Positions 1 to 64,000 of a DNA stretch of 64,000 bases are shown here, one piece after another. The position numbers were made by a program, and so were the translations under genes. Numbering within the stretch: the first letter of the stretch is position 1; every line of letters starts with the position of its first letter. The stretch spans positions 1-64,000 of the forward strand of contig NZ_NSKE01000012.1 in the NCBI RefSeq assembly GCF_002287075.1, written 5' to 3'. The notes beneath the pieces are model-generated. The model searched no databases. It was given only the letters and a program-made list of their open reading frames with translations, and was not told where the DNA came from. This stretch comes from Fodinibius salipaludis. GTDB lineage: Bacteria > Bacteroidota > Rhodothermia > Balneolales > Balneolaceae.

Positions 1-1572
1 TAACCATTCTAAACTTCTCATGCCCCCTATTTCTGAAGGTATACGGCCCGTTAACTTATTCCCTTTTACATTCAAATAGGTGAGCTTCGTCAGGTTTCCT
101 ATAGTGGACGGCAACTGTCCTTGCAGGCCATTCTTCCATAAGTCGAGTCGAACAACGCGTCCGTTGGCATCCACTTCTACGCCATGCCAGCTACCCGACG
201 GGTCGCCGCTGCCCCAGCCGCTGTTGTTAGCCCAACTGTCGCCGCCCGTGGCATTATATAAATCCATCAACGCATGGCGGTCGCCTTCTACTGAATTGGT
301 AACATTAGTCTCTGATTCGGTTGTAAAACTATAGATTGTGGACCAATTACCAGAATCTCCGTCTCCGTTGGCCTGGGCTCTCCAATAGTACGTCTGACTG
401 TAATCCAGTCCGGAAACAGCATACGACGCCTCGCTTACCGCTTTGTCAACCACCGTTGAAGAAAATGAATTATCCTGCGCAAGTTGAACTTGATATTCAT
501 TTACTCCTGACACCGATTCCCAATCTAATGTTAGGTTTATAGATTGACCAGTTGCCCCATCGGATGGAGAACTTAATGAGACCGTTGAATCATTGGTATC
601 ACTGGTTTCGCCTGAACTGGTAGTAAAGCTGTGAATTTCTGACCATTGTCCCTGCGTATCGCCGATAACAGCTCGTACTCTCGAGTAATAGGTCGTACCA
701 GAAGCCAATGCTTCCGAAGGAGAATAGGTAGTATCCGTTACTTTTGTTTCAATATCCATTTGGCTATCGTGACTTACATGCAATTCGTACGAATCTGCAT
801 TCTCTACGGCCTCCCATTCAAGGGTAGGTTGCAGTGCCACATCCGTTGATCCATCATCCGGGGACACTTGCACAGGAGCAGAAATTTCACCCGCGGCAAG
901 CGTTGCAAATTGAAATACCTCAGACCATTGGGTCTCTTCGCCAGAAACAACCGGCTCAACCCTCCAATAGAAGGTCTGTTCGGCAGATAACGCTGTCGTT
1001 TCATACGAGCTCGACTTTATTTCTTGGTCTATAACAAGAAGAGTGCTAAATTCTTGATCTGTAGCCACCTGTATATTATATCCAGATGCACTTGCTATGG
1101 CAGTCCAAGAAAACGCAACCGAGTAAGGACTTGTTGAAGTACTGTCGCTTGGTGAGGTTAAATCTGTTGCAAGCGGTTCGGCGTCCGCTATGGTTGATTT
1201 AGTAGAAAATTGCCAGGTTGCTGACCACGGTCCTTCTACTCCGTCAATAATAGAACGAACTTGCCAATAGAACGTTGAATCGGAAGGAAGCCCTTTAATT
1301 TGAAAATGATTTTCTTCCATCAAACTGTCAATCATAACAGTAGAAAAATCAAGGTTACCTGAAAGCTGAAACACATATGAATCTGCTTGATCAAGCAGAC
1401 TCCAGTCAAACTCAATAGTCGTAGTTTGTTCGGTGCCGTCTTCAGGGGAGGTTAAATTAACTTCAGATAAATCATTATTTTGAGTTGCGGTTATTGTTAA
1501 GGAATCTTCGCATTGGGTTAAAGTAACAAGCAAAAATATGCTCGTTAAGAGATATAGTAATTTTGATCTCAT
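1..1572 (-). CDS. FN3-repeat / leucine-rich-repeat surface lipoprotein, 3' end outside window
   Basis: Reading begins at the ATG complementary to 1570-1572 and stays open to base 1, giving 524 residues without a stop, so the C-terminus is missing. The N-terminus is a short basic stretch, a hydrophobic run and a lipobox ending at Cys21 (LTQC), which predicts an outer-membrane lipoprotein. Four FN3-like units of about 90-100 residues follow; each opens with a LTSP.DG or VSPDDG motif and ends with YWR/YSR...WS...F.T. After them comes the N-cap typical of secreted Bacteroidota LRR proteins (ALMDLYNATGGDSW, then SWHGV) and the first LRR units (LTKLTYLNVKGNKLTG.IP). The likely role is surface binding or adhesion; the ligand is unknown. 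Its reverse-strand shadows are not genes. Confidence 0.88.
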   Translation of the reverse strand, partial: MRSKLLYLLTSIFLLVTLTQCEDSLTITATQNNDLSEVNLTSPEDGTEQTTTIEFDWSLLDQADSYVFQLSGNLDFSTVMIDSLMEENHFQIKGLPSDSTFYWQVRSIIDGVEGPWSATWQFSTKSTIADAEPLATDLTSPSDSTSTSPYSVAFSWTAIASASGYNIQVATDQEFSTLLVIDQEIKSSSYETTALSAEQTFYWRVEPVVSGEETQWSEVFQFATLAAGEISAPVQVSPDDGSTDVALQPTLEWEAVENADSYELHVSHDSQMDIETKVTDTTYSPSEALASGTTYYSRVRAVIGDTQGQWSEIHSFTTSSGETSDTNDSTVSLSSPSDGATGQSINLTLDWESVSGVNEYQVQLAQDNSFSSTVVDKAVSEASYAVSGLDYSQTYYWRAQANGDGDSGNWSTIYSFTTESETNVTNSVEGDRHALMDLYNATGGDSWANNSGWGSGDPSGSWHGVEVDANGRVVRLDLWKNGLQGQLPSTIGNLTKLTYLNVKGNKLTGRIPSEIGGMRSLEWL

Positions 1573-1672
1573 GGTAATATGAGTAGATTTGGGGTTTGTA
1601 GATAAGTGCCAGGAGGTAGAGTAGCCTTCTGGAAAGCCGTCTGTATATGATATTTAAGTGCAATAATTACAA

Positions 1673-1701
1673 ATACTTGCAAGTAAGTATTACTTGTAAG
1701 T
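1673..1701. promoter_or_regulatory. paired ACTTG-type palindromes upstream of the FN3/LRR lipoprotein
   Basis: TACTTGCAAGTA (1674-1685) is a perfect 12-base palindrome. About 17 bases further on lies a second copy, TACTTGTAAGT (1691-1701), with the same ACTT/AAGT arms. Paired palindromes about 100 bases in front of a start codon look like an operator or activator site. No regulator can be named. Confidence 0.4.
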
Positions 1702-2069
1702 CATACTTTATACTACAAACATTGTTTCATTTATATTAATTTTTTCTAATAAATAAATGAGTATGTTTAATAGACTGGCTCCCATTTGTTTAATAAAAAA
1801 TCACAGATTAAAAGAAGGGATAGAAAGGAAAAACATAACTTATCTATACAAGATATTGTGCGCCCTCCATTTCTTATAGTTTGAAATGAAGTCTATCTGA
1901 AGAGAGGTAATTTATTAGAAGGGAATTACATCAGATCTGTATTTTGTTCAAATCTATAAATACAGATCTTAATTGCAGACGGTAGTTACAGCTAATTCTA
2001 TAGGAATAAAGAAAGCTGTTTTTTTACGAATGTAACAATCAGATACAGGTCTGTTTCCAAAACCTGTGG
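1702..2069. other. AT-rich intergenic stretch without recognisable content
   Basis: No open frame with recognisable similarity, RNA gene or strong hairpin was seen here. It lies between the promoter region of the FN3/LRR gene and decayed gene remnants, so it may be eroded coding sequence. Confidence 0.4.
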
Positions 2070-2551
2070 TTAATGATTCAGAAGCATAGATCTATCTGTT
2101 TTGCCAAACAGATACTTCTTTATAAAACCATCGCCAAAGATATTCAATAAGTCTTGATAATTCGAAGGGCTGAAGTTATTGCTATGGATACTCCTATAGT
2201 TAAATTTAGGATACGCGCTACGTTGGCATATTTGCCATGGTTGATAGATAGCTTTTCCTGTTAAATTATTATTTTACTTCACCTTCAGAGAATCCGGTAA
2301 CTCATCACGAATCGGCCCTACTAAGTTGTTATTATTAAACCATAGCTGTCTCAGCTTATAAACAACTTTCCATACCCACTACAGAATTTCTCTTTTAACC
2401 CTATTCCAGCCGAAGGTAAGTTTATTATCCCTTTTGGGTCCGTAATAGATTCAGGCAACACTCCACTCATTTCATTACTTATTACTGAATACGATTTCAG
2501 TTTTGTTAAATTATTAAACTCATGGAATAGAATTACAAAAAACGTAGACAC
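2070..2551 (-). pseudogene. decayed leucine-rich-repeat gene, C-terminal part
   Basis: Three minus-strand pieces in different frames read as LRR protein. At 2351-2551 there is FNNLTKLKSY...SGVLPESI. At 2274-2354 there is LRQLWFNNNNLVGPI...LPDSL followed by a stop. At 2070-2189 there is IHSNNFSPSNYQDLLNIFGD. These match the C-terminal repeats usual in Bacteroidota LRR lipoproteins, the same family as the gene at 1-1572. Frame changes and stops between the pieces show it is no longer translated as one protein. I take it as the remnant of a second copy of that family. Confidence 0.6.
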
Positions 2552-2566
2552 GTAGGTTAAGGTAGA

Positions 2567-2719
2567 TTATGCGGATAGGTTACGTGTTAGTTGTCGAGCA
2601 GCTTGTATTAACGTCTGATAATCCAGTATTAAATGCAGCTGTTTCCTGTTGTACCAAACTTCGATAAATACGAAGGTTGCTTTTCGTGCCTCCGCATAGC
2701 TGTAAAAAGAAAGATAGAC
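2567..2719 (-). pseudogene. IS3-family transposase (OrfB) C-terminal remnant
   Basis: The minus-strand frame closing at 2567 reads SYAEARKATFVFIEVWYNRK then QLHLILDYQT. This is the C-terminal end of the integrase-type transposase of IS3-like elements, whose usual form is EVWYNRKRLHSSLGYQTP. It is bounded upstream by a stop at 2720-2722 and keeps only about 50 residues. The D,D,E catalytic core and the terminal inverted repeats are not present. It marks an old insertion and deletion beside the decayed LRR gene. Confidence 0.7.
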
Positions 2720-2751
2720 TCAACAAACTGCAAATGATTTATATTAAAATC

Positions 2752-3768
2752 CTATTCGAGGTCAGATACGATACTATCTACCATCCACCCATAAGCATTA
2801 AATGAACCTTCATGCCATTCTAAATTACAATCCCAGTAGCCCTCACAATCTTCGATAAAACCTGAAGGGGGAAAACCATAACTAATTTCAACAATCAATG
2901 GGGTTTCATTTTGAAAGACATAATCAATAGACAGACATTGGCTTTGGAGCTTTTCTGCAATATCAAGTGAAAGACTGATTGTTTTAAGATCAAAATGATG
3001 TTTTTCGTATTGGGCATTTCCACTCCCCGAGGCCCTAAAATCATCCTGCCTTACTATACGTTTAATCGCAAATGCTCGACCATCAATCACAATTACACGA
3101 ATATCATAATTATTTCCAGGTATAAAATCCTGGAAATAAACATATCCCCGCTCCCGTCCAGCGATACGCGCAAACTTTGTGGTCTTACCAAGCCTGAGTA
3201 CACCCTTCATGACCCCCCAGAGACTCGTTTTACCTTTTTTATATTTCTGCCATCGTTCGTGAAGGTTACCCAACTTATCGTACTGGCTAAAGCCTCGGCC
3301 AAAAGCTTTCTTTATTAGATTTTTCGCTTCTGACTCATTTGATACTAATTTAACATGTGCCGATCCTGCTCCTCTTCGCAATTTAAACACTTTTGGGAAA
3401 TCCGTCTCTTCTATCCACTGCATTGCTCGTGGTTTATCGTAAAATACATATGATGGAACCAAAGGGGCATCAATAGCTTCCAACAAATATTTTTGTCCCA
3501 CCTTGTCATCAAAATGCCAGCAGGTATGAAAATCAGGAAATACCTTTTTTCCTGCTTTCTCCAAAGAATACAACAATTGTTTCGCAAACAATACATCTTT
3601 GGGATTTGATTGATGAAAATGCCACATCAGCCCTTTGCAATCTTCCAACTGATTAATAATATCATTATCGTAACAATTCACAATCTTTAAAGGAAACCCC
3701 TGTTCTTCACAATAGGAAATCCAATGACTGCTGAAACTATTTTTTTGATGATGTATGGCAATTTTCAT
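2752..3768 (-). CDS. ATP-grasp family ligase, RimK/LysX-like
   Basis: This 338-residue protein has an ATP-grasp layout. A pre-ATP-grasp N-terminal region covers about residues 1-115. The nucleotide-binding lysine segment FPKVFKLRRGAGSAHV lies near 125-140. YVYFQDFIPGNNYDIRVIVI lies near 210-230. The metal-binding end is SIDYVF...PLIVEIS near 275-290. Members of this superfamily join an acid to an amine or thiol through an acyl phosphate. Here the substrate is unknown, and the setting suggests polysaccharide or lipid decoration. It follows a truncated paralogue and a sigma-54-controlled lipoprotein gene, and is probably the last gene of that transcript. Confidence 0.85.
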   Translation of the reverse strand: MKIAIHHQKNSFSSHWISYCEEQGFPLKIVNCYDNDIINQLEDCKGLMWHFHQSNPKDVLFAKQLLYSLEKAGKKVFPDFHTCWHFDDKVGQKYLLEAIDAPLVPSYVFYDKPRAMQWIEETDFPKVFKLRRGAGSAHVKLVSNESEAKNLIKKAFGRGFSQYDKLGNLHERWQKYKKGKTSLWGVMKGVLRLGKTTKFARIAGRERGYVYFQDFIPGNNYDIRVIVIDGRAFAIKRIVRQDDFRASGSGNAQYEKHHFDLKTISLSLDIAEKLQSQCLSIDYVFQNETPLIVEISYGFPPSGFIEDCEGYWDCNLEWHEGSFNAYGWMVDSIVSDLE

Positions 3769-3792
3769 AGAAAGGTATATTAAGTTATAACA

Positions 3793-4008
3793 TCAATAAA
3801 TGTACTCAGACTCCTCAATTAGACTTTGAACCATCCAGCCATAGGGATTGAACTTTTCTTTGTGAAAGGTTAGATCTGAATCCCAATAACCCATTTTTAA
3901 CGGAATTCCATCTTGTCCAAAACAATAGCTTAATTCAACTAAAACTGGCTTGTTATTATCGACTAAGAAATCAAAGGCTGCTGTTTGCAATTTTAGTCTA
4001 TCATTCGG
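3793..4008 (-). pseudogene. truncated ATP-grasp paralogue, C-terminal fragment only
   Basis: The frame reads NDRLKLQTAAFDFLVDNN then PVLVELSYCF, GYWDSDL and FNPYGWMVQSLIEE before stopping at 3793. It aligns directly with the last 70 residues of the adjacent 2752-3768 protein (LIVEISYGF, GYWDCNL, FNAYGWMVDSIV). An in-frame stop at 4009-4011 blocks upstream extension, so the ATP-binding domain is absent. It begins only seven bases after the stop of the lipoprotein gene. The simplest reading is a tandem duplication followed by a deletion that brought the lipoprotein gene against the remaining tail. Confidence 0.75.
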
Positions 4009-4014
4009 CTAATC

Positions 4015-4683
4015 CTATCTCTCTACAAATGTAATTACGGTCTGAATTTCAGGAGGAGTTGCTGCGATTACCGCATATTTTATCCCCGGGCCGTATTCGA
4101 AATCAGTGTATCCATTTTCTACTGTTTCCAAGATTGTTTTGACCTTTTCAAAATCAAAATTCGGTTTTCCATCCTCAGTTTTGAATGCTTCCGGTAAATC
4201 TTCCGATTTCACATCTTCTAATTCAAACTTTGGATGCGTCTGCAGTGACCATATTGCAATCTGAAACTCACGCCAGGTAAGCTCAGGATCATCCTTTTTC
4301 AAATCATCTGCGATGTTAAATAAGTAGTTAACTGGTCTCCATTTATCAACCCGATAGGTAGAATAGAGTGGTACATTTTCATAAGTGCCACTATCTAAAT
4401 CCAGAGGAGTTCGAATATCAATACACCAACTATCCTTGATGCCATTATCAATAATATCATTAGCTTCAATATTTTTAAATTGAATACTAAAATATGCTTG
4501 CTGAGCTTCGTTCCTCTTAACAACTATAGTTGTTTCCTCTCCTCCAGTGACTGGTGTAACTTCTTCTATTAGTTCAAGTGTATCTTTAATATCGCCATCG
4601 GTTGAGTTCTTTTTACAGGAAACAGCTACTATCAACAAACTGGCAAGTAAACAGTAGATGAAGCGGTTCTTTATTGGATTCAT
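4015..4683 (-). CDS. small lipoprotein with putative Cys-Gln thioester (TED/TQXA-like) domain
   Basis: The protein has 222 residues with a lipoprotein signal ending at Cys23 (VAVSC). The rest is one domain related to the N-terminal half of the protein at 18922-20046: W-C87-I-D, then PLYST, W..VNYLFN, D-D-P-E-L-T-W-R-E-F-Q141-IAIWSL and a trailing F.FEKVKTIL segment. An aromatic-Cys-x-[DE] motif paired with [TE]-h-Q-x-x-h-W is the signature of internal-thioester adhesion domains, in which Cys and Gln side chains crosslink and then react with target amines or hydroxyls. That the bond forms here is inference. A sigma-54-type promoter lies 54 bases upstream. An ATP-grasp fragment and an intact ATP-grasp gene follow. 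Confidence 0.8.
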   Translation of the reverse strand: MNPIKNRFIYCLLASLLIVAVSCKKNSTDGDIKDTLELIEEVTPVTGGEETTIVVKRNEAQQAYFSIQFKNIEANDIIDNGIKDSWCIDIRTPLDLDSGTYENVPLYSTYRVDKWRPVNYLFNIADDLKKDDPELTWREFQIAIWSLQTHPKFELEDVKSEDLPEAFKTEDGKPNFDFEKVKTILETVENGYTDFEYGPGIKYAVIAATPPEIQTVITFVER

Positions 4684-4736
4684 TTTTTACCTCAGTGAAT
4701 TTAATTGCATCGTTTTACTTTATACTAACTATAGTC

Positions 4737-4752
4737 TCAACTATTGTGCCAA
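4737..4752 (-). promoter_or_regulatory. sigma-54-type promoter of lipoprotein/ATP-grasp operon
   Basis: On the minus strand the sequence is TTGGCACAATAGTTGA. The -24 element TGGCAC is perfect, followed by five bases and TTGA in the -12 position. The start codon of the lipoprotein at 4683 is about 54 bases downstream. Confidence 0.65.
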
Positions 4753-4872
4753 CTCTGACTTCGATATTAGTTTTACTGGGGTTGACGCTATTTCGTCCTT
4801 CAAAAGGTGTTAATCGAATGATCTATCGAATAAATAGATGCTAATACATTGAGTTATTTTTTATACACTAAC

Positions 4873-4887
4873 GTAAAAATTACTCAG
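4873..4887 (-). promoter_or_regulatory. candidate activator site (UAS) shared with 15149-15162
   Basis: The minus strand reads CTGAGTAATTTTTAC. Fourteen bases, TGAGTAATTTTTAC, recur exactly on the plus strand at 15149-15162. Both copies lie about 120-140 bases upstream of a sigma-54-type -24 element, where enhancer-binding activators normally bind. Confidence 0.4.
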
Positions 4888-4933
4888 AAAGGCCTAAAAG
4901 AGTAACACTATATGAAACATAGGTTTAGGAGAT

Positions 4934-6034
4934 TCAACGTTTATTATCGTCACCTAAAACATACTCACTAAAAAAAGGACCAAAGCGGGCTTCAATTATA
5001 TCAAAGAAAGGATTATTCGCATTCCACTCGATAATTTTCGGTTCTTCTTGCTCATTTACAAAAATATCCCACCCAATTACCCTGGTATAAGGAAAACTGT
5101 GATGCACAGATTTACACAAAGAAATTATAGCGGGTAAAAAAGGTAGTTTAAGATCAGAATAAAGCATTCCTGTATCAGGATGTCTCTTTCCAATTTCCAA
5201 ACCAATGCTATCAAAGGCAGTGGGGTGTACTGTTCCATCGATATTAACAAAAACCCAGCCGCCCCCACGTGAAGCGTTATCAACACGGCTACCTTCTCTT
5301 CCAAACCTGATAATAATAAACTTAACTTGTATAGTCCCCTCATCATCAAGTAGCGTTAGAACCCGCAAAGTATTCACGGAGTGGGGATATAGCTTCTGTA
5401 GCTCTGGATGTTGTTGAACAACCGGTTGAAAGATTAAATCCGTACTTTTTGGCAGTTTTTCAAAATGTAATTCATCTGGATGGGTAAATATTATTCCCTG
5501 CCCTCCACGACCAGAATCAGGTTTTATTATAATTTCATCATTGACTTCTTGCAGAATCTGATCAAGCTCTTCCTGCTTGAGTACCGTACCATCTTTATGA
5601 TAATACTGGCCGTTTGTTCTCGTAAAAAATGGATCTACAACAGCTCCATTAAAGAGTTTGTGATCTATTGCTTTTGCCTCGCTAAATCTCATATATTTTT
5701 CGGGATTCATTTTGGGCAAAAATTTGAACCGATAATAGTCATCAGGCATCCATCCTTTTTTAAATTCACCACGTAATTCAGCATAGTATGCCAACCACGG
5801 CCAATAAGATGCATCGCCTAATACCTCAGCACAATACGCTTTAATCTCAGAACGCATTTTTTTATCAACTACTGTTTTACCGGTATGCGCAACAACTTGT
5901 TTTCTTAGATTATTAGCCGCATCTCTCGACATTTTCGTCGCAACATATTTCTTCCAGGAATGATCGACTCGTTCCAGCATAAGCCGCAATCGATACAGAA
6001 TTTTAGTTGATTTGCTATATATTTCTTTTCTCAT
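4934..6034 (-). CDS. sugar-transfer-associated ATP-grasp protein
   Basis: This 366-residue protein has the ATP-grasp fold variant found beside exopolysaccharide genes (ATPgrasp_ST type). The ATP-binding segment IIIKPDSGRGGQGI lies near residues 183-196. SVNTLRVLTLL comes next, then a glycine-rich NASRGGGWVFVNIDG loop. The metal/acid end is GWDIFVN...PKIIEWNANNP near 325-345. The N-terminal 120 residues are helical and basic. The family is named for its neighbourhood; its reaction is unproven but is expected to be an ATP-dependent ligation that modifies a glycan or its carrier. It is the last gene of the nine-gene operon, 16 bases after a second member of the same family. Confidence 0.85.
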   Translation of the reverse strand: MRKEIYSKSTKILYRLRLMLERVDHSWKKYVATKMSRDAANNLRKQVVAHTGKTVVDKKMRSEIKAYCAEVLGDASYWPWLAYYAELRGEFKKGWMPDDYYRFKFLPKMNPEKYMRFSEAKAIDHKLFNGAVVDPFFTRTNGQYYHKDGTVLKQEELDQILQEVNDEIIIKPDSGRGGQGIIFTHPDELHFEKLPKSTDLIFQPVVQQHPELQKLYPHSVNTLRVLTLLDDEGTIQVKFIIIRFGREGSRVDNASRGGGWVFVNIDGTVHPTAFDSIGLEIGKRHPDTGMLYSDLKLPFLPAIISLCKSVHHSFPYTRVIGWDIFVNEQEEPKIIEWNANNPFFDIIEARFGPFFSEYVLGDDNKR

Positions 6035-6050
6035 ATCTCAATAAATATGG

Positions 6051-7169
6051 TTATTGCAAAGTCCAGTGATTTTTTCTACAGTACTCAATAACTTCATCAG
6101 TAAATTCTCCAAAAAATGGTTCCCCAGCGTACTGCGAGAAACGGATTGTATGTCCCTTTGTATTCACCTCAACAACTCTCCATCTGCCGTCTTTATCAAA
6201 ACACAAGTCCAATCCTACAACTCGGCCAAAATAAACTTGCCGAGCAATGTTTTTCGAAAGCTCTTTTAAGCTTTTGAATTCCGGGATTTTATCATCAAAG
6301 GCCAACCCTGAATCAGGATGCTTTAAATATTTTGTGCCATGTTTATCCACCGCATAACCATTTAACGATCCATCATCTCGTATCATCGTATGGATCCCAC
6401 CTGAACTCTCGTTGTCAAGTGACCCTCCCTTACCCATCCTCAGCGTTGCATTCAAGATATAGTGAGTATCATCACTAACAGATTTATAGACATACGCCCG
6501 AACGGTATTTAGTCCCACCGGGTGATATCGTTCAAAAAAAGGATGTTGTTGTATTTGTTCCTGAACAACAAAATTTTTACGCTCCCTGCAGAGCTCAAAC
6601 AGATGATCGGCATCTTCAACAAAACAGATCCCACTACCGCCGTAGGTATCTTTATTAGGTTTCAATACAACGGGAAAATTGATCTCTCCTAAACTTTTCT
6701 TAAGCTGACTTAAGCTAAGTTTATTAAAATCACAATCGTAGTATTCACCCTGAATGCGATGAAAAATATCTTTTGGGAATCCAGAATTGAGAAACCAACG
6801 GTTATAAAAGCTTTTATGGCTAAAAAAATGAAGTATATTATCATTTATTAAAGTTGGTTCCAGATCAGCAGCGAAAATATCTTCTGGAATAATTCGGGAA
6901 TCTGTTGTTCCAGAAATATTATGGCACACTCTGAGCGTGGTTAAATCAGCTTTCTTTCGAAATGTTGACCACTTCCTCTGGTGCTTAGATTCAATTGATG
7001 AATCACAGGGTTGGTCAAGAAATTTATTCACTTCTAAAATTCTTTGATATCTATTTTGCCATGCTTTACCTACCCCTCTTCTCCGTGATAAATATAGGAG
7101 CAAACTTTTAATTTTATTTTTAGAATCCAGACGCGAATTTATAAAAATATTTTTTATGATCTCTACCAT
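6051..7169 (-). CDS. sugar-transfer-associated ATP-grasp protein (second copy)
   Basis: This 372-residue protein shares its layout with the next gene downstream. VVLKPNKDTYGGSGICFV is the ATP-binding segment. GLNTVRAYVY follows, then a GSLDNESSGGIHTMI loop and VGLDLCF...WRVVEVNTKGH as the metal-binding end. Divergence from its neighbour is high, so the two probably act on different substrates or as a pair rather than being a recent duplication. It starts seven bases after the deacetylase-like gene ends, so translation is probably coupled. The role in glycan decoration is inferred from context. Confidence 0.84.
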   Translation of the reverse strand: MVEIIKNIFINSRLDSKNKIKSLLLYLSRRRGVGKAWQNRYQRILEVNKFLDQPCDSSIESKHQRKWSTFRKKADLTTLRVCHNISGTTDSRIIPEDIFAADLEPTLINDNILHFFSHKSFYNRWFLNSGFPKDIFHRIQGEYYDCDFNKLSLSQLKKSLGEINFPVVLKPNKDTYGGSGICFVEDADHLFELCRERKNFVVQEQIQQHPFFERYHPVGLNTVRAYVYKSVSDDTHYILNATLRMGKGGSLDNESSGGIHTMIRDDGSLNGYAVDKHGTKYLKHPDSGLAFDDKIPEFKSLKELSKNIARQVYFGRVVGLDLCFDKDGRWRVVEVNTKGHTIRFSQYAGEPFFGEFTDEVIEYCRKNHWTLQ

Positions 7170-7176
7170 TTTTTCT

Positions 7177-8316
7177 CTAATAACTCATCAAGTTGTACTG
7201 AAATAACCTACCAAGTTGTGCTGAGCTAAGGAATTCTACCTGCGGCCACTTTTTTGTGATCGCACTTAATAGCTCATGCAACAAGGCTAAATTTTCATCT
7301 CTGTTTCTTTCATCAATAAAACCCACATAGTTTAAGCGGTGCGAGCATATCACCGCTGGTTTCTTCATCCGAAATGCAACCGCAATATCCTTTAGACAAC
7401 TACTTACCGGCTCTTTGCCAGACTTTACCATCGCGGGCTCAAAAAATGCATTTCGTATTAAATATTTTTGACCGGCTTTATTTTCTTCTGCCAATCTTCG
7501 ATGATAATATTTGAAAGAACCATTAAATAGCGGTTCCATCATCTTTCTACGACCTTGGTAAAAACGGATGCCCTTTGCAAACATCGACTTATCAAAATCG
7601 GGACTCCAATAGTAGTTCGGTGGAATAAACGTATCGGAACGGTATCCCATAAGTTCTTCAAATAAGTCTACCCCCTCGAGGATAATGGACAACTTCTCTA
7701 CCTTATCTTGTTGGCTGAAATACCGCGTAGACTCTACGAATTTATTACCCTCTTTGGGATTATCTTTGGGTATCATACCCGGGATCCGGTGTTCAAAACC
7801 AAAGAGCGCATCTTCGTCTCCCTTCCGGAGAGCATCCATAAATAACGATACATTCAGATGCTCCCTCCCATGCGATTGGGGATAAAACACTCCTTCTTTC
7901 AATCCTTGTTTCCATAAATGGAAATTATTTGAGTGGTTGGGATATCTTTTAAAGGTTTCTGTGATCAGTTCATAAAAGTAATGTTCAAAACCAGAGGATT
8001 TTATTTTATCAAAATCAGGATTGGCAGCCAGGATATTTGCGGTCATAACGGCCGGGTTTCCATCCCGATCTTTATACTTGTTTAATACATCGAATAATAG
8101 CTCCAAATCATCTTCACTTGCCAAGCTGTCATATCGCTCATAAGCAATATCATCGACACAATAACCAGCTTGTAAGCATTTATTATAGACCTCTTTAGAC
8201 GGCATTCTGATGCTCCCCCAGTCATCACTCTCAATTACAACTATTTTACGATCGGTATGCCAGCTCGAAATATTATTCAAGTGCCGTGAAATATGTCGTT
8301 TAACTCGTGATAGCAT
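7177..8316 (-). CDS. polysaccharide deacetylase-like protein
   Basis: This 379-residue protein belongs to the glycoside hydrolase/deacetylase barrel superfamily. IVVIESDDWGSIRMPS lies near residues 25-40, with the double Asp where deacetylases hold their metal. VMTANILAANPDF lies near 90-103, and QSHGREHLN near 145-153 supplies His residues. These replace the canonical NodB motifs, so activity as a deacetylase is likely but not certain. There is no signal peptide, so it should act on cytoplasmic lipid-linked sugars or nucleotide-linked intermediates. It lies between the polymerase-like gene and the ATP-grasp pair in the nine-gene operon. Confidence 0.75.
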   Translation of the reverse strand: MLSRVKRHISRHLNNISSWHTDRKIVVIESDDWGSIRMPSKEVYNKCLQAGYCVDDIAYERYDSLASEDDLELLFDVLNKYKDRDGNPAVMTANILAANPDFDKIKSSGFEHYFYELITETFKRYPNHSNNFHLWKQGLKEGVFYPQSHGREHLNVSLFMDALRKGDEDALFGFEHRIPGMIPKDNPKEGNKFVESTRYFSQQDKVEKLSIILEGVDLFEELMGYRSDTFIPPNYYWSPDFDKSMFAKGIRFYQGRRKMMEPLFNGSFKYYHRRLAEENKAGQKYLIRNAFFEPAMVKSGKEPVSSCLKDIAVAFRMKKPAVICSHRLNYVGFIDERNRDENLALLHELLSAITKKWPQVEFLSSAQLGRLFQYNLMSY

Positions 8317-8341
8317 AAAGCATATTAATTATTTGTAAGTC

Positions 8342-9616
8342 TCACAGGAGCATTCTCATGACGTCGTTCATCGATATGTGCTCTCCGGTTAAGAATATTG
8401 CAATAATTGGATTACCCAGTATGGTAGTTGCGCTAATACTGTAGAGGCCCATTCTCACCGATACCACAATAAACAGGACCAGGGCCGGTGTAGCTGCTAT
8501 AATAAATCGTTTCATAACCTTTTCATGTTCTTTATTCTGTACATATAAAGTTATCAACGCCAGCGCTGAAAGATTTGCAATGGACAGAAACCGCCCTCCT
8601 GAAGGTAATGAACTAAATAAATTAGCAACTCCATAGAACAACAGCGTAAAACAAAATAGATTAAGCCAGTTCTTATTTTGCATAAAAAATTTCTTAGCCC
8701 TAAAAAAAAGTACTACCAGAAAACCCATTATTGACCACCTCATGGCACGACCATACCAATCCATGTACCAATTCTGAGAATTCGTTGTTCCTTCCCTATA
8801 ATTCTCAACGTATTGCTCACCTCTATATCCAGCTGTTCGTTCTTGAATAATTTCTGGTGCATAACCTTCAACTAACTCATTAAATACAGACAAGTTAATC
8901 TCTGATACAAAAAAGGTAAGGCAGTAAAAAACAAAGTAGATTAGAAGTCGATTACCGGCAAATATATATAGATATAGAATCGACACCGGTACCAAAAATG
9001 AAAAATGTACTAAGATTGATAATGAAGCAATAAGCACTCCACTTTTTTTACCTTCATAGAGATAGGGAAGCAGACCATAAATAAAAATATGTGCAGCAGT
9101 CCACATCCGAAAACCGTTCATGTTCCAAATTGGAATTACTAAGAAAAAGCAGATAAACAACAGGGCTGTAGTAAAACGTATATTACCTTTCAGATGCTCC
9201 AGTACAAACCACATATTGCGAGAAAAGAAATAGCCGAAAATTATCCCGTATACCAGGGTCAATATAGATTGGCTATCGGTAAATCTGGAAAGAACAATGG
9301 AAATGAAAGTACTTGCAACATCTATATCGCCACTCTCACTGTAATATTCCAGCGCCTTGGCAAATGTCATCTGTTGCCCATGAAGATGTTGGTATTTCTC
9401 AACATACCGTGCGATATCAGCTCCCTCACTCTCCGCACCAATAGCAAAGGCAAAGCCATAGAAAGCGATAAAAGCCCAAAGTATATTTTTAGCCCAACTA
9501 CTCCGATAATTTTTAAAAGCTGAGAGCAGGGCCAACAGCGGCCACAACAAAAACAGCATCGCGGAGTAAAATCCTATCTTATTATTTGACTGAAACATGG
9601 CCCTCAACTTTGTCAT
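8342..9616 (-). CDS. EpsG/Wzy-like polysaccharide polymerase, integral membrane
   Basis: This 424-residue protein is dominated by about ten hydrophobic spans. The EpsG-type pattern is visible: an extracytoplasmic segment with GADIARYVEKYQ near residue 65, the WNMNGFRMWTA segment in mid-protein with the conserved Arg, and a large loop near 245-275. Such proteins join polysaccharide repeat units at the outer face of the inner membrane. The annotated start overlaps the end of the glycosyltransferase upstream by 35 bases. An internal Met at residue 7 would shorten the overlap. It is the only polymerase candidate in the locus. Confidence 0.8.
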   Translation of the reverse strand: MTKLRAMFQSNNKIGFYSAMLFLLWPLLALLSAFKNYRSSWAKNILWAFIAFYGFAFAIGAESEGADIARYVEKYQHLHGQQMTFAKALEYYSESGDIDVASTFISIVLSRFTDSQSILTLVYGIIFGYFFSRNMWFVLEHLKGNIRFTTALLFICFFLVIPIWNMNGFRMWTAAHIFIYGLLPYLYEGKKSGVLIASLSILVHFSFLVPVSILYLYIFAGNRLLIYFVFYCLTFFVSEINLSVFNELVEGYAPEIIQERTAGYRGEQYVENYREGTTNSQNWYMDWYGRAMRWSIMGFLVVLFFRAKKFFMQNKNWLNLFCFTLLFYGVANLFSSLPSGGRFLSIANLSALALITLYVQNKEHEKVMKRFIIAATPALVLFIVVSVRMGLYSISATTILGNPIIAIFLTGEHISMNDVMRMLL

Positions 9617-10721
9617 ACAGCTTCAAAAATTGACTACATACGTTTTCGATGCGATAACGTTCTACTCCATTGTATTTATACTTTTGCTCGTAATTACCGT
9701 CTAAAAACCGGCCAACTTTTTCATTGTCTATGCCGTTTGCAGAAATATTTAACACTGGACGTCCGGCAAGGTAATAGTCAATAAGCTTGCTGGGTACCAT
9801 CAACGATGACTGGTTCTCAAAGTTCACCAAAAAATCCATCGTACTTAAGATTTTCAGTAATTCCTTTCGTGGAATATAATCCCTTATTTCGATACGGCCA
9901 CTACTAACTTCTACCCACGGCTTAACCATATCTGAACTTTTGGTGTAAATAATGAACTTAAAATCACGATCTGTACTCAAAAGATGATCCAGAAAAGGTC
10001 GTGGGTCTCTTCCCCCGGGTATAAAACCACCAGCGTATGCAAAGGTGGGCACTTCATGTTTGCTATATGATGAGTAATCAATCTCAACTTCATCAAACCT
10101 GAAGCCTTGTGGAATCACTTCAATTTTGTCTCTGAACTCTGGATAATAGCCCAGTTTAGCATCTTCGACAGGTACCGTAATAAAATCGGCCTTTCGACAA
10201 AATTCCTTTTCCAAGTATTTGAAATAAAACGTTTTATTATACGAATCAATTTTTGACCCCATGTACGGGTCACCGCAATCTGCTACCCAAAGATCAGCTA
10301 CTTCACCCTTTCCTTTCATAGCCTTGGCAACCCCCCAGTGAATAGAATGCGGAACAGCTATGGAAATGAGCATGTCATAGCCTGATTCTGTCTTCAAGGC
10401 ATGTTTTACCTTGAACAGCAGTTCAATATTGGGATATTCGAAAAGTTGAAGCAGTCCTCGTCGCATGATTCGTTTAAAAAGTCTGCTTAACCCATGCTCC
10501 CCATTTAAAATGATCTCTGGAAAATGTAATGGCCCCAAATCTTTGATAGTAACACCATACTCATCTTCAAAAGCAATATGGTGTTCATCATCTTTTACTG
10601 TCAAAAGAGTAACCTCATGTCCCTGACGGGCAAACTCCTTTACCAGTTCCGTCGTCCGAAACGAACGCGGTGAGTTCATCGGATAAAAAGACCGAGATAT
10701 TATTAGAATATTCTTCTTCAT
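9582..10721 (-). CDS. glycosyltransferase, GT4-like (GT-B fold)
   Basis: The protein has 379 residues. The N-terminal Rossmann half begins RSFYPMNSPRSFRTTELVKE and continues with GHEVTLLTV, the usual acceptor-side start of GT4 enzymes. The C-terminal half has FAYAGGFIPGGRDPRPF and, near residues 300-330, a NQSSLMVPSKLIDYYLAGRP segment that takes the place of the E-x7-E donor-binding motif. There is no transmembrane span, so it should be cytoplasmic or peripheral. It lies in the middle of the nine-gene operon, and its tail overlaps the polymerase-like gene. The sugar transferred cannot be read from sequence. Confidence 0.83.
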   Translation of the reverse strand: MKKNILIISRSFYPMNSPRSFRTTELVKEFARQGHEVTLLTVKDDEHHIAFEDEYGVTIKDLGPLHFPEIILNGEHGLSRLFKRIMRRGLLQLFEYPNIELLFKVKHALKTESGYDMLISIAVPHSIHWGVAKAMKGKGEVADLWVADCGDPYMGSKIDSYNKTFYFKYLEKEFCRKADFITVPVEDAKLGYYPEFRDKIEVIPQGFRFDEVEIDYSSYSKHEVPTFAYAGGFIPGGRDPRPFLDHLLSTDRDFKFIIYTKSSDMVKPWVEVSSGRIEIRDYIPRKELLKILSTMDFLVNFENQSSLMVPSKLIDYYLAGRPVLNISANGIDNEKVGRFLDGNYEQKYKYNGVERYRIENVCSQFLKLYDKVEGHVSVK

Positions 10722-10772
10722 TTTTTATCAATTCGTCTTATAATAATATTCCATACTGTAATATTTCTGCTG

Positions 10773-11642
10773 TTATTCCCTTATCTTTTCGGGATTTATC
10801 AATCGAAGTATTAGCCCCACATAAATAATCGCGCGAGATATAAATTTCATCAGGTCAATAGAATAAACGATGAACCGCTCATTTAGACTTAATGCTACTC
10901 CCGATCTTTTTTTTCTGCCTGTAAATCCGTTTTTAATATGACTACCCAATATTCGTAACTGGGTGTGTCCAAATTCTCTTTTAATATTCAAAGCTCCTCC
11001 ACACGTTAAGCGGTAATGCTTTTTAAAAATAGTGTACAAATTACGCGCTGGATGTTTGACTTGTACATCATCAGCATATACCATTTGGTGACCTGCTTTA
11101 GTACACCTGAGTGTAAACTCCCAGTCACCACCAGACTTAACAGAAGAGTCAAAACCACCTATTTTCTCAAACACACTGCTTCTAACTAAAAGGTTCGCAG
11201 TCACCCCTCTTCCACTGGGTACGTTTTTATCTTGTGGAAAAGCCGTTGCACGTTCATACAAATAGCCATATTTACTACCCCTTTCCGGTTGAAAAATATC
11301 TACCTTTCCACCAACCAGATCATTCGTTTCATTGAAATATTTTTGTGCGTTTTTCAACCAGTTTTTATCGGGTATACAATCTGAGTCTGTGAAGGCAAAA
11401 ATGTCTCCGATCGCTACAACAGCTCCTCTATTTCGGGCAGCATAAGAGCCTGGTTGAGGTTCATGGATTAATTGAACTCGTTCCGGTAAGTGAATTTCTT
11501 CTGGAATAGCTCCATCTTCACTGTTATCTACCACAATAACTTCGTACTGATCTTTAGACAGCGTTTGATCCTCGACAGCAGCAACACATTGCATCAGTCT
11601 AAACCAATCGTTGTATGTGGGAATAATTACAGAAAACTTCAT
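10773..11642 (-). CDS. family 2 glycosyltransferase
   Basis: The protein has 289 residues in a GT-A fold. SVIIPTYNDWFRL opens the domain and YEVIVVDNSEDG follows. The DxD-like metal site is FTDSDCIPDKNW near residue 97. GGFDSSVKSGGDWEFTLR lies near 155-172, with the acidic pair that positions the acceptor. One hydrophobic segment near the C-terminus may anchor it to the membrane. Its start overlaps the end of the preceding glycosyltransferase by four bases (ATGA type), indicating translational coupling. Confidence 0.9.
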   Translation of the reverse strand: MKFSVIIPTYNDWFRLMQCVAAVEDQTLSKDQYEVIVVDNSEDGAIPEEIHLPERVQLIHEPQPGSYAARNRGAVVAIGDIFAFTDSDCIPDKNWLKNAQKYFNETNDLVGGKVDIFQPERGSKYGYLYERATAFPQDKNVPSGRGVTANLLVRSSVFEKIGGFDSSVKSGGDWEFTLRCTKAGHQMVYADDVQVKHPARNLYTIFKKHYRLTCGGALNIKREFGHTQLRILGSHIKNGFTGRKKRSGVALSLNERFIVYSIDLMKFISRAIIYVGLILRLINPEKIRE

Positions 11643-12679
11643 TTGTTGGATACCTTTTTAAATTCCAGACCAAAATATCTAAACAACTGCTGAAATAGTT
11701 CTCTGATTAATTTTTTGAGGAACCTCATTCCTTCGAAATTCAGCCCCAACTTTTCAAGAACCTCTTTTTGTCTTTTAAACTCTTCGAGCGACCTCTGTTG
11801 CACTAAATTTCTTGCCAGCAATATGTAGTACTTGTTTAAGATCCTGGAAAAACTTTTTTGTTGCTCTTTTTCATTCAGAAAAAAGCTCCCATAATCCAGT
11901 TGTGAAAATAGTTTGGCATGAATAAAAGCAAAGCTCTCCTGACACTTAGTATTCGACATACTTTCATCGTGGCGTCGGGAAAAAGTCAAAATGTCGTGTA
12001 CAAAACCGAAATCGGATTCCTTTAATAACTCGAGACAGGCACCGGTATCGGATGCCAGATGAGACTCCTCATAAAATTTTTCTCTTTCTCGTATCAGGTC
12101 AGATTTAATCAATAGCGAAGAAGGCGACCCAAATTGGGAATGCCCATACAGTAGATATTTCCTGGCAATCTCTTTTCCGGAATTAAAATTACTCGAATAT
12201 GGAAGGCCGTCCAGATCAACCTTATTATTTACCAAACGGTACGAACTTACAATCCCTACACTTGGATATTCTTCTGCCACTTTCACCATTTGGGACAGGC
12301 ATTCAGGAAAAAGCCAGTCATCAGCATGAACAACTTTGCAATATTTACTTTTGGGTGAAATCTGTCTGAATGCATGATTCAGATTTTCCATCTGAGGAAG
12401 AAACTCCTCATTATTATGTATTCGAATGCGATCATCCTGCGCCACATATTCTCTCATAATCGCAAGGCTGTCATCAGTACTCCGGTTATTTACCAGCACA
12501 TACTCCCAGTTTTCATAATTCTGGTTAAGGACACTCTCAATACACTCCCGCAGAAATTTACCTCCGTTATATACCGGTGTTAACACCGATACAAAAGGTT
12601 GCGTATCAACATCAATATCTGTTGCAGAATGTTTTCCCCGTTCACTTTCTTTTACTGTACCTGCTGAATCTTGCGCCAT
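11639..12679 (-). CDS. family 2 glycosyltransferase
   Basis: The protein has 346 residues. After a 28-residue polar leader, the GT-A fold begins with SVLTPVYNGGKFLRECIESV and NWEYVLVNNRSTDDS. The metal-binding site is KVVHADDWLFPE near residue 115. The C-terminal 100 residues are helical and basic, which often means peripheral membrane binding. It follows the methyltransferase gene by five bases in the nine-gene operon. Together with the next two genes it supplies the three visible glycosyltransferases of this transcript. Confidence 0.9.
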   Translation of the reverse strand: MAQDSAGTVKESERGKHSATDIDVDTQPFVSVLTPVYNGGKFLRECIESVLNQNYENWEYVLVNNRSTDDSLAIMREYVAQDDRIRIHNNEEFLPQMENLNHAFRQISPKSKYCKVVHADDWLFPECLSQMVKVAEEYPSVGIVSSYRLVNNKVDLDGLPYSSNFNSGKEIARKYLLYGHSQFGSPSSLLIKSDLIREREKFYEESHLASDTGACLELLKESDFGFVHDILTFSRRHDESMSNTKCQESFAFIHAKLFSQLDYGSFFLNEKEQQKSFSRILNKYYILLARNLVQQRSLEEFKRQKEVLEKLGLNFEGMRFLKKLIRELFQQLFRYFGLEFKKVSNK

Positions 12680-12684
12680 AATTC

Positions 12685-13980
12685 TTATCTCCCTAAACCA
12701 CTGGTTAATACCGGCAGTTCTCTTTCCATCGGTTTTGAATTAATAATCATTGGTTGTGGTATTGGTACAATAAATTGTGCTCCCCACTCCGATACATACT
12801 GTAATTGTTCTATGATCTCATTTTTCAAATTCCACGGCAGAATAAAAATATAATCCGGCTTAGTATCCCTTATCTTATCCGGTGATAAAATGGGTATCAA
12901 CGATCCCGGCAGATAGTGTCCTTGTTTATGAGGATTTCGATCTACGGTATAGTCAATAAAATCGGTCCCAATACCACAGTAGTTAAGTAGCGTACTCCCT
13001 TTACCGGGCGCTCCATATCCCACTATAGTGCTCCCCCGGTTTTTTAAATTAAGAATTAGTCTCAGAAGATCTCGTTTTGTTTGACGTACATTTTCTCCAA
13101 ATTTCTTATAAAAATTTATATTTAAATATCCTTCCTGTTTTTCTCGAAAAAGAATTTTATCAACATTTTTACTAATTTGATATTGATTATTAGACAAGCG
13201 AGTTACAAATATTCTTAAAGATCCGCCATGCGTACTTAGCTCTTGCACATCAAAAATCTTAAATCCGTGTTTTCTAAATATGGATTGTATACTGTAAAGC
13301 GAATAGTAGAAGAAGTGTTCGTGATAAATCGTGTCAAATTGATTGTTCTTGACGAGTTGTAACAGATGCGGAAACTCAAAAGTCATGATACCTTTTTCCT
13401 TCAGCATCACTTTTAACCCTTTTATGAAGTCATGTATTTTTGGGACATGAGCTAAAACATTATTACCCAAGATTAAATCGGCGGACTGATATTTTGTTTT
13501 GAGTGTTTTAGCCGTTTCTTCCCCAAAAAACAGTAATTCGGTCGGTATCTCCTTTTCCATTGCAGCATTTGCAACTGTAGTTGATGGTTCAACGCCAAGA
13601 ATGGGAATCTTCTTCTCTTGGAAATACTGCAGTAGATACCCATCATTACTGGCTATTTCTACCACAAAGCTTTCCCGATCAATACTGTAATTATTGATCA
13701 TGAAATCCACATATTTCCTGGCATGTCTCAGCCATGAATCAGAATAGGAAGAAAAATAGCTATACTCCTCATATATCTTTTCAGGACTCACACATGTTCC
13801 AACCTGTACTAAGAAACATTGATCACACACGTACGTTTTGAGTGGATAAGTCATCTGCCCCTCATTCGACAGGTCCGGCTTTATAAGCTCGTTACAAAGT
13901 GGAGAAGCTCCCAGATCCACAAAGGTGTGCATTAGGCTGCTGCCACAGTTTAGACAATTTATATTTTCCACGCTATTCAT
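12685..13980 (-). CDS. SAM-dependent sugar C-methyltransferase-like protein with N-terminal zinc domain
   Basis: This 431-residue protein has the three-part layout of the NDP-sugar C-methyltransferase family. The N-terminal zinc domain has Cys pairs (CLNCGSSL, then VCDQCFLVQ). A Rossmann SAM domain carries VVEIASNDGYLLQYF near residue 105 and LGVEPS. The YHEHFFYYS motif near residue 218 corresponds to the catalytic Tyr-Glu-His set of this family. The C-terminal third has a second Rossmann-like domain with VGYGAPGKGSTLLNY. It probably methylates a nucleotide-linked keto-sugar before transfer. It sits just after the sulfotransferase gene. Confidence 0.87.
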   Translation of the reverse strand: MNSVENINCLNCGSSLMHTFVDLGASPLCNELIKPDLSNEGQMTYPLKTYVCDQCFLVQVGTCVSPEKIYEEYSYFSSYSDSWLRHARKYVDFMINNYSIDRESFVVEIASNDGYLLQYFQEKKIPILGVEPSTTVANAAMEKEIPTELLFFGEETAKTLKTKYQSADLILGNNVLAHVPKIHDFIKGLKVMLKEKGIMTFEFPHLLQLVKNNQFDTIYHEHFFYYSLYSIQSIFRKHGFKIFDVQELSTHGGSLRIFVTRLSNNQYQISKNVDKILFREKQEGYLNINFYKKFGENVRQTKRDLLRLILNLKNRGSTIVGYGAPGKGSTLLNYCGIGTDFIDYTVDRNPHKQGHYLPGSLIPILSPDKIRDTKPDYIFILPWNLKNEIIEQLQYVSEWGAQFIVPIPQPMIINSKPMERELPVLTSGLGR

Positions 13981-14024
13981 AACTCTTGACTCTCTATTGG
14001 TGCAAGTAATTGCTCTTTTAAAAA

Positions 14025-14921
14025 TTAATTTACTAATTCTTTAATCTTTTGGTAAAACGACCTTTTTTTATATCGGCTTAGATCTATTTCCCCATCAAAA
14101 CGGTATCCCAATTTATGCGCCAATACGAGGGCCTGGGGATGTTCAAATATTTTCTCCCACTCAATTCTGGAAGAGGATCTATGATGATAGTTATCATACT
14201 TTGTATTAAGTCTGTCAAGCATCTTCTCATCATAATTAAGACTCATAAACGCCAACATCTCAATTAAAGTAATTCTATTAATCTCTTTACTCTCTTCGAA
14301 TAAGTTTTCAAATTTGAGGGAATAAAATGGAACGCTGGAATATCTTTGCTTTATTTCTAGTGCCCGAAGGTTAATTTCTGCCCAGTAATAAAGCGATTTT
14401 TCAAAGAGGCTTAAATTATCCCATCTACTTCTATATTCGCTCAAAATTGCAGAATCATCAAAAGGAGTCAGTTCTGCCTTTTCAAATCGATCTTCAACTC
14501 TACCGGTATACCAATTATGGGTTACAAGTGAAGCAGCAACATTTACAGGATTCCGATATAAATGAATCAGTTTCAATTGTTTTCCAAATCTTTCATGTAA
14601 TTCAGAAATTCCTGCAATACTCTGCCAACCAATTTCGATATAATGCCTGTTCTGTATTGTTTCATCAACAAATTCTAAATGATTATCCAAAATGATATTT
14701 CCTTTTGTTACTGCCGGTCGATCATATATCCCCAGATTTTTTCTTGGATAGTATTCATACTTTATAGGTTCATGGAGCACAATAGCCTCATCACCGTAGG
14801 TGTCACTTATATTTTTAGCAATCCATTGAGTGCCACATCTGGGCGTGCATAAGAATACAGTCACAGGATATACCCTGTTAGTCATATTCTTTGGATAATA
14901 TTTTAAGCCCTTGGTAGTCAT
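14025..14921 (-). CDS. sulfotransferase family protein, first gene of nine-gene operon
   Basis: This 298-residue protein shows the two PAPS-binding elements of sulfotransferases. The 5'-phosphosulfate loop is VFLCTPRCGTQWIAKNI near residues 22-38. The 3'-phosphate strand is LKLIHLYRNPVNVAASLV near 135-152. It probably transfers sulfate to the polysaccharide or a glycolipid. An internal ATG at residue 13 (14885) would place the loop nearer the N-terminus and is an alternative start. A sigma-54-type promoter lies about 80 bases upstream, making this the leading gene of an operon that ends at 4934. Confidence 0.85.
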   Translation of the reverse strand: MTTKGLKYYPKNMTNRVYPVTVFLCTPRCGTQWIAKNISDTYGDEAIVLHEPIKYEYYPRKNLGIYDRPAVTKGNIILDNHLEFVDETIQNRHYIEIGWQSIAGISELHERFGKQLKLIHLYRNPVNVAASLVTHNWYTGRVEDRFEKAELTPFDDSAILSEYRSRWDNLSLFEKSLYYWAEINLRALEIKQRYSSVPFYSLKFENLFEESKEINRITLIEMLAFMSLNYDEKMLDRLNTKYDNYHHRSSSRIEWEKIFEHPQALVLAHKLGYRFDGEIDLSRYKKRSFYQKIKELVN

Positions 14922-14998
14922 TCGAGGATCAGCATCTTATTTTTCATTAGAATTGAACATTAGTACCAACTATCTCCCTTTTCATATAATGATTAACT

Positions 14999-15014
14999 AC
15001 AATAGTTGTGCCAA
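14999..15014 (-). promoter_or_regulatory. sigma-54-type promoter of the nine-gene glycan operon
   Basis: The minus strand reads TTGGCACAACTATTGT: a perfect TGGCAC -24 element, five spacer bases and TTGT at -12. The sulfotransferase ATG lies about 78 bases downstream. Confidence 0.7.
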
Positions 15015-15147
15015 TTCATCAGATTTTAGTGTTATCCAATTTCTTGTATTGAATACAGGCTTTAAGACATATAAATGCCTTTTATATCCATATAATAGTG
15101 ATCAAAAATTTAAGGTCGGATAAAAGAAATGGGAGCGACTAAAATAT

Positions 15148-15172
15148 TTGAGTAATTTTTACTGCTGATAAG
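15148..15172 (+). promoter_or_regulatory. candidate activator-binding site upstream of sigma-54 promoter
   Basis: TTGAGTAATTTTTAC followed by TGCTGATAAG. The core TGAGTAATTTTTAC is repeated exactly, inverted, at 4873-4886. Related sequences occur at 24884-24900 (TGAGCAATAATTTTACA) and 18663-18681 (TGAATTATTACTTGCTAAT), each on the upstream side of a sigma-54-type promoter. Confidence 0.4.
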
Positions 15173-15306
15173 AGAGAAATTACTCGTCTCCTATTTTCTC
15201 TCTTTTTTCTTGTAAGATCTAAACTGTAAATGAAGAGTGAATAGTAAAAACCTAACTCGGATTGATCATTTTATTGTGTAAAGAAAGATTCTCATTGAGG
15301 CGATAT

Positions 15307-16215
15307 TTATTGAGCCGGACTTTTCGTTTTTGAACTTTCTGAATTATAGATATCAACAAGTGCATTTGGAATAGTCCAAGCAGGCTGAAAATCAAAAGTT
15401 GAATAAAATAACTCACTGTCCATCAATGAAAATTCTTCTCGTGGCGTATCCGGCTCACGCTTGATGATCTGCCCGCTATTTTCAAATATACTATTAATTA
15501 ATACAGCCAATTGAGGAATGCTAACCACCTCTCCGGAACCGAAGTTAAAAACACCTTTTACTTCAGGTTTGCCTAAGGCGGCTAAAATTCCATTCACTAC
15601 ATCCTTTACATAAATATATTCTCGCTTCTGGCCTTCCGTTGCATAAAGTTCAATTAATTCTCCCTTTAACGCATTTCCTAAAAATCTCCCCAACATATAT
15701 TCTTTTCTGGCGTCTATGCTTAAGACATGTGCCAATCGAAGACATTTTATAGACAATCCTTTTTTATTAAAATAATCTGCCGTTTGTTCGGAAATCAACT
15801 TACCCAATGAATAAGGATTCTCAGGAGTAGGATGACAGTCTTCAGACCACGGGATATCAGGATTTCTGCCATATACACCACAGGATGAGGCAAATACAAT
15901 ATTGGTAATACTCAAGATCTCACAGGCTCGAAAAATGTTATAATCAACTAACACATTCTTGAATGAGTTATCGGAATTCTTTTTTTGCAGACGTTGAGCT
16001 GCTAAATGAATAACGGCATCAGAATCATTAAAAATATTACAAAGTGAATCTACCTTATAATCTGTTTGCAGCTGTGTAACATTTAGGTCTAAATATTCCG
16101 GTTCAATTTTTAGGTGTTTTCTCGATAGTACAACAGCTTCATAATTTCCAGGCAATATTTTCAGAAGTTCTCGGCCAATCAGACCTCTACCTCCGGTAAT
16201 TGCTATTTTCATCAT
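15307..16215 (-). CDS. NAD-dependent sugar epimerase/dehydratase (extended SDR)
   Basis: This 302-residue protein has the extended short-chain dehydrogenase fold. The NAD-binding glycine motif ITGGRGLIGRELL is at the N-terminus, VIHLAAQRL follows, a conserved SSCGVYG precedes the active site, and the YSLGK catalytic Tyr-Lys pair lies near residue 134. The product is probably an epimerised or reduced nucleotide sugar for the polysaccharide. Its start codon directly abuts the stop of the ATP-grasp gene upstream, so the two are translated together. The substrate cannot be assigned from sequence alone. Confidence 0.88.
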   Translation of the reverse strand: MMKIAITGGRGLIGRELLKILPGNYEAVVLSRKHLKIEPEYLDLNVTQLQTDYKVDSLCNIFNDSDAVIHLAAQRLQKKNSDNSFKNVLVDYNIFRACEILSITNIVFASSCGVYGRNPDIPWSEDCHPTPENPYSLGKLISEQTADYFNKKGLSIKCLRLAHVLSIDARKEYMLGRFLGNALKGELIELYATEGQKREYIYVKDVVNGILAALGKPEVKGVFNFGSGEVVSIPQLAVLINSIFENSGQIIKREPDTPREEFSLMDSELFYSTFDFQPAWTIPNALVDIYNSESSKTKSPAQ

Positions 16216-17331
16216 TTATGTTTTATAAATTTGATACCCGCATTTTTCCATGAATGTATTCATCGAATTTACGACCTCACCATTCTTATAATACCAATCG
16301 TGATAAAGTGAATTACTCGTATCATAATTATCAATATTCACCTCTTTTTCGGGCTTTTCACACATAAATTCCAACACCCAGGTTTCACTTCCATTAGAAG
16401 TCCCGTTTATATTATTGAATACTATCCTATTTCCGGTTCCGCCCATTAAGTGTTTGATAGTTGTTGCCAACAAGTCAACTCCTGTGGCATGTTTGATGAG
16501 TCTCCACATGTGGCAACCGTCCAGCCTTGGCGTCACTTCTATTAGCTTAGGTTCTTTATTTCCCTTCAATTTGATTTGAAAATAAACCGGTCCATTTTTA
16601 ATGCCGATGCGATCAGTAACCTCCACCATCAATTGATGAATTCGACTCTTACTTTCTTCAGTCATAAATTGAGATGGGAAACGATGCTTATTAATGATTC
16701 CCCCTGAAAATTCAGACCAAACAATGCGATCACTGATAAAGGAAAAACAGATCTCTCCATCTACTATATAGGCATTAATAGAAATCTCAGGACCTTCTAT
16801 ATATTCTTCAACAATTAAACGTTTACTCTTCGAATATCTCAGGGAAGTCGAAAATTTCTCAACAAAATCTCTTCTATTTTTAATTAAAAATACTCCTCTT
16901 TGTCCCTGACTGTCTACCGGCTTCAAAATAAACGGATATGAGAATTCAGTCATATCAGACGTCCCTTCCAAAACCCTATATTTCACATTCCAATCTAATG
17001 TACTTAATCGAGCTCTAAGCAGATCTTTATTATGACAAACTCTGGCAATTTCAGGTGTAATGAATGAAGGCAATTTTAATTTATTACTCACAATGGCAGC
17101 AGTCACCATTCCCAAATCGGACCCAACAGAATAAATAATATCAATACCCTCTAACTTCGCATACTTAAAAACCGACTGTTCATCTTTTATATCTATCTGC
17201 TCAAAAGTATCAACGAACTCTTTACCTGCTCCCTCAGATGAGTAACTCACAGCATGAATTACATGGTCACCGGATAGCATTCTTATCAGATCTGCCTGAG
17301 CATTCCCAATTCCTAAAACTAAAAACTTCAT
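16216..17331 (-). CDS. ATP-grasp protein, carbamoyl-phosphate-synthase-like
   Basis: This 371-residue protein has a Rossmann pre-domain (VLGIGNAQADLIRML) and then a CPSase/biotin-carboxylase-type ATP-grasp core. FILKPVDSQGQRGVFLI lies near residues 129-145, LIVEEYIEGPEISINAYIV near 175-193, and the metal-binding PKLIEVTPRLDGCHMW near 265-280. These enzymes activate a carboxylate and couple it to an amine. It is enclosed by two sugar epimerase genes in one operon, which suggests formation of an amide or amino-acid substituent on a sugar. That is inference. Confidence 0.85.
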   Translation of the reverse strand: MKFLVLGIGNAQADLIRMLSGDHVIHAVSYSSEGAGKEFVDTFEQIDIKDEQSVFKYAKLEGIDIIYSVGSDLGMVTAAIVSNKLKLPSFITPEIARVCHNKDLLRARLSTLDWNVKYRVLEGTSDMTEFSYPFILKPVDSQGQRGVFLIKNRRDFVEKFSTSLRYSKSKRLIVEEYIEGPEISINAYIVDGEICFSFISDRIVWSEFSGGIINKHRFPSQFMTEESKSRIHQLMVEVTDRIGIKNGPVYFQIKLKGNKEPKLIEVTPRLDGCHMWRLIKHATGVDLLATTIKHLMGGTGNRIVFNNINGTSNGSETWVLEFMCEKPEKEVNIDNYDTSNSLYHDWYYKNGEVVNSMNTFMEKCGYQIYKT

Positions 17332-17402
17332 CTCTTTAGATTTTTATTATCAATGGTAGAAAGAATTGGGATACTCATGACCGCAACTCTCTATTTATAA
17401 AG

Positions 17403-18482
17403 CTATTTCGCCAGAGCAGATTCTGTATATTTAGTCTTATTCGCTGGAATTCCATCCTTTATCCAATACAAGTCATCATTTAGCTGACCGGTGCTAAGTA
17501 AAAATTTCAGCTGCTTAAGACGCGTATACGGCTTTGCATTAAAGGTTTCCTCATCCAGGTCAATTTGATTAAAGACCTTATAAAGTTCTTGCGCCCCTTT
17601 TTCTGCATTGTATTCACACGAAAAGCCGGGCAGCTGTGAATTTATTTTATCGAATGAAACGCGATAGCTTCGGTTATCTCCGCCACTGTCGCCAAAGGTC
17701 GTTTTACACCCTGGAAAAGCTGCACCAACGATTTCAGCAATCTCTCTGACTCTAAAATTTTCCTCAGTATCCCCCACATTAAACACTTGGTTATGAATAA
17801 TCTCTCTCGGGGCCTCGAGTGCACACCAAAATGCTTTACTTATATCTCTGATATGAACAAGCGGTCTCCACGGCATCCCGTCACTAATCATCTCAATAAC
17901 TCCTGTGGTCCATGCGAGTCCCGAAAGGTTATTCAGTACGATATCAAAACGCATTCTGGGTGAAGCACCATAAGCAGTAGCATTTCTCAAGAAGGTCGGT
18001 GAAAACGTATCATCAGCTAATTTCGAAACATCCCGCTCAACCCTGGTTTTACATTCGGCATAAGCGGTCTGGGGATTAACCTCTGATTCTTCTGTTTTGT
18101 AATCACTATTTCCCGCACCATAAACACTACAGGAAGAAGCATAAACAAAACGTTCAATACCCGCCTGTTTGCACAATTTTGCAATCCGCACACTTCCCTT
18201 GTGATTTATTTTATAGGTGATATCCGGATTCAATTTTCCAAGGGGATCGTTTGAGAGCTCAGCGAGGTGTACAACAGCATCAAAACCTTCCAGATCTTCA
18301 ACTTCGATCTCTCTTAAATCTTTATTGATATAAGATGGGTATACCTTTTCTCCATTATTAAAAAGCCATCCGGCCCTGTAAAATCCCGTATCAAGACCTG
18401 TTACGCTATGACCTTTTTGTATTAAATATGGTCCCAAAACTGACCCGATGTATCCATCTGTACCTGTTACTAATACTTTCAT
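17403..18482 (-). CDS. NAD-dependent sugar epimerase (extended SDR)
   Basis: From the ATG at 18482 the protein has 359 residues and opens MKVLVTGTDGYIGSVLGPYL, the NAD-binding Gly-x-x-Gly-x-x-Gly motif. A slightly longer frame (start 18494, MGMIMKV) exists, but the shorter start places the glycine motif at the usual position. The catalytic YAECK lies near residue 136 after SSCSVYGAG. GDTEENFRV and SYRVSFDK follow in the substrate domain. It begins the three-gene operon driven by the sigma-54-type promoter at 18600-18615. The nucleotide-sugar substrate is not determinable here. Confidence 0.88.
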   Translation of the reverse strand: MKVLVTGTDGYIGSVLGPYLIQKGHSVTGLDTGFYRAGWLFNNGEKVYPSYINKDLREIEVEDLEGFDAVVHLAELSNDPLGKLNPDITYKINHKGSVRIAKLCKQAGIERFVYASSCSVYGAGNSDYKTEESEVNPQTAYAECKTRVERDVSKLADDTFSPTFLRNATAYGASPRMRFDIVLNNLSGLAWTTGVIEMISDGMPWRPLVHIRDISKAFWCALEAPREIIHNQVFNVGDTEENFRVREIAEIVGAAFPGCKTTFGDSGGDNRSYRVSFDKINSQLPGFSCEYNAEKGAQELYKVFNQIDLDEETFNAKPYTRLKQLKFLLSTGQLNDDLYWIKDGIPANKTKYTESALAK

Positions 18483-18599
18483 AATCATTCCCATTTATAG
18501 TTAGCAGCACCATCTTAATATCCGTGAAATATGAGACAGCACTTTTATTGATAGTTATAGCCCCTCTCATTTTCGAGACCTACGTTTATCAGTAGATAT

Positions 18600-18615
18600 T
18601 CAATAAATGTGCCAA
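18600..18615 (-). promoter_or_regulatory. sigma-54-type promoter of the epimerase/ATP-grasp operon
   Basis: The minus strand reads TTGGCACATTTATTGA. The -24 element is perfect and -12 is TTGA. The epimerase ATG at 18482 is about 120 bases downstream. Confidence 0.65.
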
Positions 18616-18807
18616 CTATAATCATCCGCATATAATCCCGTTAACGGCATTAATAGTTAAGGTGAATTATTACTTGCTAATGAAAACAATATTCAAGTTG
18701 CAAAATTACCCAACCAGCCTTGTAAATATTACTCTATGGATCGCAATCAGTTAATAGCTTTTTATCCATAAATGGTTAATTGATTTAAGTAACCCTGTAA
18801 ATTCAAT

Positions 18808-18823
18808 GTGGTACAAATATTGT
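18808..18823 (+). promoter_or_regulatory. sigma-54-type promoter of the thioester-like lipoprotein gene
   Basis: GTGGTACAAATATTGT: TGGTAC at -24, five bases, TTGT at -12. The lipoprotein ATG at 18922 lies about 99 bases downstream. Confidence 0.6.
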
Positions 18824-18921
18824 GATAGGTATAATAACACGTGGTTTTTCTACGGTTATATATAATGTGGTTCAAATCGCCAATAACTAACAATTACTTT
18901 AACTATATAAAGGGAGTACAA

Positions 18922-20046
18922 ATGAAAATGATCAGTAAATGTTTATCAATGATATTATTAGCAGGAATTGCTTTAAGTCTATCTTCCTGTGAACAGAGCT
19001 CACAAGTTAATTTGAGCGAAAGTTTTAAACACATTAAAACGGTAACACCTATTCAGGGAGCACAGAAAACTACAATGAGTCTGGAGGCCGAGGTCAATCC
19101 AAGCAGCTTTTTTGAAGTCACACTCGAAGATGGATCTGTCAGAGAGGGATGGTGCGTTGAATATAATGACGACTATGTTAAGGGAGAACAAAAGGGAGTC
19201 AAATTGTACTCCACCAAAGGCCACCCGGCATGGGAAACGCTTAATTATTTCATGAGCATCAAAGACCAGCTGAGGATGGATGATCCCTCGTTGACATACC
19301 GGGAAATTCAGGTGATCATCTGGTCACTTATTGATAATCCATCATTTGATATAGATAAAATAAATGAATACGGGCATATGCCTTCAAGTATCTATAGTAA
19401 CGGCGAAGCTCATTTTGATGTGCAAAAGGTTAAAGATATCGTAGCTGATATTCATAGTCGTAAGGCTGACTCTCAGTTTAAGACCTTAGCAAATCAACAG
19501 GGTGTAACGCTGATTCAAAATGACGGACAAACCATTATGATGGGTGACGAAACAGCCTTTGCTGTAAAAACGGTTGCTCAAAATGGTGACCCCAGCGTTG
19601 ATGCTGACTACTCCACCTGTTTTGATGAAGAGATCATTGCGAACGTCTCATTCAACAGATGGGGATGGACCAACGGTCCAATATCTGAAGGTAGCGGAGA
19701 ACAGACGTATGATATATATGCAGGTGCTGGCCAATGTGATTTAAGCAAAGGTACCCTGGTTGGCCAATTAACCGCTAACTATGCCAATGGCACGTTGACG
19801 GTAACATATCGCATAACAGAAGAATCATTTTTCACGAATGAGCTCTATACCTTATTGGAAACACACCTTTTCGTAGGATCAGCTCCTTACCCACAAATGA
19901 ATAATAACAAATACACGGTTGCACCTGGTCAATATGGCAACCAAAATTCACATGATAATATTACCGAGTATACTTATGAAGTCAGCGGACTATCAGGAGA
20001 TATTTATTTTATAGCCCATTCTGTGATAAATGGATTTGGTCAGTAA
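18922..20046 (+). CDS. two-domain lipoprotein with putative Cys-Gln thioester domain and C-terminal secreted-protein domain
   Basis: The ATG at 18922 is chosen because GGGAG stands just upstream and a lipoprotein signal follows at once (Cys23, LSSC); an upstream in-frame extension would bury it. The protein has 374 residues. Residues 45-190 match the lipoprotein at 4015-4683: W-C78-V-E, LYST, W..LNYFM, DDPSLTYRE-I-Q130-VIIWSL. Cys78 and Gln130 occupy the positions expected of an internal-thioester adhesion domain. Residues about 215-374 form a separate module (FNRWGWTNGPIS, DIYAGAGQCD, GTLVGQLT, YTVAPGQY, YEVSGLSGDIYFIAH) of a type I associate with secreted Bacteroidota proteins. It is the only plus-strand gene inside the glycan locus, with its own sigma-54-type promoter and a terminator. 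Confidence 0.85.
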   Translation: MKMISKCLSMILLAGIALSLSSCEQSSQVNLSESFKHIKTVTPIQGAQKTTMSLEAEVNPSSFFEVTLEDGSVREGWCVEYNDDYVKGEQKGVKLYSTKGHPAWETLNYFMSIKDQLRMDDPSLTYREIQVIIWSLIDNPSFDIDKINEYGHMPSSIYSNGEAHFDVQKVKDIVADIHSRKADSQFKTLANQQGVTLIQNDGQTIMMGDETAFAVKTVAQNGDPSVDADYSTCFDEEIIANVSFNRWGWTNGPISEGSGEQTYDIYAGAGQCDLSKGTLVGQLTANYANGTLTVTYRITEESFFTNELYTLLETHLFVGSAPYPQMNNNKYTVAPGQYGNQNSHDNITEYTYEVSGLSGDIYFIAHSVINGFGQ

Positions 20047-20074
20047 AGTTTATTAACGCCATTATCTTCAAATA

Positions 20075-20106
20075 AAAAGGGAGCCCAATATTGGACTCCC
20101 TTTTTT
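20075..20106. terminator. intrinsic terminator, probably bidirectional
   Basis: AAAAGGGAG and CTCCCTTTTTT flank CCAATATTGG, giving a long stem with one C-A mismatch and A/T runs on both sides. It lies between the convergent lipoprotein and wecB genes and can serve both. Confidence 0.85.
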
Positions 20107-20137
20107 CTTTGCCTCCCGGAGTGAATAGTTACAAGTA

Positions 20138-21238
20138 TTAAAGCTGCTCCTGAATGGTCTTAAGTATCCGGTATGTTGCCTTCCCATCCCACTTATCTGG
20201 TATAGATCCTTTCTTATATTGTCCCTCTCTTATGGAACCTATAACTCGCTTTATTTCATCCAAATCAAAAGGTACCAGTGTGTTGGTTCCAACCTCTATA
20301 GTAGATGGGCGCTCGGTATTCGGTCGCAGCGTTAAACACGGAACTCTTCGAAATGTTGATTCTTCCTGGATACCGCCACTGTCGGTAAGAATAAACTCAC
20401 AACTGGCGATAAGCTTTTGGAAAGCAAAATAATCCATCGGTTCAGTCAATATCACATTCTTATTTTGAGCTAATCGATCATACAGTTCAAACTCTTTTAG
20501 TTTATTGACGGTTCGGGGATGAATAGGAAAAACAAGCTTTTGGGTCTCGGTAATTTCTTCAATTAAGTGAATTAACTTAAACAACTCATCCTTATAATCC
20601 ACCGTTGCCGGTCGGTGCATAGTCATAAGAACGAACGAGCCTTTTTCCAGTCCCAGTTTCTCCAGAATAGGCGATTGTTCTATTTCATCCTCAAAAGCTA
20701 CCATAGTATCAATCATGGTATTGCCAACAAAGAATAGCTGTTCTTCTGTCTTGCCATTACCATTGAGATTGCGCATTCCACTTTCTTCGGTGATGAATAA
20801 ATAATCTGAAATCTCATCGGTCAAAATACGGTTAATCTCTTCCGGCATAGTTCGATCTCCGCTACGTAATCCGCTTTCTACATGGGCCAGCGGAATGTCC
20901 ATTTTATTGGCTGTGAGCGATGCTGCAAAAGTTGAATTCACATCTCCCGTTACAAGAATAATATCAGGTTTTACCTCTTTCACTACCGGTTCCAAACGCT
21001 TCATAACTTCTGCCATCTGGTTGTTCGGCGACGATGGTGGAATCTCTAAAAAATAGTCCGGTGTTAATTCAAACTGCTTAAAGAAAACATTGGCCATCTT
21101 ATTGTCATAATGTTGCCCGGTATGTACAATCTTGATATTAAACTCTCCCGGAAAATCCTGCTCTGCTACTTTTTTAAACTGCGTAACCTTAATAAAATTT
21201 GGCCGCGTCCCCACTATAATCAATAGGTTCTTCATCAT
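20138..21238 (-). CDS. wecB: UDP-N-acetylglucosamine 2-epimerase (non-hydrolysing)
   Basis: This 366-residue enzyme interconverts UDP-GlcNAc and UDP-ManNAc in the cytoplasm. Family motifs are clear: GTRPNFIK at the N-terminus, HTGQHYDNKMANVF near residue 40, HVESGLRSGDRTMPEE near 117 with catalytic acids, and DSGGIQEES near 287 for UDP binding. It is the last gene of the fcl operon, 34 bases after the UDP-sugar dehydrogenase gene. Together these two can supply a mannosaminuronate or related HexNAc-uronate. A second Met one codon later is an equally good start. Confidence 0.93.
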   Translation of the reverse strand: MMKNLLIIVGTRPNFIKVTQFKKVAEQDFPGEFNIKIVHTGQHYDNKMANVFFKQFELTPDYFLEIPPSSPNNQMAEVMKRLEPVVKEVKPDIILVTGDVNSTFAASLTANKMDIPLAHVESGLRSGDRTMPEEINRILTDEISDYLFITEESGMRNLNGNGKTEEQLFFVGNTMIDTMVAFEDEIEQSPILEKLGLEKGSFVLMTMHRPATVDYKDELFKLIHLIEEITETQKLVFPIHPRTVNKLKEFELYDRLAQNKNVILTEPMDYFAFQKLIASCEFILTDSGGIQEESTFRRVPCLTLRPNTERPSTIEVGTNTLVPFDLDEIKRVIGSIREGQYKKGSIPDKWDGKATYRILKTIQEQL

Positions 21239-21272
21239 ATAATAAATTGGTTAATCTCTATACTCAACAGTA

Positions 21273-22673
21273 CTACGCTTTCCATATTTGATTACTGGTA
21301 CGCGGATTCACGTCTTTCATGGCATTGCGAGTATCAATGATCACATCATTCCAATCAGCCAGCTCTTGGTAATTAATATCAGAATGGTTGGTTGAAATGA
21401 TCACCGCATCAAAACTGGAAATCGTTTCTTCATCCCATGCCACCGTCTTTAATCCGGTCCATTCTTTATGTTCTCTCGTTTCCCAGATTTCAGGAATATA
21501 GTGATCATAATAAGAGACATTTGCCCCATATTCTTTTAGCAAATCCATTAGCTTAAAGGTAGGCGATTCTCTCAGATCATCGACATCCGGCTTATAGGCA
21601 AGACCGACAATCAGTACATCACTTCCATTAACAGGTTTGTAATGTGCATTAAGTGCTTTAATGGTTCGTTCAATTACATAATCAGGCATACTTGTATTAA
21701 TTTCACCGGCCAGCTCGATAAAGCGTGTGTTTTGCTCATATTCCCGAGCTTTCCATGTCAAATAAAAAGGATCAATAGGAATACAGTGTCCGCCCAAACC
21801 GGGACCGGGTGTAAACTTCATAAATCCAAAAGGTTTCGTTGCAGCGGCATCCAACACTTCGTGGATATCAATTCCCATCTCTTGGAAGACAACTTTGAGT
21901 TCATTTACCAAGGCAATATTTACAGAACGAAAAATATTTTCGGTAAGCTTCACCGCTTCGGCTGTTTTGTTGTTAGAAACGGCTACGGTCTCTACAACTA
22001 TTGCATCGTATAGTGAACAGGCTACCGCAAGAGCGTCGGCCCCATCAGCTCCAACTACCTTTGGAATTTTTGCCGTATTAAAATTCGGATTTCCGGGATC
22101 TTCGCGCTCCGGGCTATACGCTACAAAGAAATCCTTCCCTGACTTCATCCCCGAAGCCTTTTCTAAAGTCGGAATAATAAGCTCATCTGTTGTTCCGGGA
22201 TATGAGGTGGATTCCAATATTATCAACTGCCCTTTCTGAATATGTTTGGCAATCGCTTGAGTAGTTTGCTCAACATACTGCATATCCGGCTCGCGATAGG
22301 GGTTCAGCGGCGTAGGCACACACATGATAATCGCATCCATTTCCCGGAGTTTGGAAAAACTGATCGTCGCTGAACATCGATCAGATTCCGCCAGCTTTTC
22401 CATCATATCATACCCAAGATGCTTTATATAAGGTGTACCACTCTCGATATTATCTATTTTGTCCTGATCCACATCAAAACCTACCACCGGAAATGCCTTT
22501 TCATGGAACGTCCACATTAGCGGCAGTCCAACATAGCCAAGACCAATAATTCCTATCTTGGCCGTTCTGTTTTGAATCCGATTAATAAAATCGTTTCGTA
22601 ATTCAACAACAGGTTTGGATTTTGCAGTTCCTTTGTTATTGGATGTAATTGGAAAGTTTGGAATAGTCTTCAT
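21273..22673 (-). CDS. UDP-N-acetyl-hexosamine 6-dehydrogenase (WbpA/WecC type)
   Basis: This 466-residue enzyme oxidises C6 of a UDP-HexNAc to the uronic acid with two NAD. It has [13 protein letters not shown] near residue 40 after an unusually long polar leader, [14 protein letters not shown] in mid-domain, [10 protein letters not shown], the catalytic Cys297 in [13 protein letters not shown], and [18 protein letters not shown] in the C-terminal domain. The sequence resembles WbpA (UDP-GlcNAc dehydrogenase) more than UDP-glucose dehydrogenase. Its first 38 bases overlap the end of gmd, indicating tight coupling. With wecB next to it, the product may be UDP-ManNAcA or UDP-GlcNAcA. Confidence 0.9.
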
Positions 22674-23736
22674 CTTTATTATTTATTATCAGATTAATTT
22701 TTTCTTGGTCTTCACGAACCATCTCTTCAACAAGTCCTTCAAACGTATATTTGGGCGTCCACCCTAACTTTTGTCGCGCTTTAGTGGCATCCCCAATAAG
22801 CAGGTCCACTTCGGTAGGACGAAAATAGCGGGGATCGATTTCTACAATCACATCGCCCGTTTCGGTGTTGATCCCTTTTTCGTCAATTCCTTCACCAATC
22901 CATTCGATCGTAATACCGGCATGATGGAAGGCCAGCTCACAAAACTCTCTTACACTATGCGTAACACCTGTGGCCAATACCAGATCTTCGGGGTCATCCT
23001 GCTGAAGCATCAGGTACATGCCTTCAATATAATCTTTGGCATGTCCCCAGTCCCGTTTGGCTTCCAGATTACCGAGGTAGGTCTTTTCCTGCAAGCCAGC
23101 AGCAATACGAACAGCAGCTCGGGTAATTTTTCGAGTTACAAACGTTTCACCGCGAACCGGTGATTCGTGATTAAATAGAATACCGTTTACCGCATACATG
23201 TCATATGCTTCACGATAGTTCACCGTAATCCAGTAAGCATAAAGCTTGGCAACACCATATGGTGAGCGCGGATAAAATGGTGTTGATTCTTGCTGTGGTA
23301 CTTCCTGTACCTTTCCATAGAGCTCGCTTGTCGAAGCTTGGTAAAATTTCGTTTGGTCTGTCATACCCAGTATCCGGATTGCTTCCAACAGTCGTAGCAC
23401 ACCCATAGCATCTACGTCGGCCGTATATTCGGGAGCTTCAAAAGAAACCTGCACATGACTTTGGGCAGCCAGATTATAAATCTCATCGGGTTGGGTTTCC
23501 TGAATAATGCGAATCAAATTTGTAGTATCTGTCAGATCACCATAGTGCAAATGAAACGGTAACTCATCGGCGTGAGGATCTTGGTAAATATGGTCTATAC
23601 GTCCGGTATTAAATGAACTTGATCGCCTTTTAATACCGTGAACTTCATATCCCTTTTGCAGCAAAAATTCCGCCAGATATGAACCATCCTGTCCCGTAAT
23701 ACCCGTAATTAATGCGACTTTCTTGTTCTCTTTCAA
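22636..23736 (-). CDS. gmd: GDP-mannose 4,6-dehydratase
   Basis: This 366-residue protein catalyses the first step from GDP-mannose to GDP-L-fucose. [19 protein letters not shown] gives the NADP-binding motif. [22 protein letters not shown], the YGVAK catalytic pair near residue 160 and [16 protein letters not shown] are hallmarks of GMD. It lies between fcl and the UDP-sugar dehydrogenase gene in the operon. The C-terminal tail of about 20 residues, rich in Asn and Lys, overlaps the next gene and is longer than usual. Confidence 0.95.
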
Positions 23737-23772
23737 AGCATCCCTCCTTGTTTATTTAAAACTAATTTCATG

Positions 23773-24720
23773 TTATAACTTTATTTCCTTTAGCTGATTA
23801 ATATTCTGCAGGAACCAGCGATAGGTTTCCATAAGCCCATCTTGCAACTCTTTACTATGCTTCCATCCCAGAGAATGCAACTTTGAAACATCCAGCAATT
23901 TTCTTGGAGTCCCATCGGGCTTGGAGGTATCCCAAATTATTTCTCCCCGATGACCAATAATCTTTTGTATTAGGTAGGCCAATTCTTTGATTGAGATATC
24001 TTTACCCGTTCCCACGTTGTAAATATCTCCCTTAATCTCATTCTCTACCGCAAACAAAATGGCTTCTGCCATATCCTGAACATGAAGAAATTCCCTTTTG
24101 GGCTTCCCTGTCCCCCACAACTTTACCGGGGTATGACCATTTTCAGCTGCTTCATGGAACTTCCTGATCATCGCGGGTACCACATGAGAAGACTTCAGAT
24201 CAAAATTATCTCGGGGACCATATAGGTTTGTCGGCATCAGAGATACATAATTGCGACCGTACTGACGATTCAATGCTTCACACAGTTTTATTCCCGTAAT
24301 TTTGGCAACAGCATACCACTGGTTGGTGGGTTCTAAAGAACCCGTTAATAAATAGTCTTCTTTTATAGGTTGCTTGGCATGTTTGGGATAGATACACGAG
24401 CTGCCAAGAAAAATAAGCTGGTCAACATTATTTTCATGGGCCGCATTTATTACATTGCTCTGGATAAGCAGATTATCATACAAAAATGGATACGGGTTTT
24501 GGTCATTTACTAAAATTCCCCCAACCCTGGCAGCAGCTAAAACAATTACATCTGGCTGCTCCTCACTCATAAAATCTCTAACAGCTTGCTGATTACGCAG
24601 ATCCAATTCACTGCTCGACTTAGTAACTATATTCGAATAGCCGTTACTTTTAAAAATCTCCAGCACCGCTGCCCCAACCATGCCTCGATGACCTGCTATA
24701 TACACTTTTGTCTCTTTCAT
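23773..24720 (-). CDS. fcl: GDP-L-fucose synthase
   Basis: From the ATG at 24720 the protein has 315 residues. A longer frame adds 12 residues (start 24756), but the chosen start opens [19 protein letters not shown], the normal family beginning. It epimerises and reduces GDP-4-keto-6-deoxymannose to GDP-L-fucose. LAAARVGGI, the SSCIYP motif, YAVAKITG (catalytic Tyr-Lys) and LYGPRDNFD are visible. It heads the fcl-gmd-dehydrogenase-wecB operon and lies 47 bases from a sigma-54-type promoter. Confidence 0.95.
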
Positions 24721-24765
24721 ATTCTGTTTTACTATATAAATAACCGTTCCGTACACAACTTTGAT

Positions 24766-24781
24766 ACAATAACTGTACCAT
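24766..24781 (-). promoter_or_regulatory. sigma-54-type promoter of fcl-gmd-dehydrogenase-wecB operon
   Basis: The minus strand reads ATGGTACAGTTATTGT: TGGTAC at -24, five bases, TTGT at -12. The fcl ATG at 24720 is 46 bases downstream. Upstream, TTACCTGCTAAT (near 24820) resembles TTACTTGCTAAT in the 18.7 kb region. Confidence 0.6.
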
Positions 24782-25011
24782 CTTTAAACAAGCTACTCTG
24801 TATCATTTAATGCGAAAATTGTTACCTGCTAATCTTCAGAGGATAGGTGATTACGAGTAATAATTATATGGAGGCGGTGATAATGAGCAATAATTTTACA
24901 TGCCGGGAAGGAGCAATAACATATGTATGTATCGGCGTCGATATTTTTACAGTCATTTCGTATTTTCTTTTGTTTGATTAGCAAACTAAAACTCCACTCA
25001 TCCGCAAATAC

Positions 25012-26346
25012 ATGAAAACAGTTGCTTTTAAAACGCTCGGCTGTAAGCTGAACTACTCTGAAACGATGGCTATTCAGCGTGATTTTGAGCAAGAGGGGTA
25101 CGATATCACAGATTTCGATAACCAAGCAGATATCTATGTTGTAAACACCTGCTCGGTGACCCAAAGTGCCAACAGCACCTGTCGCCGAACGGTGCGTCGC
25201 GCCCTACGCAGAAATCCCGAGGCCTTCATTGCGGTCATAGGATGCTATGCGCAGCTGGAACCGGAGGAAATCGCAGAAATTGACGGTGTGGATGCGGTGC
25301 TCGGAGCCAAAAACAAATTCAAGCTGCTCGAACTTTTTGACGATTTTGAAAAACGATCCAAACCCATTGTCTATAATTCGGATGTTAATGAGACCGTCGA
25401 TTTCCATAACGCTTTTTCTGCGGATGATCGCACCCGGGCTTTTCTGAAAGTTCAGGACGGATGTAGCTATAACTGCTCGTTCTGCACCATCCCGATGGCG
25501 CGTGGCAAAAGTCGAAGTCCGAAAATTAATACCGTTGTTGAAAACGCGAAGTTATTAGTTGAGGAAGGCTTTAAAGAAGTGGTAGTAACTGGAGTAAATG
25601 CCGGCGATTTTGGTCGCGGTACAGATGAAAATTTCTTTACGCTTCTTCAGGAACTGGATACTATTGACGGACTTGAACGCATCCGTTTTTCATCGGTGGA
25701 ACCAAACCTGATGCACGAAGAGATTATTCACTTTACGGCAGAATCCGATAAAATACAGCCGCACTTTCATATGCCCCTGCAAAGTGGCAGTGATAAAATG
25801 TTGGGACTCATGCGGCGACGTTATCAATCGGATCTGTACCGGCAACGGGTTGAGCTTATTAAGAAACTTATGCCCGATGCGGCTATCGGTGTGGATGTGA
25901 TTACAGGACATCCCGGGGAAACGGATGAGCTCTTTCAAGAGTCTTACGATTTTGTCGACAGCTTGCCTGTCTCCTATCTGCATGTGTTCACTTACTCCGA
26001 ACGTCCGAACACACATGCGTTAAATATCGAACCTCAAGTGCAAGACAGCGTGCGTAAAGAGCGAACCCATAAAATGCGTCGACTCTCCGAGAAAAAACGG
26101 TATAATTTTGACACCTCTTTTGCTGATGAAGTACGTCCGGTATTGTTTGAAGGAGCGAATAAGAATGGAGCCATGCTGGGTTGGACAGATAATTATATCC
26201 GTGTTGGAGTGCCTTATAATCCCCAATACGAAAATAGAATTTTGCCGGTTAGGCTGGGAGCACGAGCAAAAGAGGGCTACCTGATTGGAGAGTTAACGCA
26301 GGAAGCAAAACAGGAACAGAATGTAATTGCTGAACTTGTCGGATAA
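25012..26346 (+). CDS. mtaB: tRNA t6A37 methylthiotransferase MtaB
   Basis: This 444-residue radical-SAM enzyme adds a methylthio group to N6-threonylcarbamoyl-adenosine 37 of tRNA. The N-terminal MTTase domain carries cluster cysteines in KTLGCKLN and VVNTCSVT, and IGCYAQ near residue 80. The radical-SAM CxxxCxxC is Cys151/Cys155/Cys158 in DGCSYNCSFCTIP. MPLQSGSDKMLGLMRRRY follows, and a C-terminal TRAM-like domain ends the protein. The first Cys motif (CKLNYSE) is the MtaB rather than MiaB form. No Shine-Dalgarno sequence is evident. It begins the housekeeping block with the gene 10 bases downstream. Confidence 0.93.
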   Translation: MKTVAFKTLGCKLNYSETMAIQRDFEQEGYDITDFDNQADIYVVNTCSVTQSANSTCRRTVRRALRRNPEAFIAVIGCYAQLEPEEIAEIDGVDAVLGAKNKFKLLELFDDFEKRSKPIVYNSDVNETVDFHNAFSADDRTRAFLKVQDGCSYNCSFCTIPMARGKSRSPKINTVVENAKLLVEEGFKEVVVTGVNAGDFGRGTDENFFTLLQELDTIDGLERIRFSSVEPNLMHEEIIHFTAESDKIQPHFHMPLQSGSDKMLGLMRRRYQSDLYRQRVELIKKLMPDAAIGVDVITGHPGETDELFQESYDFVDSLPVSYLHVFTYSERPNTHALNIEPQVQDSVRKERTHKMRRLSEKKRYNFDTSFADEVRPVLFEGANKNGAMLGWTDNYIRVGVPYNPQYENRILPVRLGARAKEGYLIGELTQEAKQEQNVIAELVG

Positions 26347-26355
26347 GTAAATGCT

Positions 26356-27222
26356 ATGGCTGATTCCAACCGATATCCCAAAGACATTATTGACGATGCA
26401 ATCAATTTCATTGAGAAAGAACGTGAATTGTACGGGGATTTCTCAGTGAATCCCAAAAGTAAAGAATCTACACAAGACGAATCTCCTGCTTCCCAATCCA
26501 CATCTGCCGGATCTTCCAGCAATAATACCGTAACAGAACCATCTTTGCAGGAAACATCATCGAGTAAAAATAATCAGCAAGAGGAAGGATTTACGCCCCA
26601 AGAAGGGTTATTTAATAAGGATGAATCCAACGATGTGTATTACCACATTGATAAATGTAATTCGCTTGATGAGTTAAACGCATTATGTCAAAAAGCCGAT
26701 GTACTCCGAACTGATTTAGAGGGCACACAATTGGTGTTTGGCGTGGGAAATCCCGATGCGGATTTAATGATTATTGGTGAAGCACCCGGAGCCGAAGAGG
26801 ATAAACAGGGAGAACCGTTTGTGGGAAAAGCCGGTCAACTGCTGAATAAAATTTTGGATGCTATCAACTTTAAACGAGAAGATGTATATATCGCCAACAT
26901 CCTAAAGCATCGTCCCCCCAACAATCGCAATCCCAAACCGGAAGAGCGCGAACGAAGTCTGCCTTTTTTATTGCGACAAATAGATTTAATAGAACCAAAA
27001 CTGATCTTGGCTGTTGGAAAAGTGGCAGCCCAAACACTTCTTGATAAAAATCTTTCCTTAACAAAAATGCGGGGCCAATTTCACGACTTTCGAGGTAAAT
27101 ACGAGTTACTTGCCACCTATCATCCGGCGGCCCTGCTCCGTCACCCAAAATGGAAACGTCCCACATGGAAAGATGTTCAATTGCTCCGTGAACGATATGA
27201 TGAACTCGGCGGTCAACCCTGA
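26356..27222 (+). CDS. family 4-like uracil-DNA glycosylase lacking most Fe-S cysteines
   Basis: This 288-residue protein removes uracil from DNA in base-excision repair, judging by [17 protein letters not shown] (141-157), [11 protein letters not shown] (181-191) and [10 protein letters not shown] (255-264), the motif order of family 4 enzymes. Family 4 normally binds a 4Fe-4S cluster with four Cys. Aligned here they are Cys111, Ala114, His185 and Ser201, so three are replaced. A low-complexity Ser/Gln/Glu-rich leader of about 90 residues precedes the fold, also unlike compact thermophile enzymes. The start at 26356 is the first in-frame ATG, nine bases after the mtaB stop. Confidence 0.87.
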
Positions 27223-27366
27223 AAATTTTTTAAAAAATATAGGGTCTTTCACTTCGGTAAGAGTGACGCTTTTATTATACTTGTGAATGCGTGAACAAAT
27301 AGCATTTACTCTTGTTCATTTCCTTCAAATCATACGAACTCGCTATAATTTCAGATCAGTTCTCGG

Positions 27367-28881
27367 ATGGCATCAAATAAAGGCTCAAATTATAATAATG
27401 CTGATTCAAAGATCCTGGATCAGGAAGGACGCGTTCCTCCTCAAGCAGTAGAAGTTGAAGAAGCAGTGCTGGGGTCCATGCTGATTGAACACGAAGCGGC
27501 AACCATTGCGCTGCAGATGCTGTCTCCGAATGATTTTTACAAGCCTGCTCATCAGCATATTTTTGAAGTACTGCACGACCTTTATGAACGCGACAATCCG
27601 CTTGATCTGCTTACCGTAGAAAACGAACTGCGCGATAAAGAATTACTTGATACCTGTGGCGGACCGGGCTATTTGTCTGAACTTACACGCTCGGTCAGCT
27701 CGGCGGCAAACGTTGATTATCATGCCCAAATTATTGCTGAAAAAGCAACTAAACGAAATTTGATACTGGGCTGTACCGATATCATCAAGCAAGCATACGA
27801 TAGCTCTTCTGATACGATAGATGTACTGGATTATGCCGAGCAACGCATTTTTGATCTGGCTAATTCGAAGCAACGAGCTCAAGCACAACCTATCGGTGAT
27901 GTTTTAAAAGATACCCTCTCTTATCTGGAAGATATCCGTGGTAAATCTTCTGGTATTACTGGTGTTCCCACCGGTACTGATGTAGATAAATTAACGGCTG
28001 GTTGGCAAAACGGTGATCTTATTATTATTGCTGCACGTCCCTCGATGGGTAAAACAGCCTATGTTTTAACAACAGCACGTAATGCGGCGTTACATCAAAG
28101 TGAGAAGCTGCGAACCAAGGTGGCAATTTTTAGTCTGGAGATGTCGAATCAGTCGCTGGTCCAACGTCTGCTGACGATGGAAGGTCGAATTAATGCTCAA
28201 AGTGCTCGATCAGGACAGTTAGAGGATGAAGATTTTAAGCGTCTTATTGATGCTGCCGGCAGACTTTTTACGGCCAATATTTTTGTAGATGATACTCCAG
28301 GCCTAAGCATCATGGAGCTTCGCACCAAGGCACGTCGACTCAAAAGCGAGCATGATATTGGGCTTATCATTGTGGATTATCTACAGCTGATGACGGCCAG
28401 TGGAGATCACGGTACCAGGGAGCAGGAAATTGCGTCTATATCACGAGGGCTTAAAGCCTTGGCTAAAGAGTTAGATGTACCAGTTGTGGCCCTGTCGCAA
28501 CTTAGTCGTGCCGTTGAGCAGCGCGGTGGTGATAAGCGTCCACAGCTTAGTGATCTTCGTGAATCGGGATCTATTGAACAGGATGCGGATGTTGTGAGCT
28601 TCATTTACCGTCCCGAATATTATGGTATTAAAACTACACCAGAGGGCCAATCTACCACTGGTCTGGCAGAGATTATTATCGGCAAACAACGTAACGGGCC
28701 CACCGGCAGCATACCACTGTATTTTGTTGAAGATTATGCTCGATTCGAAAATCTTACTACTGCAGATGCGGGTCCATATGGAGAGCCAAATAACAATTCT
28801 TCCGACAACGGTAATCAATCGAGTAATGGGGGGCCACCACCAACGGGACATAGCCCCGGCGGTGATGACGCTCCATTTTGA
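27367..28881 (+). CDS. dnaB: replicative DNA helicase DnaB
   Basis: This 504-residue hexameric helicase unwinds DNA at the replication fork. The N-terminal helical domain starts PPQAVEVEEAVLGSML. The RecA-like domain has Walker A in ARPSMGKTAYVLT near residue 223, SLEMSNQSLVQRL, the Walker B region IIVDYLQLM and LSQLSRAVEQRGGDKRP. A glycine/asparagine-rich tail of about 30 residues follows the core. It lies 144 bases after the glycosylase gene and begins with ATG without an obvious ribosome-binding site. No intein is present. Confidence 0.96.
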   Translation: MASNKGSNYNNADSKILDQEGRVPPQAVEVEEAVLGSMLIEHEAATIALQMLSPNDFYKPAHQHIFEVLHDLYERDNPLDLLTVENELRDKELLDTCGGPGYLSELTRSVSSAANVDYHAQIIAEKATKRNLILGCTDIIKQAYDSSSDTIDVLDYAEQRIFDLANSKQRAQAQPIGDVLKDTLSYLEDIRGKSSGITGVPTGTDVDKLTAGWQNGDLIIIAARPSMGKTAYVLTTARNAALHQSEKLRTKVAIFSLEMSNQSLVQRLLTMEGRINAQSARSGQLEDEDFKRLIDAAGRLFTANIFVDDTPGLSIMELRTKARRLKSEHDIGLIIVDYLQLMTASGDHGTREQEIASISRGLKALAKELDVPVVALSQLSRAVEQRGGDKRPQLSDLRESGSIEQDADVVSFIYRPEYYGIKTTPEGQSTTGLAEIIIGKQRNGPTGSIPLYFVEDYARFENLTTADAGPYGEPNNNSSDNGNQSSNGGPPPTGHSPGGDDAPF

Positions 28882-29096
28882 TAGCTAATTAGCACATTTT
28901 ACTACCTTCACTATCCGTTTATTTATCTGCGCTCATGCCTCTCTCTTGATGGAGCCTTTTTGGCATCATTAACCTCTTCTCACAATCGTCTAATCAACTA
29001 TACCGCGTATATAAATTTTTGATCATATTCTCTCACTCTAATCCTTTATAAGACACCTTTCGATAAGTTTGTTCCAATCAACAGATTTCCAAAAAA

Positions 29097-30323
29097 TTAT
29101 TTCACGGGATGATTCTCATCAGAAACTACAAAACGTTTATCTTTTTCATCAGGTGGCGATACAATTGCTTGGTCCTCTCTGCGATACTTCTGAATAAAAC
29201 CTTGCACTTTTAAATAAATAGTAACCGGTATATACATAACAGATTTTAGAAACTTTTGTTGAGTGCCAGCAGCCGTCAAGGCTATAGATATACTTGTTAT
29301 TGCTACACCAAATATTACTAACCAATACAGTAGTGGCGATAGTGATATCCATCCTAATCCCCACAACGCACTATTTATTAACCCCATTGCTGCAATTAAG
29401 AAAATAATATTGGCAATTTTTGGTAATAATAATTCAATTAATATATCGACATACTTATGCGATTTTGTTTTTACAGCCCTTCCCAAAAGCTGAGGTAAAT
29501 ACTTCCTTAGGGACTCGTTAGGAGTGCTGAAATAACTATTATTATCATTATTTACAGGTAATATGGATGTAAAGACAGCTGCATTTGGAGCAAAGTCTAT
29601 TTCTACTCCCCTTAACCGTAAGTCAAAACCGTATTCAACAATGCTTGGTTGCTTCTCTGTCTTCCAAGGAAATTCACGTAACAAAACAGTGGAAAAACAT
29701 ATTCCATTATTTCCAAGAGTTAACCCCAAACCAATATTTTTACGTCCTATTGGATATACGAATCGATTGAGCAAAAAATCCATTTCACAAATTTTATCAA
29801 TCCAGGTTTTAGGGTTATCCAAATTATTATAGCTGCACTGTATCACCTCACTCCCCTGTTCTAAATAATAATTCATTACCTCCAGATAGTTGCCCGATAT
29901 CAAACCATCAGAATTAAAAGTAACAACTGCATCGTAAGATTCATCTCCATGCAATATGCTATCAAATGCCCAAGGCAAAATCATATTTTCATCCTCCTCT
30001 CGTGTATCTGTTGGAGGTACCATAATTTTTGCCCCCATTTTTTCTGCCATCTTAACAATATTGTTAGAATAACTATCAGCAATGACTATCAAATCATATT
30101 TGTTTTTAGGATATATCAGCCCCGATAAGCTATATAGAATACGAGATAATCCCTGCTCTTTTTCCTGAGCAAATAAAAGAACTGCAAATTTTCGAATTTT
30201 AGAAGCTTCATAATCAATGTTCTTATTTTTCAGTAAGGCTAATAAACTAATCAGCAAATAGTAACTGGTAACGCCCCCCGCCACACATACTAACAAATAA
30301 TTAAGACCCTCAATAAAAATCAT
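29097..30323 (-). CDS. divergent membrane-bound family 2 glycosyltransferase
   Basis: This 408-residue protein has one N-terminal membrane span (about 9-31), a cytoplasmic GT-A domain and two or three spans between about 305 and 375, the layout of processive membrane GT2 enzymes. The domain has FAVLLFAQEKE, VIADSYS (Asp83), a DxD-like FNSDG near 136-140, a GNNGICF motif and VEYGFDLRLRG in place of the usual TEDxDL. The QxxRW product-binding motif is not recognisable. The changed motifs suggest another specificity or a non-processive role. It is set apart from the main glycan locus by housekeeping genes, yet has the best-matching sigma-54-type promoter of the window. Confidence 0.8.
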   Translation of the reverse strand: MIFIEGLNYLLVCVAGGVTSYYLLISLLALLKNKNIDYEASKIRKFAVLLFAQEKEQGLSRILYSLSGLIYPKNKYDLIVIADSYSNNIVKMAEKMGAKIMVPPTDTREEDENMILPWAFDSILHGDESYDAVVTFNSDGLISGNYLEVMNYYLEQGSEVIQCSYNNLDNPKTWIDKICEMDFLLNRFVYPIGRKNIGLGLTLGNNGICFSTVLLREFPWKTEKQPSIVEYGFDLRLRGVEIDFAPNAAVFTSILPVNNDNNSYFSTPNESLRKYLPQLLGRAVKTKSHKYVDILIELLLPKIANIIFLIAAMGLINSALWGLGWISLSPLLYWLVIFGVAITSISIALTAAGTQQKFLKSVMYIPVTIYLKVQGFIQKYRREDQAIVSPPDEKDKRFVVSDENHPVK

Positions 30324-30429
30324 CGTTTACCTTCCTTGAAATCTGAATAAATAATAAATACTGTTTCTCTGTATCCTTTTCTCATGAATCCCTAAACCAA
30401 TATATATACTACTCTTTACCGTTATATAA

Positions 30430-30445
30430 GCAACAAGCGCGCCAA
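30430..30445 (-). promoter_or_regulatory. sigma-54 promoter of membrane glycosyltransferase gene
   Basis: The minus strand reads TTGGCGCGCTTGTTGC followed by T. It matches the sigma-54 consensus including the -12 TTGC, the closest match in the window. The gene starts about 107 bases downstream at 30323. Confidence 0.75.
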
Positions 30446-30750
30446 GATAGAAGAAAGACCATTAATAAACCTTAATTATCCCTTTGTAGAAATGCTTACA
30501 TGTAGCCTCTGCTATTAAAGTAGAACAGTATACAGCGTTATCACTTTATTAGGAATAACGTCTAACCGAAGATAGATTATTTATTGAGGGGTATCCTAAC
30601 CCAGGAAATCAAAATATTATGACTCAATATTACACTTACTTGAAAAGCTTCTATGAAATTAATACCCAAGTATACTTTTCTCGTTGAAACAAATAGTTCC
30701 CTGACTTTACATTAGTTGATCAAAATACTGAATGCTACAATAAATAAAGA

Positions 30751-30766
30751 TTGGCACATTTGTTGT
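30751..30766 (+). promoter_or_regulatory. sigma-54-type promoter of the degenerate AAA+ gene
   Basis: TTGGCACATTTGTTGT: a perfect TGGCAC -24 element, five bases and TTGT at -12. The chosen ATG at 30902 is about 136 bases downstream. Confidence 0.7.
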
Positions 30767-30901
30767 AACTAAGACATATAGAAAGAGAAGGACTCTTAGA
30801 AATACCCGGAAGTTTGACCATGAGATTATTTGCTTTGAAAATTGGTCAAATTCAATTTTGATCGGGGTTATCATATATCCACATACATATTTCTATATAT
30901 C

Positions 30902-31732
30902 ATGATTGTATCAAAAAATACTCTCAAAACCCAAAATGCCCTACCCAAAGACATAGAAAAATCTTTCACAAGTCTATTGATGCAAGATATTTACCACAAG
31001 GTTTTGCAGCTGGCTAAGCTCGACTCAAATATTCTGATCATTGGGGAAATTGGCTCTGGGAAAAAAAACATTGCCAAAATTATTCATCAAAATAGTAAGC
31101 GATCTACTAAACCTTTTTATTCATTCTATTGTGTAGACGTTAATGAAGATGATTATCAAGATAATTTTTGGGGACATCTTAACTTTGAAGAACGTCAACT
31201 TACGCTAAAATATAAGGCTTTAGAACAGACCCAAGGCGGTATTCTGTATTTAGATCAATTTTCAGAATTATCCCCAAAATATATGCTCAATATTCTTGCA
31301 TCCATAGATAAAGGAATTAACCAGCTATACCGCTTAGATAACACTTCGAGCCCCCGATTAATTCTTTCTTTTAACCAAGAATCATATCAAGATCTTACTA
31401 ATTCATCTATATGGGAAAAACTACTTGTCAAGTTAGATCCAGTAGTAATAATGCTGCCGCCCCTTCGCGAACGCAAAGAGGATATTCCCATCCTAATAAA
31501 TAATTTTATAGAAGAGTTTAAGGAGCAAAATGAAGGCTATAAGAATTTAAATATATCGCCTCAAGCCCTTTATAATTGCTTCAATTATAGCTGGCCGGGC
31601 AATATTCGTCAGCTTAAAAATGCAATATTGCAAGGAGCCATTCTTTCATTTGGTGAGACAATAAAATCGGAACACCTTCCATTTACGATGAACTGGGACC
31701 TCCCATATAAACTTAATAACAACAAGATATAA
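30902..31732 (+). CDS. degenerate sigma-54 activator-like AAA+ protein (pseudo-activator)
   Basis: Start 30902 is the first ATG; a TTG 60 bases upstream in frame is less likely. The 276-residue protein is one sigma-54-activator AAA+ domain. Fold markers are present: Walker A GEIGSGKK (48-55), GGILYLDQFSEL, PLRERKEDIPILI and WPGNIRQLKNAI. Key residues are lost. The catalytic Walker B Glu is Gln119. The GAFTGA loop that touches sigma-54 is replaced by NFEERQ after FWGHL. The Arg fingers of FREDLYYRL are Trp171 and Lys177. There is no receiver domain and no helix-turn-helix. It probably binds ATP poorly or without turnover and could cap or poison hexamers of a true activator. It faces the intact activator gene convergently. 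Confidence 0.82.
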   Translation: MIVSKNTLKTQNALPKDIEKSFTSLLMQDIYHKVLQLAKLDSNILIIGEIGSGKKNIAKIIHQNSKRSTKPFYSFYCVDVNEDDYQDNFWGHLNFEERQLTLKYKALEQTQGGILYLDQFSELSPKYMLNILASIDKGINQLYRLDNTSSPRLILSFNQESYQDLTNSSIWEKLLVKLDPVVIMLPPLRERKEDIPILINNFIEEFKEQNEGYKNLNISPQALYNCFNYSWPGNIRQLKNAILQGAILSFGETIKSEHLPFTMNWDLPYKLNNNKI

Positions 31733-31815
31733 TAAGAGTACTCCCCTTTTATTTAATACTCCTATTCAAAAATATTTCTTTGTATATAGTAAAAGCGAGT
31801 TTGTACAATATACAG

Positions 31816-32853
31816 CTAAGAAGTACTTTCTTGCGCTTCTTTCTCAGCCTCATACTTTGTTAATTTATTGTGTAGTGTTTTTCTACTGAAGCCCAAAATC
31901 TTAGCTGCTTCCGTTTTATTATTATCCACCGAATAAAGCGTATGATCAATAACTTTACGTTCGATTTCCTCTAAGCTTGTCCCAATAGGAATTTGAATTA
32001 TTTTGTCGTAAGCACTGCCTTTGGATACTGGATATATATTTTCTCCTCGATGAATTCGCGATGGAATAACATCAGGAGTAACCTCCTCTCCATCAGCAAG
32101 TACCACACTACGCTCAACAATATTTTTTAGTTCACGAACATTACCAGGCCAATCGTACGATAAAAACATCTCCATAATTTCCTCGGAGAATACAATTTCT
32201 TCGATGCCGTAGTTTTCCACAAAATGACTTTTATAAAAGTCTACTAATAACGGAATGTCTTCCTTTCTATGTCGGAGTGGTGGCACATATAATTCAATAA
32301 CATTCAATCTGTAAAAAAGATCTTCTCGAAAACTTCCGGATTGGACTTGGTCAAAAAGAACTTTATTTGTTGCTGATATCAAGCTTATATCAACATTAAC
32401 CTCTTCTTTGCCCCCAACTCGTCTAAATGATCCTAATTCCACAGCACGCAATAACTTAACCTGAACGGATTTGGGCATCTCACCAATTTCATCTAAAAAG
32501 AGAGTACTTTTGTGAGCTAACTCAAAGCATCCCTCTTTTCTGGCATGTGCTCCTGTAAATGCGCCCTTCTCATGGCCAAATAGTTCACTTTCAACCAACT
32601 CAGATGGAATAGCACCACAATTTATGGCTACTAACTCATTTTCGCTTCTATTGCTGTGGTAATGAACTAATTGAGCTAAGACTTCTTTCCCTGTTCCATT
32701 TTCCCCGGATATTAAAAGGGTTGCTTTCGTTTTAGCTACCTGCCTTACCTTGCCCAGCAAATCTTTCATAGTAGGATTTTGCGTAATAAAAACAGGCTTC
32801 TTGGATCCCTTTTTCTTATTAATATCATTATCACTTAACGAATTCTCCTCCAT
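31816..32853 (-). CDS. sigma-54-dependent transcriptional activator without sensory domain
   Basis: This 345-residue protein is a bacterial enhancer-binding protein. Only about 20 residues precede the AAA+ domain, so there is no receiver, GAF or PAS input; PspF has the same bare design. The core is complete: GENGTGKE (50-57), ELFGHEKGAFTGAHA, TLFLDEIGEM, SFREDLFYRLNV with both Arg fingers, PLRHRKEDIPLL and WPGNVRELKN. A Fis-type helix-turn-helix (KTEAAKILGFSRKTLHNKL) is at the C-terminus. It must be controlled by a partner protein or by its own level. It is the obvious candidate driver of the sigma-54-type promoters in this window. Confidence 0.93.
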   Translation of the reverse strand: MEENSLSDNDINKKKGSKKPVFITQNPTMKDLLGKVRQVAKTKATLLISGENGTGKEVLAQLVHYHSNRSENELVAINCGAIPSELVESELFGHEKGAFTGAHARKEGCFELAHKSTLFLDEIGEMPKSVQVKLLRAVELGSFRRVGGKEEVNVDISLISATNKVLFDQVQSGSFREDLFYRLNVIELYVPPLRHRKEDIPLLVDFYKSHFVENYGIEEIVFSEEIMEMFLSYDWPGNVRELKNIVERSVVLADGEEVTPDVIPSRIHRGENIYPVSKGSAYDKIIQIPIGTSLEEIERKVIDHTLYSVDNNKTEAAKILGFSRKTLHNKLTKYEAEKEAQESTS

Positions 32854-33201
32854 AATCTGTCTCCCCCCTCTCCTTAATTATATTGTTTAATTTAAATCTT
32901 ACTCACTTTCTATTATCCTAATTCTAATTCTATCTTTTAATTAGTGTAGCCAACCCGCACTTTTAATTTTCTCACACTACTCATTTTAGTCTCTCTGATT
33001 TTTAGTAATTAAAAATCTATTATTATTTGTTTCCATATTCAGTTAAAATCTCCTAATATTTATGTGGGGAAATCCTTTATACATATTAATTTATAAACAA
33101 ATAATAGGTTTCTCACTTCTAATATTTAAAAGTAAATATTTTGAGATTCATATAGGATCTGTCACAGGGCATGACTCCTTCTGACCAAAAAAACTTGTTT
33201 A
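32854..33201. other. AT-rich upstream region of the sigma-54 activator gene
   Basis: No gene or strong hairpin is seen in this 348-base stretch. It should contain the promoter of the activator gene. I found no sigma-54-type element in it, so the activator itself is probably transcribed by another sigma factor. Confidence 0.45.
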
Positions 33202-33945
33202 TTACTTGAGCATCTTCAAAGCCTTACGAGCAGCCTCCTGTTCAGCTTCTTTTTTACTCTTACCTTCGCCCTGGGCAATGGGTTTCTCATCAACATAAAC
33301 TTCCACTCCAAAAGTTTTGTCATGGCCCGGCCCCTCCTCTGATACAACAGTATAGGTAGGAATTTTCATTTGCTCAGCTTGGGCAAACTCCAGCAATAAG
33401 CTCTTGTAATTATCAAGCGTATTTACGATTTGATCAAAATCAACGTATTGCTCAATAACTTTTCGAACAAATTTTGAGGTCGGTTCATATCCCAGATCAA
33501 GATACAGTGCACCAACAAGTGCTTCAAAAAGATCAGATAAAACACTCTTGGATTCTTCAATCCCTTGTCCACGTACCCTTTTCCCTAACAACATAAGATT
33601 ATTCAGCTTCAGCTTTTCGGCATACATTGCAAGGGTATCTCCTTTAACAAGTTTGGCACGTAGCTTGGTTAGAAATCCCTCGTTTTCGTTGGGGAAAAGG
33701 TCAAAAATAATTTCTGTTACAATCAGATCAAGTACAGCATCTCCCAAAAATTCGAGACGCTCATAAGAATCAATGGAAGAATATTTTTCGTCGGCTAATG
33801 TGGAGCGATGACGCAAAGCGCGTATATAAATAAAAGGATTATCAATTGAATTGCCGATAATCCCTTCAAGTTTTTTTATTCGTTCTTCCTGCTCAGGCGG
33901 TAATTCCTCATCTGTTTGAAAATATGACCTGAGTTTGTCAAACAT
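33202..33945 (-). CDS. rnc: ribonuclease III
   Basis: This 247-residue double-strand-specific endonuclease matures rRNA and processes mRNA. The nuclease domain has the signature YERLEFLGDAVLDL with Glu65 and Asp69, and SDLFEALVGALYLD with Asp138 and Glu141 for the two-metal site. The C-terminal dsRNA-binding domain ends KSKKEAEQEAARKALKML. An N-terminal extension of about 25 residues precedes the fold. It is the last gene of the fatty-acid synthesis operon, six bases after fabF, an arrangement common in bacteria. Confidence 0.95.
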   Translation of the reverse strand: MFDKLRSYFQTDEELPPEQEERIKKLEGIIGNSIDNPFIYIRALRHRSTLADEKYSSIDSYERLEFLGDAVLDLIVTEIIFDLFPNENEGFLTKLRAKLVKGDTLAMYAEKLKLNNLMLLGKRVRGQGIEESKSVLSDLFEALVGALYLDLGYEPTSKFVRKVIEQYVDFDQIVNTLDNYKSLLLEFAQAEQMKIPTYTVVSEEGPGHDKTFGVEVYVDEKPIAQGEGKSKKEAEQEAARKALKMLK

Positions 33946-33951
33946 TAACTA

Positions 33952-35196
33952 CTATTCTTCAAACTTTTTAAATACGAGCGTGGTGTTATGGCCTCCAAAC
34001 CCGAATGCATTATTCAATGCATATTTTACATCTCGAACTTCTGCTTCGTTGAAGGTATAATTCAGATCACACTCCGGATCGGCCGTTTCAAAATTGATTG
34101 TTGGCGGAATCATCCCGTGATAGGTTGATAGCACAGTAGCTAACGCCTCAATTGCCCCGGCGGCACCAAGTGCATGTCCTGTCATCGACTTGGTAGAATT
34201 ATGATTGATCTCATATGCATGATCGCCAAAAACCTTTTTTATCGAATTAGTTTCGGCAATATCGCCAAGCGGTGTTGAAGTACCATGCATGTTAATATGA
34301 TCTACATCCTCAGTTGAAATGTCTGCAGATTCGAGTGCTCTGTTAAGAGCTAAAATAACTCCTTCTCCATCAGGATCGGGAGCGGTAATATGGTGAGCAT
34401 CAGCAGAAAAACCATATCCTACAATTTCTCCGTAAATTTGAGCTCCGCGTTCTTTTGCATGCTCATACTCCTCCAAAAATAGAATACCCGATCCTTCACC
34501 CAGCACAAAACCATCTCGATTCTTATCGAATGGTCGGGATGCGGATTTCGGATCATCATTACGGGTAGACATAGCTTTCATGGAGTTAAAACCCGCCACA
34601 CCAATACGTGATACAGGGGCTTCTGAACCTCCAGAAACAGCCATCTCACTCTGTCCGTTTTTAATGGAGTCGTAAGCCAGAGCAATGTTGTGAGAACCGG
34701 TAGCACATGCTGAGACAGCACAAAAGTTGGGACCTTTAAATCCATATTTAATAGAAATTTGTCCCGCTACCATATCGGGTATTAATTTGGGAATAAAGAA
34801 TGGAGACACGCCCCGAGGTCCATGTTCATGAAATGAAATGGCCTGCTCATAAAAAGTATTCATACCTCCTATTCCCGTTCCGACTATTACGGCCACATCA
34901 TCTTTATTGATTTCATCCAAATCGAGACCGGTATCCTGAATTGCTTCTTCGGCTGCAATCAGTGCATACTGGCAAACCTTATCCAGCCGACGCGCTTCTT
35001 TGCGTTCGAAGTAATCCTGTTCCTCGTAGTCTTCAATTTGTGCGGCAAATTTGGTCGGAAAGTCAGAAGTATCAAAATGCTCAATAGGCTGAGCTCCGCT
35101 CTTACCCGATATTAACCCATTCCAGAAATCAGGTGCCGTCTTACCTACAGGGGTAAGGGCACCTATTCCGGTAATTACAACTCTGCGATTAGACAT
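33952..35196 (-). CDS. fabF: beta-ketoacyl-ACP synthase II
   Basis: This 414-residue condensing enzyme elongates acyl-ACP with malonyl-ACP in the cytoplasm. The catalytic Cys164 lies in VSACATGSHN, the first His in NMHGTSTPLGD, and Lys/second His in NSTKSMTGHALGAAGA. The FGFGGHNTTLVF segment closes the fold. Length is normal for FabF. It follows acpP by 26 bases and precedes rnc by six, consistent with one transcript. Confidence 0.96.
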   Translation of the reverse strand: MSNRRVVITGIGALTPVGKTAPDFWNGLISGKSGAQPIEHFDTSDFPTKFAAQIEDYEEQDYFERKEARRLDKVCQYALIAAEEAIQDTGLDLDEINKDDVAVIVGTGIGGMNTFYEQAISFHEHGPRGVSPFFIPKLIPDMVAGQISIKYGFKGPNFCAVSACATGSHNIALAYDSIKNGQSEMAVSGGSEAPVSRIGVAGFNSMKAMSTRNDDPKSASRPFDKNRDGFVLGEGSGILFLEEYEHAKERGAQIYGEIVGYGFSADAHHITAPDPDGEGVILALNRALESADISTEDVDHINMHGTSTPLGDIAETNSIKKVFGDHAYEINHNSTKSMTGHALGAAGAIEALATVLSTYHGMIPPTINFETADPECDLNYTFNEAEVRDVKYALNNAFGFGGHNTTLVFKKFEE

Positions 35197-35222
35197 GCTA
35201 AAAATATTAGCGCTTGAGAATG

Positions 35223-35462
35223 TTAGCTTACTTTCTCCTGAAGATATTCAACAGCATTACCTACTGTAGCAATGTTTTCTGCATCTTCATCAGGAATACT
35301 GATATCAAATTCTTTCTCGAACTCCATAATGAGTTCAACAGTATCCAATGAATCAGCACCTAAATCGTTAGTGAAGTTCGCTTCGTGCGTAACTTCTGAT
35401 TCATCAACACCTAATTTATCAACAATAATTGATTTTACTTTTGATTCAACGTCTTGAGACAT
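35223..35462 (-). CDS. acpP: acyl carrier protein
   Basis: This 79-residue acidic protein carries acyl chains on phosphopantetheine. The attachment Ser38 lies in [15 protein letters not shown]. Length and charge are normal. It is placed between fabG (148 bases upstream) and fabF, as in many fatty-acid operons. The larger gap before it leaves room for an extra promoter to raise ACP supply, though none is obvious. Confidence 0.97.
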
Positions 35463-35610
35463 AACGATAATTTAACTTATGTTCGGGTTAATTTTAATGA
35501 AAACTGCCCACTTTCGTTAAGCATGGGCTGAAAATACAATTTAAATTTATAAAATACACTTTATGTAAAAAGTGTATCGAAGGTATACATTTCAATACAA
35601 AAATTCTGGG

Positions 35611-36360
35611 TTACATCCCCATTCCGCCATCAACTCGGACAGTTTCTCCGGTAATGTAAGAACTGAGATCTGAAGCTAAAAATAATACTGTATTAGCAAC
35701 TTCTTCGGCATCACCGGCACGAGCCATTGGGGTTTCATCTTTAATTGTTTCAAGAATTTCCTCATCCAACTCATCAGTCATTTCCGTAGTAATATATCCG
35801 GGAGCTACAACATTTGCTCGGATATTTCGGGAAGCAAATTCCTTAGCATAAGATTTCGTAAATCCAATGATTCCCGCTTTTGATGCAGCGTAATTACTTT
35901 GGCCGGCATTGCCAGAAAGCCCTACAATGGAACTAATATTGATAATAGAACCGCCACGATTCCGCATCATCGGCTTGGCAACGGCTTTACTGTAATTAAA
36001 AATACTTTTTAAATTGGTATCAATGACCTGGTCCCACTGTTCTTCACTCATTCGCAAAATTAAATTATCTCGAGTGATACCGGCATTATTTACCAGGATA
36101 TCCAGTTTCTCCCAGTCATCCGTTAATTCTGTAATAACTTCTTCTGCCTTCTCGAGCTTCACAGCATCAGCCTGGATAGCTTTCGCCTTACAACCCTTGG
36201 CCTCAATTTCTTCTTTTACTTTATTGGCCGCATCAACCGAGCTGGCAAAAGTAATCGCTACATCGGCCCCATAATCTGCCAACGTTAACGCAATCGACCG
36301 ACCGATTCCGCGGCTTCCTCCTGTTACTAATGCTGTCTTTCCTTTCAGTGATAAACTCAT
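35611..36360 (-). CDS. fabG: 3-oxoacyl-ACP reductase
   Basis: This 249-residue NADPH-dependent short-chain dehydrogenase reduces 3-ketoacyl-ACP. The cofactor motif is LVTGGSRGIGRSIAL, followed by NNAGITRDN. The catalytic triad is Ser144, Tyr157 and Lys161 in NISSIVGLSG and SNYAASKAG. GETVRVDGGMGM ends the protein as usual. It follows fabD by 15 bases. Confidence 0.96.
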   Translation of the reverse strand: MSLSLKGKTALVTGGSRGIGRSIALTLADYGADVAITFASSVDAANKVKEEIEAKGCKAKAIQADAVKLEKAEEVITELTDDWEKLDILVNNAGITRDNLILRMSEEQWDQVIDTNLKSIFNYSKAVAKPMMRNRGGSIINISSIVGLSGNAGQSNYAASKAGIIGFTKSYAKEFASRNIRANVVAPGYITTEMTDELDEEILETIKDETPMARAGDAEEVANTVLFLASDLSSYITGETVRVDGGMGM

Positions 36361-36375
36361 CGTAGTAAAATAATT

Positions 36376-37263
36376 TTATTGATAACCGTTTATTTCAACA
36401 TCGTCTAACGTTCGCTTCACAAGCCCCTGCAAAACCTTGCCGGGCCCTACCTCAACAAAAGTGTCAGCCCCATTCTGATGCATATTTTGGAGCGTTTGTG
36501 TCCACCGCACGGGATTCAACAATTGATTTAAAACGTTCGATCGAATTTCTTCGGGATCTGTTGTTGGCTCTGCCGTATAGTTGCTATAAATTGGACATTC
36601 TGGTGTAATAATTTTCAATGACTCCAAACTCTCTTTCAATCCATCATAAGCCGATTGCATCAGCGAAGAGTGGAAAGCTCCACTTACGGGAAGTTTCTTA
36701 GCCAATCGGCAGCCTTCCTCTTTTAGTAGTGCTACTGCTTTATCGATCGCTTCTTCATCCCCGGAAATTACCAGCTGACCGGGACAGTTATAATTTGCGG
36801 CGATTACCTCTTTGTCAACTTCTTCGGTGGCCTGTTCGCAAATACGCTCAACAACTTCATCATCCATCCCGATAACTGCAGCCATAGTACCGGGATTATC
36901 TTCTCCAGCCTGTTGCATCAGCTTACCGCGTCGACGTACAATTTTGAGAGCGTCTTCAAATGCTATGGCTCCACAGGCAACAAGTGCAGAAAATTCACCC
37001 AGACTGTGTCCCGCTACCATATCAGGATCGGCATCCAGAGTATTATATAACGCTATAGAGTGCAGAAAAATAGCTGGCTGGGTAAATTCTGTTTGTTTGA
37101 GTTTCTCTTCGGGACCCTCAAACATGATCTGTTTGAGGTCAAAACCGAGAATATCATTAGCTCTGTTTACATAGGAAGCAAACTCATCATTATCATCATA
37201 ATGAGATTTCCCCATTCCTACAGATTGTGATCCCTGTCCGGGAAAAAGATACGCTGTACTCAT
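36376..37263 (-). CDS. fabD: malonyl-CoA:ACP transacylase
   Basis: This 295-residue enzyme loads malonyl groups onto ACP. LFPGQGSQSVGMG opens the fold, the nucleophile Ser87 lies in GHSLGEFSALVA, and the active-site His is in SGAFHSSLM near residue 200. FVEVGPGKVLQGL is close to the C-terminus. It lies four bases after fabH. Confidence 0.96.
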   Translation of the reverse strand: MSTAYLFPGQGSQSVGMGKSHYDDNDEFASYVNRANDILGFDLKQIMFEGPEEKLKQTEFTQPAIFLHSIALYNTLDADPDMVAGHSLGEFSALVACGAIAFEDALKIVRRRGKLMQQAGEDNPGTMAAVIGMDDEVVERICEQATEEVDKEVIAANYNCPGQLVISGDEEAIDKAVALLKEEGCRLAKKLPVSGAFHSSLMQSAYDGLKESLESLKIITPECPIYSNYTAEPTTDPEEIRSNVLNQLLNPVRWTQTLQNMHQNGADTFVEVGPGKVLQGLVKRTLDDVEINGYQ

Positions 37264-37267
37264 AAAC

Positions 37268-38263
37268 TTATTTCCAGCCCCATTTCAAATAGATTGATCC
37301 CCATGTATAGCCTCCACCGAAAGCGGCCAAGATCAAATTATCTCCGTGTTCCAATTTGTCTTTCCAATCATACAAACAAAGCGGTATGGTTGCGGCCGTT
37401 GTATTTCCATATTTATCAATATTTACCATTACTTTGTCGCTATCCAATCCCATACGATTGGCAGTCGCATTAATAATGCGCAAGTTCGCCTGATGCGGAA
37501 CCAGCCATGCCACATCATCGGGCGTAAGATCATTCTCTTCCATAATTTCTTCAGAAACATCTGCCATTCCAACGGTCGCTTTCTTAAACACGGTACGCCC
37601 GTCTTGCTTTGCAAAATGCAAGCGGTCAGCAACAGTCTGCTCACTGGCAGGATTTAAACTACCGCCCGCCGGCTGATATAAGGATAAATTCGTATCCCCT
37701 TCAGAACGGTGAATATAATCAATAATTCCTGTTTCATCTTCTGAAGGTTCAAGCAGAACGGCCCCCGCTCCATCACCAAATAAAATACAGGTTGACCGAT
37801 CAGTGTAATCAATGATTGAGCTCATTTTATCAGCCCCAATTACCAAGACCTTTTCAGCTCGACCTGATTCAATAAAATTTGCTCCCGTTGTGAGTGCATA
37901 CAAGAAGCCAGAGCAAGCGGCAGACAAATCAAAAGCGTAGGCATTGCTGGCACCAATCTCTTTCTGAACCAAACAAGCTGTGGCCGGGAAAAGATAATCC
38001 GGCGTTACAGTTGCTAAAATAATAGTATCAATCTCTTCGGCAGAAATACCTCGCTGCTCAAGTGCTTCTTTGGCTGCCTCAGCCCCCATAAAGGCTGTAG
38101 CCTTATCATCATCCTTGAGAATACGCCGTTCCTCAATACCGGTCCGGGTTCGTATCCATTCGTCGTTAGTCTCTACCATTTCTTCGAGATCGGCATTAGT
38201 CAACCGATTTTCAGGCAGATAATGCCCTACTGCTGTTATTGCTGCTCGTGTTCTTTCCGCCAT
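37268..38263 (-). CDS. fabH: beta-ketoacyl-ACP synthase III
   Basis: This 331-residue enzyme starts fatty-acid synthesis by condensing an acyl-CoA with malonyl-ACP. The catalytic Cys117 lies in [12 protein letters not shown], His in [12 protein letters not shown], and Asn in [12 protein letters not shown]. The C-terminal [13 protein letters not shown] is typical. It follows plsX by 12 bases. Primer preference, straight or branched, cannot be judged. Confidence 0.96.
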
Positions 38264-38275
38264 GTATGGGGTTAT

Positions 38276-39259
38276 TTACTTAAGAGATGCTACAATTTTT
38301 TCGTTGATATTGTGGTCCACACACTTTGCGGCACTCAATATCATGTTCTTAATTGCTAATGGAGAACTACTTCCATGTCCTACCATGGTTAATCCATCAA
38401 CGCCTAAGAATGGAACACCACCAACTTTATCGGGATCAAACTCTGCAAGTGATGCTTTCAATACTTTACTAACTAATTTTGCCTCCTCGGCTCCAAGGCC
38501 TAAATCATTAATTCCTTTTTTAACAAACCGTTCAAGAGCCTCAGGAATTGATTCACCAAATTTGAGAACAATATTTCCGATTAAACCATCACATAGAAAT
38601 ACATCTGCCTTTCCGCTGAATATATCACCGCCTTCTACATTTCCAACAAAATTGGACAGCGCCTGCAATTCCTTATAAGCTTTTTTAAGATTGTCTGTAC
38701 CCTTCTCCTCTTCTTCACCTACATTAAGCAAACCTACTTGAGGATCATCTACATCCATAATCTCATTTACAAATATCCGGCCCATCTCGGCAAATTCAAC
38801 AAACATTGATGGACGGACTTCCAGATTTGCTCCGGCATCCATCACCAATCGGGGACCCTTAATTGTGGGGTATATTGCTGCAATTGTAGGTCTACTAACT
38901 CCTTCCAGCTTCCCTAACAGAAAAGTGGAGGCAGCAAGCAATGCTCCTGTGTTACCGGCACTTAGAAATGCATCACACTTCCCTTTTTTGTGCATTCCAA
39001 TACCCGTAACAATCGAAGATTTTTGCTTGGTTTTTACAGCCTGAGCAGGAGATTCATCCATACCAATAACTTCCGGCGCATGTTGAACTAACAATCGTTC
39101 CTGATCGTAGTCATGCTCTTCCAATTCATTATTTACAATATCTTCCGGTCCAACAAGAATAACCGTCAGATTGGGATCCTCATCAATAGCCTGTATTGAT
39201 CCTTCTACCGGGCTTTTTGGATAGTAGTCGCCCCCTGCAGCATCTACAGCAATAATCAT
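38276..39259 (-). CDS. plsX: phosphate acyltransferase PlsX
   Basis: This 327-residue protein makes acyl-phosphate from acyl-ACP for phospholipid synthesis. The N-terminal IAVDAAGGDYYPKSPVEG, LSAGNTGALLAAS near residue 100, VMDAGAN and LCDGLIGNIVLKF are family motifs. The usual GDxxP of many PlsX proteins appears as GDYYP. It lies between rpmF and fabH, the standard gene order. Confidence 0.95.
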   Translation of the reverse strand: MIIAVDAAGGDYYPKSPVEGSIQAIDEDPNLTVILVGPEDIVNNELEEHDYDQERLLVQHAPEVIGMDESPAQAVKTKQKSSIVTGIGMHKKGKCDAFLSAGNTGALLAASTFLLGKLEGVSRPTIAAIYPTIKGPRLVMDAGANLEVRPSMFVEFAEMGRIFVNEIMDVDDPQVGLLNVGEEEEKGTDNLKKAYKELQALSNFVGNVEGGDIFSGKADVFLCDGLIGNIVLKFGESIPEALERFVKKGINDLGLGAEEAKLVSKVLKASLAEFDPDKVGGVPFLGVDGLTMVGHGSSSPLAIKNMILSAAKCVDHNINEKIVASLK

Positions 39260-39280
39260 GAATAAGAGATTATGATAAAA

Positions 39281-39460
39281 TTACTTGTTCACATCGATAA
39301 TTTGTCGGCCGCGATAGAAACCGCACTCCTTACAGATATGATGGTAACGATGTAATGCACCGCAATTATCGCATTCAGCGAGGGTTGGTTCGCCGATTTT
39401 ATGATGTGAGCGACGTTTACCCTGTCGGGATTTAGAATGTTGTCGTTTTGGATGTGCCAT
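39281..39460 (-). CDS. rpmF: 50S ribosomal protein L32
   Basis: The reading frame gives 59 residues starting MAHPKRQHSKSRQGKRRSHH, the basic N-terminus of L32. Four zinc-type cysteines follow as CDNCG and CKECG, with YHHIC between them. Its place between yceD and plsX is conserved across bacteria. It is too small to appear in many automatic ORF lists. Confidence 0.96.
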   Translation of the reverse strand: MAHPKRQHSKSRQGKRRSHHKIGEPTLAECDNCGALHRYHHICKECGFYRGRQIIDVNK

Positions 39461-39481
39461 TAGCTAAAAATGATATTTCTA

Positions 39482-39994
39482 TTAATTCTTAAGTTCTTTC
39501 AATTTTTCCCACCGGGGATCTACTACCTCGGCATCTGTATCTTCTTTAACATCTCCAAAAGATTTTGTTTCAAACTCTTTTGGTCGCCCTTCTTCATCAA
39601 GAAACTTTGGATGTAGTTTCTTAATCGGGACATTTAAAAATATTGTATCACGGACTTCATCTTCAATGCTCAGCGTATTACTGGAGAAATTAAATCTCCG
39701 AATAGCACCGTTTTCATCTTCTTTTTCTTCCTGAACATCGACCTTGAATACTACTTCATAGTCTGATTCAATAGGCTGGATGTATGGTTTGAGCGATCGA
39801 TCGCATACAATTTCCACATCCGAATCCACATGAAAATTTACCCGGATAAAATGTAACGTACGGTAAAAAAGAAGATCAACCGTCCCGCCCTGAAACGTAT
39901 AGGGCGATAGGTCCAAATCCTCATCGGTTAACTCTACCGTGCGCCGACTTTCGCCGTCGGGTATTTCAACTATGTTAAATTCAAGTTTTGACAT
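39482..39994 (-). CDS. YceD/DUF177 family protein
   Basis: This protein of about 170 residues matches the DUF177 family by its position before rpmF and by its pattern: an N-terminal beta-rich half, then the core DLLFYRTLHFIRVNFHVDSD with a CDRSLKPY segment. The tail is acidic. The family is linked to 23S rRNA or ribosome-subunit maturation, but its action is not settled. The Met at 39994 (MSKLEFN) is preferred; an ATG at 40012 would add six residues. Cys occurs only once, so the zinc-type Cys cluster of some relatives is absent. Confidence 0.8.
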   Translation of the reverse strand: MSKLEFNIVEIPDGESRRTVELTDEDLDLSPYTFQGGTVDLLFYRTLHFIRVNFHVDSDVEIVCDRSLKPYIQPIESDYEVVFKVDVQEEKEDENGAIRRFNFSSNTLSIEDEVRDTIFLNVPIKKLHPKFLDEEGRPKEFETKSFGDVKEDTDAEVVDPRWEKLKELKN

Positions 39995-40040
39995 ATTATC
40001 AATAGATCCCAAAAATATGAATATTTGGATTTACCTGCAA

Positions 40041-40706
40041 TCAATTAAACAACCCAAATAATCGCTGTTCAACGAGTTCAATAATACGTCCCAAATCTTC
40101 CTTATTATTTACGAAATCAAGGTCATCAGTATCAATAATCAGCTTCTCATGCGGATAACGCTGAATCCAATCTTCATATAACCTATTTAAACGCTCGAGG
40201 TATTCAATGCGGATCGTGTTTTCATAATCCCGGCCCCGCTGCTGAATTTGCTGGACGAGGGTAGGAACCTGCGCGCGAATATAGATAAGTAAATTAGGTT
40301 CCTGAAGGTAATTTGTCATCTCTCTGAAGAGTGCTTCATAGTTCTCGAAATCGCGATCACTCATCAACCCCATTTCGTGCAAGTTCTTGGCGAAAATCTC
40401 AACATCTTCGTATATCGTGCGATCCTGTACAAATCGACCTTTACGCTCCAGCATTTCTTTTTGGTGACGAAACCGGCTCGATAAAAAGTATATCTGCAAG
40501 TTAAAACTCCATCGGCGCATATCTTCATAAAAATCGGATAGGTATGGATTATCATCTACCGATTCGTAAAAAGGTTCCCACCCAAAATGCTTTGCCAGCA
40601 ACCCCGTCAAAGAAGATTTACCTGCACCGATATTACCTGCAATAGAAATAAATTTAAGGTTATCTTCTTCTGCTTCATCAAGTTGTTCTGTAATATTATC
40701 CGTCAT
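40041..40706 (-). CDS. deoxynucleoside kinase
   Basis: This 221-residue protein belongs to the dNK/dGK-dAK family that phosphorylates deoxynucleosides for salvage. The P-loop is ISIAGNIGAGKSSLTG near residue 20. The YESVDDNPYLSDFYED segment binds substrate, and the family DRS-like motif is VQDRTIYEDVEIFAK near 92-106, with Arg-rich RGRDYE later as the lid. Which deoxynucleoside it prefers is uncertain. It is sandwiched between pgi and yceD, four bases after pgi, in the long minus-strand operon. Confidence 0.9.
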   Translation of the reverse strand: MTDNITEQLDEAEEDNLKFISIAGNIGAGKSSLTGLLAKHFGWEPFYESVDDNPYLSDFYEDMRRWSFNLQIYFLSSRFRHQKEMLERKGRFVQDRTIYEDVEIFAKNLHEMGLMSDRDFENYEALFREMTNYLQEPNLLIYIRAQVPTLVQQIQQRGRDYENTIRIEYLERLNRLYEDWIQRYPHEKLIIDTDDLDFVNNKEDLGRIIELVEQRLFGLFN

Positions 40707-40709
40707 ACT

Positions 40710-41999
40710 CTAATGTTTGCCCAATAGTTGATACATTTCTCTTTTGTAATCTTCAACGCCCGGCTGGTTAAAGGGATTAACCCCTAAACAATAACAATAC
40801 ACAGCCGTCAACAGCTCGTAAAAATAGATAAATTCACCAATATGTTGTGCATTCAATTTATCGAGAGAAACAACAATACTCGGAACATCTCCATCTGTGT
40901 GTGCCTGCAACGTTCCCCTGAATGCTTGTGTGTTTATCTCATGAAATGTTTTCCCCGATAAATAATTAAGTCCATCGTTATTTTCTGGCAGCTCTTCTAT
41001 CGTAATGCTTTTTTCTTCGGATTTTACCGTAATAAACGTTTCCATCATATTACGAGTCCCCTGCTGAATAAACTGACCAATGCTGTGCAGATCAGTCGAA
41101 TAGGTTGCTGTGGCGGGAAACATCCCTTTCCCCTGCTTGCCCTCGCTTTCGCCCAACAGCTGTTGCAGCCATCCCCCCAGTGCTTCTAATTGAGGCTCAA
41201 AAGTAGTAAGTACATCTAAGGTTTTGCCATCATCGAACAGGGCGTACTTTGTTGCCGCATAATCAATAATTTGTTCAGCATCTTCTTCCAACTCCTCATA
41301 TTTTGAAACGGCCTCATAAAAGAGCGTCCTAATATCGATCCCTGCCACTGCAATAGGAAAGAGTCCCACAGGCGTCAACACCGAAAAACGGCCGCCCACA
41401 TCATCAGGAATGATAAATTTTTTGTACCCGTGTTGATCAATCAGCTCATTGAGTGCTCCTCCCTCTTTACTTGTGGTACAAATAATCCGATCGTCAACAT
41501 CTTCAGGAAACTGCTCGGTCATCCACTTTCGAAGCACGCGAAAAGAAAGAGCAGTTTCGAGCGTGGTTCCAGATTTTGAGATCACATTTACGAAAACACT
41601 TTTAGGCTCCCCCTCCTTGTTGGGTTTGTCCAGATAACCAATCAAATCTTTTAAATATTTGCCGCTCATATGATGGCCGGCAAAAATAATCTCCGGACCG
41701 TCGTTTCCAAAGAACGAACCCAAGGCCTCAATAACAGCTCGCGCACCCAAATAAGATCCCCCAATTCCACATACGATAAAGACATCAGCCTGTTCGCGAA
41801 TATTCGTCGCCAAGCTATCTATCTGTTCGAGAATAGCATCATTGGGATCAGCAAGCAGATCTCTCCATCCCAACCATTCAGTTCCTTCGCCATTACGCTG
41901 CTGAACTAATTCAAAAGCTTTTTCAGCCTGCTTATAAGCCTGACTAAATCTATCTTCAGACAAAAACTGTTTTGCCCGACTGGTGTTAATCTCAATCAT
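40710..41999 (-). CDS. pgi: glucose-6-phosphate isomerase
   Basis: This 429-residue cytoplasmic enzyme interconverts glucose 6-phosphate and fructose 6-phosphate. The phosphate-binding segment is NVISKSGTTLETALSFRVL near residue 140, and GGRFSVLTPVGLFPIAVAG near 202-220 is the PROSITE-type signature. VNPFNQPGVEDYKR closes the protein. It is the short bacterial form (about 430-450 residues). It seems to be the first gene of the pgi-dNK-yceD-rpmF-plsX-fab-rnc run. Fructose 6-phosphate is also the precursor of the GDP- and UDP-sugars used by the polysaccharide locus. Confidence 0.95.
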   Translation of the reverse strand: MIEINTSRAKQFLSEDRFSQAYKQAEKAFELVQQRNGEGTEWLGWRDLLADPNDAILEQIDSLATNIREQADVFIVCGIGGSYLGARAVIEALGSFFGNDGPEIIFAGHHMSGKYLKDLIGYLDKPNKEGEPKSVFVNVISKSGTTLETALSFRVLRKWMTEQFPEDVDDRIICTTSKEGGALNELIDQHGYKKFIIPDDVGGRFSVLTPVGLFPIAVAGIDIRTLFYEAVSKYEELEEDAEQIIDYAATKYALFDDGKTLDVLTTFEPQLEALGGWLQQLLGESEGKQGKGMFPATATYSTDLHSIGQFIQQGTRNMMETFITVKSEEKSITIEELPENNDGLNYLSGKTFHEINTQAFRGTLQAHTDGDVPSIVVSLDKLNAQHIGEFIYFYELLTAVYCYCLGVNPFNQPGVEDYKREMYQLLGKH

Positions 42000-42285
42000 T
42001 ATATACGATTTTTATAGGTATCTTAAGTCCACTTTAATTGATCGGGTAAACTAAAAAAATTGATGGAGTATAAAACCTGATTTGTTACTAAAATTCAAAT
42101 ATTATTCTAATACTACACTTTTCACAGGCTACATAAACTTAGCTATTATTTAAAACATCTTTTCCCTAAAATTGAATGTGGAGAAGCTCATCCCAGACAG
42201 CTATATTAGGCCTTATTCACTACAAGTTTTTGGATGGTTAAAATATATATCTATCGAACAATTTTAAGCCTTCTACTTAGGTAAA

Positions 42286-43305
42286 ATGATTGATACTGAA
42301 CTTAAAGAAGTCACAAAATTTAAGAGAACGGATAAAAAAACGCTGAAACAGATTACAAATCCTGTTTCAGACAGCTTGTCTGAGTTTCGCAGTTTTTATA
42401 AAGATGAGCTCCGTACCGATGTATTTCTTCTTGATAAGATTGTTCAGTATCTATTGCGACAAAAAGGGAAAGAAATTCGTCCCACCCTCGTATTTATGTC
42501 AGCCCGACTTTTTGGGGATGTAAACGAACGCAGCTACGTAGCTGCCACCATGATTGAGCTGCTTCATACCGCTACCCTCATCCACGATGATGTTGTTGAT
42601 GATGCGGAAGTTCGGCGCGGCTTTCTAAGCATCAACAAAGTGTGGAAAAATAAAGCCAGCGTTCTTTTAGGGGATTATCTGCTCTCAAAAGGATTACTAA
42701 CAGCTTTGGATTATGAGGAGTTCAAGCTGCTAAAAGTACTTTCTGATGCCGTTAAAAAGATGAGTGAAGGGGAATTACGACAATTTAAAGCAGCTCGTCT
42801 TTTTAACATGGATGAGGAGTATTATTTTAAAGTAATCTCTGAAAAAACAGCCAGCCTTATTGCCGCCTGTTGTGAATGTGGCGCCGTTTCTACTTCCGAC
42901 GATCCAGCCATTCATCAAAAAATGCACGATATTGGAATGAATACCGGTATCGCTTTTCAAATACGGGACGACCTGTTTGATTACGGCGTCGATGATATCG
43001 GCAAACCCAAACGTAACGATATTCAAGAGCGCAAGGTAACGCTTCCATTTATTAAAGCTCTCGATAATGCCTCGTTTTTTGAGACGATTCGTATGCGTCA
43101 CCTAATGCGAAAACGCAAAAAAAGCAATGATGAAATTGAGGAAATTGTGCAGTTTGTTCACGATAAAGGGGGAATAAAGTACGCCCGTTCCATCATGAAT
43201 GAGTATGCTCAGCGAGCACTTGATGAACTTTCCACGTTACCAGAATCAGCCGAAAGGACATCGTTTGAAGAACTTATCACCTTTATTATTGAGCGAAAGA
43301 GATAA
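42286..43305 (+). CDS. trans-isoprenyl diphosphate (polyprenyl) synthase
   Basis: This 339-residue enzyme elongates isoprenoid chains, probably for quinones. The first Asp-rich motif is LIHDDVVDDAEVRRG near residue 95, and the second is FQIRDDLFDYGVDD near 225. The KGKEIRPTLVF segment binds substrate. Product length cannot be fixed from sequence. It is divergent from pgi, with a 286-base gap that should contain both promoters, and it is followed by lpxH after 15 bases. Confidence 0.92.
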   Translation: MIDTELKEVTKFKRTDKKTLKQITNPVSDSLSEFRSFYKDELRTDVFLLDKIVQYLLRQKGKEIRPTLVFMSARLFGDVNERSYVAATMIELLHTATLIHDDVVDDAEVRRGFLSINKVWKNKASVLLGDYLLSKGLLTALDYEEFKLLKVLSDAVKKMSEGELRQFKAARLFNMDEEYYFKVISEKTASLIAACCECGAVSTSDDPAIHQKMHDIGMNTGIAFQIRDDLFDYGVDDIGKPKRNDIQERKVTLPFIKALDNASFFETIRMRHLMRKRKKSNDEIEEIVQFVHDKGGIKYARSIMNEYAQRALDELSTLPESAERTSFEELITFIIERKR

Positions 43306-43320
43306 TCGCTTGAATTGACA

Positions 43321-44106
43321 ATGGATACCCCCCCACTGCAACCGCCCCTCTTATTTATTTCGGATGCCCACTTGGGCGGCTTTTCTAATACTAAAAACGC
43401 TCGTATTGAATCTGAGCTTATCCAGCTGATCAACTATTGTCAGCGAAATGATATTCGCTTGGCTGTGTTAGGAGACCTTTTTGATTACTGGATGGAATAT
43501 CCTGGTTTTGTACCCAAACTCGGTAAAAAATTGCTCGACCGCTTTGAGGACTTCAATAATGAGTTGGGGCCTACACTTTATATTACGGGGAACCATGATA
43601 ACTGGACACGAAATCATTTAAGAGGTCGTGGATTTCATCTCATCCACGAGCAGTACCAATTTAATGCCAATGATAAACAGGTATTAACGCTGCACGGCGA
43701 TGGACTTGCCAATCCCCAATATCAATTAAAACGGCCCTTAATGCACCGAATTTTACGAAGTCAATTATTTGTAAAGCTATTTCAAACGGTGTTTCCGCCT
43801 CAAACGGGGAATTCTATTATGAAATACTTTTCGCGCATTACCCGCAAAATGGATTGGGATAACCGAAAACAAGAACAGCTGAATAACTGGGCAAAGCAGC
43901 AACTCAAAATTTCTGACGTGGAAGTCATTTTATCCGGACATGATCATATTCCCAGACAGAAACAATTTCCCTTCGGAAGCTATATAAATTTGGGTACCTT
44001 TTATAACCATCACACGATGGCCTATTACAATAATGACGGTATTTCCCTCGTTTGTTGGGAGCCAGAGTTACAGACGTTAAAAAAATTTGAAACCAGCAGT
44101 TATTAA
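43321..44106 (+). CDS. UDP-2,3-diacylglucosamine pyrophosphatase-like phosphoesterase
   Basis: From ATG 43321 the protein has 261 residues; an upstream TTG adds only two. It is a calcineurin-type metallophosphoesterase with the complete motif set: SDAHLGG (Asp15, His17), GDLFDYW, GNHDNW, LHGDG and GHDH. These match LpxH-like enzymes that cleave UDP-diacylglucosamine in lipid A synthesis, which fits an outer-membrane organism. The ATG of the next gene overlaps its stop (TAATG), so the two are coupled. Assignment to LpxH rather than another family phosphatase is likely, not proven. Confidence 0.82.
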   Translation: MDTPPLQPPLLFISDAHLGGFSNTKNARIESELIQLINYCQRNDIRLAVLGDLFDYWMEYPGFVPKLGKKLLDRFEDFNNELGPTLYITGNHDNWTRNHLRGRGFHLIHEQYQFNANDKQVLTLHGDGLANPQYQLKRPLMHRILRSQLFVKLFQTVFPPQTGNSIMKYFSRITRKMDWDNRKQEQLNNWAKQQLKISDVEVILSGHDHIPRQKQFPFGSYINLGTFYNHHTMAYYNNDGISLVCWEPELQTLKKFETSSY

Positions 44107-46418
44107 TGAGCAATTCAGATTACGACAATGACATGGATCGTTATTTCAACGATCCCAATTATCGGCGAAAAAAGGCACAATCAAAAAACGACGATAACAA
44201 CAATAGTTCATCGTCTGAAAATAATGGAATCTCTAAAAAGTTACTTCGCTGGGCCGGAGTAGCAGCCGGTATTATCGTATTAGTAGCTACCGGCTTTACT
44301 ATTTACCTGGCCCAAGGACTCCCTTCTATTGATCAACTTGAAAACCCCCAAACGGCCGTTGCTTCAGAATTAAAAAGCCGTGACGGCGTAGTCTTGGATC
44401 GCTACTATACCGAAAATCGTACGCACGTTCCCATTGAGAAAATATCTCCCCATGTAGTTGATGCCCTCATTGCCACCGAAGATCATCGGTTTTACAATCA
44501 CTGGGGAATCGACATGATCCGAACCCTGGCTATACCTTGGCACTTAATAAATGGCCGTATCCAAGGAGGATCCACTCTTACACAACAGTTGGCCCGGAAC
44601 CTCTATAAGAAAATCGGTCGTGAGTTTTCTGTTGTTCGTAAACTGCGGGAAATGATTACTGCAGTTCAAATTGAACACAATTATACCAAGCGCGAAATTA
44701 TTGAGATGTATCTCAACACTGTGGAATTCCCCAACAGTGCTTTCGGTATAGAGTCTGCGGCTCAAACACACTATGGTAAAACAGCAGGTGATTTAACAAT
44801 TTCTGAAGCTGCCACTTTAATAGGATCGCTGCAAATGGTATATCTGTATAATCCGCGCCTCTATCCTGATAACGCCAAAGGGCGACGTAATACAGTCCTC
44901 TTCCAGCTTAACAAAAGAGGATTTATCAGTGATGCGGTTTATGACAAGCTCCGGCAAGAACCCATAGTGCTTGATTATCATCGTCCATCAGAATCAGGAC
45001 AAGAGAATCGTTATTTCGGTCAATATGTGCGTCAACAGGTGGATCCTTGGCTAAAAGAAAACGGCTATGATCTAAACACAGACGGATTAACAATTTATAC
45101 GACCATTGATTCGCGACTACAACGTTACGCTGAGCAGGCGCTCCGTACCAAGTTGGATTCGCTCCAGACCATTTACGAAAACGAATGGACTTCACCCGGC
45201 GGGGAATACATGGATGAGTTTTGGCAAAAGCACCCCAACTTTTTACGTGAATTTATCCGGGATACAGATCGCTATAAAAATGCTTTTTCAAAGTATGATA
45301 CCGACCAAGAGTCTGTGGTTTTTGATACCCTGATGGCTGATACTGCTTTTGTTGACTCCGTTAAACATGCCAAAGCGCGTCTCGAAGCCGGATTTGTAGG
45401 TATCAATCCTGATAACGGAAATGTTTTAGCTTGGGTGGGCGGATCCAATTACGGTAATGTCCAATACGACCACGTTTACCAATCTCGAAGACAAGCAGGT
45501 TCTACGTTTAAGCCTTTTGTTTACACGGTAGCAATCGATAATGGCTACAAACCTTATCACAAATTCTCTAAATATCCCAGTGTATTTTATGATCGATCGG
45601 GAGATGCATGGAAACCTAAAGATCCTCAAGTTCCTTCAGGCCCCGAAATGGTGCCCCTTCGTCAAGCACTGGCCCGTAGTTTAAATAATGTAACGATTCG
45701 ACTTTTACCTGAGCTGGCCGGAGCCCCGGGGACCAATAACCTGGAAGAACTGGAGCCTGCTGCCCGTAAAATTAAGCAGATGGCTTCTAATCTCGGTATT
45801 GATATGTCCGGAACTCCCGCCTATCCTTCTATCGCGCTCGGAACGGCAGAAGTTTCCCTACTTGAAATGGTGAGCGCCTATACCACTTATGCCAATCAGG
45901 GTGTTCATATTGAGCCTATTGCCGTTACCCGTGTTGAAGACAAAGAAGGAAATGTCATCAAAGAATATCACCCCGAATATCAGCAAGAGGTTATTAGCCC
46001 CGAAACTGCGTATATGATGGTGGATATGATGCGAGGCGTCATTCGTGGCGGTGAAGATTATTACGGGACCGGTGTTCGTTTGCGCAATGTCTACGGTGTT
46101 CGCCAAGATGTTGCTGGCAAAACCGGAACTACACAAAATAGTGCTGACAACTGGTTTATAGCCATGATGCCTCATATCACGATGGGCGCTTGGGTAGGAG
46201 GAGAAAACCGTATGATTCGCTTTCCCGAAGATACTTACATTGGTCAGGGTGCACGTTCTGCCCTCCCTATTGTTGGAAAGTTCATTAATTCAGCCACAGC
46301 AGATCCCGATGCCCCTTGGAGCTACGAACCCTTTCAATCTCCTCCCGGCTTTGTGATGCCGCAAGATCCCGATAGTGCCGAAAGTAATGAAACAGGTACC
46401 GGACGCATCGGTTGGTAA
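44106..46418 (+). CDS. class A penicillin-binding protein (PBP1A type)
   Basis: This 770-residue bifunctional peptidoglycan synthase has a short polar cytoplasmic head rich in Asn, one membrane span near residues 48-68 and a GT51 transglycosylase domain: ATEDHRFYNHWG with Glu125, then GGSTLTQQLARN. The transpeptidase domain has the Ser466-x-x-Lys motif in AGSTFKPF, SLN in LARSLNNVTI and the KTGTT box with Lys672. An insert between the domains includes an Asp/Tyr-rich segment near 370-415. It acts in the periplasm building the wall. The Pro/Glu-rich tail is a usual feature. Confidence 0.94.
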   Translation: MSNSDYDNDMDRYFNDPNYRRKKAQSKNDDNNNSSSSENNGISKKLLRWAGVAAGIIVLVATGFTIYLAQGLPSIDQLENPQTAVASELKSRDGVVLDRYYTENRTHVPIEKISPHVVDALIATEDHRFYNHWGIDMIRTLAIPWHLINGRIQGGSTLTQQLARNLYKKIGREFSVVRKLREMITAVQIEHNYTKREIIEMYLNTVEFPNSAFGIESAAQTHYGKTAGDLTISEAATLIGSLQMVYLYNPRLYPDNAKGRRNTVLFQLNKRGFISDAVYDKLRQEPIVLDYHRPSESGQENRYFGQYVRQQVDPWLKENGYDLNTDGLTIYTTIDSRLQRYAEQALRTKLDSLQTIYENEWTSPGGEYMDEFWQKHPNFLREFIRDTDRYKNAFSKYDTDQESVVFDTLMADTAFVDSVKHAKARLEAGFVGINPDNGNVLAWVGGSNYGNVQYDHVYQSRRQAGSTFKPFVYTVAIDNGYKPYHKFSKYPSVFYDRSGDAWKPKDPQVPSGPEMVPLRQALARSLNNVTIRLLPELAGAPGTNNLEELEPAARKIKQMASNLGIDMSGTPAYPSIALGTAEVSLLEMVSAYTTYANQGVHIEPIAVTRVEDKEGNVIKEYHPEYQQEVISPETAYMMVDMMRGVIRGGEDYYGTGVRLRNVYGVRQDVAGKTGTTQNSADNWFIAMMPHITMGAWVGGENRMIRFPEDTYIGQGARSALPIVGKFINSATADPDAPWSYEPFQSPPGFVMPQDPDSAESNETGTGRIGW

Positions 46419-46457
46419 TATTTTGGATCTTATTTTCTGAAAGAGTAGTCTCATTAT

Positions 46458-47561
46458 ATGGCAATCAACATCTCGGATTATTTTTCCGAACAGGAAATCT
46501 CTGATCTCACTGAAGAAGCTAACCGTTCTGATAATTTAGAAAAGCTGACATCATCGGCATTAGATATCCTCAACGAAAAGAAACTCCCGGATCTTTTTGT
46601 TCCCCGGCAATCCGGCGGATTGCAGTATGATTTACCTGAAGCACTACCCTGGCTTGAGGCCACATCCTGGATAGATGGGAGCCTGGGCTGGACACTCACT
46701 CTTACCGCCGGTGCCGGCCTTTTTGGTGCATTCATGGTACCAGAATTTGCTCGCTCTATTTTTAGTAAAAAGAATACATTAATTGCCGGTTCGGGATTCC
46801 CGGGGGGCAAAGCAGAAAAGATAAGCTCCGGTTTTCAAATTAACGGGAAATGGAAATATGCTTCCGGCATTGATCATGCTACCCTAATTACTGCAACCTG
46901 CTATGTGACAATAGATGGAGAAATACCCCAGAAAGAAGGGCTTCCCATTACCAAGGCTATTGCATGTTATCCCAATGAAATTGAGATAACCAATACATGG
47001 AACAGTTTTGGACTCAAAGCAACAGGAAGTCATGATTTTGAGATACAGGATGTTCAAATCCCCAATGAACGAACATTTACAATCTCACCGGCTTCCGCTA
47101 AAGTAGACGGACTGCTCTACCACTATCCATTTAAAGCATTTGCTCACTGTACGCTGGCAATTTCAATGCTTGGCGTAGCAAGGCGTTTTTTCGATGAAGC
47201 CAAACAGATATTGCTGTCCAAAAATGATGTAACCGATCTTGACAGACTTCCGACATATTTACGGTCAAAGTTTAAAGACTCACATCTAAAATTTAATACA
47301 GCAAAAGAAGTCGTTTATAAAACCGTAGCACAGTCATGGAGGGAGTTACAAAGCTCTGGAGACCTCAGGGTTGATCATGTCAATAAGGTATCTGTTCAAT
47401 CTCAGCAATCATGCAAAACAGCTCTCAATTGTGTCCAAGACCTTTATCCACTTTTAGGTATGTCCGTTATCAATCCTGATTCCATCATAAATAGATGTTG
47501 GCGTGATTTACACACCGCCAGTCAACATATATTTCTAAGGTCAAATAATGATGGACACTAA
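46458..47561 (+). CDS. acyl-CoA dehydrogenase-like flavoprotein
   Basis: This 367-residue protein has the three-domain layout of acyl-CoA dehydrogenases. An alpha domain with SWIDGSLGWTLTLTAGAG covers about residues 70-90. The middle beta domain contains SGFQINGKWKYASGIDHATL and WNSFGLKATGSHDFEIQDV. The C-terminal helical domain is of the Acyl-CoA_dh_2 type found in flavin-dependent monooxygenases such as HpaB/DszC relatives. The catalytic Glu of true dehydrogenases is not recognisable, so the reaction is open. It follows the PBP gene by 39 bases and ends at a terminator. Confidence 0.78.
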   Translation: MAINISDYFSEQEISDLTEEANRSDNLEKLTSSALDILNEKKLPDLFVPRQSGGLQYDLPEALPWLEATSWIDGSLGWTLTLTAGAGLFGAFMVPEFARSIFSKKNTLIAGSGFPGGKAEKISSGFQINGKWKYASGIDHATLITATCYVTIDGEIPQKEGLPITKAIACYPNEIEITNTWNSFGLKATGSHDFEIQDVQIPNERTFTISPASAKVDGLLYHYPFKAFAHCTLAISMLGVARRFFDEAKQILLSKNDVTDLDRLPTYLRSKFKDSHLKFNTAKEVVYKTVAQSWRELQSSGDLRVDHVNKVSVQSQQSCKTALNCVQDLYPLLGMSVINPDSIINRCWRDLHTASQHIFLRSNNDGH

Positions 47562-47569
47562 AAAATAGA

Positions 47570-47599
47570 AAAGGCGACCTCCAAACAGAGATCGCCTTT
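47570..47599. terminator. bidirectional intrinsic terminator
   Basis: AAAGGCGA and TCGCCTTT pair, with CTC/GAG extending the stem after one mismatch and a six-base loop. A-rich and T-rich flanks serve both the acyl-CoA dehydrogenase-like gene and atpC, which converge here. Confidence 0.85.
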
Positions 47600-47623
47600 A
47601 AGAAATTATCAAAATAGTAAGAA

Positions 47624-48043
47624 CTACTGGGTACTTATCCCTATATCAACCGATAGTTTGATCCGGTTTTCTGCACGCTTGAGTGCTTTTCTGGCCCGAT
47701 CTTTATCGATCTCTTTGTCATCAGATTCAAGACGCTCTACTGCACGCTCTTTTGCTTGTTTTGCTCGCTCAACATCGATTTCCTCAACCGGTTCAGCAGC
47801 TTCGGCAAGCAACGTCAGCTTGTTATCCACTACTTCAACAAAGCCGCCCGTTACAGCGAAATGCTGCTCGCCACCGGTAGCTTTGCGAACCAGTATTTCT
47901 CCGATTTCAAGTGAAGAAATAATATTGGCGTGAAGCGCCTTAACTTCAAAACTCCCCATTTCTCCGGGGACCTGCACTCCAGTCACTTCACCATCAAAGA
48001 TAGAACCTTCTGGAGTTAATATTTGAGCACTAAAGGTGTTCAT
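47624..48043 (-). CDS. atpC: ATP synthase epsilon subunit
   Basis: This 139-residue subunit of the F1 stalk links the catalytic head to the rotor and can inhibit hydrolysis. The beta-sandwich half has ILTPEGSIFDGEVTGVQVPGE and FAVTGGFVEVVDNKLTLLAE. The C-terminal helical hairpin is rich in Arg and Lys. It follows atpD by 18 bases. The two form an isolated operon with the other ATP synthase genes elsewhere, a known arrangement in Bacteroidota relatives. Confidence 0.95.
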   Translation of the reverse strand: MNTFSAQILTPEGSIFDGEVTGVQVPGEMGSFEVKALHANIISSLEIGEILVRKATGGEQHFAVTGGFVEVVDNKLTLLAEAAEPVEEIDVERAKQAKERAVERLESDDKEIDKDRARKALKRAENRIKLSVDIGISTQ

Positions 48044-48061
48044 TGGTTATATACCCTATTA

Positions 48062-49863
<1,802 letters not shown>

Positions 49864-51516
49864 GTGGATTTCTTACCTTGCATAACTGAATATCAACAGC
49901 CAATAAATCGGGAAGTTTTGAATCGTAAGGATCAACATAACACTCCCTCTCTGTGGAATCCGCTGACATTTGACATCCTTCTTTCACGTTATTCATTAAC
50001 AGATGTACGCGTTTGGGGGGTGTTATCGATATGGATTCTCGCCATTGCCGGCTCCTTATATGCTACTATAGTCCTACTGCCCAGTGAATGGATGTCATTA
50101 TCTTCCAACCGTGTTGATATCATTAAGTTTTTTCTTTTTAATCCCGCACTCATTTTAGGACTTCTGTTATTTTTCTGGTTCGGTTTTGAGTGGGGATTTA
50201 TACCCATCTTTTTATGTTCTTTTATTATTGCCTTTCATTCAAGTATGCCTTGGGGCTGGGCCCTTGTTTTTGCAATTGCTTTTGTATTAGGCGTGGCTAT
50301 CTGTGCAATGGCGTATCAGGGATTTAATATCGCTTATGATCTAAGAAGTTTTAAAAGTATTGCATTCTTTATTTCTATCATGTTTATCGCTTCTATAGGG
50401 AGTTCTCTTGGATCTTTTATCTGGAGTTTTACGCACCAACTTTCCGCTTCTGAAACTTTGATGATCTGGAAGAGCTGGTGGAGCGGTTCATTTATTCAGG
50501 CTGTGGTAATAACAGGTCCCTTGTTATGGTTATTCACTCCTATGATCGAACGCTTAAAAAGTCGATTATTTGAACTTCCCGACCGGCGTCGCTTATCCTT
50601 AAAATGGGTATCCGGAGCGGTAGCATCAATCACGAGCGCACTTGCCCTATTTATATTCTCTGGTAAATACTTAGGTAAGCTAAGAGTTCAAGAGGTGATG
50701 GCTGAAGAAAAAACAGCAACTGTTATTGATGTGGTTAATGCGCTGGAATCCTTTGAAATTATTTCATGGATATCTATCGGAATTATTATAATAGCCGGAT
50801 ATGGTGGCTTTAAGCTTATCGGGGGCTGGAATAAACAGCTAACATCAGAAGTGGAAAGCCGAACACGTCAGCTAAATGAAAGTCAAAAAAAGCTGCAGGT
50901 TTCATTAGATGAAAAGAAAGTACTCCTCAAAGAAATTCATCACCGCGTTAAAAACAACATGGCCCTGGTAAGTGCTTTGCTGGAATTACAGGAACAAACC
51001 TCCTCACATGATAGAGAAAATGGAACCTTCAGAACCGCGCGGTCACGCATAAAATCGATGGCACTGGCTCATGAGGCTCTTTATCAAAATGAGTCGTTAT
51101 CTAATATCAGTATGAAAGAATACGTCAAACGTATTGGCGACCTAACCCATCGATCATTTGTCGACAAAAATGCTGAGATTGACCTTAGATTTAATCTGGA
51201 AGATGCCCGCCTTGATATGTCAAAGTCTATTCCTCTTGGACTGGTAATCAATGAAATTCTTATCAATGCCCATAAACATGCTTTTGATGGCAGGTCTGAT
51301 GGTTTTATTGAACTTGGGAGTACGGTAAAAAATGATAAAATAAATATTTACATCCGTGATAATGGAGTGGGGTTCCCTCAGGATTCAGAAAATCTAAAAA
51401 CTAAATCGCTGGGAATGACCCTCATAAAAAAGTTTGCCAAACAGCTTAAAGCAGAACTATCTATTGAAAGTGAGCCAGACGAGGGGACAACGTTTACTTT
51501 AGTATTTCAGAATTAA
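49864..51516 (+). CDS. membrane sensor histidine kinase (MASE1-like, HisKA_2)
   Basis: This 550-residue protein starts at GTG; no in-frame ATG is available near the beginning, so the exact start is uncertain. The N-terminal half has eight or so membrane spans resembling a MASE1 sensor (WFGFEWGFIP, then GWALVFAIAFVLGV). The kinase half has the phosphoacceptor in LLKEIHHRVKNNMALVSALL near residue 359, NEILINAHKHAF for the N box and DNGVGFP for the G box. This is the HisKA_2 type. No response regulator gene is adjacent, so it is an orphan; the stimulus is unknown. Confidence 0.85.
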   Translation: MDFLPCITEYQQPINREVLNRKDQHNTPSLWNPLTFDILLSRYSLTDVRVWGVLSIWILAIAGSLYATIVLLPSEWMSLSSNRVDIIKFFLFNPALILGLLLFFWFGFEWGFIPIFLCSFIIAFHSSMPWGWALVFAIAFVLGVAICAMAYQGFNIAYDLRSFKSIAFFISIMFIASIGSSLGSFIWSFTHQLSASETLMIWKSWWSGSFIQAVVITGPLLWLFTPMIERLKSRLFELPDRRRLSLKWVSGAVASITSALALFIFSGKYLGKLRVQEVMAEEKTATVIDVVNALESFEIISWISIGIIIIAGYGGFKLIGGWNKQLTSEVESRTRQLNESQKKLQVSLDEKKVLLKEIHHRVKNNMALVSALLELQEQTSSHDRENGTFRTARSRIKSMALAHEALYQNESLSNISMKEYVKRIGDLTHRSFVDKNAEIDLRFNLEDARLDMSKSIPLGLVINEILINAHKHAFDGRSDGFIELGSTVKNDKINIYIRDNGVGFPQDSENLKTKSLGMTLIKKFAKQLKAELSIESEPDEGTTFTLVFQN

Positions 51517-52076
51517 GCCTTCTTTTACAAAATTTGTTATCTACTCGAGTAGTATAATCGGGGTAAACTTATTATCCCAAATGACTGCAGCAATATCTTT
51601 CAAGCAGTTATTGGTACCCTTAAATGATGGGAGTTTGCTACAGAGAAGAAAAAAACATCATGATACATATTTAAAAGCTCCAGTATCCTGTCCGATATAA
51701 CTATTTGAGGATAGTACCAGCCTAAAAGACATTGCACCAAGGTGCCCATATTGTGTTTCACTCCATATGCTAATTAGCCCCACCTTGAGTAGTAAAAGAG
51801 AGCACTAAAAGTGGTTCAAAATTCTTAAAATTCGTGCAATTCATTTAAAAATACTCCATACTCACATTTGTTTTGTTTAATCTATATTTCTTTAGATAAT
51901 AGTTAACTAAAAATTGTAGCATATCTACTTATGCCCTAACAACCATTAAAAGATGTAATGACTATGGCCTTATGGAACAACTTGATAAAAAAGTTGGTTC
52001 TTTAAAGAGACATAAAGCTTTTATTCTGTAGTAGATTACACAATTATTTATCCATTAAAACTTAAGTAACCCAATT
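51517..52076. other. 560-base intergenic stretch, no gene recognised
   Basis: It contains a 12-base palindrome CTACTCGAGTAG (51541-51552) 25 bases after the kinase stop, and a short GCACC/GGTGC inverted repeat near 51735-51746. Short frames have no recognisable similarity. The last 60 bases should hold the promoter of the exported methyltransferase-like gene. Confidence 0.45.
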
Positions 52077-52925
52077 ATGAAAAAGCCAACATCGGTTAAA
52101 TCATTATCTTACTCCTTTTTTGGGGTGCTAATATTTTTAGGATTAATTTTCACTTCTGCATCTCACGTTACAGCTCAGGATCTGGATGTTCCCTACGTAC
52201 CTACGCCCGATAACGTGGTTGAACGTATGCTCGATCTAACTGATGTAGAATCCAGTGATTATGTCATTGATTTAGGATCCGGAGACGGACGTATCGTGAT
52301 TGCGGCCGCCAAACGTGGCGCCAATGGCCACGGCATTGACCTTGATCCTGAACGTATTGCCGAAGCTCGCGAAAATGCCAGCAGCGAAGGTGTTGATGAC
52401 CAAATAATGTTTATGGAGGGAGATATATTTAAAACCGATTTTAGTAAAGCCTCTGTTATTACGATGTATTTATTGCCCTCAGTAAACAAAAAGTTGCGGC
52501 CCGAACTCATAAATAAGCTGGAACCCGGCACACAAGTCGTTTCGCACAGTTTTGATATGGGAAGCTGGAAAGCTGATAAAGAGGTCGTTGTAAATAATGA
52601 CGGGAGAAGCCACGACATCTATTACTGGGTAATACCGGCACAGACAGAAGGTACATGGTCGTGGGATTTTAATGGCACCAATTTTAATATGACGATTAAA
52701 CAGCGTTTTCAGGAAATCTCCGCAAAACTTACCGATAACAGTGACACCTTTTTTGATATCCACAAAGCCGAGTTAAAAGGCAAGCGAATAACTGTGCGAG
52801 CATCAAATGGTGATCAAAATTATATATTTAGCGGACGCGTTGAAGGAGATAAGATAAACGGGATGATGCAGCATCATAACGGCCAGGAAAAGAATTTTTA
52901 TCAATGGTCGGCAACAAAAAAATAA
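52077..52925 (+). CDS. exported class I SAM methyltransferase-like protein
   Basis: This 282-residue protein starts with a clear Sec signal (basic start, hydrophobic run 13-27, likely cut after HVTA at residue 33). The mature part holds a class I SAM-binding fold: YVIDLGSGDGRIVIAAA with motif I near 62-78, GIDLDPERI as motif II, and MFMEGDIFK as motif III. A beta-rich domain of about 80 residues (WSWDFNGTNFNM and NYIFSGRVEG) follows. SAM is not expected in the periplasm, so either the fold has another ligand there or the signal acts as an anchor. The target is unknown. It stands alone upstream of an APC permease gene. Confidence 0.8.
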   Translation: MKKPTSVKSLSYSFFGVLIFLGLIFTSASHVTAQDLDVPYVPTPDNVVERMLDLTDVESSDYVIDLGSGDGRIVIAAAKRGANGHGIDLDPERIAEARENASSEGVDDQIMFMEGDIFKTDFSKASVITMYLLPSVNKKLRPELINKLEPGTQVVSHSFDMGSWKADKEVVVNNDGRSHDIYYWVIPAQTEGTWSWDFNGTNFNMTIKQRFQEISAKLTDNSDTFFDIHKAELKGKRITVRASNGDQNYIFSGRVEGDKINGMMQHHNGQEKNFYQWSATKK

Positions 52926-52971
52926 TTTCTTTTATTCCGGCTTATCCTAACAAAAGTTTTGGCCCCGCTGC

Positions 52972-54288
52972 ATGAACACATCCGATTCGGGTTCACCGCT
53001 AAAAGTTTTTACCAATCTTAGCGCTATAGCTGTCATAGTTGGCATTGTGGTGGGCATCGGCATATTTCGCCTACCTTCCATAGTAGCCCAAAATGCTGCA
53101 ACCGAACTTCATTATATCGGTTTTTGGCTGGCCGGTGGCCTCATATCCATTATTGGCGCACTGTGCTACGCTGAAATTGCATCAAAGAAGCCCGACGCCG
53201 GAGGGGAATACTATTTTCTTACTGAGGCCTATGGTTCAGCCATAGGCTTTTTGTTTTCCTGGGGACGCATGACCGTCATTCAAACAGGATCTATTGCCTT
53301 AGCTGCTTTTATACTTGGGGATTATGCATCCACTATTTACGACCTGGGAACATATAGCTCATCTATTTATGCTGGCATCACTGTTATCGGGTTAACCGGA
53401 CTGAATATCTGGGGCACCCATCCCGCAAAAAATGCCCAAAATGGGATGACCACTCTTATTGTGGGTATTTTGCTAATCTGCGGACTTGCCGGCGTTATTA
53501 CCGGCGGTGAAGTTACGCCCCAAACCGGCTCCTCAGTCAACAGCTCGGCAGGTACTGCTATGATATTTGTTCTACTTACCTATGGCGGATGGAATGAAGG
53601 AGTTTACCTTTCCGCAGAATTAAAAGGGGTTCGTAAAAATATGTCCAAGGTACTACTCATTGGATTGACTGTAATTACCGTTCTATATGTACTTATAAAT
53701 AGTGCCTACCTCCAGGTATTGGGACTCGAACAGCTCCGCACATCCGAAACAATAGGTGTAGATCTTACCAACAGTATTTTTGGGACCGAGGGAGCTTTTA
53801 TCATGGCTACCATCGTCATCATTTCTGCACTATCAACCGCCAATGCAACCATTATTACCGGTGCAAGAACCAACTATGCACTGGGACGCGACTTTAGTGC
53901 ATTGGGATGGATTGGCAAATGGAATCCCCATTATAACTCCCCCATTAATGCTTTGCTGGTCCAAGGAGGCATAAGTCTCGGACTGGTTTTTATAGGAGCG
54001 TTTACCAAAGAGGCTGTTTCCACGATGGTTGATTACACCGCCCCGGTTTTCTGGTTTTTCATCCTTCTCACCACCATTACGCTTTTCCTTTTTAGAAATA
54101 GAGAAGAATCTTCCGGTGATACATTCAAAGTCCCGTTCTATCCACTTACCCCCATTCTGTTTATCATATGTGCCTCATACCTTTTGTATTCAAGCGTGAT
54201 GTTTACCGGATGGGGAGCGACGGTTGGTATAGCTATATTGGCAGTAGGACTTCCGGTTTACTATTGGGCACAAAATAAGCCGCAGTAG
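52972..54288 (+). CDS. APC-family amino-acid permease
   Basis: This 438-residue protein has about twelve hydrophobic spans. The APC hallmark is in the first span, VVGIGIFRLPSIVA near residue 27, with GIFRLP for substrate binding. GALCYAEIASKKPDAGGEYYFL near 60-82 is the family loop. It sits in the inner membrane and imports or exchanges an amino acid or related amine. Specificity cannot be read. It lies 47 bases after the methyltransferase-like gene and may share its transcript. Confidence 0.9.
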   Translation: MNTSDSGSPLKVFTNLSAIAVIVGIVVGIGIFRLPSIVAQNAATELHYIGFWLAGGLISIIGALCYAEIASKKPDAGGEYYFLTEAYGSAIGFLFSWGRMTVIQTGSIALAAFILGDYASTIYDLGTYSSSIYAGITVIGLTGLNIWGTHPAKNAQNGMTTLIVGILLICGLAGVITGGEVTPQTGSSVNSSAGTAMIFVLLTYGGWNEGVYLSAELKGVRKNMSKVLLIGLTVITVLYVLINSAYLQVLGLEQLRTSETIGVDLTNSIFGTEGAFIMATIVIISALSTANATIITGARTNYALGRDFSALGWIGKWNPHYNSPINALLVQGGISLGLVFIGAFTKEAVSTMVDYTAPVFWFFILLTTITLFLFRNREESSGDTFKVPFYPLTPILFIICASYLLYSSVMFTGWGATVGIAILAVGLPVYYWAQNKPQ

Positions 54289-54486
54289 AAGATCTCGGAA
54301 ACCGAACCAATATAATCTATTCTCTATTAGCAACTCCCATGCTAAAATCGTATTTTTGGCAACCTGAGAACCACGTATTTTATTCGCTCAGAATAATAAA
54401 AAGTAAACATAATAGTTGTCACACTTTGTGGATGTGGTTTGCTGGATTTTTATCACCGGAAAGTTTAACACTAAACAGATATTGCA

Positions 54487-55806
54487 TTGGATACCGAAGC
54501 AACAGCTCGTTCTATCAGCGTAGAAATACTAATAGATTTTGAAGATAACGGAGTTCTTGATTATTCCCGTGCCAATAAGCTTGAGAGCCGCGACCGTGCT
54601 GAAGTTCGCGAGTATGTGCAAAATATTTTAAGACGTCGCTCCTACCTTGATTTTCTTATCGACCAGTTTTCGAACGTGAAGATTGATGAGATGAAATCGA
54701 GTCTGAAAAATATTCTCCGTCTCGGCGTATATGACATGGTATTTATGGACAGTACTCCTGATTATGCCGCTATTAACGAGTCCGTGGAGATAGCAAAATA
54801 CAGTCTCGGCTCGCGCACCGGTGATCTTACCAATGCAATACTGCGCAACCTACAGCGGGATATTGATAATCTTCCCAAACCTAATTTCGAAGATCGTACT
54901 AAGTTGGTTGCTACAACCTTTTCGCACCCCGAATGGCTGGTAAAACGATGGACCAACCGTTTCGGAGAGCGAGAAGCTTTTAAGTTAATGCAGGCCAACA
55001 ACAAACGGCCCAGCTACTATATCCGCGCCAACAACCTACGCACAAAAACAGAAAATTTTAAGCTGCGGATGACCAAGCACGGTATCGATTTTGAAGAAAG
55101 CGATTGGCTACCGGGCTATTTCAAAGTTGACAGCGTTGCACCCTTTATTTCGAAAGGGTGGCTGGATAAAGGTTTTTGCCAGGTTCAGGATATTGCAGCA
55201 GGATTTGCTCCTTACCTTTTGGATCCGGATCCAAGTGAATCAATTTACGATCTTTGTGCAGCGCCCGGTACCAAAAGCGTTTTAATGTCTGACTTAATGA
55301 ATGGCGAAGGCGATATTTTAGCCGTTGATATTTCTTCTGAACGACTAGATAAACTGGCCGAAAGCGCCCTCTCCTATCACGCCGAAAATATTCGGGTCCG
55401 CCGGGCTGATGCGACAGAAGTAGAGCTCGATGAAACAGATGCCGTTCTGCTGGATGCGCCCTGCACGGGAACCGGAGTACTCAGTAAGCGAGCTGACCTA
55501 CGCTGGCGACGCGATCAAGAATCACTTGATAATGCAGTACAATTGCAGTCTGAACTGCTCGATTCTGCCGCAGAGATGGTTAAAAAAGGTGGACGTTTGG
55601 TATACAGTACCTGCTCACTCGAAGAGGAGGAAAATATGGAACAAGTGATGAACTTCCTCGACCGCCACGAAAACTTTGAGATGCAATCGGTTGAAGGATA
55701 CGTGCCGGACGAAGTTATTGCCCATGGCGGATTGGCTTATCAAACTTTTCCACACAAGCACGGCTGCGACGGACACTTTGGGGTGTTGCTGAAGCGGACC
55801 AGCTAA
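54487..55806 (+). CDS. rsmB: 16S rRNA m5C967 methyltransferase RsmB
   Basis: This 439-residue enzyme appears to start at TTG 54487. The N-terminal NusB-like RNA-binding domain (ATARSISVEILIDF, LGVYDMVFMDSTPDYAAINESV) covers about residues 1-140. The SAM domain has YDLCAAPGTKSVLMSDLM, VLLDAPCTGTGVLSKRADLRWRR and VYSTCSLEEEENM, with the catalytic Cys in the last and the release Cys in APCTGTG. GCDGHFGVLLKR ends it. The layout matches RsmB rather than the shorter RsmF-type enzymes. Confidence 0.94.
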   Translation: MDTEATARSISVEILIDFEDNGVLDYSRANKLESRDRAEVREYVQNILRRRSYLDFLIDQFSNVKIDEMKSSLKNILRLGVYDMVFMDSTPDYAAINESVEIAKYSLGSRTGDLTNAILRNLQRDIDNLPKPNFEDRTKLVATTFSHPEWLVKRWTNRFGEREAFKLMQANNKRPSYYIRANNLRTKTENFKLRMTKHGIDFEESDWLPGYFKVDSVAPFISKGWLDKGFCQVQDIAAGFAPYLLDPDPSESIYDLCAAPGTKSVLMSDLMNGEGDILAVDISSERLDKLAESALSYHAENIRVRRADATEVELDETDAVLLDAPCTGTGVLSKRADLRWRRDQESLDNAVQLQSELLDSAAEMVKKGGRLVYSTCSLEEEENMEQVMNFLDRHENFEMQSVEGYVPDEVIAHGGLAYQTFPHKHGCDGHFGVLLKRTS

Positions 55807-55886
55807 TTAAAGTACTGTGTTATTCTGAACTTGCTGTGTCCCGATCACTCGGGGTTTCAGAATCTATAATTCAACCTGATTTATAT

Positions 55887-55918
55887 AGCTTCCGTAGTTC
55901 TGCTGCGGAAGCTTTTTA
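55887..55918 (+). terminator. intrinsic terminator after rsmB
   Basis: AGCTTCCG and CGGAAGCT form a perfect 8-base-pair stem around a 13-base loop, followed by TTTTTAT. It lies about 80 bases after rsmB. Confidence 0.85.
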
Positions 55919-55921
55919 TCT

Positions 55922-55961
55922 GGTCACAATGCTCTGCGTTGTGACCTAAAAGGCAGAGCAT
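55922..55961. other. hairpin with loop complementary to downstream sequence (pseudoknot-capable)
   Basis: GGTCACAA (55922-55929) and TTGTGACC (55939-55946) make a perfect 8-base-pair stem. The loop-side ATGCTCTGC (55929-55937) is exactly complementary to GCAGAGCAT (55953-55961). The two pairings can form a pseudoknot or exclude each other. It follows the rsmB terminator and may be a repeat element or the 3' end of an unseen transcript. Confidence 0.5.
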
Positions 55962-55978
55962 CAAGACGAAATTAGCAT

Positions 55979-57280
55979 CTACTGTGAAATTTTTAGTTTC
56001 AAAGTAAGATGTATGTTCCATTTGTAAAATATGGATCCAAAGTCGGTTTTGGAAGTGCCCACAAACCGTTCAATCTGCACCTCTCCTTTCAACGGTCCCA
56101 CTATTTTTGTTCCTGCTTTCAAACGTAAAAAGGTGCTGGTATCCACAATATTAGAAAGAGTCACGAGGTTAGCATTAATACCTGAAAAAGACCGTTGGAA
56201 ACGAAGGAGCAGGTAATGTTTCCTATCATTGAGTGATAGTGCACTCCATTTGATGTTATTTGTTACCACCCCTTTCCCAAACCGGTCACTCTTTGATGAA
56301 TTTAAATACTCCAGATGTGTTATCAGATCATTCCAATCACTATAGGATAACCCTAAGCCGTTATAGTAATACTCCCCGATGATATTATAACCACTCTGAG
56401 TGGTAAAGCTAAAACCGGCCAATAGTTTGGGAATAGGATGCTCACTTTGTACCCGATCATAGGGGTAGGATTGATATACTGTGTCTGACTCACCGGATAC
56501 GATAGAATGATGTAGCTGCTTTTTATACCCGTGTTGCAGGGCTCCCTCAAAATGAAGCACCAAGTCATCTTGTAAGGTATAAGCCATACTCAACCCTGCA
56601 GCATTATGCTCCTTATTGTTGTATTTCAATAGAAACGAAAGATCTAAATTCTCAAAAAAACGATAATACCGAAAGACTAACTCTGTAGCAGTATACTCAA
56701 GCTGCTTCAAGTCTACCTTCACTTCCGGGGTGTATACCAGGTCAATATTGCTTTCCGGAAAAAAATAGCCAATATGAACAAACGGTTTGCCAGTATATTC
56801 ATTTAGCCGATCATCAGGATTCGTAGGGTCGCGTTTAAAATTTACAAAAGCAGCCGGATTCCGAAAGTATCCACTTCCCCAGTAAAACATCTTTTTACCA
56901 AAACCGATATTGAGTTTGTAATCAATCAAAAAATACTTGTAAAGCTGCCGCATGTAGATCTCAGGATTTTCAAACTCAAAACCACTTCCATATTCAACCA
57001 CATTTATATCGGCTACAAGGTTGTTGGATTTATAGTAGGCATTAAGATTCGCAAATTGCGTATTACTCGGTAGATCAAATACATAATTATTCCTGTTAAA
57101 GGGAGTTTGCTTATTCAAATCCCTAAGCTGCAGATCACTGTATAAGGTAACTTCCACGTTATCTATTAATGGTTGGAGATGGTTTTGGCCTTGTACCAGA
57201 GAAATTCCGGATCCCCCAATCCATAAGAGTACCAGTAATACTTTTATGGTCAACCAAGAAAGGGATGAAATAACCTTCAT
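55979..57280 (-). CDS. predicted outer-membrane beta-barrel protein
   Basis: This 433-residue protein has a signal sequence (hydrophobic run to about residue 31, ending near VQGQ). The rest alternates polar and aromatic residues in short strands such as VTLYSDLQLRDL, NLDLSFLLKYN and LVLHFEGALQHGY. It ends WNIHLTLKLKIS, a terminal strand fit for barrel assembly. The family is not one I can name with confidence. It is the last gene of the ABC/LolA-like operon, overlapping the preceding gene by four bases (ATGA), so it probably forms the outer-membrane end of that transport path. Confidence 0.72.
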   Translation of the reverse strand: MKVISSLSWLTIKVLLVLLWIGGSGISLVQGQNHLQPLIDNVEVTLYSDLQLRDLNKQTPFNRNNYVFDLPSNTQFANLNAYYKSNNLVADINVVEYGSGFEFENPEIYMRQLYKYFLIDYKLNIGFGKKMFYWGSGYFRNPAAFVNFKRDPTNPDDRLNEYTGKPFVHIGYFFPESNIDLVYTPEVKVDLKQLEYTATELVFRYYRFFENLDLSFLLKYNNKEHNAAGLSMAYTLQDDLVLHFEGALQHGYKKQLHHSIVSGESDTVYQSYPYDRVQSEHPIPKLLAGFSFTTQSGYNIIGEYYYNGLGLSYSDWNDLITHLEYLNSSKSDRFGKGVVTNNIKWSALSLNDRKHYLLLRFQRSFSGINANLVTLSNIVDTSTFLRLKAGTKIVGPLKGEVQIERFVGTSKTDFGSIFYKWNIHLTLKLKISQ

Positions 57281-58059
57281 TTTATCAGTCGGCTGATATA
57301 ATTTTTATTGAAATAAATATCAGGCACCTGCTCACTGGTCATCTTATTATAGTATATCAGTGAATATTGATCTTTACGCAATGCACTCTCTATACGAGTT
57401 TTATACAATACCCCATCCTTGTATTTCTCGTAATAAGCACTTTTCAGCCTTTTTCCAGAAATTAGATAGAAATCCGCTTTTACCGGCTGAAAATTTTCTT
57501 TGGCAACCCAATAAACAATTTTAGGATATGTTTGATTAGCCTCTCCCTTTAACTTCAGTTGCAACACATAACACTCTCTGCCCTCGGCAGCCTCTGTTCT
57601 TAACAGTTCGGGAGTATAGTCGCCTGAAAAATTGATTCTCGTTATATCAGCATTCGACACCTGTCCCATCATCCGTTGCAAAGGACTAATGCGTAAAGGT
57701 TTACGCGTATTAGGATAATAAACCCACATATTATTTTTCACAGATAATATAAGCCGCTGTACCTTATCGTCATTGTACGATTTGATAAGAGTCTTATCAT
57801 CTCCTTTAGCAAACACTTCAAAGTTTTCACTGTTACTAAGTTGATTATCTTTATAGACTTCAATCGTAACATCAATTTTCATAGATCCGGAAACAGTACG
57901 GGTTTTATCAGCCTTTTTAAGAATTGTCGCTGGGTCCACCAATGTTGACTCCACCGATACCAGGGTAGAAATAGGGATAAACAAAAGCATACAAACCGAA
58001 AACAACATGGAGTTGTTACTCTTACCCATTATAATACTATTGTTGGATTGATTATTCAT
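57277..58059 (-). CDS. periplasmic outer-membrane lipoprotein-sorting-like protein (LolA-like fold)
   Basis: This 260-residue protein has a signal-type hydrophobic segment after a 15-residue head; the internal Met at residue 11 (58029) is a plausible alternative start. The remainder matches the LolA-like family found beside MacB/LolE-type transporters: SGSMKIDVTIEVYKD, a NNMWVYYPNTRKPLRISP segment and YVLQLKLKG...YPKIVYWVAKENFQPVKADFY. Such proteins carry a lipid or lipoprotein across the periplasm in a half-barrel. It is coupled to the permease gene upstream by an eight-base overlap and to the barrel gene downstream. Confidence 0.83.
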   Translation of the reverse strand: MNNQSNNSIIMGKSNNSMLFSVCMLLFIPISTLVSVESTLVDPATILKKADKTRTVSGSMKIDVTIEVYKDNQLSNSENFEVFAKGDDKTLIKSYNDDKVQRLILSVKNNMWVYYPNTRKPLRISPLQRMMGQVSNADITRINFSGDYTPELLRTEAAEGRECYVLQLKLKGEANQTYPKIVYWVAKENFQPVKADFYLISGKRLKSAYYEKYKDGVLYKTRIESALRKDQYSLIYYNKMTSEQVPDIYFNKNYISRLIK

Positions 58060-59278
58060 GACCTAGTGCCTCTACGATATTTAATTTTGACGCCCGGTAC
58101 GCCGGTAACAGGGTTGCTACTACACACACTACAATAGTTAATAAGGTGACGATCAAAATCGTAGAATGCAGAGGGGTTATCGTCAATGGATAGGCCGTAG
58201 TACGCCCTGGCGGCGGGGGCATCGTTAAATTCATTTCATTGATGGTAAAAATAACAGTATAGCTTAGTACCGTTCCGATAACTGACGAAAGCACCCCAAT
58301 AAGAAATCCCTCATAAATATAGTTAAGCCAAACACGCAGCCTCGATGTTCCTATAGACAAAATTGTTGCAATCTCTTTTGTACGTTCAAACACTGACATT
58401 GTCATTGTGTTTGAGCTGGCCAAAACCACAATAAATACAATAATAATCCCAAGCACTCCGAATCCTCTTTCATACAAAGCTACAACACTGTTGTAATAGG
58501 GAGTTAGTTCGGACCATGACAAAAAAGATACAGAAGCATGTTTTTTCTCGAATTTATCCAGTGTTTGGGGGGTTTGTGATGTCTCATCAAGAACAACAAC
58601 AAGGTTGGATATTTTATCAGTATCCAACAATAGCTGGGCTGTGGATATATCTACCATCACCTGCCGATTATCATACTCGGGAATTCCGGTACTAAATATT
58701 CCGGATAGCTTTATATCGATTGCATTATACATACCACCAGGTGTAGCAGAAAGTAAGGTCAGGTAATCACCAATTTCGGCCTGCAGATCTTGGGCTAGGC
58801 CCTTTCCAACAGCCCCCTGCAACTCCCCTTCTTCATTTTTTATCAGGCCGGGAAAAGTTCCTTTCTCCATCTCAACAAAAAATGTCGAAAGCTTGCTTTC
58901 TTTCTTTGGCTCTACTCCTTTGCCTAAGAAAACCTTGGTTTGTTCACCATTTGAAACTAATCCCTGGAACTCAATCCGTTTCATCACAAAACGAACCTCT
59001 TTATCAGAGCTAATATCATTTTTTAAGTTTTCATAATCTTGCAAACCATATTCAAGCAAATGCTGCTCATCTTTTTCCGTATATTCTTTGTTAAATATCT
59101 GGATATGTCCTGTACCCCCGCGAATAAAGGATTCCCGCAGACCAACAAATACGTAATCCATATAACCGGCCGTCACAATAATTGACATAAAGCCAATACT
59201 AACTGTCAAAACAGTTAAGACCGTACGTTGCGTGTTTCGAAATACATTTTTAATTGATAATCGAAAAAATTTAAACAT
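58052..59278 (-). CDS. ABC transporter permease, FtsX/LolE/MacB family
   Basis: This 408-residue inner-membrane protein has one N-terminal span (residues 20-40), a periplasmic domain of about 220 residues and three C-terminal spans beginning near 273, 320 and 368. This is the four-span layout of the FtsX/LolC/E/MacB class, which pulls lipids or lipoproteins out of the membrane rather than pumping through a channel. ASSNTMTMSVFERTKEIATILSIG near 285-305 is the conserved coupling region. It overlaps both neighbours by eight bases. Confidence 0.9.
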   Translation of the reverse strand: MFKFFRLSIKNVFRNTQRTVLTVLTVSIGFMSIIVTAGYMDYVFVGLRESFIRGGTGHIQIFNKEYTEKDEQHLLEYGLQDYENLKNDISSDKEVRFVMKRIEFQGLVSNGEQTKVFLGKGVEPKKESKLSTFFVEMEKGTFPGLIKNEEGELQGAVGKGLAQDLQAEIGDYLTLLSATPGGMYNAIDIKLSGIFSTGIPEYDNRQVMVDISTAQLLLDTDKISNLVVVLDETSQTPQTLDKFEKKHASVSFLSWSELTPYYNSVVALYERGFGVLGIIIVFIVVLASSNTMTMSVFERTKEIATILSIGTSRLRVWLNYIYEGFLIGVLSSVIGTVLSYTVIFTINEMNLTMPPPPGRTTAYPLTITPLHSTILIVTLLTIVVCVVATLLPAYRASKLNIVEALGHE

Positions 59279-59954
59279 GTTCTTTGGTCCTTATTTTCCC
59301 ATCTCTAATCATTATGCTTCGTCCAACATACTCTTTCACTAAAGGATCATGAGTAGCAATAAGAAAGGTGGTATTTTCAACCTCATTCAGACCCGTAAGC
59401 AGCTCCAAAATCCGCCGCGAGGTCTTAACGTCCAAGTTTGCCGTTGGCTCATCTGCAATTACAAGCTTGGGCTTGTTCACCAAAGCCCTGCCAATTGCCA
59501 CCCGCTGTCTTTGTCCGCCGGATAACTGTCTTGGCTTATGACCTTTAACGTCAGTAAGTCCTACCTGATCAATAATATTTTCCACCAACTGCTTTCTTTC
59601 TTCTTCAGATTTAGCCGTTAATAACAAAGGATATTCAATATTTTCATAGGTATTGAGAACGGGTACCAAATTGTAGGACTGAAAAACAAAACCAATTTTA
59701 TTTAGACGAAACTGACCGAGTTTCTTGGACTGACTGTAATTAATCTGCTTTTGTTCATAGAATACTTTCCCCGAGGATGGAGCGTCGATGCAGGCGATAA
59801 TATTCAACAATGTGGTTTTGCCACTTCCGGAGGCACCATAGAGAGCAACGAACTCTCCTTGCTCAATAGATAGTGAAAGTCCACGCAAAGCAGATACTTC
59901 CACATCCCCGAGCCGGTAGGTTTTAAAGAGGTTTTTAATAGTGATTAGCTGCAT
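59271..59954 (-). CDS. ABC transporter ATP-binding protein, LolD/MacB type
   Basis: This 227-residue ATPase powers the permease next to it. Walker A is YGASGSGKTTLLNII near residue 39. The Q-loop is in GFVFQSYNLVPVLNTYENIEYPL. The signature is QLSGGQRQRVAIGRALVN near 142, and Walker B is LVIADEPTANLDVKTS, followed by the H-loop His in LIATHDP. The sequence is typical of the LolD/MacB class. It overlaps the permease gene by eight bases. Confidence 0.95.
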   Translation of the reverse strand: MQLITIKNLFKTYRLGDVEVSALRGLSLSIEQGEFVALYGASGSGKTTLLNIIACIDAPSSGKVFYEQKQINYSQSKKLGQFRLNKIGFVFQSYNLVPVLNTYENIEYPLLLTAKSEEERKQLVENIIDQVGLTDVKGHKPRQLSGGQRQRVAIGRALVNKPKLVIADEPTANLDVKTSRRILELLTGLNEVENTTFLIATHDPLVKEYVGRSIMIRDGKIRTKEHV

Positions 59955-59975
59955 AATAATGGTATTGTAGACCTA

Positions 59976-60692
59976 TTATTCTTGTGATAAGTTTTTCAAC
60001 TTTGCCTTTGCTTTCTGCTTAAATGGATTTTCTTTAGATACGTTTAAAGCCAGAGTTTTTTTGTACATCTCTTTGGCTTTTTCTTGGTTACCACTTTGTT
60101 GAAGCGCAAAACCAGAAGAATAGAGTATCTCTGCTTGCAACGGTTTATTTAGGTGTGGCCAAACCCTTCCATCACGAAGAAAAGCTAAATCCTCAATAGC
60201 ATATCCTAATCGGTTAAAAAAGATAGGTAATTCCAAATTATTAAATGCTCTTACCATTCGCACACGAACATTTTGGGGAGCGAGCTCAACAGCTTTGTCC
60301 ATTAAATCACATCCTTTCTCCACATGATCAAGCTTTTTCCAGGGCGCATAAGCATGTTTCCCTTTAACGGTTGTCAAACTTCCCAAATAGGCATACGCCA
60401 AAGCATGATTATCATCAACTTCCAAAATTTTCCGGAAATGCGTTTCTGCTTTGTCAATATATTTTTCTTTGCCATACGTTATTGCTAAATCATAATACGT
60501 TTTTCCCAGCTCAAATCTTTTTTCAATATCTCTAGAGTTCTTTTCCATAGCCTGTGATATTGAATCAGCTTTGGCTATAGCTCGTTTCTCGTTTGATGTG
60601 GGTCTTGCAGACTGTGCACTACAGGCTTTTATAAAAAACAGCCCTGAAATAAGAAATAAGAGTACTAAGCGGTAAGTTAATTTTTTATACAT
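59976..60692 (-). CDS. TPR-repeat exported protein
   Basis: This 238-residue protein begins with a signal sequence (LVLLFLISGLFFIKAC), in which Cys24 may be a lipid site, though the IKAC box is weak. It contains helical TPR-like repeats, clearest as AETHFRKILEVDDNHALAYAYLG near residues 83-105 and KEMYKKTLALN near the C-terminus. The adjacent GCDLMDKAVELAPQNVRVR also fits. It probably serves as a periplasmic scaffold. It starts the export operon, 21 bases before the ATPase gene, so it likely assists the transporter. Confidence 0.8.
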   Translation of the reverse strand: MYKKLTYRLVLLFLISGLFFIKACSAQSARPTSNEKRAIAKADSISQAMEKNSRDIEKRFELGKTYYDLAITYGKEKYIDKAETHFRKILEVDDNHALAYAYLGSLTTVKGKHAYAPWKKLDHVEKGCDLMDKAVELAPQNVRVRMVRAFNNLELPIFFNRLGYAIEDLAFLRDGRVWPHLNKPLQAEILYSSGFALQQSGNQEKAKEMYKKTLALNVSKENPFKQKAKAKLKNLSQE

Positions 60693-60946
60693 AATATAAT
60701 CTTTTGAGTTTATATTGTGCCTTGTCTAAGCTTTCGCAAGGCACATATATTATTGGTTTAGATAACTTTGACTACGTCATCGAACTAACTTTCTGTCCCA
60801 ATGTATTTAATCTGAAATGCCTTTTAGAACCCTCTGTGATGAATAACAAAGATTTGTGACGAGCAACAAAGATTGGGATGTTTAACAATACTTTGGGATA
60901 AATCGCAAAAAAGGCAGAAAGGGAAATCCTTAAAATATCAGTGTAG

Positions 60947-61825
60947 TTACTTCAAAACATCTTGTATTTCATCAATATATCTACGAGAAACTGGTATTTT
61001 TTCATCACAATCTGATACTGATAATTGTAATCCCTGGGCGTTGCCTTTGACCTCCTCAATGAAAGCAGTATTAACAATATATGAGCGATGACAGCGAATT
61101 AAATAGTTATCTTCTTCCAACTGCTTGAGAACATTTTTTAGGGTACTTCGCAACAATTCTTGCTTTAACGTACCATTACTGTAGTAACTGATCTTCACAT
61201 AATTACCTTCAGAGGTAATATAACGCAGTTCACTGCTTTTAAGGGGTAATACCTCATCTTTGTTCTGCCCCTGTAGAGTAAAAGAAAGGGTATTATTTGC
61301 AGTAAAAGATCCATATTTATGTACTCCATCACCAATTTGGGTAGCAGATCGAACATGCTTTTTTAATAACTGGTTATGCCGAAGAAGGGTAGTAAATCCA
61401 ACAGGGATGACAGATATTGACAAGGTATAAAACTCAAATAAAATCCAATCAAATAACGTCAGGTTAAACTCATCTAAAAATAAAGCAGTATAGACAAGAT
61501 TCAGAAATCCAATAAATAACACCGTCAGCAGTATCCAAACGATATGCTTCCAAACTTTCCAGTTTTCATCTTCAAAAAAGGGAAAGCATATTTTTAACGA
61601 AGGAATAACTTTTAGAAATATTGTTAGAGCCACAAATGTTACAAACCCATATCCAATTAGATAGAGATATCCTTGATCAGTTGTTACGCCTTTCAAACCA
61701 AAAGGCTGAAAGATCATCAGGAAAGCAACTATACCTACACTAATCCCGCTAATTTTAAACCAGCCATTATAACTCGTAAATAATGGATGAGGTTTAATAA
61801 ATATTTCTAAAATCTTGTTTCTCAT
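60947..61825 (-). CDS. LytTR-family membrane transcriptional regulator
   Basis: This 292-residue protein has four hydrophobic spans between residues about 20 and 150 and a LytTR DNA-binding domain at about 190-290. The latter contains SSELRYITSEGNYVKISY, LLRSTLKNVLKQL, YLIRCHRSYIVN and KIPVSRRYIDEI. The lack of a receiver domain means it senses through the membrane part or a partner. Fusion of spans to LytTR is a common Bacteroidota form. It lies 254 bases upstream of the TPR/ABC operon in the same direction and may control it. That is inference. Confidence 0.9.
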   Translation of the reverse strand: MRNKILEIFIKPHPLFTSYNGWFKISGISVGIVAFLMIFQPFGLKGVTTDQGYLYLIGYGFVTFVALTIFLKVIPSLKICFPFFEDENWKVWKHIVWILLTVLFIGFLNLVYTALFLDEFNLTLFDWILFEFYTLSISVIPVGFTTLLRHNQLLKKHVRSATQIGDGVHKYGSFTANNTLSFTLQGQNKDEVLPLKSSELRYITSEGNYVKISYYSNGTLKQELLRSTLKNVLKQLEEDNYLIRCHRSYIVNTAFIEEVKGNAQGLQLSVSDCDEKIPVSRRYIDEIQDVLK

Positions 61826-62023
61826 AGCTAAAATTAATTTTAGGCATATTATTAATAAATAAAGGGGAAAAGGTTTTTATTTGCCAAATATCCCAGACAA
61901 TACTTTTATTATTCATGATTATAATATTTTACAAAAATTCCCACTCTACATCTTCTTTCCTTTTTCGTATCTTTGCGACTTAAATAGCGAAAATCGAAAC
62001 TTGCAAAACGAGCTTTCATAATT

Positions 62024-64000
62024 TTGGATAAACCCACGGCTTCTCAAAACATCCCAAAACATTTTGATCCCGGCAGTATCGAAGACAAATGGTACAGCTT
62101 CTGGGAGGATAATGGTTTTTTCCATTCCGAGCCCGACGACCGCGAGTCATATACCGTCGTCATCCCCCCTCCCAACGTCACCGGCGTACTACACATGGGA
62201 CATATGCTCAACAATACGATCCAGGATGTGCTTGTCCGACGTGCCCGCATGCAGGGCAAAAACGCCTGCTGGGTTCCCGGGACCGATCACGCTTCTATTG
62301 CTACCGAAGCCAAGGTTGTCCAAAAGCTTCGCAAAGAAGGCATCACGAAAGCAGATCTTACTCGCGAAGAATTTCTTGAACATGCCTGGGACTGGACAGA
62401 TGAACACGGGGGAATTATCCTGCAACAACTACGCAAGCTCGGGGCCTCCTGCGACTGGGAACGGACCCGTTTTACGCTTGAAGATGATCTGTACGAAGCT
62501 GTCGTTGATTGCTTTATCGAACTCTACGAGCGTGGTTATATCTATCGTGGCAAGCGGATGATTAACTGGGATCCGGAAGCACAAACCGCTCTTTCTGATG
62601 AAGAGGTTATTCACCGAGAGGAAACCTCTAAACTCTATCATGTTCGCTATAAAATTAAAGACAGCGACGAGTGGGTTACGATTGCTACAACACGTCCCGA
62701 GACCATTTTAGCGGATACGGCTGTGTGCGTTCATCCTGATGATGAACGCTACCAAGACCTGATCGGCAAAACGGCAATCATCCCTGTTGTGCAACGTGAA
62801 GTGCCCATTATTGCCGATGAATACGTGGATATGGAATACGGAACCGGCTGCCTGAAAATCACGCCGGCTCACGACGAAAATGACTATGAGATTGGTCAGA
62901 AGCATGACCTGGAAATAATCGATATGCTTAATCCCGATGGCACGCTAAGCGATGCTGCCGAGCACTATGTCGGTAAAGATCGCTTTGTGGCACGGGAACT
63001 GATTATCAAAGATCTGGAAAAAAGTGACCAGCTGGTTGAGATTGAAGAAATGCAAAATAAGGTCGGGTACTCGGAACGGACCGACGCCATCATTGAGCCG
63101 CGTTTGTCGCTGCAGTGGTTTTGCAAAATGGATAAGCTGGCCAAACCGGCCCACAAAAATGTGATGGACGACAATATTGAGTTCCATCCATCTAAGTTTA
63201 AAAACTCGTACAACCACTGGATGGAAAATATTAGAGACTGGTGCATTTCACGACAACTTTGGTGGGGTCAACGCATTCCGGCTTGGTATTATGGCGATGG
63301 AAAAGACGATTATGTTGTGGCCAAAACCGAAGAAAAAGCCGTTGAAAAAGCACGAAAAAAATCCGGTAATAACGATTTAACAGCAGACCAGATCCATCAG
63401 GATGAAGACGTCCTTGATACGTGGTTTTCATCGTGGTTGTGGCCGATTACGGTTTTTGATCCGGAGTATATTCGTACCGGAGAAGCGAATGAAGAATTAG
63501 AATATTACTATCCTACGCAGGACTTAGTTACCGCTCCCGAAATCATGTTTTTCTGGGTGGCTCGGATGATTATGTCCGGCTATGAATTTATGGACGAAAA
63601 GCCATTCAGCAATGTATACTATACCGGTATCGTCCGCGACAGTCAGCGTCGCAAAATGTCAAAATCGCTGGGTAATTCGCCTGACCCAATTAAATTAATG
63701 GAAGAATACGGAACCGACGGTGTGCGCGTGGGAATGCTGTTCTCCTCTCCTGCAGGTAACGATCTCCTTTTTGAAGAGCAACTTTGCGAGCAGGGACGAA
63801 ATTTTGCCAATAAGATCTGGAACGCCTTCCGCTTCCTGTCAATGAATCGAACGGAGGAAATGGAGCTCAAAGATTCCCTTGAAATAGATGAAGATAATCT
63901 TGTCGACCGCTGGATGCTCTCACGTCTGCACGAAACCATCGACGCCATCAACAAAGATATGGAAAACTTCCGTATCAACGAGGCGTTACACAAAATATAC
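62024..64000 (+). CDS. valS: valyl-tRNA synthetase, 3' end outside window
   Basis: The frame is open from a stop at 61985-61987 to the window end, 659 codons from TTG 62024. No in-frame ATG lies near the start, so TTG 62024 is the best start. The enzyme charges tRNA-Val. [15 protein letters not shown] opens the protein, the class I HIGH motif is [11 protein letters not shown], and [19 protein letters not shown] belongs to the editing domain. [16 protein letters not shown] and the KMSKS loop [14 protein letters not shown] near residue 545 follow. The anticodon domain and C-terminal coil lie beyond 64000. Confidence 0.96.

Follow-up and report, generated by a model that had tools for sequence, protein, structure and literature searches.

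Self-activated 'chemical glue' thioester domains (TEDs) are, to our knowledge, so far known from Gram-positive bacteria, and we found no later report of a Gram-negative TED in the literature searched. In known TEDs, the cysteine of the internal bond is carried by a [YFL]C-Phi-zeta motif and the bond glutamine by a PhiQ-zeta-Phi-Phi motif on the last strand, whereas the glutamine and tryptophan of a helical TQxxPhiW motif are unnecessary for the bond (PMC4450167, PMC6194298). The bonds reported are Cys138-Gln267 in CpTIE, Cys426-Gln575 in Cpa, Cys109-Gln261 in SfbI and Cys94-Gln247 in PnTIE. An inverted, membrane-proximal layout has been considered for the Gram-positive pLS20 TED protein and judged unlikely (PMC8092201). 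In Gram-negative bacteria, sigma-54 control has been described for PEP-CTERM proteins linked to exopolysaccharide (PMC1569441).

Here we analyse a 64,000-nucleotide stretch of DNA from Fodinibius salipaludis (hereafter, the window) that contains two lipoprotein genes with a predicted TED. Judged from structural models, these genes define a new TED family of lipid-anchored proteins in diderm bacteria, the Balneolota.

Two lipoproteins in a surface-polysaccharide locus

Both genes are enclosed by a block of surface-polysaccharide genes, which is laid out in the window as follows.

1-1572, minus strand: lipoprotein with Fn3 and leucine-rich repeats (LRR), running past the window edge
2752-24756, minus strand: surface-polysaccharide gene block enclosing both predicted TED genes (glycosyltransferases, an EpsG-like protein, ATP-grasp ligases, epimerases and nucleotide-sugar enzymes)
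2752-3768, minus strand: RimK-like ATP-grasp ligase
4015-4683, minus strand: short paralogue, a TED-only lipoprotein of 222 aa with Cys87, Gln141 and Gln214 (profile and sequence matches, model, structural alignment)
4934-6034, minus strand: ATP-grasp ligase associated with sugar transfer
6051-7169 and 16216-17331, minus strand: two similar-looking ATP-grasp-like genes
18922-20046, plus strand: two-domain lipoprotein P0001, 374 aa (ORF translation, AlphaFold model, structural matches)
19564-20043, plus strand: C-terminal beta-rich domain of P0001, about residues 215-374 (weak structural matches only)

P0001 consists of a signal peptide with the lipobox LSLSSC (Cys23), a TED-type domain at about residues 36-212 and a C-terminal beta-rich domain. 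The preliminary description of this DNA had proposed a Gram-negative lipoprotein that carries a second domain and is encoded within a glycan locus, and all three points held: the lipobox and the beta-rich domain are present, and the gene is flanked by an NAD-dependent epimerase gene (17403-18494) on one side and by wecB-like and nucleotide-sugar genes (20138-24756) on the other. The W-C78-V-E and E-I-Q130-V-I-I-W segments on which that description was built, with 52 residues between Cys and Gln, were likewise found in the translated ORF.

Searches of Pfam, NCBIfam and PDB sequences with P0001 gave no useful family match. With the full alignment as query, a PDB sequence search gave mainly nanobodies and antibodies; these matched the C-terminal domain, and we treated them as chance. 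The recurrence of P0001 residues 276-370, at 46% identity, in a protein of another genome (L022, G041) that was found without a TED match suggests that this beta-rich domain, which has no Pfam entry, is mobile. We found no LPXTG tail in P0001, which ends in VINGFGQ and has its lipobox at the N terminus, and no Pfam match in it to isopeptide or ester stalk domains.

The short paralogue is 30% identical to P0001 over P0001 residues 10-186. Among 58 related genomes, 21 contained members of the family, and a domain-profile search found 86 places in 34 of the 128 genomes of the order Balneolales. In a sample of the phylum, 7 of 296 genomes were positive, all in the source organism's own taxonomic family. 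In the genomes searched, the family is confined to Balneolales and close relatives; member records come from Fodinibius salsisoli, F. sediminis, F. roseus and Balneolales MAGs, and a few are titled Bacteroidetes, Rhodothermaceae or Chitinophagaceae MAG. A single-protein scan of a contig collection gave no match, and an alignment-based scan of the same collection found members; tblastn of plasmids with the paralogue as query gave no match. Members are either short TED-only lipoproteins or proteins with varied C-terminal parts, including HAF repeats.

Both TED genes are found again in the glycan loci of further Fodinibius genomes. In four of these (G002, G007, G010 and G011), the long TED gene has the same wecB-like, epimerase or methyltransferase neighbours, and in two (G009 and G021) its neighbours differ. 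The short TED gene is again part of the polysaccharide cluster in other Fodinibius, in most cases with a large lipoprotein of the Fn3/LRR type nearby (L044:7603-10188 and L045:9441-12332), comparable to that at 1-1572 on the minus strand of the window.

Comparison with solved thioester domains

The preliminary description had likened the N-terminal domain to TED/TQXA domains. Sequence profiles did not recover this likeness: P0001 had no TED/TQXA profile match, and nothing in the 58 relatives exceeded the curated cut-off of 22 bits for the Pfam TED family PF08341, for which the second-best place in these genomes was a family member (G021:C2) at 14.3 bits. Compared profile to profile (hhalign), the family showed no significant match to class II TEDs of the pLS20 type (Prob 0.24); the register of this alignment placed Cys on Cys and QxxxW on QxxxW.

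Structural comparison did recover it. The AlphaFold model of P0001 has a mean pLDDT of 77 (moderate confidence), with Cys78 at the end of strand 73-78, Gln130 and Trp134 on helix 126-136 and strand 203-207 beginning with Gln203. With this two-domain model, Foldseek returned no TED among its first 50 matches, and in a second-look aligner the first 8 matches were all TEDs (Z 7.5-9.3), covering about residues 36-212 of the model. The model of the short paralogue is more confident (mean pLDDT 89, rising to about 96 in most of the mature domain; pTM 0.79). Its first 14 Foldseek matches were all TEDs (best E 4e-4, prob 1.00), and in VIA-align TEDs scored Z 8.4-10.6, with every chain of Z at least 5 being a TED. 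These matches spanned both TED classes (CpTIE, Cpa, SfbI and PnTIE; BaTIE and EfmTIE86).

Both predicted models show the beta-barrel and three-helix bundle of a TED. It could be argued that this match is a modelling artefact and that the proteins are ordinary lipoproteins of another fold, as there is no significant sequence match to a known family and the P0001 model is only moderately confident. However, TEDs were found with two separate models, one of them confident; the gap between TEDs and the next fold is large for the paralogue (Z of at least 8.4 against 2.5 for cyclin H); and the motifs sit on the correct secondary-structure elements. We consider an artefact highly improbable and the TED fold of both proteins well supported by the models, on which a family outside PF08341 combines the fold with the motifs of a TED.

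The predicted bond partner of Cys78

Three residues of P0001 follow the motif order of TEDs.

19153-19155, plus strand: codon of Cys78, the predicted thioester cysteine, in W-C-V-E at a beta-strand end (invariant in 27 rows; present in 74 of 81 non-identical domain rows)
19309-19311, plus strand: codon of Gln130, in a helical TQxxPhiW-type motif and predicted not to be the bond partner (alignment, cited TED papers, model; kept in all 7 Cys-less rows)
19528-19530, plus strand: codon of Gln203, the predicted thioester partner, in D-G-Q-T-I-M on the strand after the helices (alignment, model, structural mapping, co-loss)

In most rows the cysteine motif is W-C-[IV]-[DE], W replacing the Y, F or L of known TEDs; a few rows have Y or F. 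On the middle helix, the motif is xQxx[IVL]W; its T is not kept, and its Q and W (Gln130 and Trp134) are present in all 81 non-identical rows. The last-strand motif is of the VQTVI type in most rows and GQTIM in P0001, and its Gln maps to the position of the known bond glutamine.

This mapping was consistent across solved structures. Gln214 of the paralogue fell on the bond glutamine in four of four proteins, namely Gln267 of CpTIE (5a0g), Gln575 of Cpa, Gln261 of SfbI (5a0l) and Gln247 of PnTIE (5a0n), and Gln203 of P0001 fell on that of CpTIE (5a0g), Cpa (2xic, 2xid) and SfbI (5a0l). Positions were obtained by a gapless count back from the last aligned pair, the aligned ranges ending a few residues past the final Gln; the exact agreement in four proteins makes the gapless assumption reasonable over these last residues.

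Conservation followed the same pattern. Eight positions were invariant across 27 aligned members: Cys23 of the lipobox, Trp77, Cys78, Ser97, Gln130, Trp134, Phe142 and Gln203. In the alignments, conservation of the motifs exceeds chance. Of the 74 Cys-bearing rows, 73 have the last-strand glutamine, 68 in the aligned column and 5 on inspection of the flanks, and the remaining row is cut by a contig end. The 7 rows that have Leu or Ser instead of Cys (L083, L131, L134, L135, L143, L144 and L146) provide a natural control. They are HAF-repeat-type lipoproteins that group together on one side of a single branch with support 100/95, and we read them as putative degenerate TEDs. The Gln203 equivalent is gone in 6 of the 7, L146 retaining the Gln without the Cys, whereas Gln130 and Trp134 are retained in all 7. 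Association of the Cys with the last-strand Gln gave a Fisher value of 2e-8 by rows, which represent one clade and hence few independent events. The cysteine is thus coupled to Gln203 and not to Gln130, because Gln203 was largely lost together with it while Gln130 was kept.

These data bear on the pairing first put forward, a thioester between Cys78 and Gln130. In its favour, neither residue varies among the first 27 rows, and solved TEDs place the corresponding Gln close to the bond cysteine. However, Gln130 aligns to the TQxxPhiW helix motif, which does not supply the bond partner in known TEDs; structural mapping favours Gln203; and the Cys-less rows kept the former and mostly lost the latter. 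We therefore regard a Cys78-Gln130 bond as very unlikely and predict, on the models, that the thioester partner of Cys78 is Gln203. It follows that the 52-residue spacing, taken in the preliminary description as a match to TEDs, was the wrong measure: the spacing from Cys78 to Gln203 is 125, compared with 129 in CpTIE.

Another explanation is that the domain has a TED-type fold but no working thioester, binds glycan or protein non-covalently and keeps Cys78 for some other reason. Fold alone shows no function, the Cys-less HAF-repeat clade indicates that the fold can persist without the bond, and, family-wide, conservation is higher for the Gln and Trp of the middle helix than for the Cys/Gln pair. 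By contrast, the Cys and last-strand Gln are kept together in every complete Cys-bearing row and were largely lost together, and one unpaired cysteine is usual in the domain, which would be unusual for an exported protein if it had no role. On balance, this explanation seems to us improbable, although less so than the Cys78-Gln130 pairing. The domain contains exactly one Cys in 65 of 81 rows, which fits a thioester and not a disulfide; because most domains have a single Cys, we discounted a disulfide role for Cys78.

Possible regulation, mechanism and relation to known systems

Sites of the sigma-54 type were found ahead of both TED genes and of several neighbouring genes.

4736-4751, minus strand: sigma-54-type site TGGCACAATAGTTGAG, 68 bases before the ATG of the short paralogue (upstream scoring)
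14998-15013, minus strand: exact sigma-54-type site upstream of a sulfotransferase-like gene, 14025-14921 (pattern scan)
18599-18614, minus strand: sigma-54-type site ahead of the divergent epimerase gene 17403-18494, with 1 mismatch (pattern scan)
18809-18824, plus strand: sigma-54-type site TGGTACAAATATTGTG, 113 bases before the ATG of P0001 (8 of 10 key bases)
24765-24780, minus strand: sigma-54-type site ahead of the nucleotide-sugar gene set 20138-24756, with 1 mismatch (pattern scan)
30842-31732, plus strand: protein with a sigma-54 activator domain, with an exact sigma-54-type site ahead of it at 30752-30767
31816-32853, minus strand: sigma-54 activator with a Fis-type HTH

Upstream regions were scored against TGGCAC-N5-TTGC (10 key bases), with random 353-base stretches as control. 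The preliminary description had given the P0001 gene a sigma-54-type promoter of its own. A site is indeed present and is backed by the upstream regions of its orthologues and paralogues, where 8 of 16 score 9/10, compared with 1.9% of random stretches; the focal site by itself is weak, as its score of 8 is reached by about 10% of random stretches. Genome-wide, the exact pattern TGGCAYN5TTGYA had 13 matches, compared with 3 for the reversed control. Eight of the 13 lie in the glycan locus or its regulators, 6 of them in a glycan gene block at C36:264-295 kb (G000:C36:264872-294531, loci L160 and L161) and 2 in the window (14998 and 30752). The end of contig C36 probably adjoins the start of C4, because a gene near this end (C36:293874) resembles the gene that another genome has after its short TED gene. 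The genome also contains rpoN, and the two activators lie nearby (30842-32853). These patterns suggest a dedicated sigma-54 regulon for surface polysaccharide, with which the TED genes may be co-expressed.

We consider it probable that P0001 and its paralogue are outer-membrane-type lipoproteins that bind a nearby nucleophile covalently through a thioester between Cys78 and Gln203. This internal bond, for which the paralogue would use Cys87 and Gln214, would arise after export with loss of ammonia, on strands flanking the bundle of helices; on the middle helix, Gln130 and Trp134 would adjoin the bond and support it without forming it. On contact with a target, an amine or hydroxyl nucleophile would attack the thioester carbonyl, leaving the lipoprotein linked through Gln203. 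The target is likelier to be near than a distant host receptor, because the N-terminal lipid would leave only about 15-25 residues between the domain and the membrane. Candidates near the cell's own surface are exopolysaccharide, a sister lipoprotein, or a matrix or surface protein such as the Fn3/LRR lipoprotein, a candidate TED partner. As a speculation, the ATP-grasp ligases of the glycan locus may add amino acids or amine-bearing groups to the polysaccharide. A more specific and distinctly tentative proposal is that the cell's own exopolysaccharide, under sigma-54 control, or a protein of its matrix is tethered covalently to the outer membrane by the TED lipoproteins, which would be a self-directed use of thioester chemistry in a diderm and a possible route by which a cell could fix its matrix there. 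More generally, the two TED-type lipoproteins suggest that this salt-loving Fodinibius may be able to attach its surface covalently to something.

Similar to the proteins described here, PEP-CTERM/EpsH proteins are exported, are encoded in exopolysaccharide loci and have sigma-54-type promoters and activators (PMC1569441). By contrast, the present proteins are lipoproteins in which no PEP-CTERM tail was seen, and the genome gave only a below-cut-off match to the exosortase profile. We found no paper, in the literature searched, that links PEP-CTERM proteins to internal thioesters. Some Gram-negative PEP-CTERM proteins have C...QxAIW-like motifs, so TED-like domains may occur elsewhere in Gram-negative bacteria.

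Class II TEDs (BaTIE, SaTIE, EfmTIE86 and pLS20 TIE) resemble the new domains in their core lobe (6fwv, Z 10.3; 6fwy, Z 8.9) but contain an inserted seven-stranded beta-sandwich that is missing here: in the paralogue model, helix 178-194 and strand 202-207 are 7 residues apart. The closest counterparts are the class I TEDs of TIE proteins (SfbI, Cpa, CpTIE and PnTIE; PF08341), with which the family shares the predicted fold, the Cys strand before the helical bundle, QxxPhiW on the middle helix, the predicted bond Gln on the last strand and the lack of a large beta-sandwich inserted after the last helix and before the final hairpin. It differs from them in having W before the Cys instead of Y, F or L, no T before the helix Gln and no sequence-profile match above the cut-off. 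TIE proteins have a C-terminal sortase anchor, with the TED at the tip, whereas the proteins described here have an N-terminal lipid anchor, no recognised isopeptide stalk, diderm hosts and a TED that would be membrane-proximal. With the Balneolota lipoprotein family, thioester chemistry would reach a diderm lineage and would include a layout that is inverted, with the domain near the membrane.

Follow-up and report, generated by a model that had tools for sequence, protein, structure and literature searches.

A Fis-type DNA-binding domain is usual in bEBPs, although it is not universal. The rings formed by these activators work through GAFTGA loops and arginine fingers acting in trans (PMC7175178). 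FleT has been called the sole known activator-type protein without regulatory and DNA-binding domains (PMC7175178); its synthesis depends on FleQ and RpoN2, after which it hetero-oligomerises with FleQ (PMC11999139), and its gene shares an operon with genes for structural parts of the apparatus that FleT regulates (PMC11999139, PMC7277832). PspF has no sensory domain either, and a separate protein, PspA, inhibits it in trans (PMC3791423). TyrR, DhaR and HupR have been reported to be sigma-70 dependent (PMC3162934).

The window, the whole stretch of 64,000 nucleotides that was analysed, contains a gene for an activator-type protein (P1) facing the gene of an intact activator (P2); the features are collected in Table 1. 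In the open-access literature searched, no report of this pair was found.

P1 and the intact activator P2

By its residues P1 is a catalytically dead AAA+ protein of the sigma-54 activator type. In Pfam the Sigma54_activat family scores 68.5 bits on it, above its cut-off, and AAA_lid_14 is also matched; HTH_8 was not found, and the protein ends after the lid. The Pfam domain content is an AAA+ core and a lid with neither a regulatory nor a DNA-binding domain, the absence of the latter having been claimed in the initial annotation. The top solved relative by sequence is ZraR (phmmer, 1.8e-34). Foldseek matched the fold of a modest structural model to the activator type; since the model came from a four-row alignment and reached a pLDDT of 61, the fold match alone was used.

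Aligned with P2, with seven further activators that this genome encodes and with every relative, P1 of the window has an intact Walker A (GEIGSGKK) and retains the sensor-I Asn and the sensor-II Arg (WPGNIRQL). Its Walker B reads DQ instead of DE, the switch Asn is replaced by Tyr, the two arginine fingers by Trp and Lys, and a shorter, unrelated stretch takes the place of GAFTGA. The earlier description from the letters of this DNA (Walker A and sensors kept, Gln for the Walker B Glu, no GAFTGA, Trp and Lys for both fingers) is thus borne out by the alignment. After the lid comes a tail motif, HLPFSMNWKLPY (window 31670-31729), a possible binding motif that is kept in most P1 proteins and shortened in two (L036 and L037).

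P2, correctly described beforehand as an intact activator facing P1, is convergent with it across a gap of 83 bp, retains every activator motif in Pfam and in the alignment, and is about 30% identical to P1. The genome of 39 contigs encodes nine intact sigma-54-activator domains in addition to the degenerate P1. The site scan of the window gave no convincing -24/-12 site for P2 itself. In several genomes a NarL-type response regulator lies directly upstream of or near P2 (L048:2001-2645, L072:16168-16854, L073:3-635, L034:10665-11303, L036:10488-11126) and is a candidate input controlling P2 synthesis.

Table 1. Positions in the window of P1, P2, their neighbour and the sigma-54-type sites.
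Feature	Position	Strand	Description	Basis
-24/-12-like site TTGGCACAATAGTTGAG	4736..4752	-	upstream of gene 4015-4683	
-24/-12 site TTGGCACAACTATTGTA	14998..15014	-	upstream of sulfotransferase-like gene 14025-14921	
-24/-12 site TTGGCACATTTATTGAA	18599..18615	-	upstream of epimerase/ATP-grasp genes 15307-18494	
-24/-12-like site ATGGTACAGTTATTGTA	24765..24781	-	upstream of sugar-nucleotide genes 20138-24756	
EpsU-like GT2 glycosyltransferase	29097..30323	-	divergent from P1	
-24/-12 site of EpsU-like gene, TTGGCGCGCTTGTTGCT	30429..30445	-	also in L031, L032, L035	
Conserved block TCAATATTACACTTA...TATGAAATT...	30624..30668	+	80-130 nt upstream of the P1 -24 element	upstream alignment
P1 promoter, -24/-12 (sigma-54-type), TTGGCACATTTGTTGTA	30751..30767	+	151 nt before P1 start	sequence
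P1 gene	30902..31732	+	276 aa; ATG at 30902, stop 31730-31732	translation, Pfam, alignments, relatives, dN/dS
P2 gene	31816..32853	-	345 aa; AAA+ with GAFTGA and Fis-type HTH (HTH_8), no N-terminal regulatory domain	

The single alignment comprised 29 P1 and 23 P2 sequences and the seven other activators of the window genome. P2 and these seven have all key motifs. GAFTGA is missing from every P1, and neither finger is Arg in any of them, finger 1 being Trp in 26 of the 29. The Walker B Glu is likewise absent throughout (Gln in 19, Lys in 4, Asn in 3, Gly in 3), Tyr takes the place of the switch Asn in 22, and the residue after the Walker A Lys is Lys, also in 22. Degenerate HTH-like remnants occur in the tails of deep-branch P1 proteins only, such as L048, L072 and L073; they point to an ancestry from a full activator and suggest that catalysis was lost first and the DNA-binding part later.

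The nucleotide-pocket residues of the window P1 vary within the family. The Walker A Lys is retained in 27 of the 28 sequences that cover the position. The exception is L034, with Thr at this position, and the sensor-II Arg is present in 23 of 29 and missing from six, so that the trapping of ATP suggested in the initial annotation does not appear to be necessary family-wide and is one of several candidate mechanisms. The L034 protein (L034:9562-10392, genome G011) lacks both the lysine (GSGTK) and the sensor-II arginine; its gene is still intact and promoter-linked.

These losses also weigh against a ligand-sensing adaptor, a P1 that would bind ATP or a sugar nucleotide and regulate P2 from outside the ring in the manner of PspA, a protein whose fold is unrelated to that of the AAA+ activator type. 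We regard this as quite improbable, even with the lysine kept in nearly all relatives, with a P2 that has no sensory domain of its own, and with the precedent of PspA bound across the side of the PspF ring (PMC3791423).

Sigma-54-type promoters before P1 and the polysaccharide genes

The promoter of P1 had been read as sigma-54-type, and each of the 27 units that could be tested indeed has a -24/-12 site ahead of P1 or of the operon that contains it. Scored in a 350-nt upstream window, 26 of these reach at least 0.82, and the site of the remaining one (L034) lies just outside that window. Scores of at least 0.84 were obtained for 23 of the 27 P1-unit leaders versus 26 of 405 other genes (Fisher p about 1e-20, calculated over related genomes that are not independent). 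The match is weaker in some genera.

A promoter of the TTGGCACATTTGTTGTA type lies upstream of P1 in seven of eight congeners and, in the eighth, upstream of the operon containing P1. When searched with at most one mismatch, P1-bearing congeners have this promoter almost only there or before the neighbouring polysaccharide genes, one extra match being present in G017. Of four congeners that lack P1, three gave no match at all, and the fourth has two with an altered -24 element. Three copies of the pattern TTGGCACANNNNTTGNA are present in the whole genome of 3.58 Mb, all of them within the window and before polysaccharide genes or P1; the control pattern occurs twice.

The stretch 2752-24756 is a polysaccharide cluster with several -24/-12 sites; it encodes two ATP-grasp proteins associated with sugar transfer, an EpsG-like polymerase and a sulfotransferase-like protein. 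In L031 and L033 the orthologous gene (c26) is preceded by a site similar to ATGGTACAGTTATTGTA. P1 lies, as had been supposed, within a sigma-54 exopolysaccharide regulon, -24/-12 sites standing before both P1 and polysaccharide genes, and this regulon is very probably driven by P2.

Upstream of the P1 promoter the block at 30624-30668 is conserved in seven of eight aligned congeners and is a candidate enhancer site for P2. A simple pattern search gave no copy of it ahead of the remaining sigma-54 sites in the window, and an enhancer motif common to all of these sites was accordingly dropped. An inverted repeat in the 5'-UTR, at about 30816-30856, was also discarded, as it is missing in the nearest relative.

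Conservation of P1, its pairing with P2 and its operons

Of 129 genomes from the order Balneolales, 23 have a close relative of P1 (47-80% identity), and a more divergent one is present in another six genomes. The losses seen in the window P1 are common to 28 relatives within this order, often with the identical replacement residue. None was found outside the order at E<=1e-50 when 394 genomes of the phylum were searched, the top candidates per genome being scored. A scan of contigs matched one relative, from an uncultured Aliifodinibius.

P1 has diverged faster than P2 (mean pairwise identity of 0.47, against 0.63 for P2), as would a drifting remnant. Its dN/dS of 0.085-0.13 (pairs with unsaturated dS), the open reading frames, the common replacements, which mark a re-made protein and not decay, the conserved promoter and the presence of P1 with every P2 speak against such a pseudogene, to which we attach practically no probability; dN/dS and common replacements rule this reading out. 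Random decay, which the initial annotation had named as the finding that would contradict it, is thus not what the related genomes display.

The same note had proposed beforehand to look for conserved pairing of intact and dead copies. A search of the family for P2 at E<=1e-90 found it in 21 of 92 genomes, and P1 is present in all 21. Two of these, G005 and G072, had at first appeared to have P2 without P1, but in both a divergent P1 occupies the corresponding position of the operon. Four apparent cases of P1 without P2 (G050, G051, G066, G094) were set aside because the assemblies are fragmented (190-600 contigs), and a missing P2 is there no evidence of absence. P1 and P2 are adjacent and convergent in six congeners, the window genome counted; elsewhere they lie within about 12 kb whenever both are on one contig. 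In the tree each forms one clade, and the deep branching of the two agrees. The pairwise identities of P1 correlate with those of P2 (r=0.93), the pattern that joint inheritance should leave; agreement of the trees follows from common descent as well. With respect to the origin of P1 relative to P2 the tree has long branches. Taken by sequence, this salt-loving order keeps P1 intact and almost always beside P2, which makes it probably a purpose-made non-catalytic partner and not a dying gene.

Three genomes have a second P2-like gene: L079 (9983-10984; in its own genome C23, about 120182-121162), L080 and G018 (C2:850617-851603). The surroundings were read in L079 and L080, and P1 is not beside the second gene in either, the P1 of the usual locus being present in those cells; P2-type activators may therefore not need P1. 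The second gene lies near NarL-type response regulators and, in L079, also near a CheB/CheR-hybrid kinase.

Outside the genus and in G017, P1 is the third gene of a sigma-54-promoted exopolysaccharide operon, Wza - PorV/Q-like barrel - P1, mostly followed by PHPT and glycoside hydrolases; genes for Wzz, BY-kinase, Wzy and Wzx are divergent from it. In G017 P1 also adjoins P2. The position between the outer-membrane barrel gene and PHPT in most genera would fit a local role, in which P1 would bind nucleotide and serve the Wza/barrel/PHPT machine as a scaffold or checkpoint without acting on P2, and with P1 amid the export operon its co-occurrence with P2 is partly explained by one common locus. 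In the other seven of the eight P1-bearing congeners, however, the orthologues of barrel, Wza and PHPT are gone from the genome, distant paralogues alone being left, and P1 has been retained, immediately following an almost identical promoter and no more than about 5 kb from P2. This loss of the export genes with retention of P1 is the strongest evidence for a function linked to P2 or the regulon and not to those export proteins, and we consider the local role unlikely.

Proposed feedback and comparison with known systems

We propose that P1 is a regulon-encoded non-catalytic AAA+ partner of P2 that closes a feedback loop, a proposal to which we give about an even chance. P2, having no sensory domain, would switch on the sigma-54 promoters of the exopolysaccharide genes, one of which would produce P1. 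By the known mechanism P1 should be unable to hydrolyse ATP; it should not be able to supply an arginine finger to a neighbouring subunit, and it lacks the GAFTGA loop for contact with sigma-54. By joining or capping P2 rings P1 would alter their activity, and the output would so adjust its own activator. More specifically, a pseudo-ATPase conserved across the order might insert in the ring of its paralogue via the remodelled finger (Trp for Arg) and set the output as a feedback subunit, which we put forward tentatively as a possible but somewhat doubtful form of the proposal; at only about 30% identity, mixing of P1 and P2 in one ring is not assured.

P1-P2 hetero-oligomers might instead activate a later class of exopolysaccharide promoters or redirect P2 to it. 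The wiring is the same as that of FleQ/FleT (PMC11999139, PMC7277832), and hetero-oligomers of activators can be productive, as in HrpR/HrpS and VnfA1/VnfA3 (PMC9542535). P1 has lost catalysis, fingers and the sigma-54 loop together, and we consider co-activation or such a switch rather unlikely, if worth keeping in mind. Given contact between P1 and P2, the same three losses make net damping somewhat likelier than co-activation or promoter-class switching, and the negative feedback suggested in the initial annotation is plausible.

How many active subunits a sigma-54 activator ring needs is an old question that has been studied with engineered mutants. If the proposed partnership is true, a natural, regulon-encoded dead subunit paired with a minimal activator would allow tests of it in a native setting, and the restraint of a sensory-domain-less activator for polysaccharide production would be explained. 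Some genes annotated as sigma-54 activators would then encode dedicated non-catalytic partners.

PspA and HrpV do not belong to the AAA+ proteins, whereas P1 is homologous to the activator that it presumably targets. In PspA-PspF and HrpV-HrpS, too, a separate protein restrains an activator without a sensory domain (PMC3791423, PMC9542535).

HrpR and HrpS of Pseudomonas syringae are paired paralogous activators without sensory domains that form hetero-hexamers (PMC9542535). Both are activators needed for transcription, whereas P1 is by its residues catalytically dead and has no DNA-binding domain. TyrR, DhaR and HupR are DNA-binding regulators and differ in this from P1, which has no HTH. Like P1, TyrR, HupR, DhaR and VpsR have an altered GAFTGA in an activator-type AAA+ domain (PMC3162934).

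FleT of Rhodobacter (Cereibacter) sphaeroides is, like P1, of the AAA+ activator type and has neither a regulatory nor a DNA-binding domain. Expression of its gene requires sigma-54 and FleQ; the gene of P1 has a sigma-54-type site and would depend on P2. Compared with FleT as described, P1 also lacks GAFTGA, the Walker B Glu, the switch Asn and both fingers, and it is found, unlike FleT, in exopolysaccharide loci of the Balneolales.
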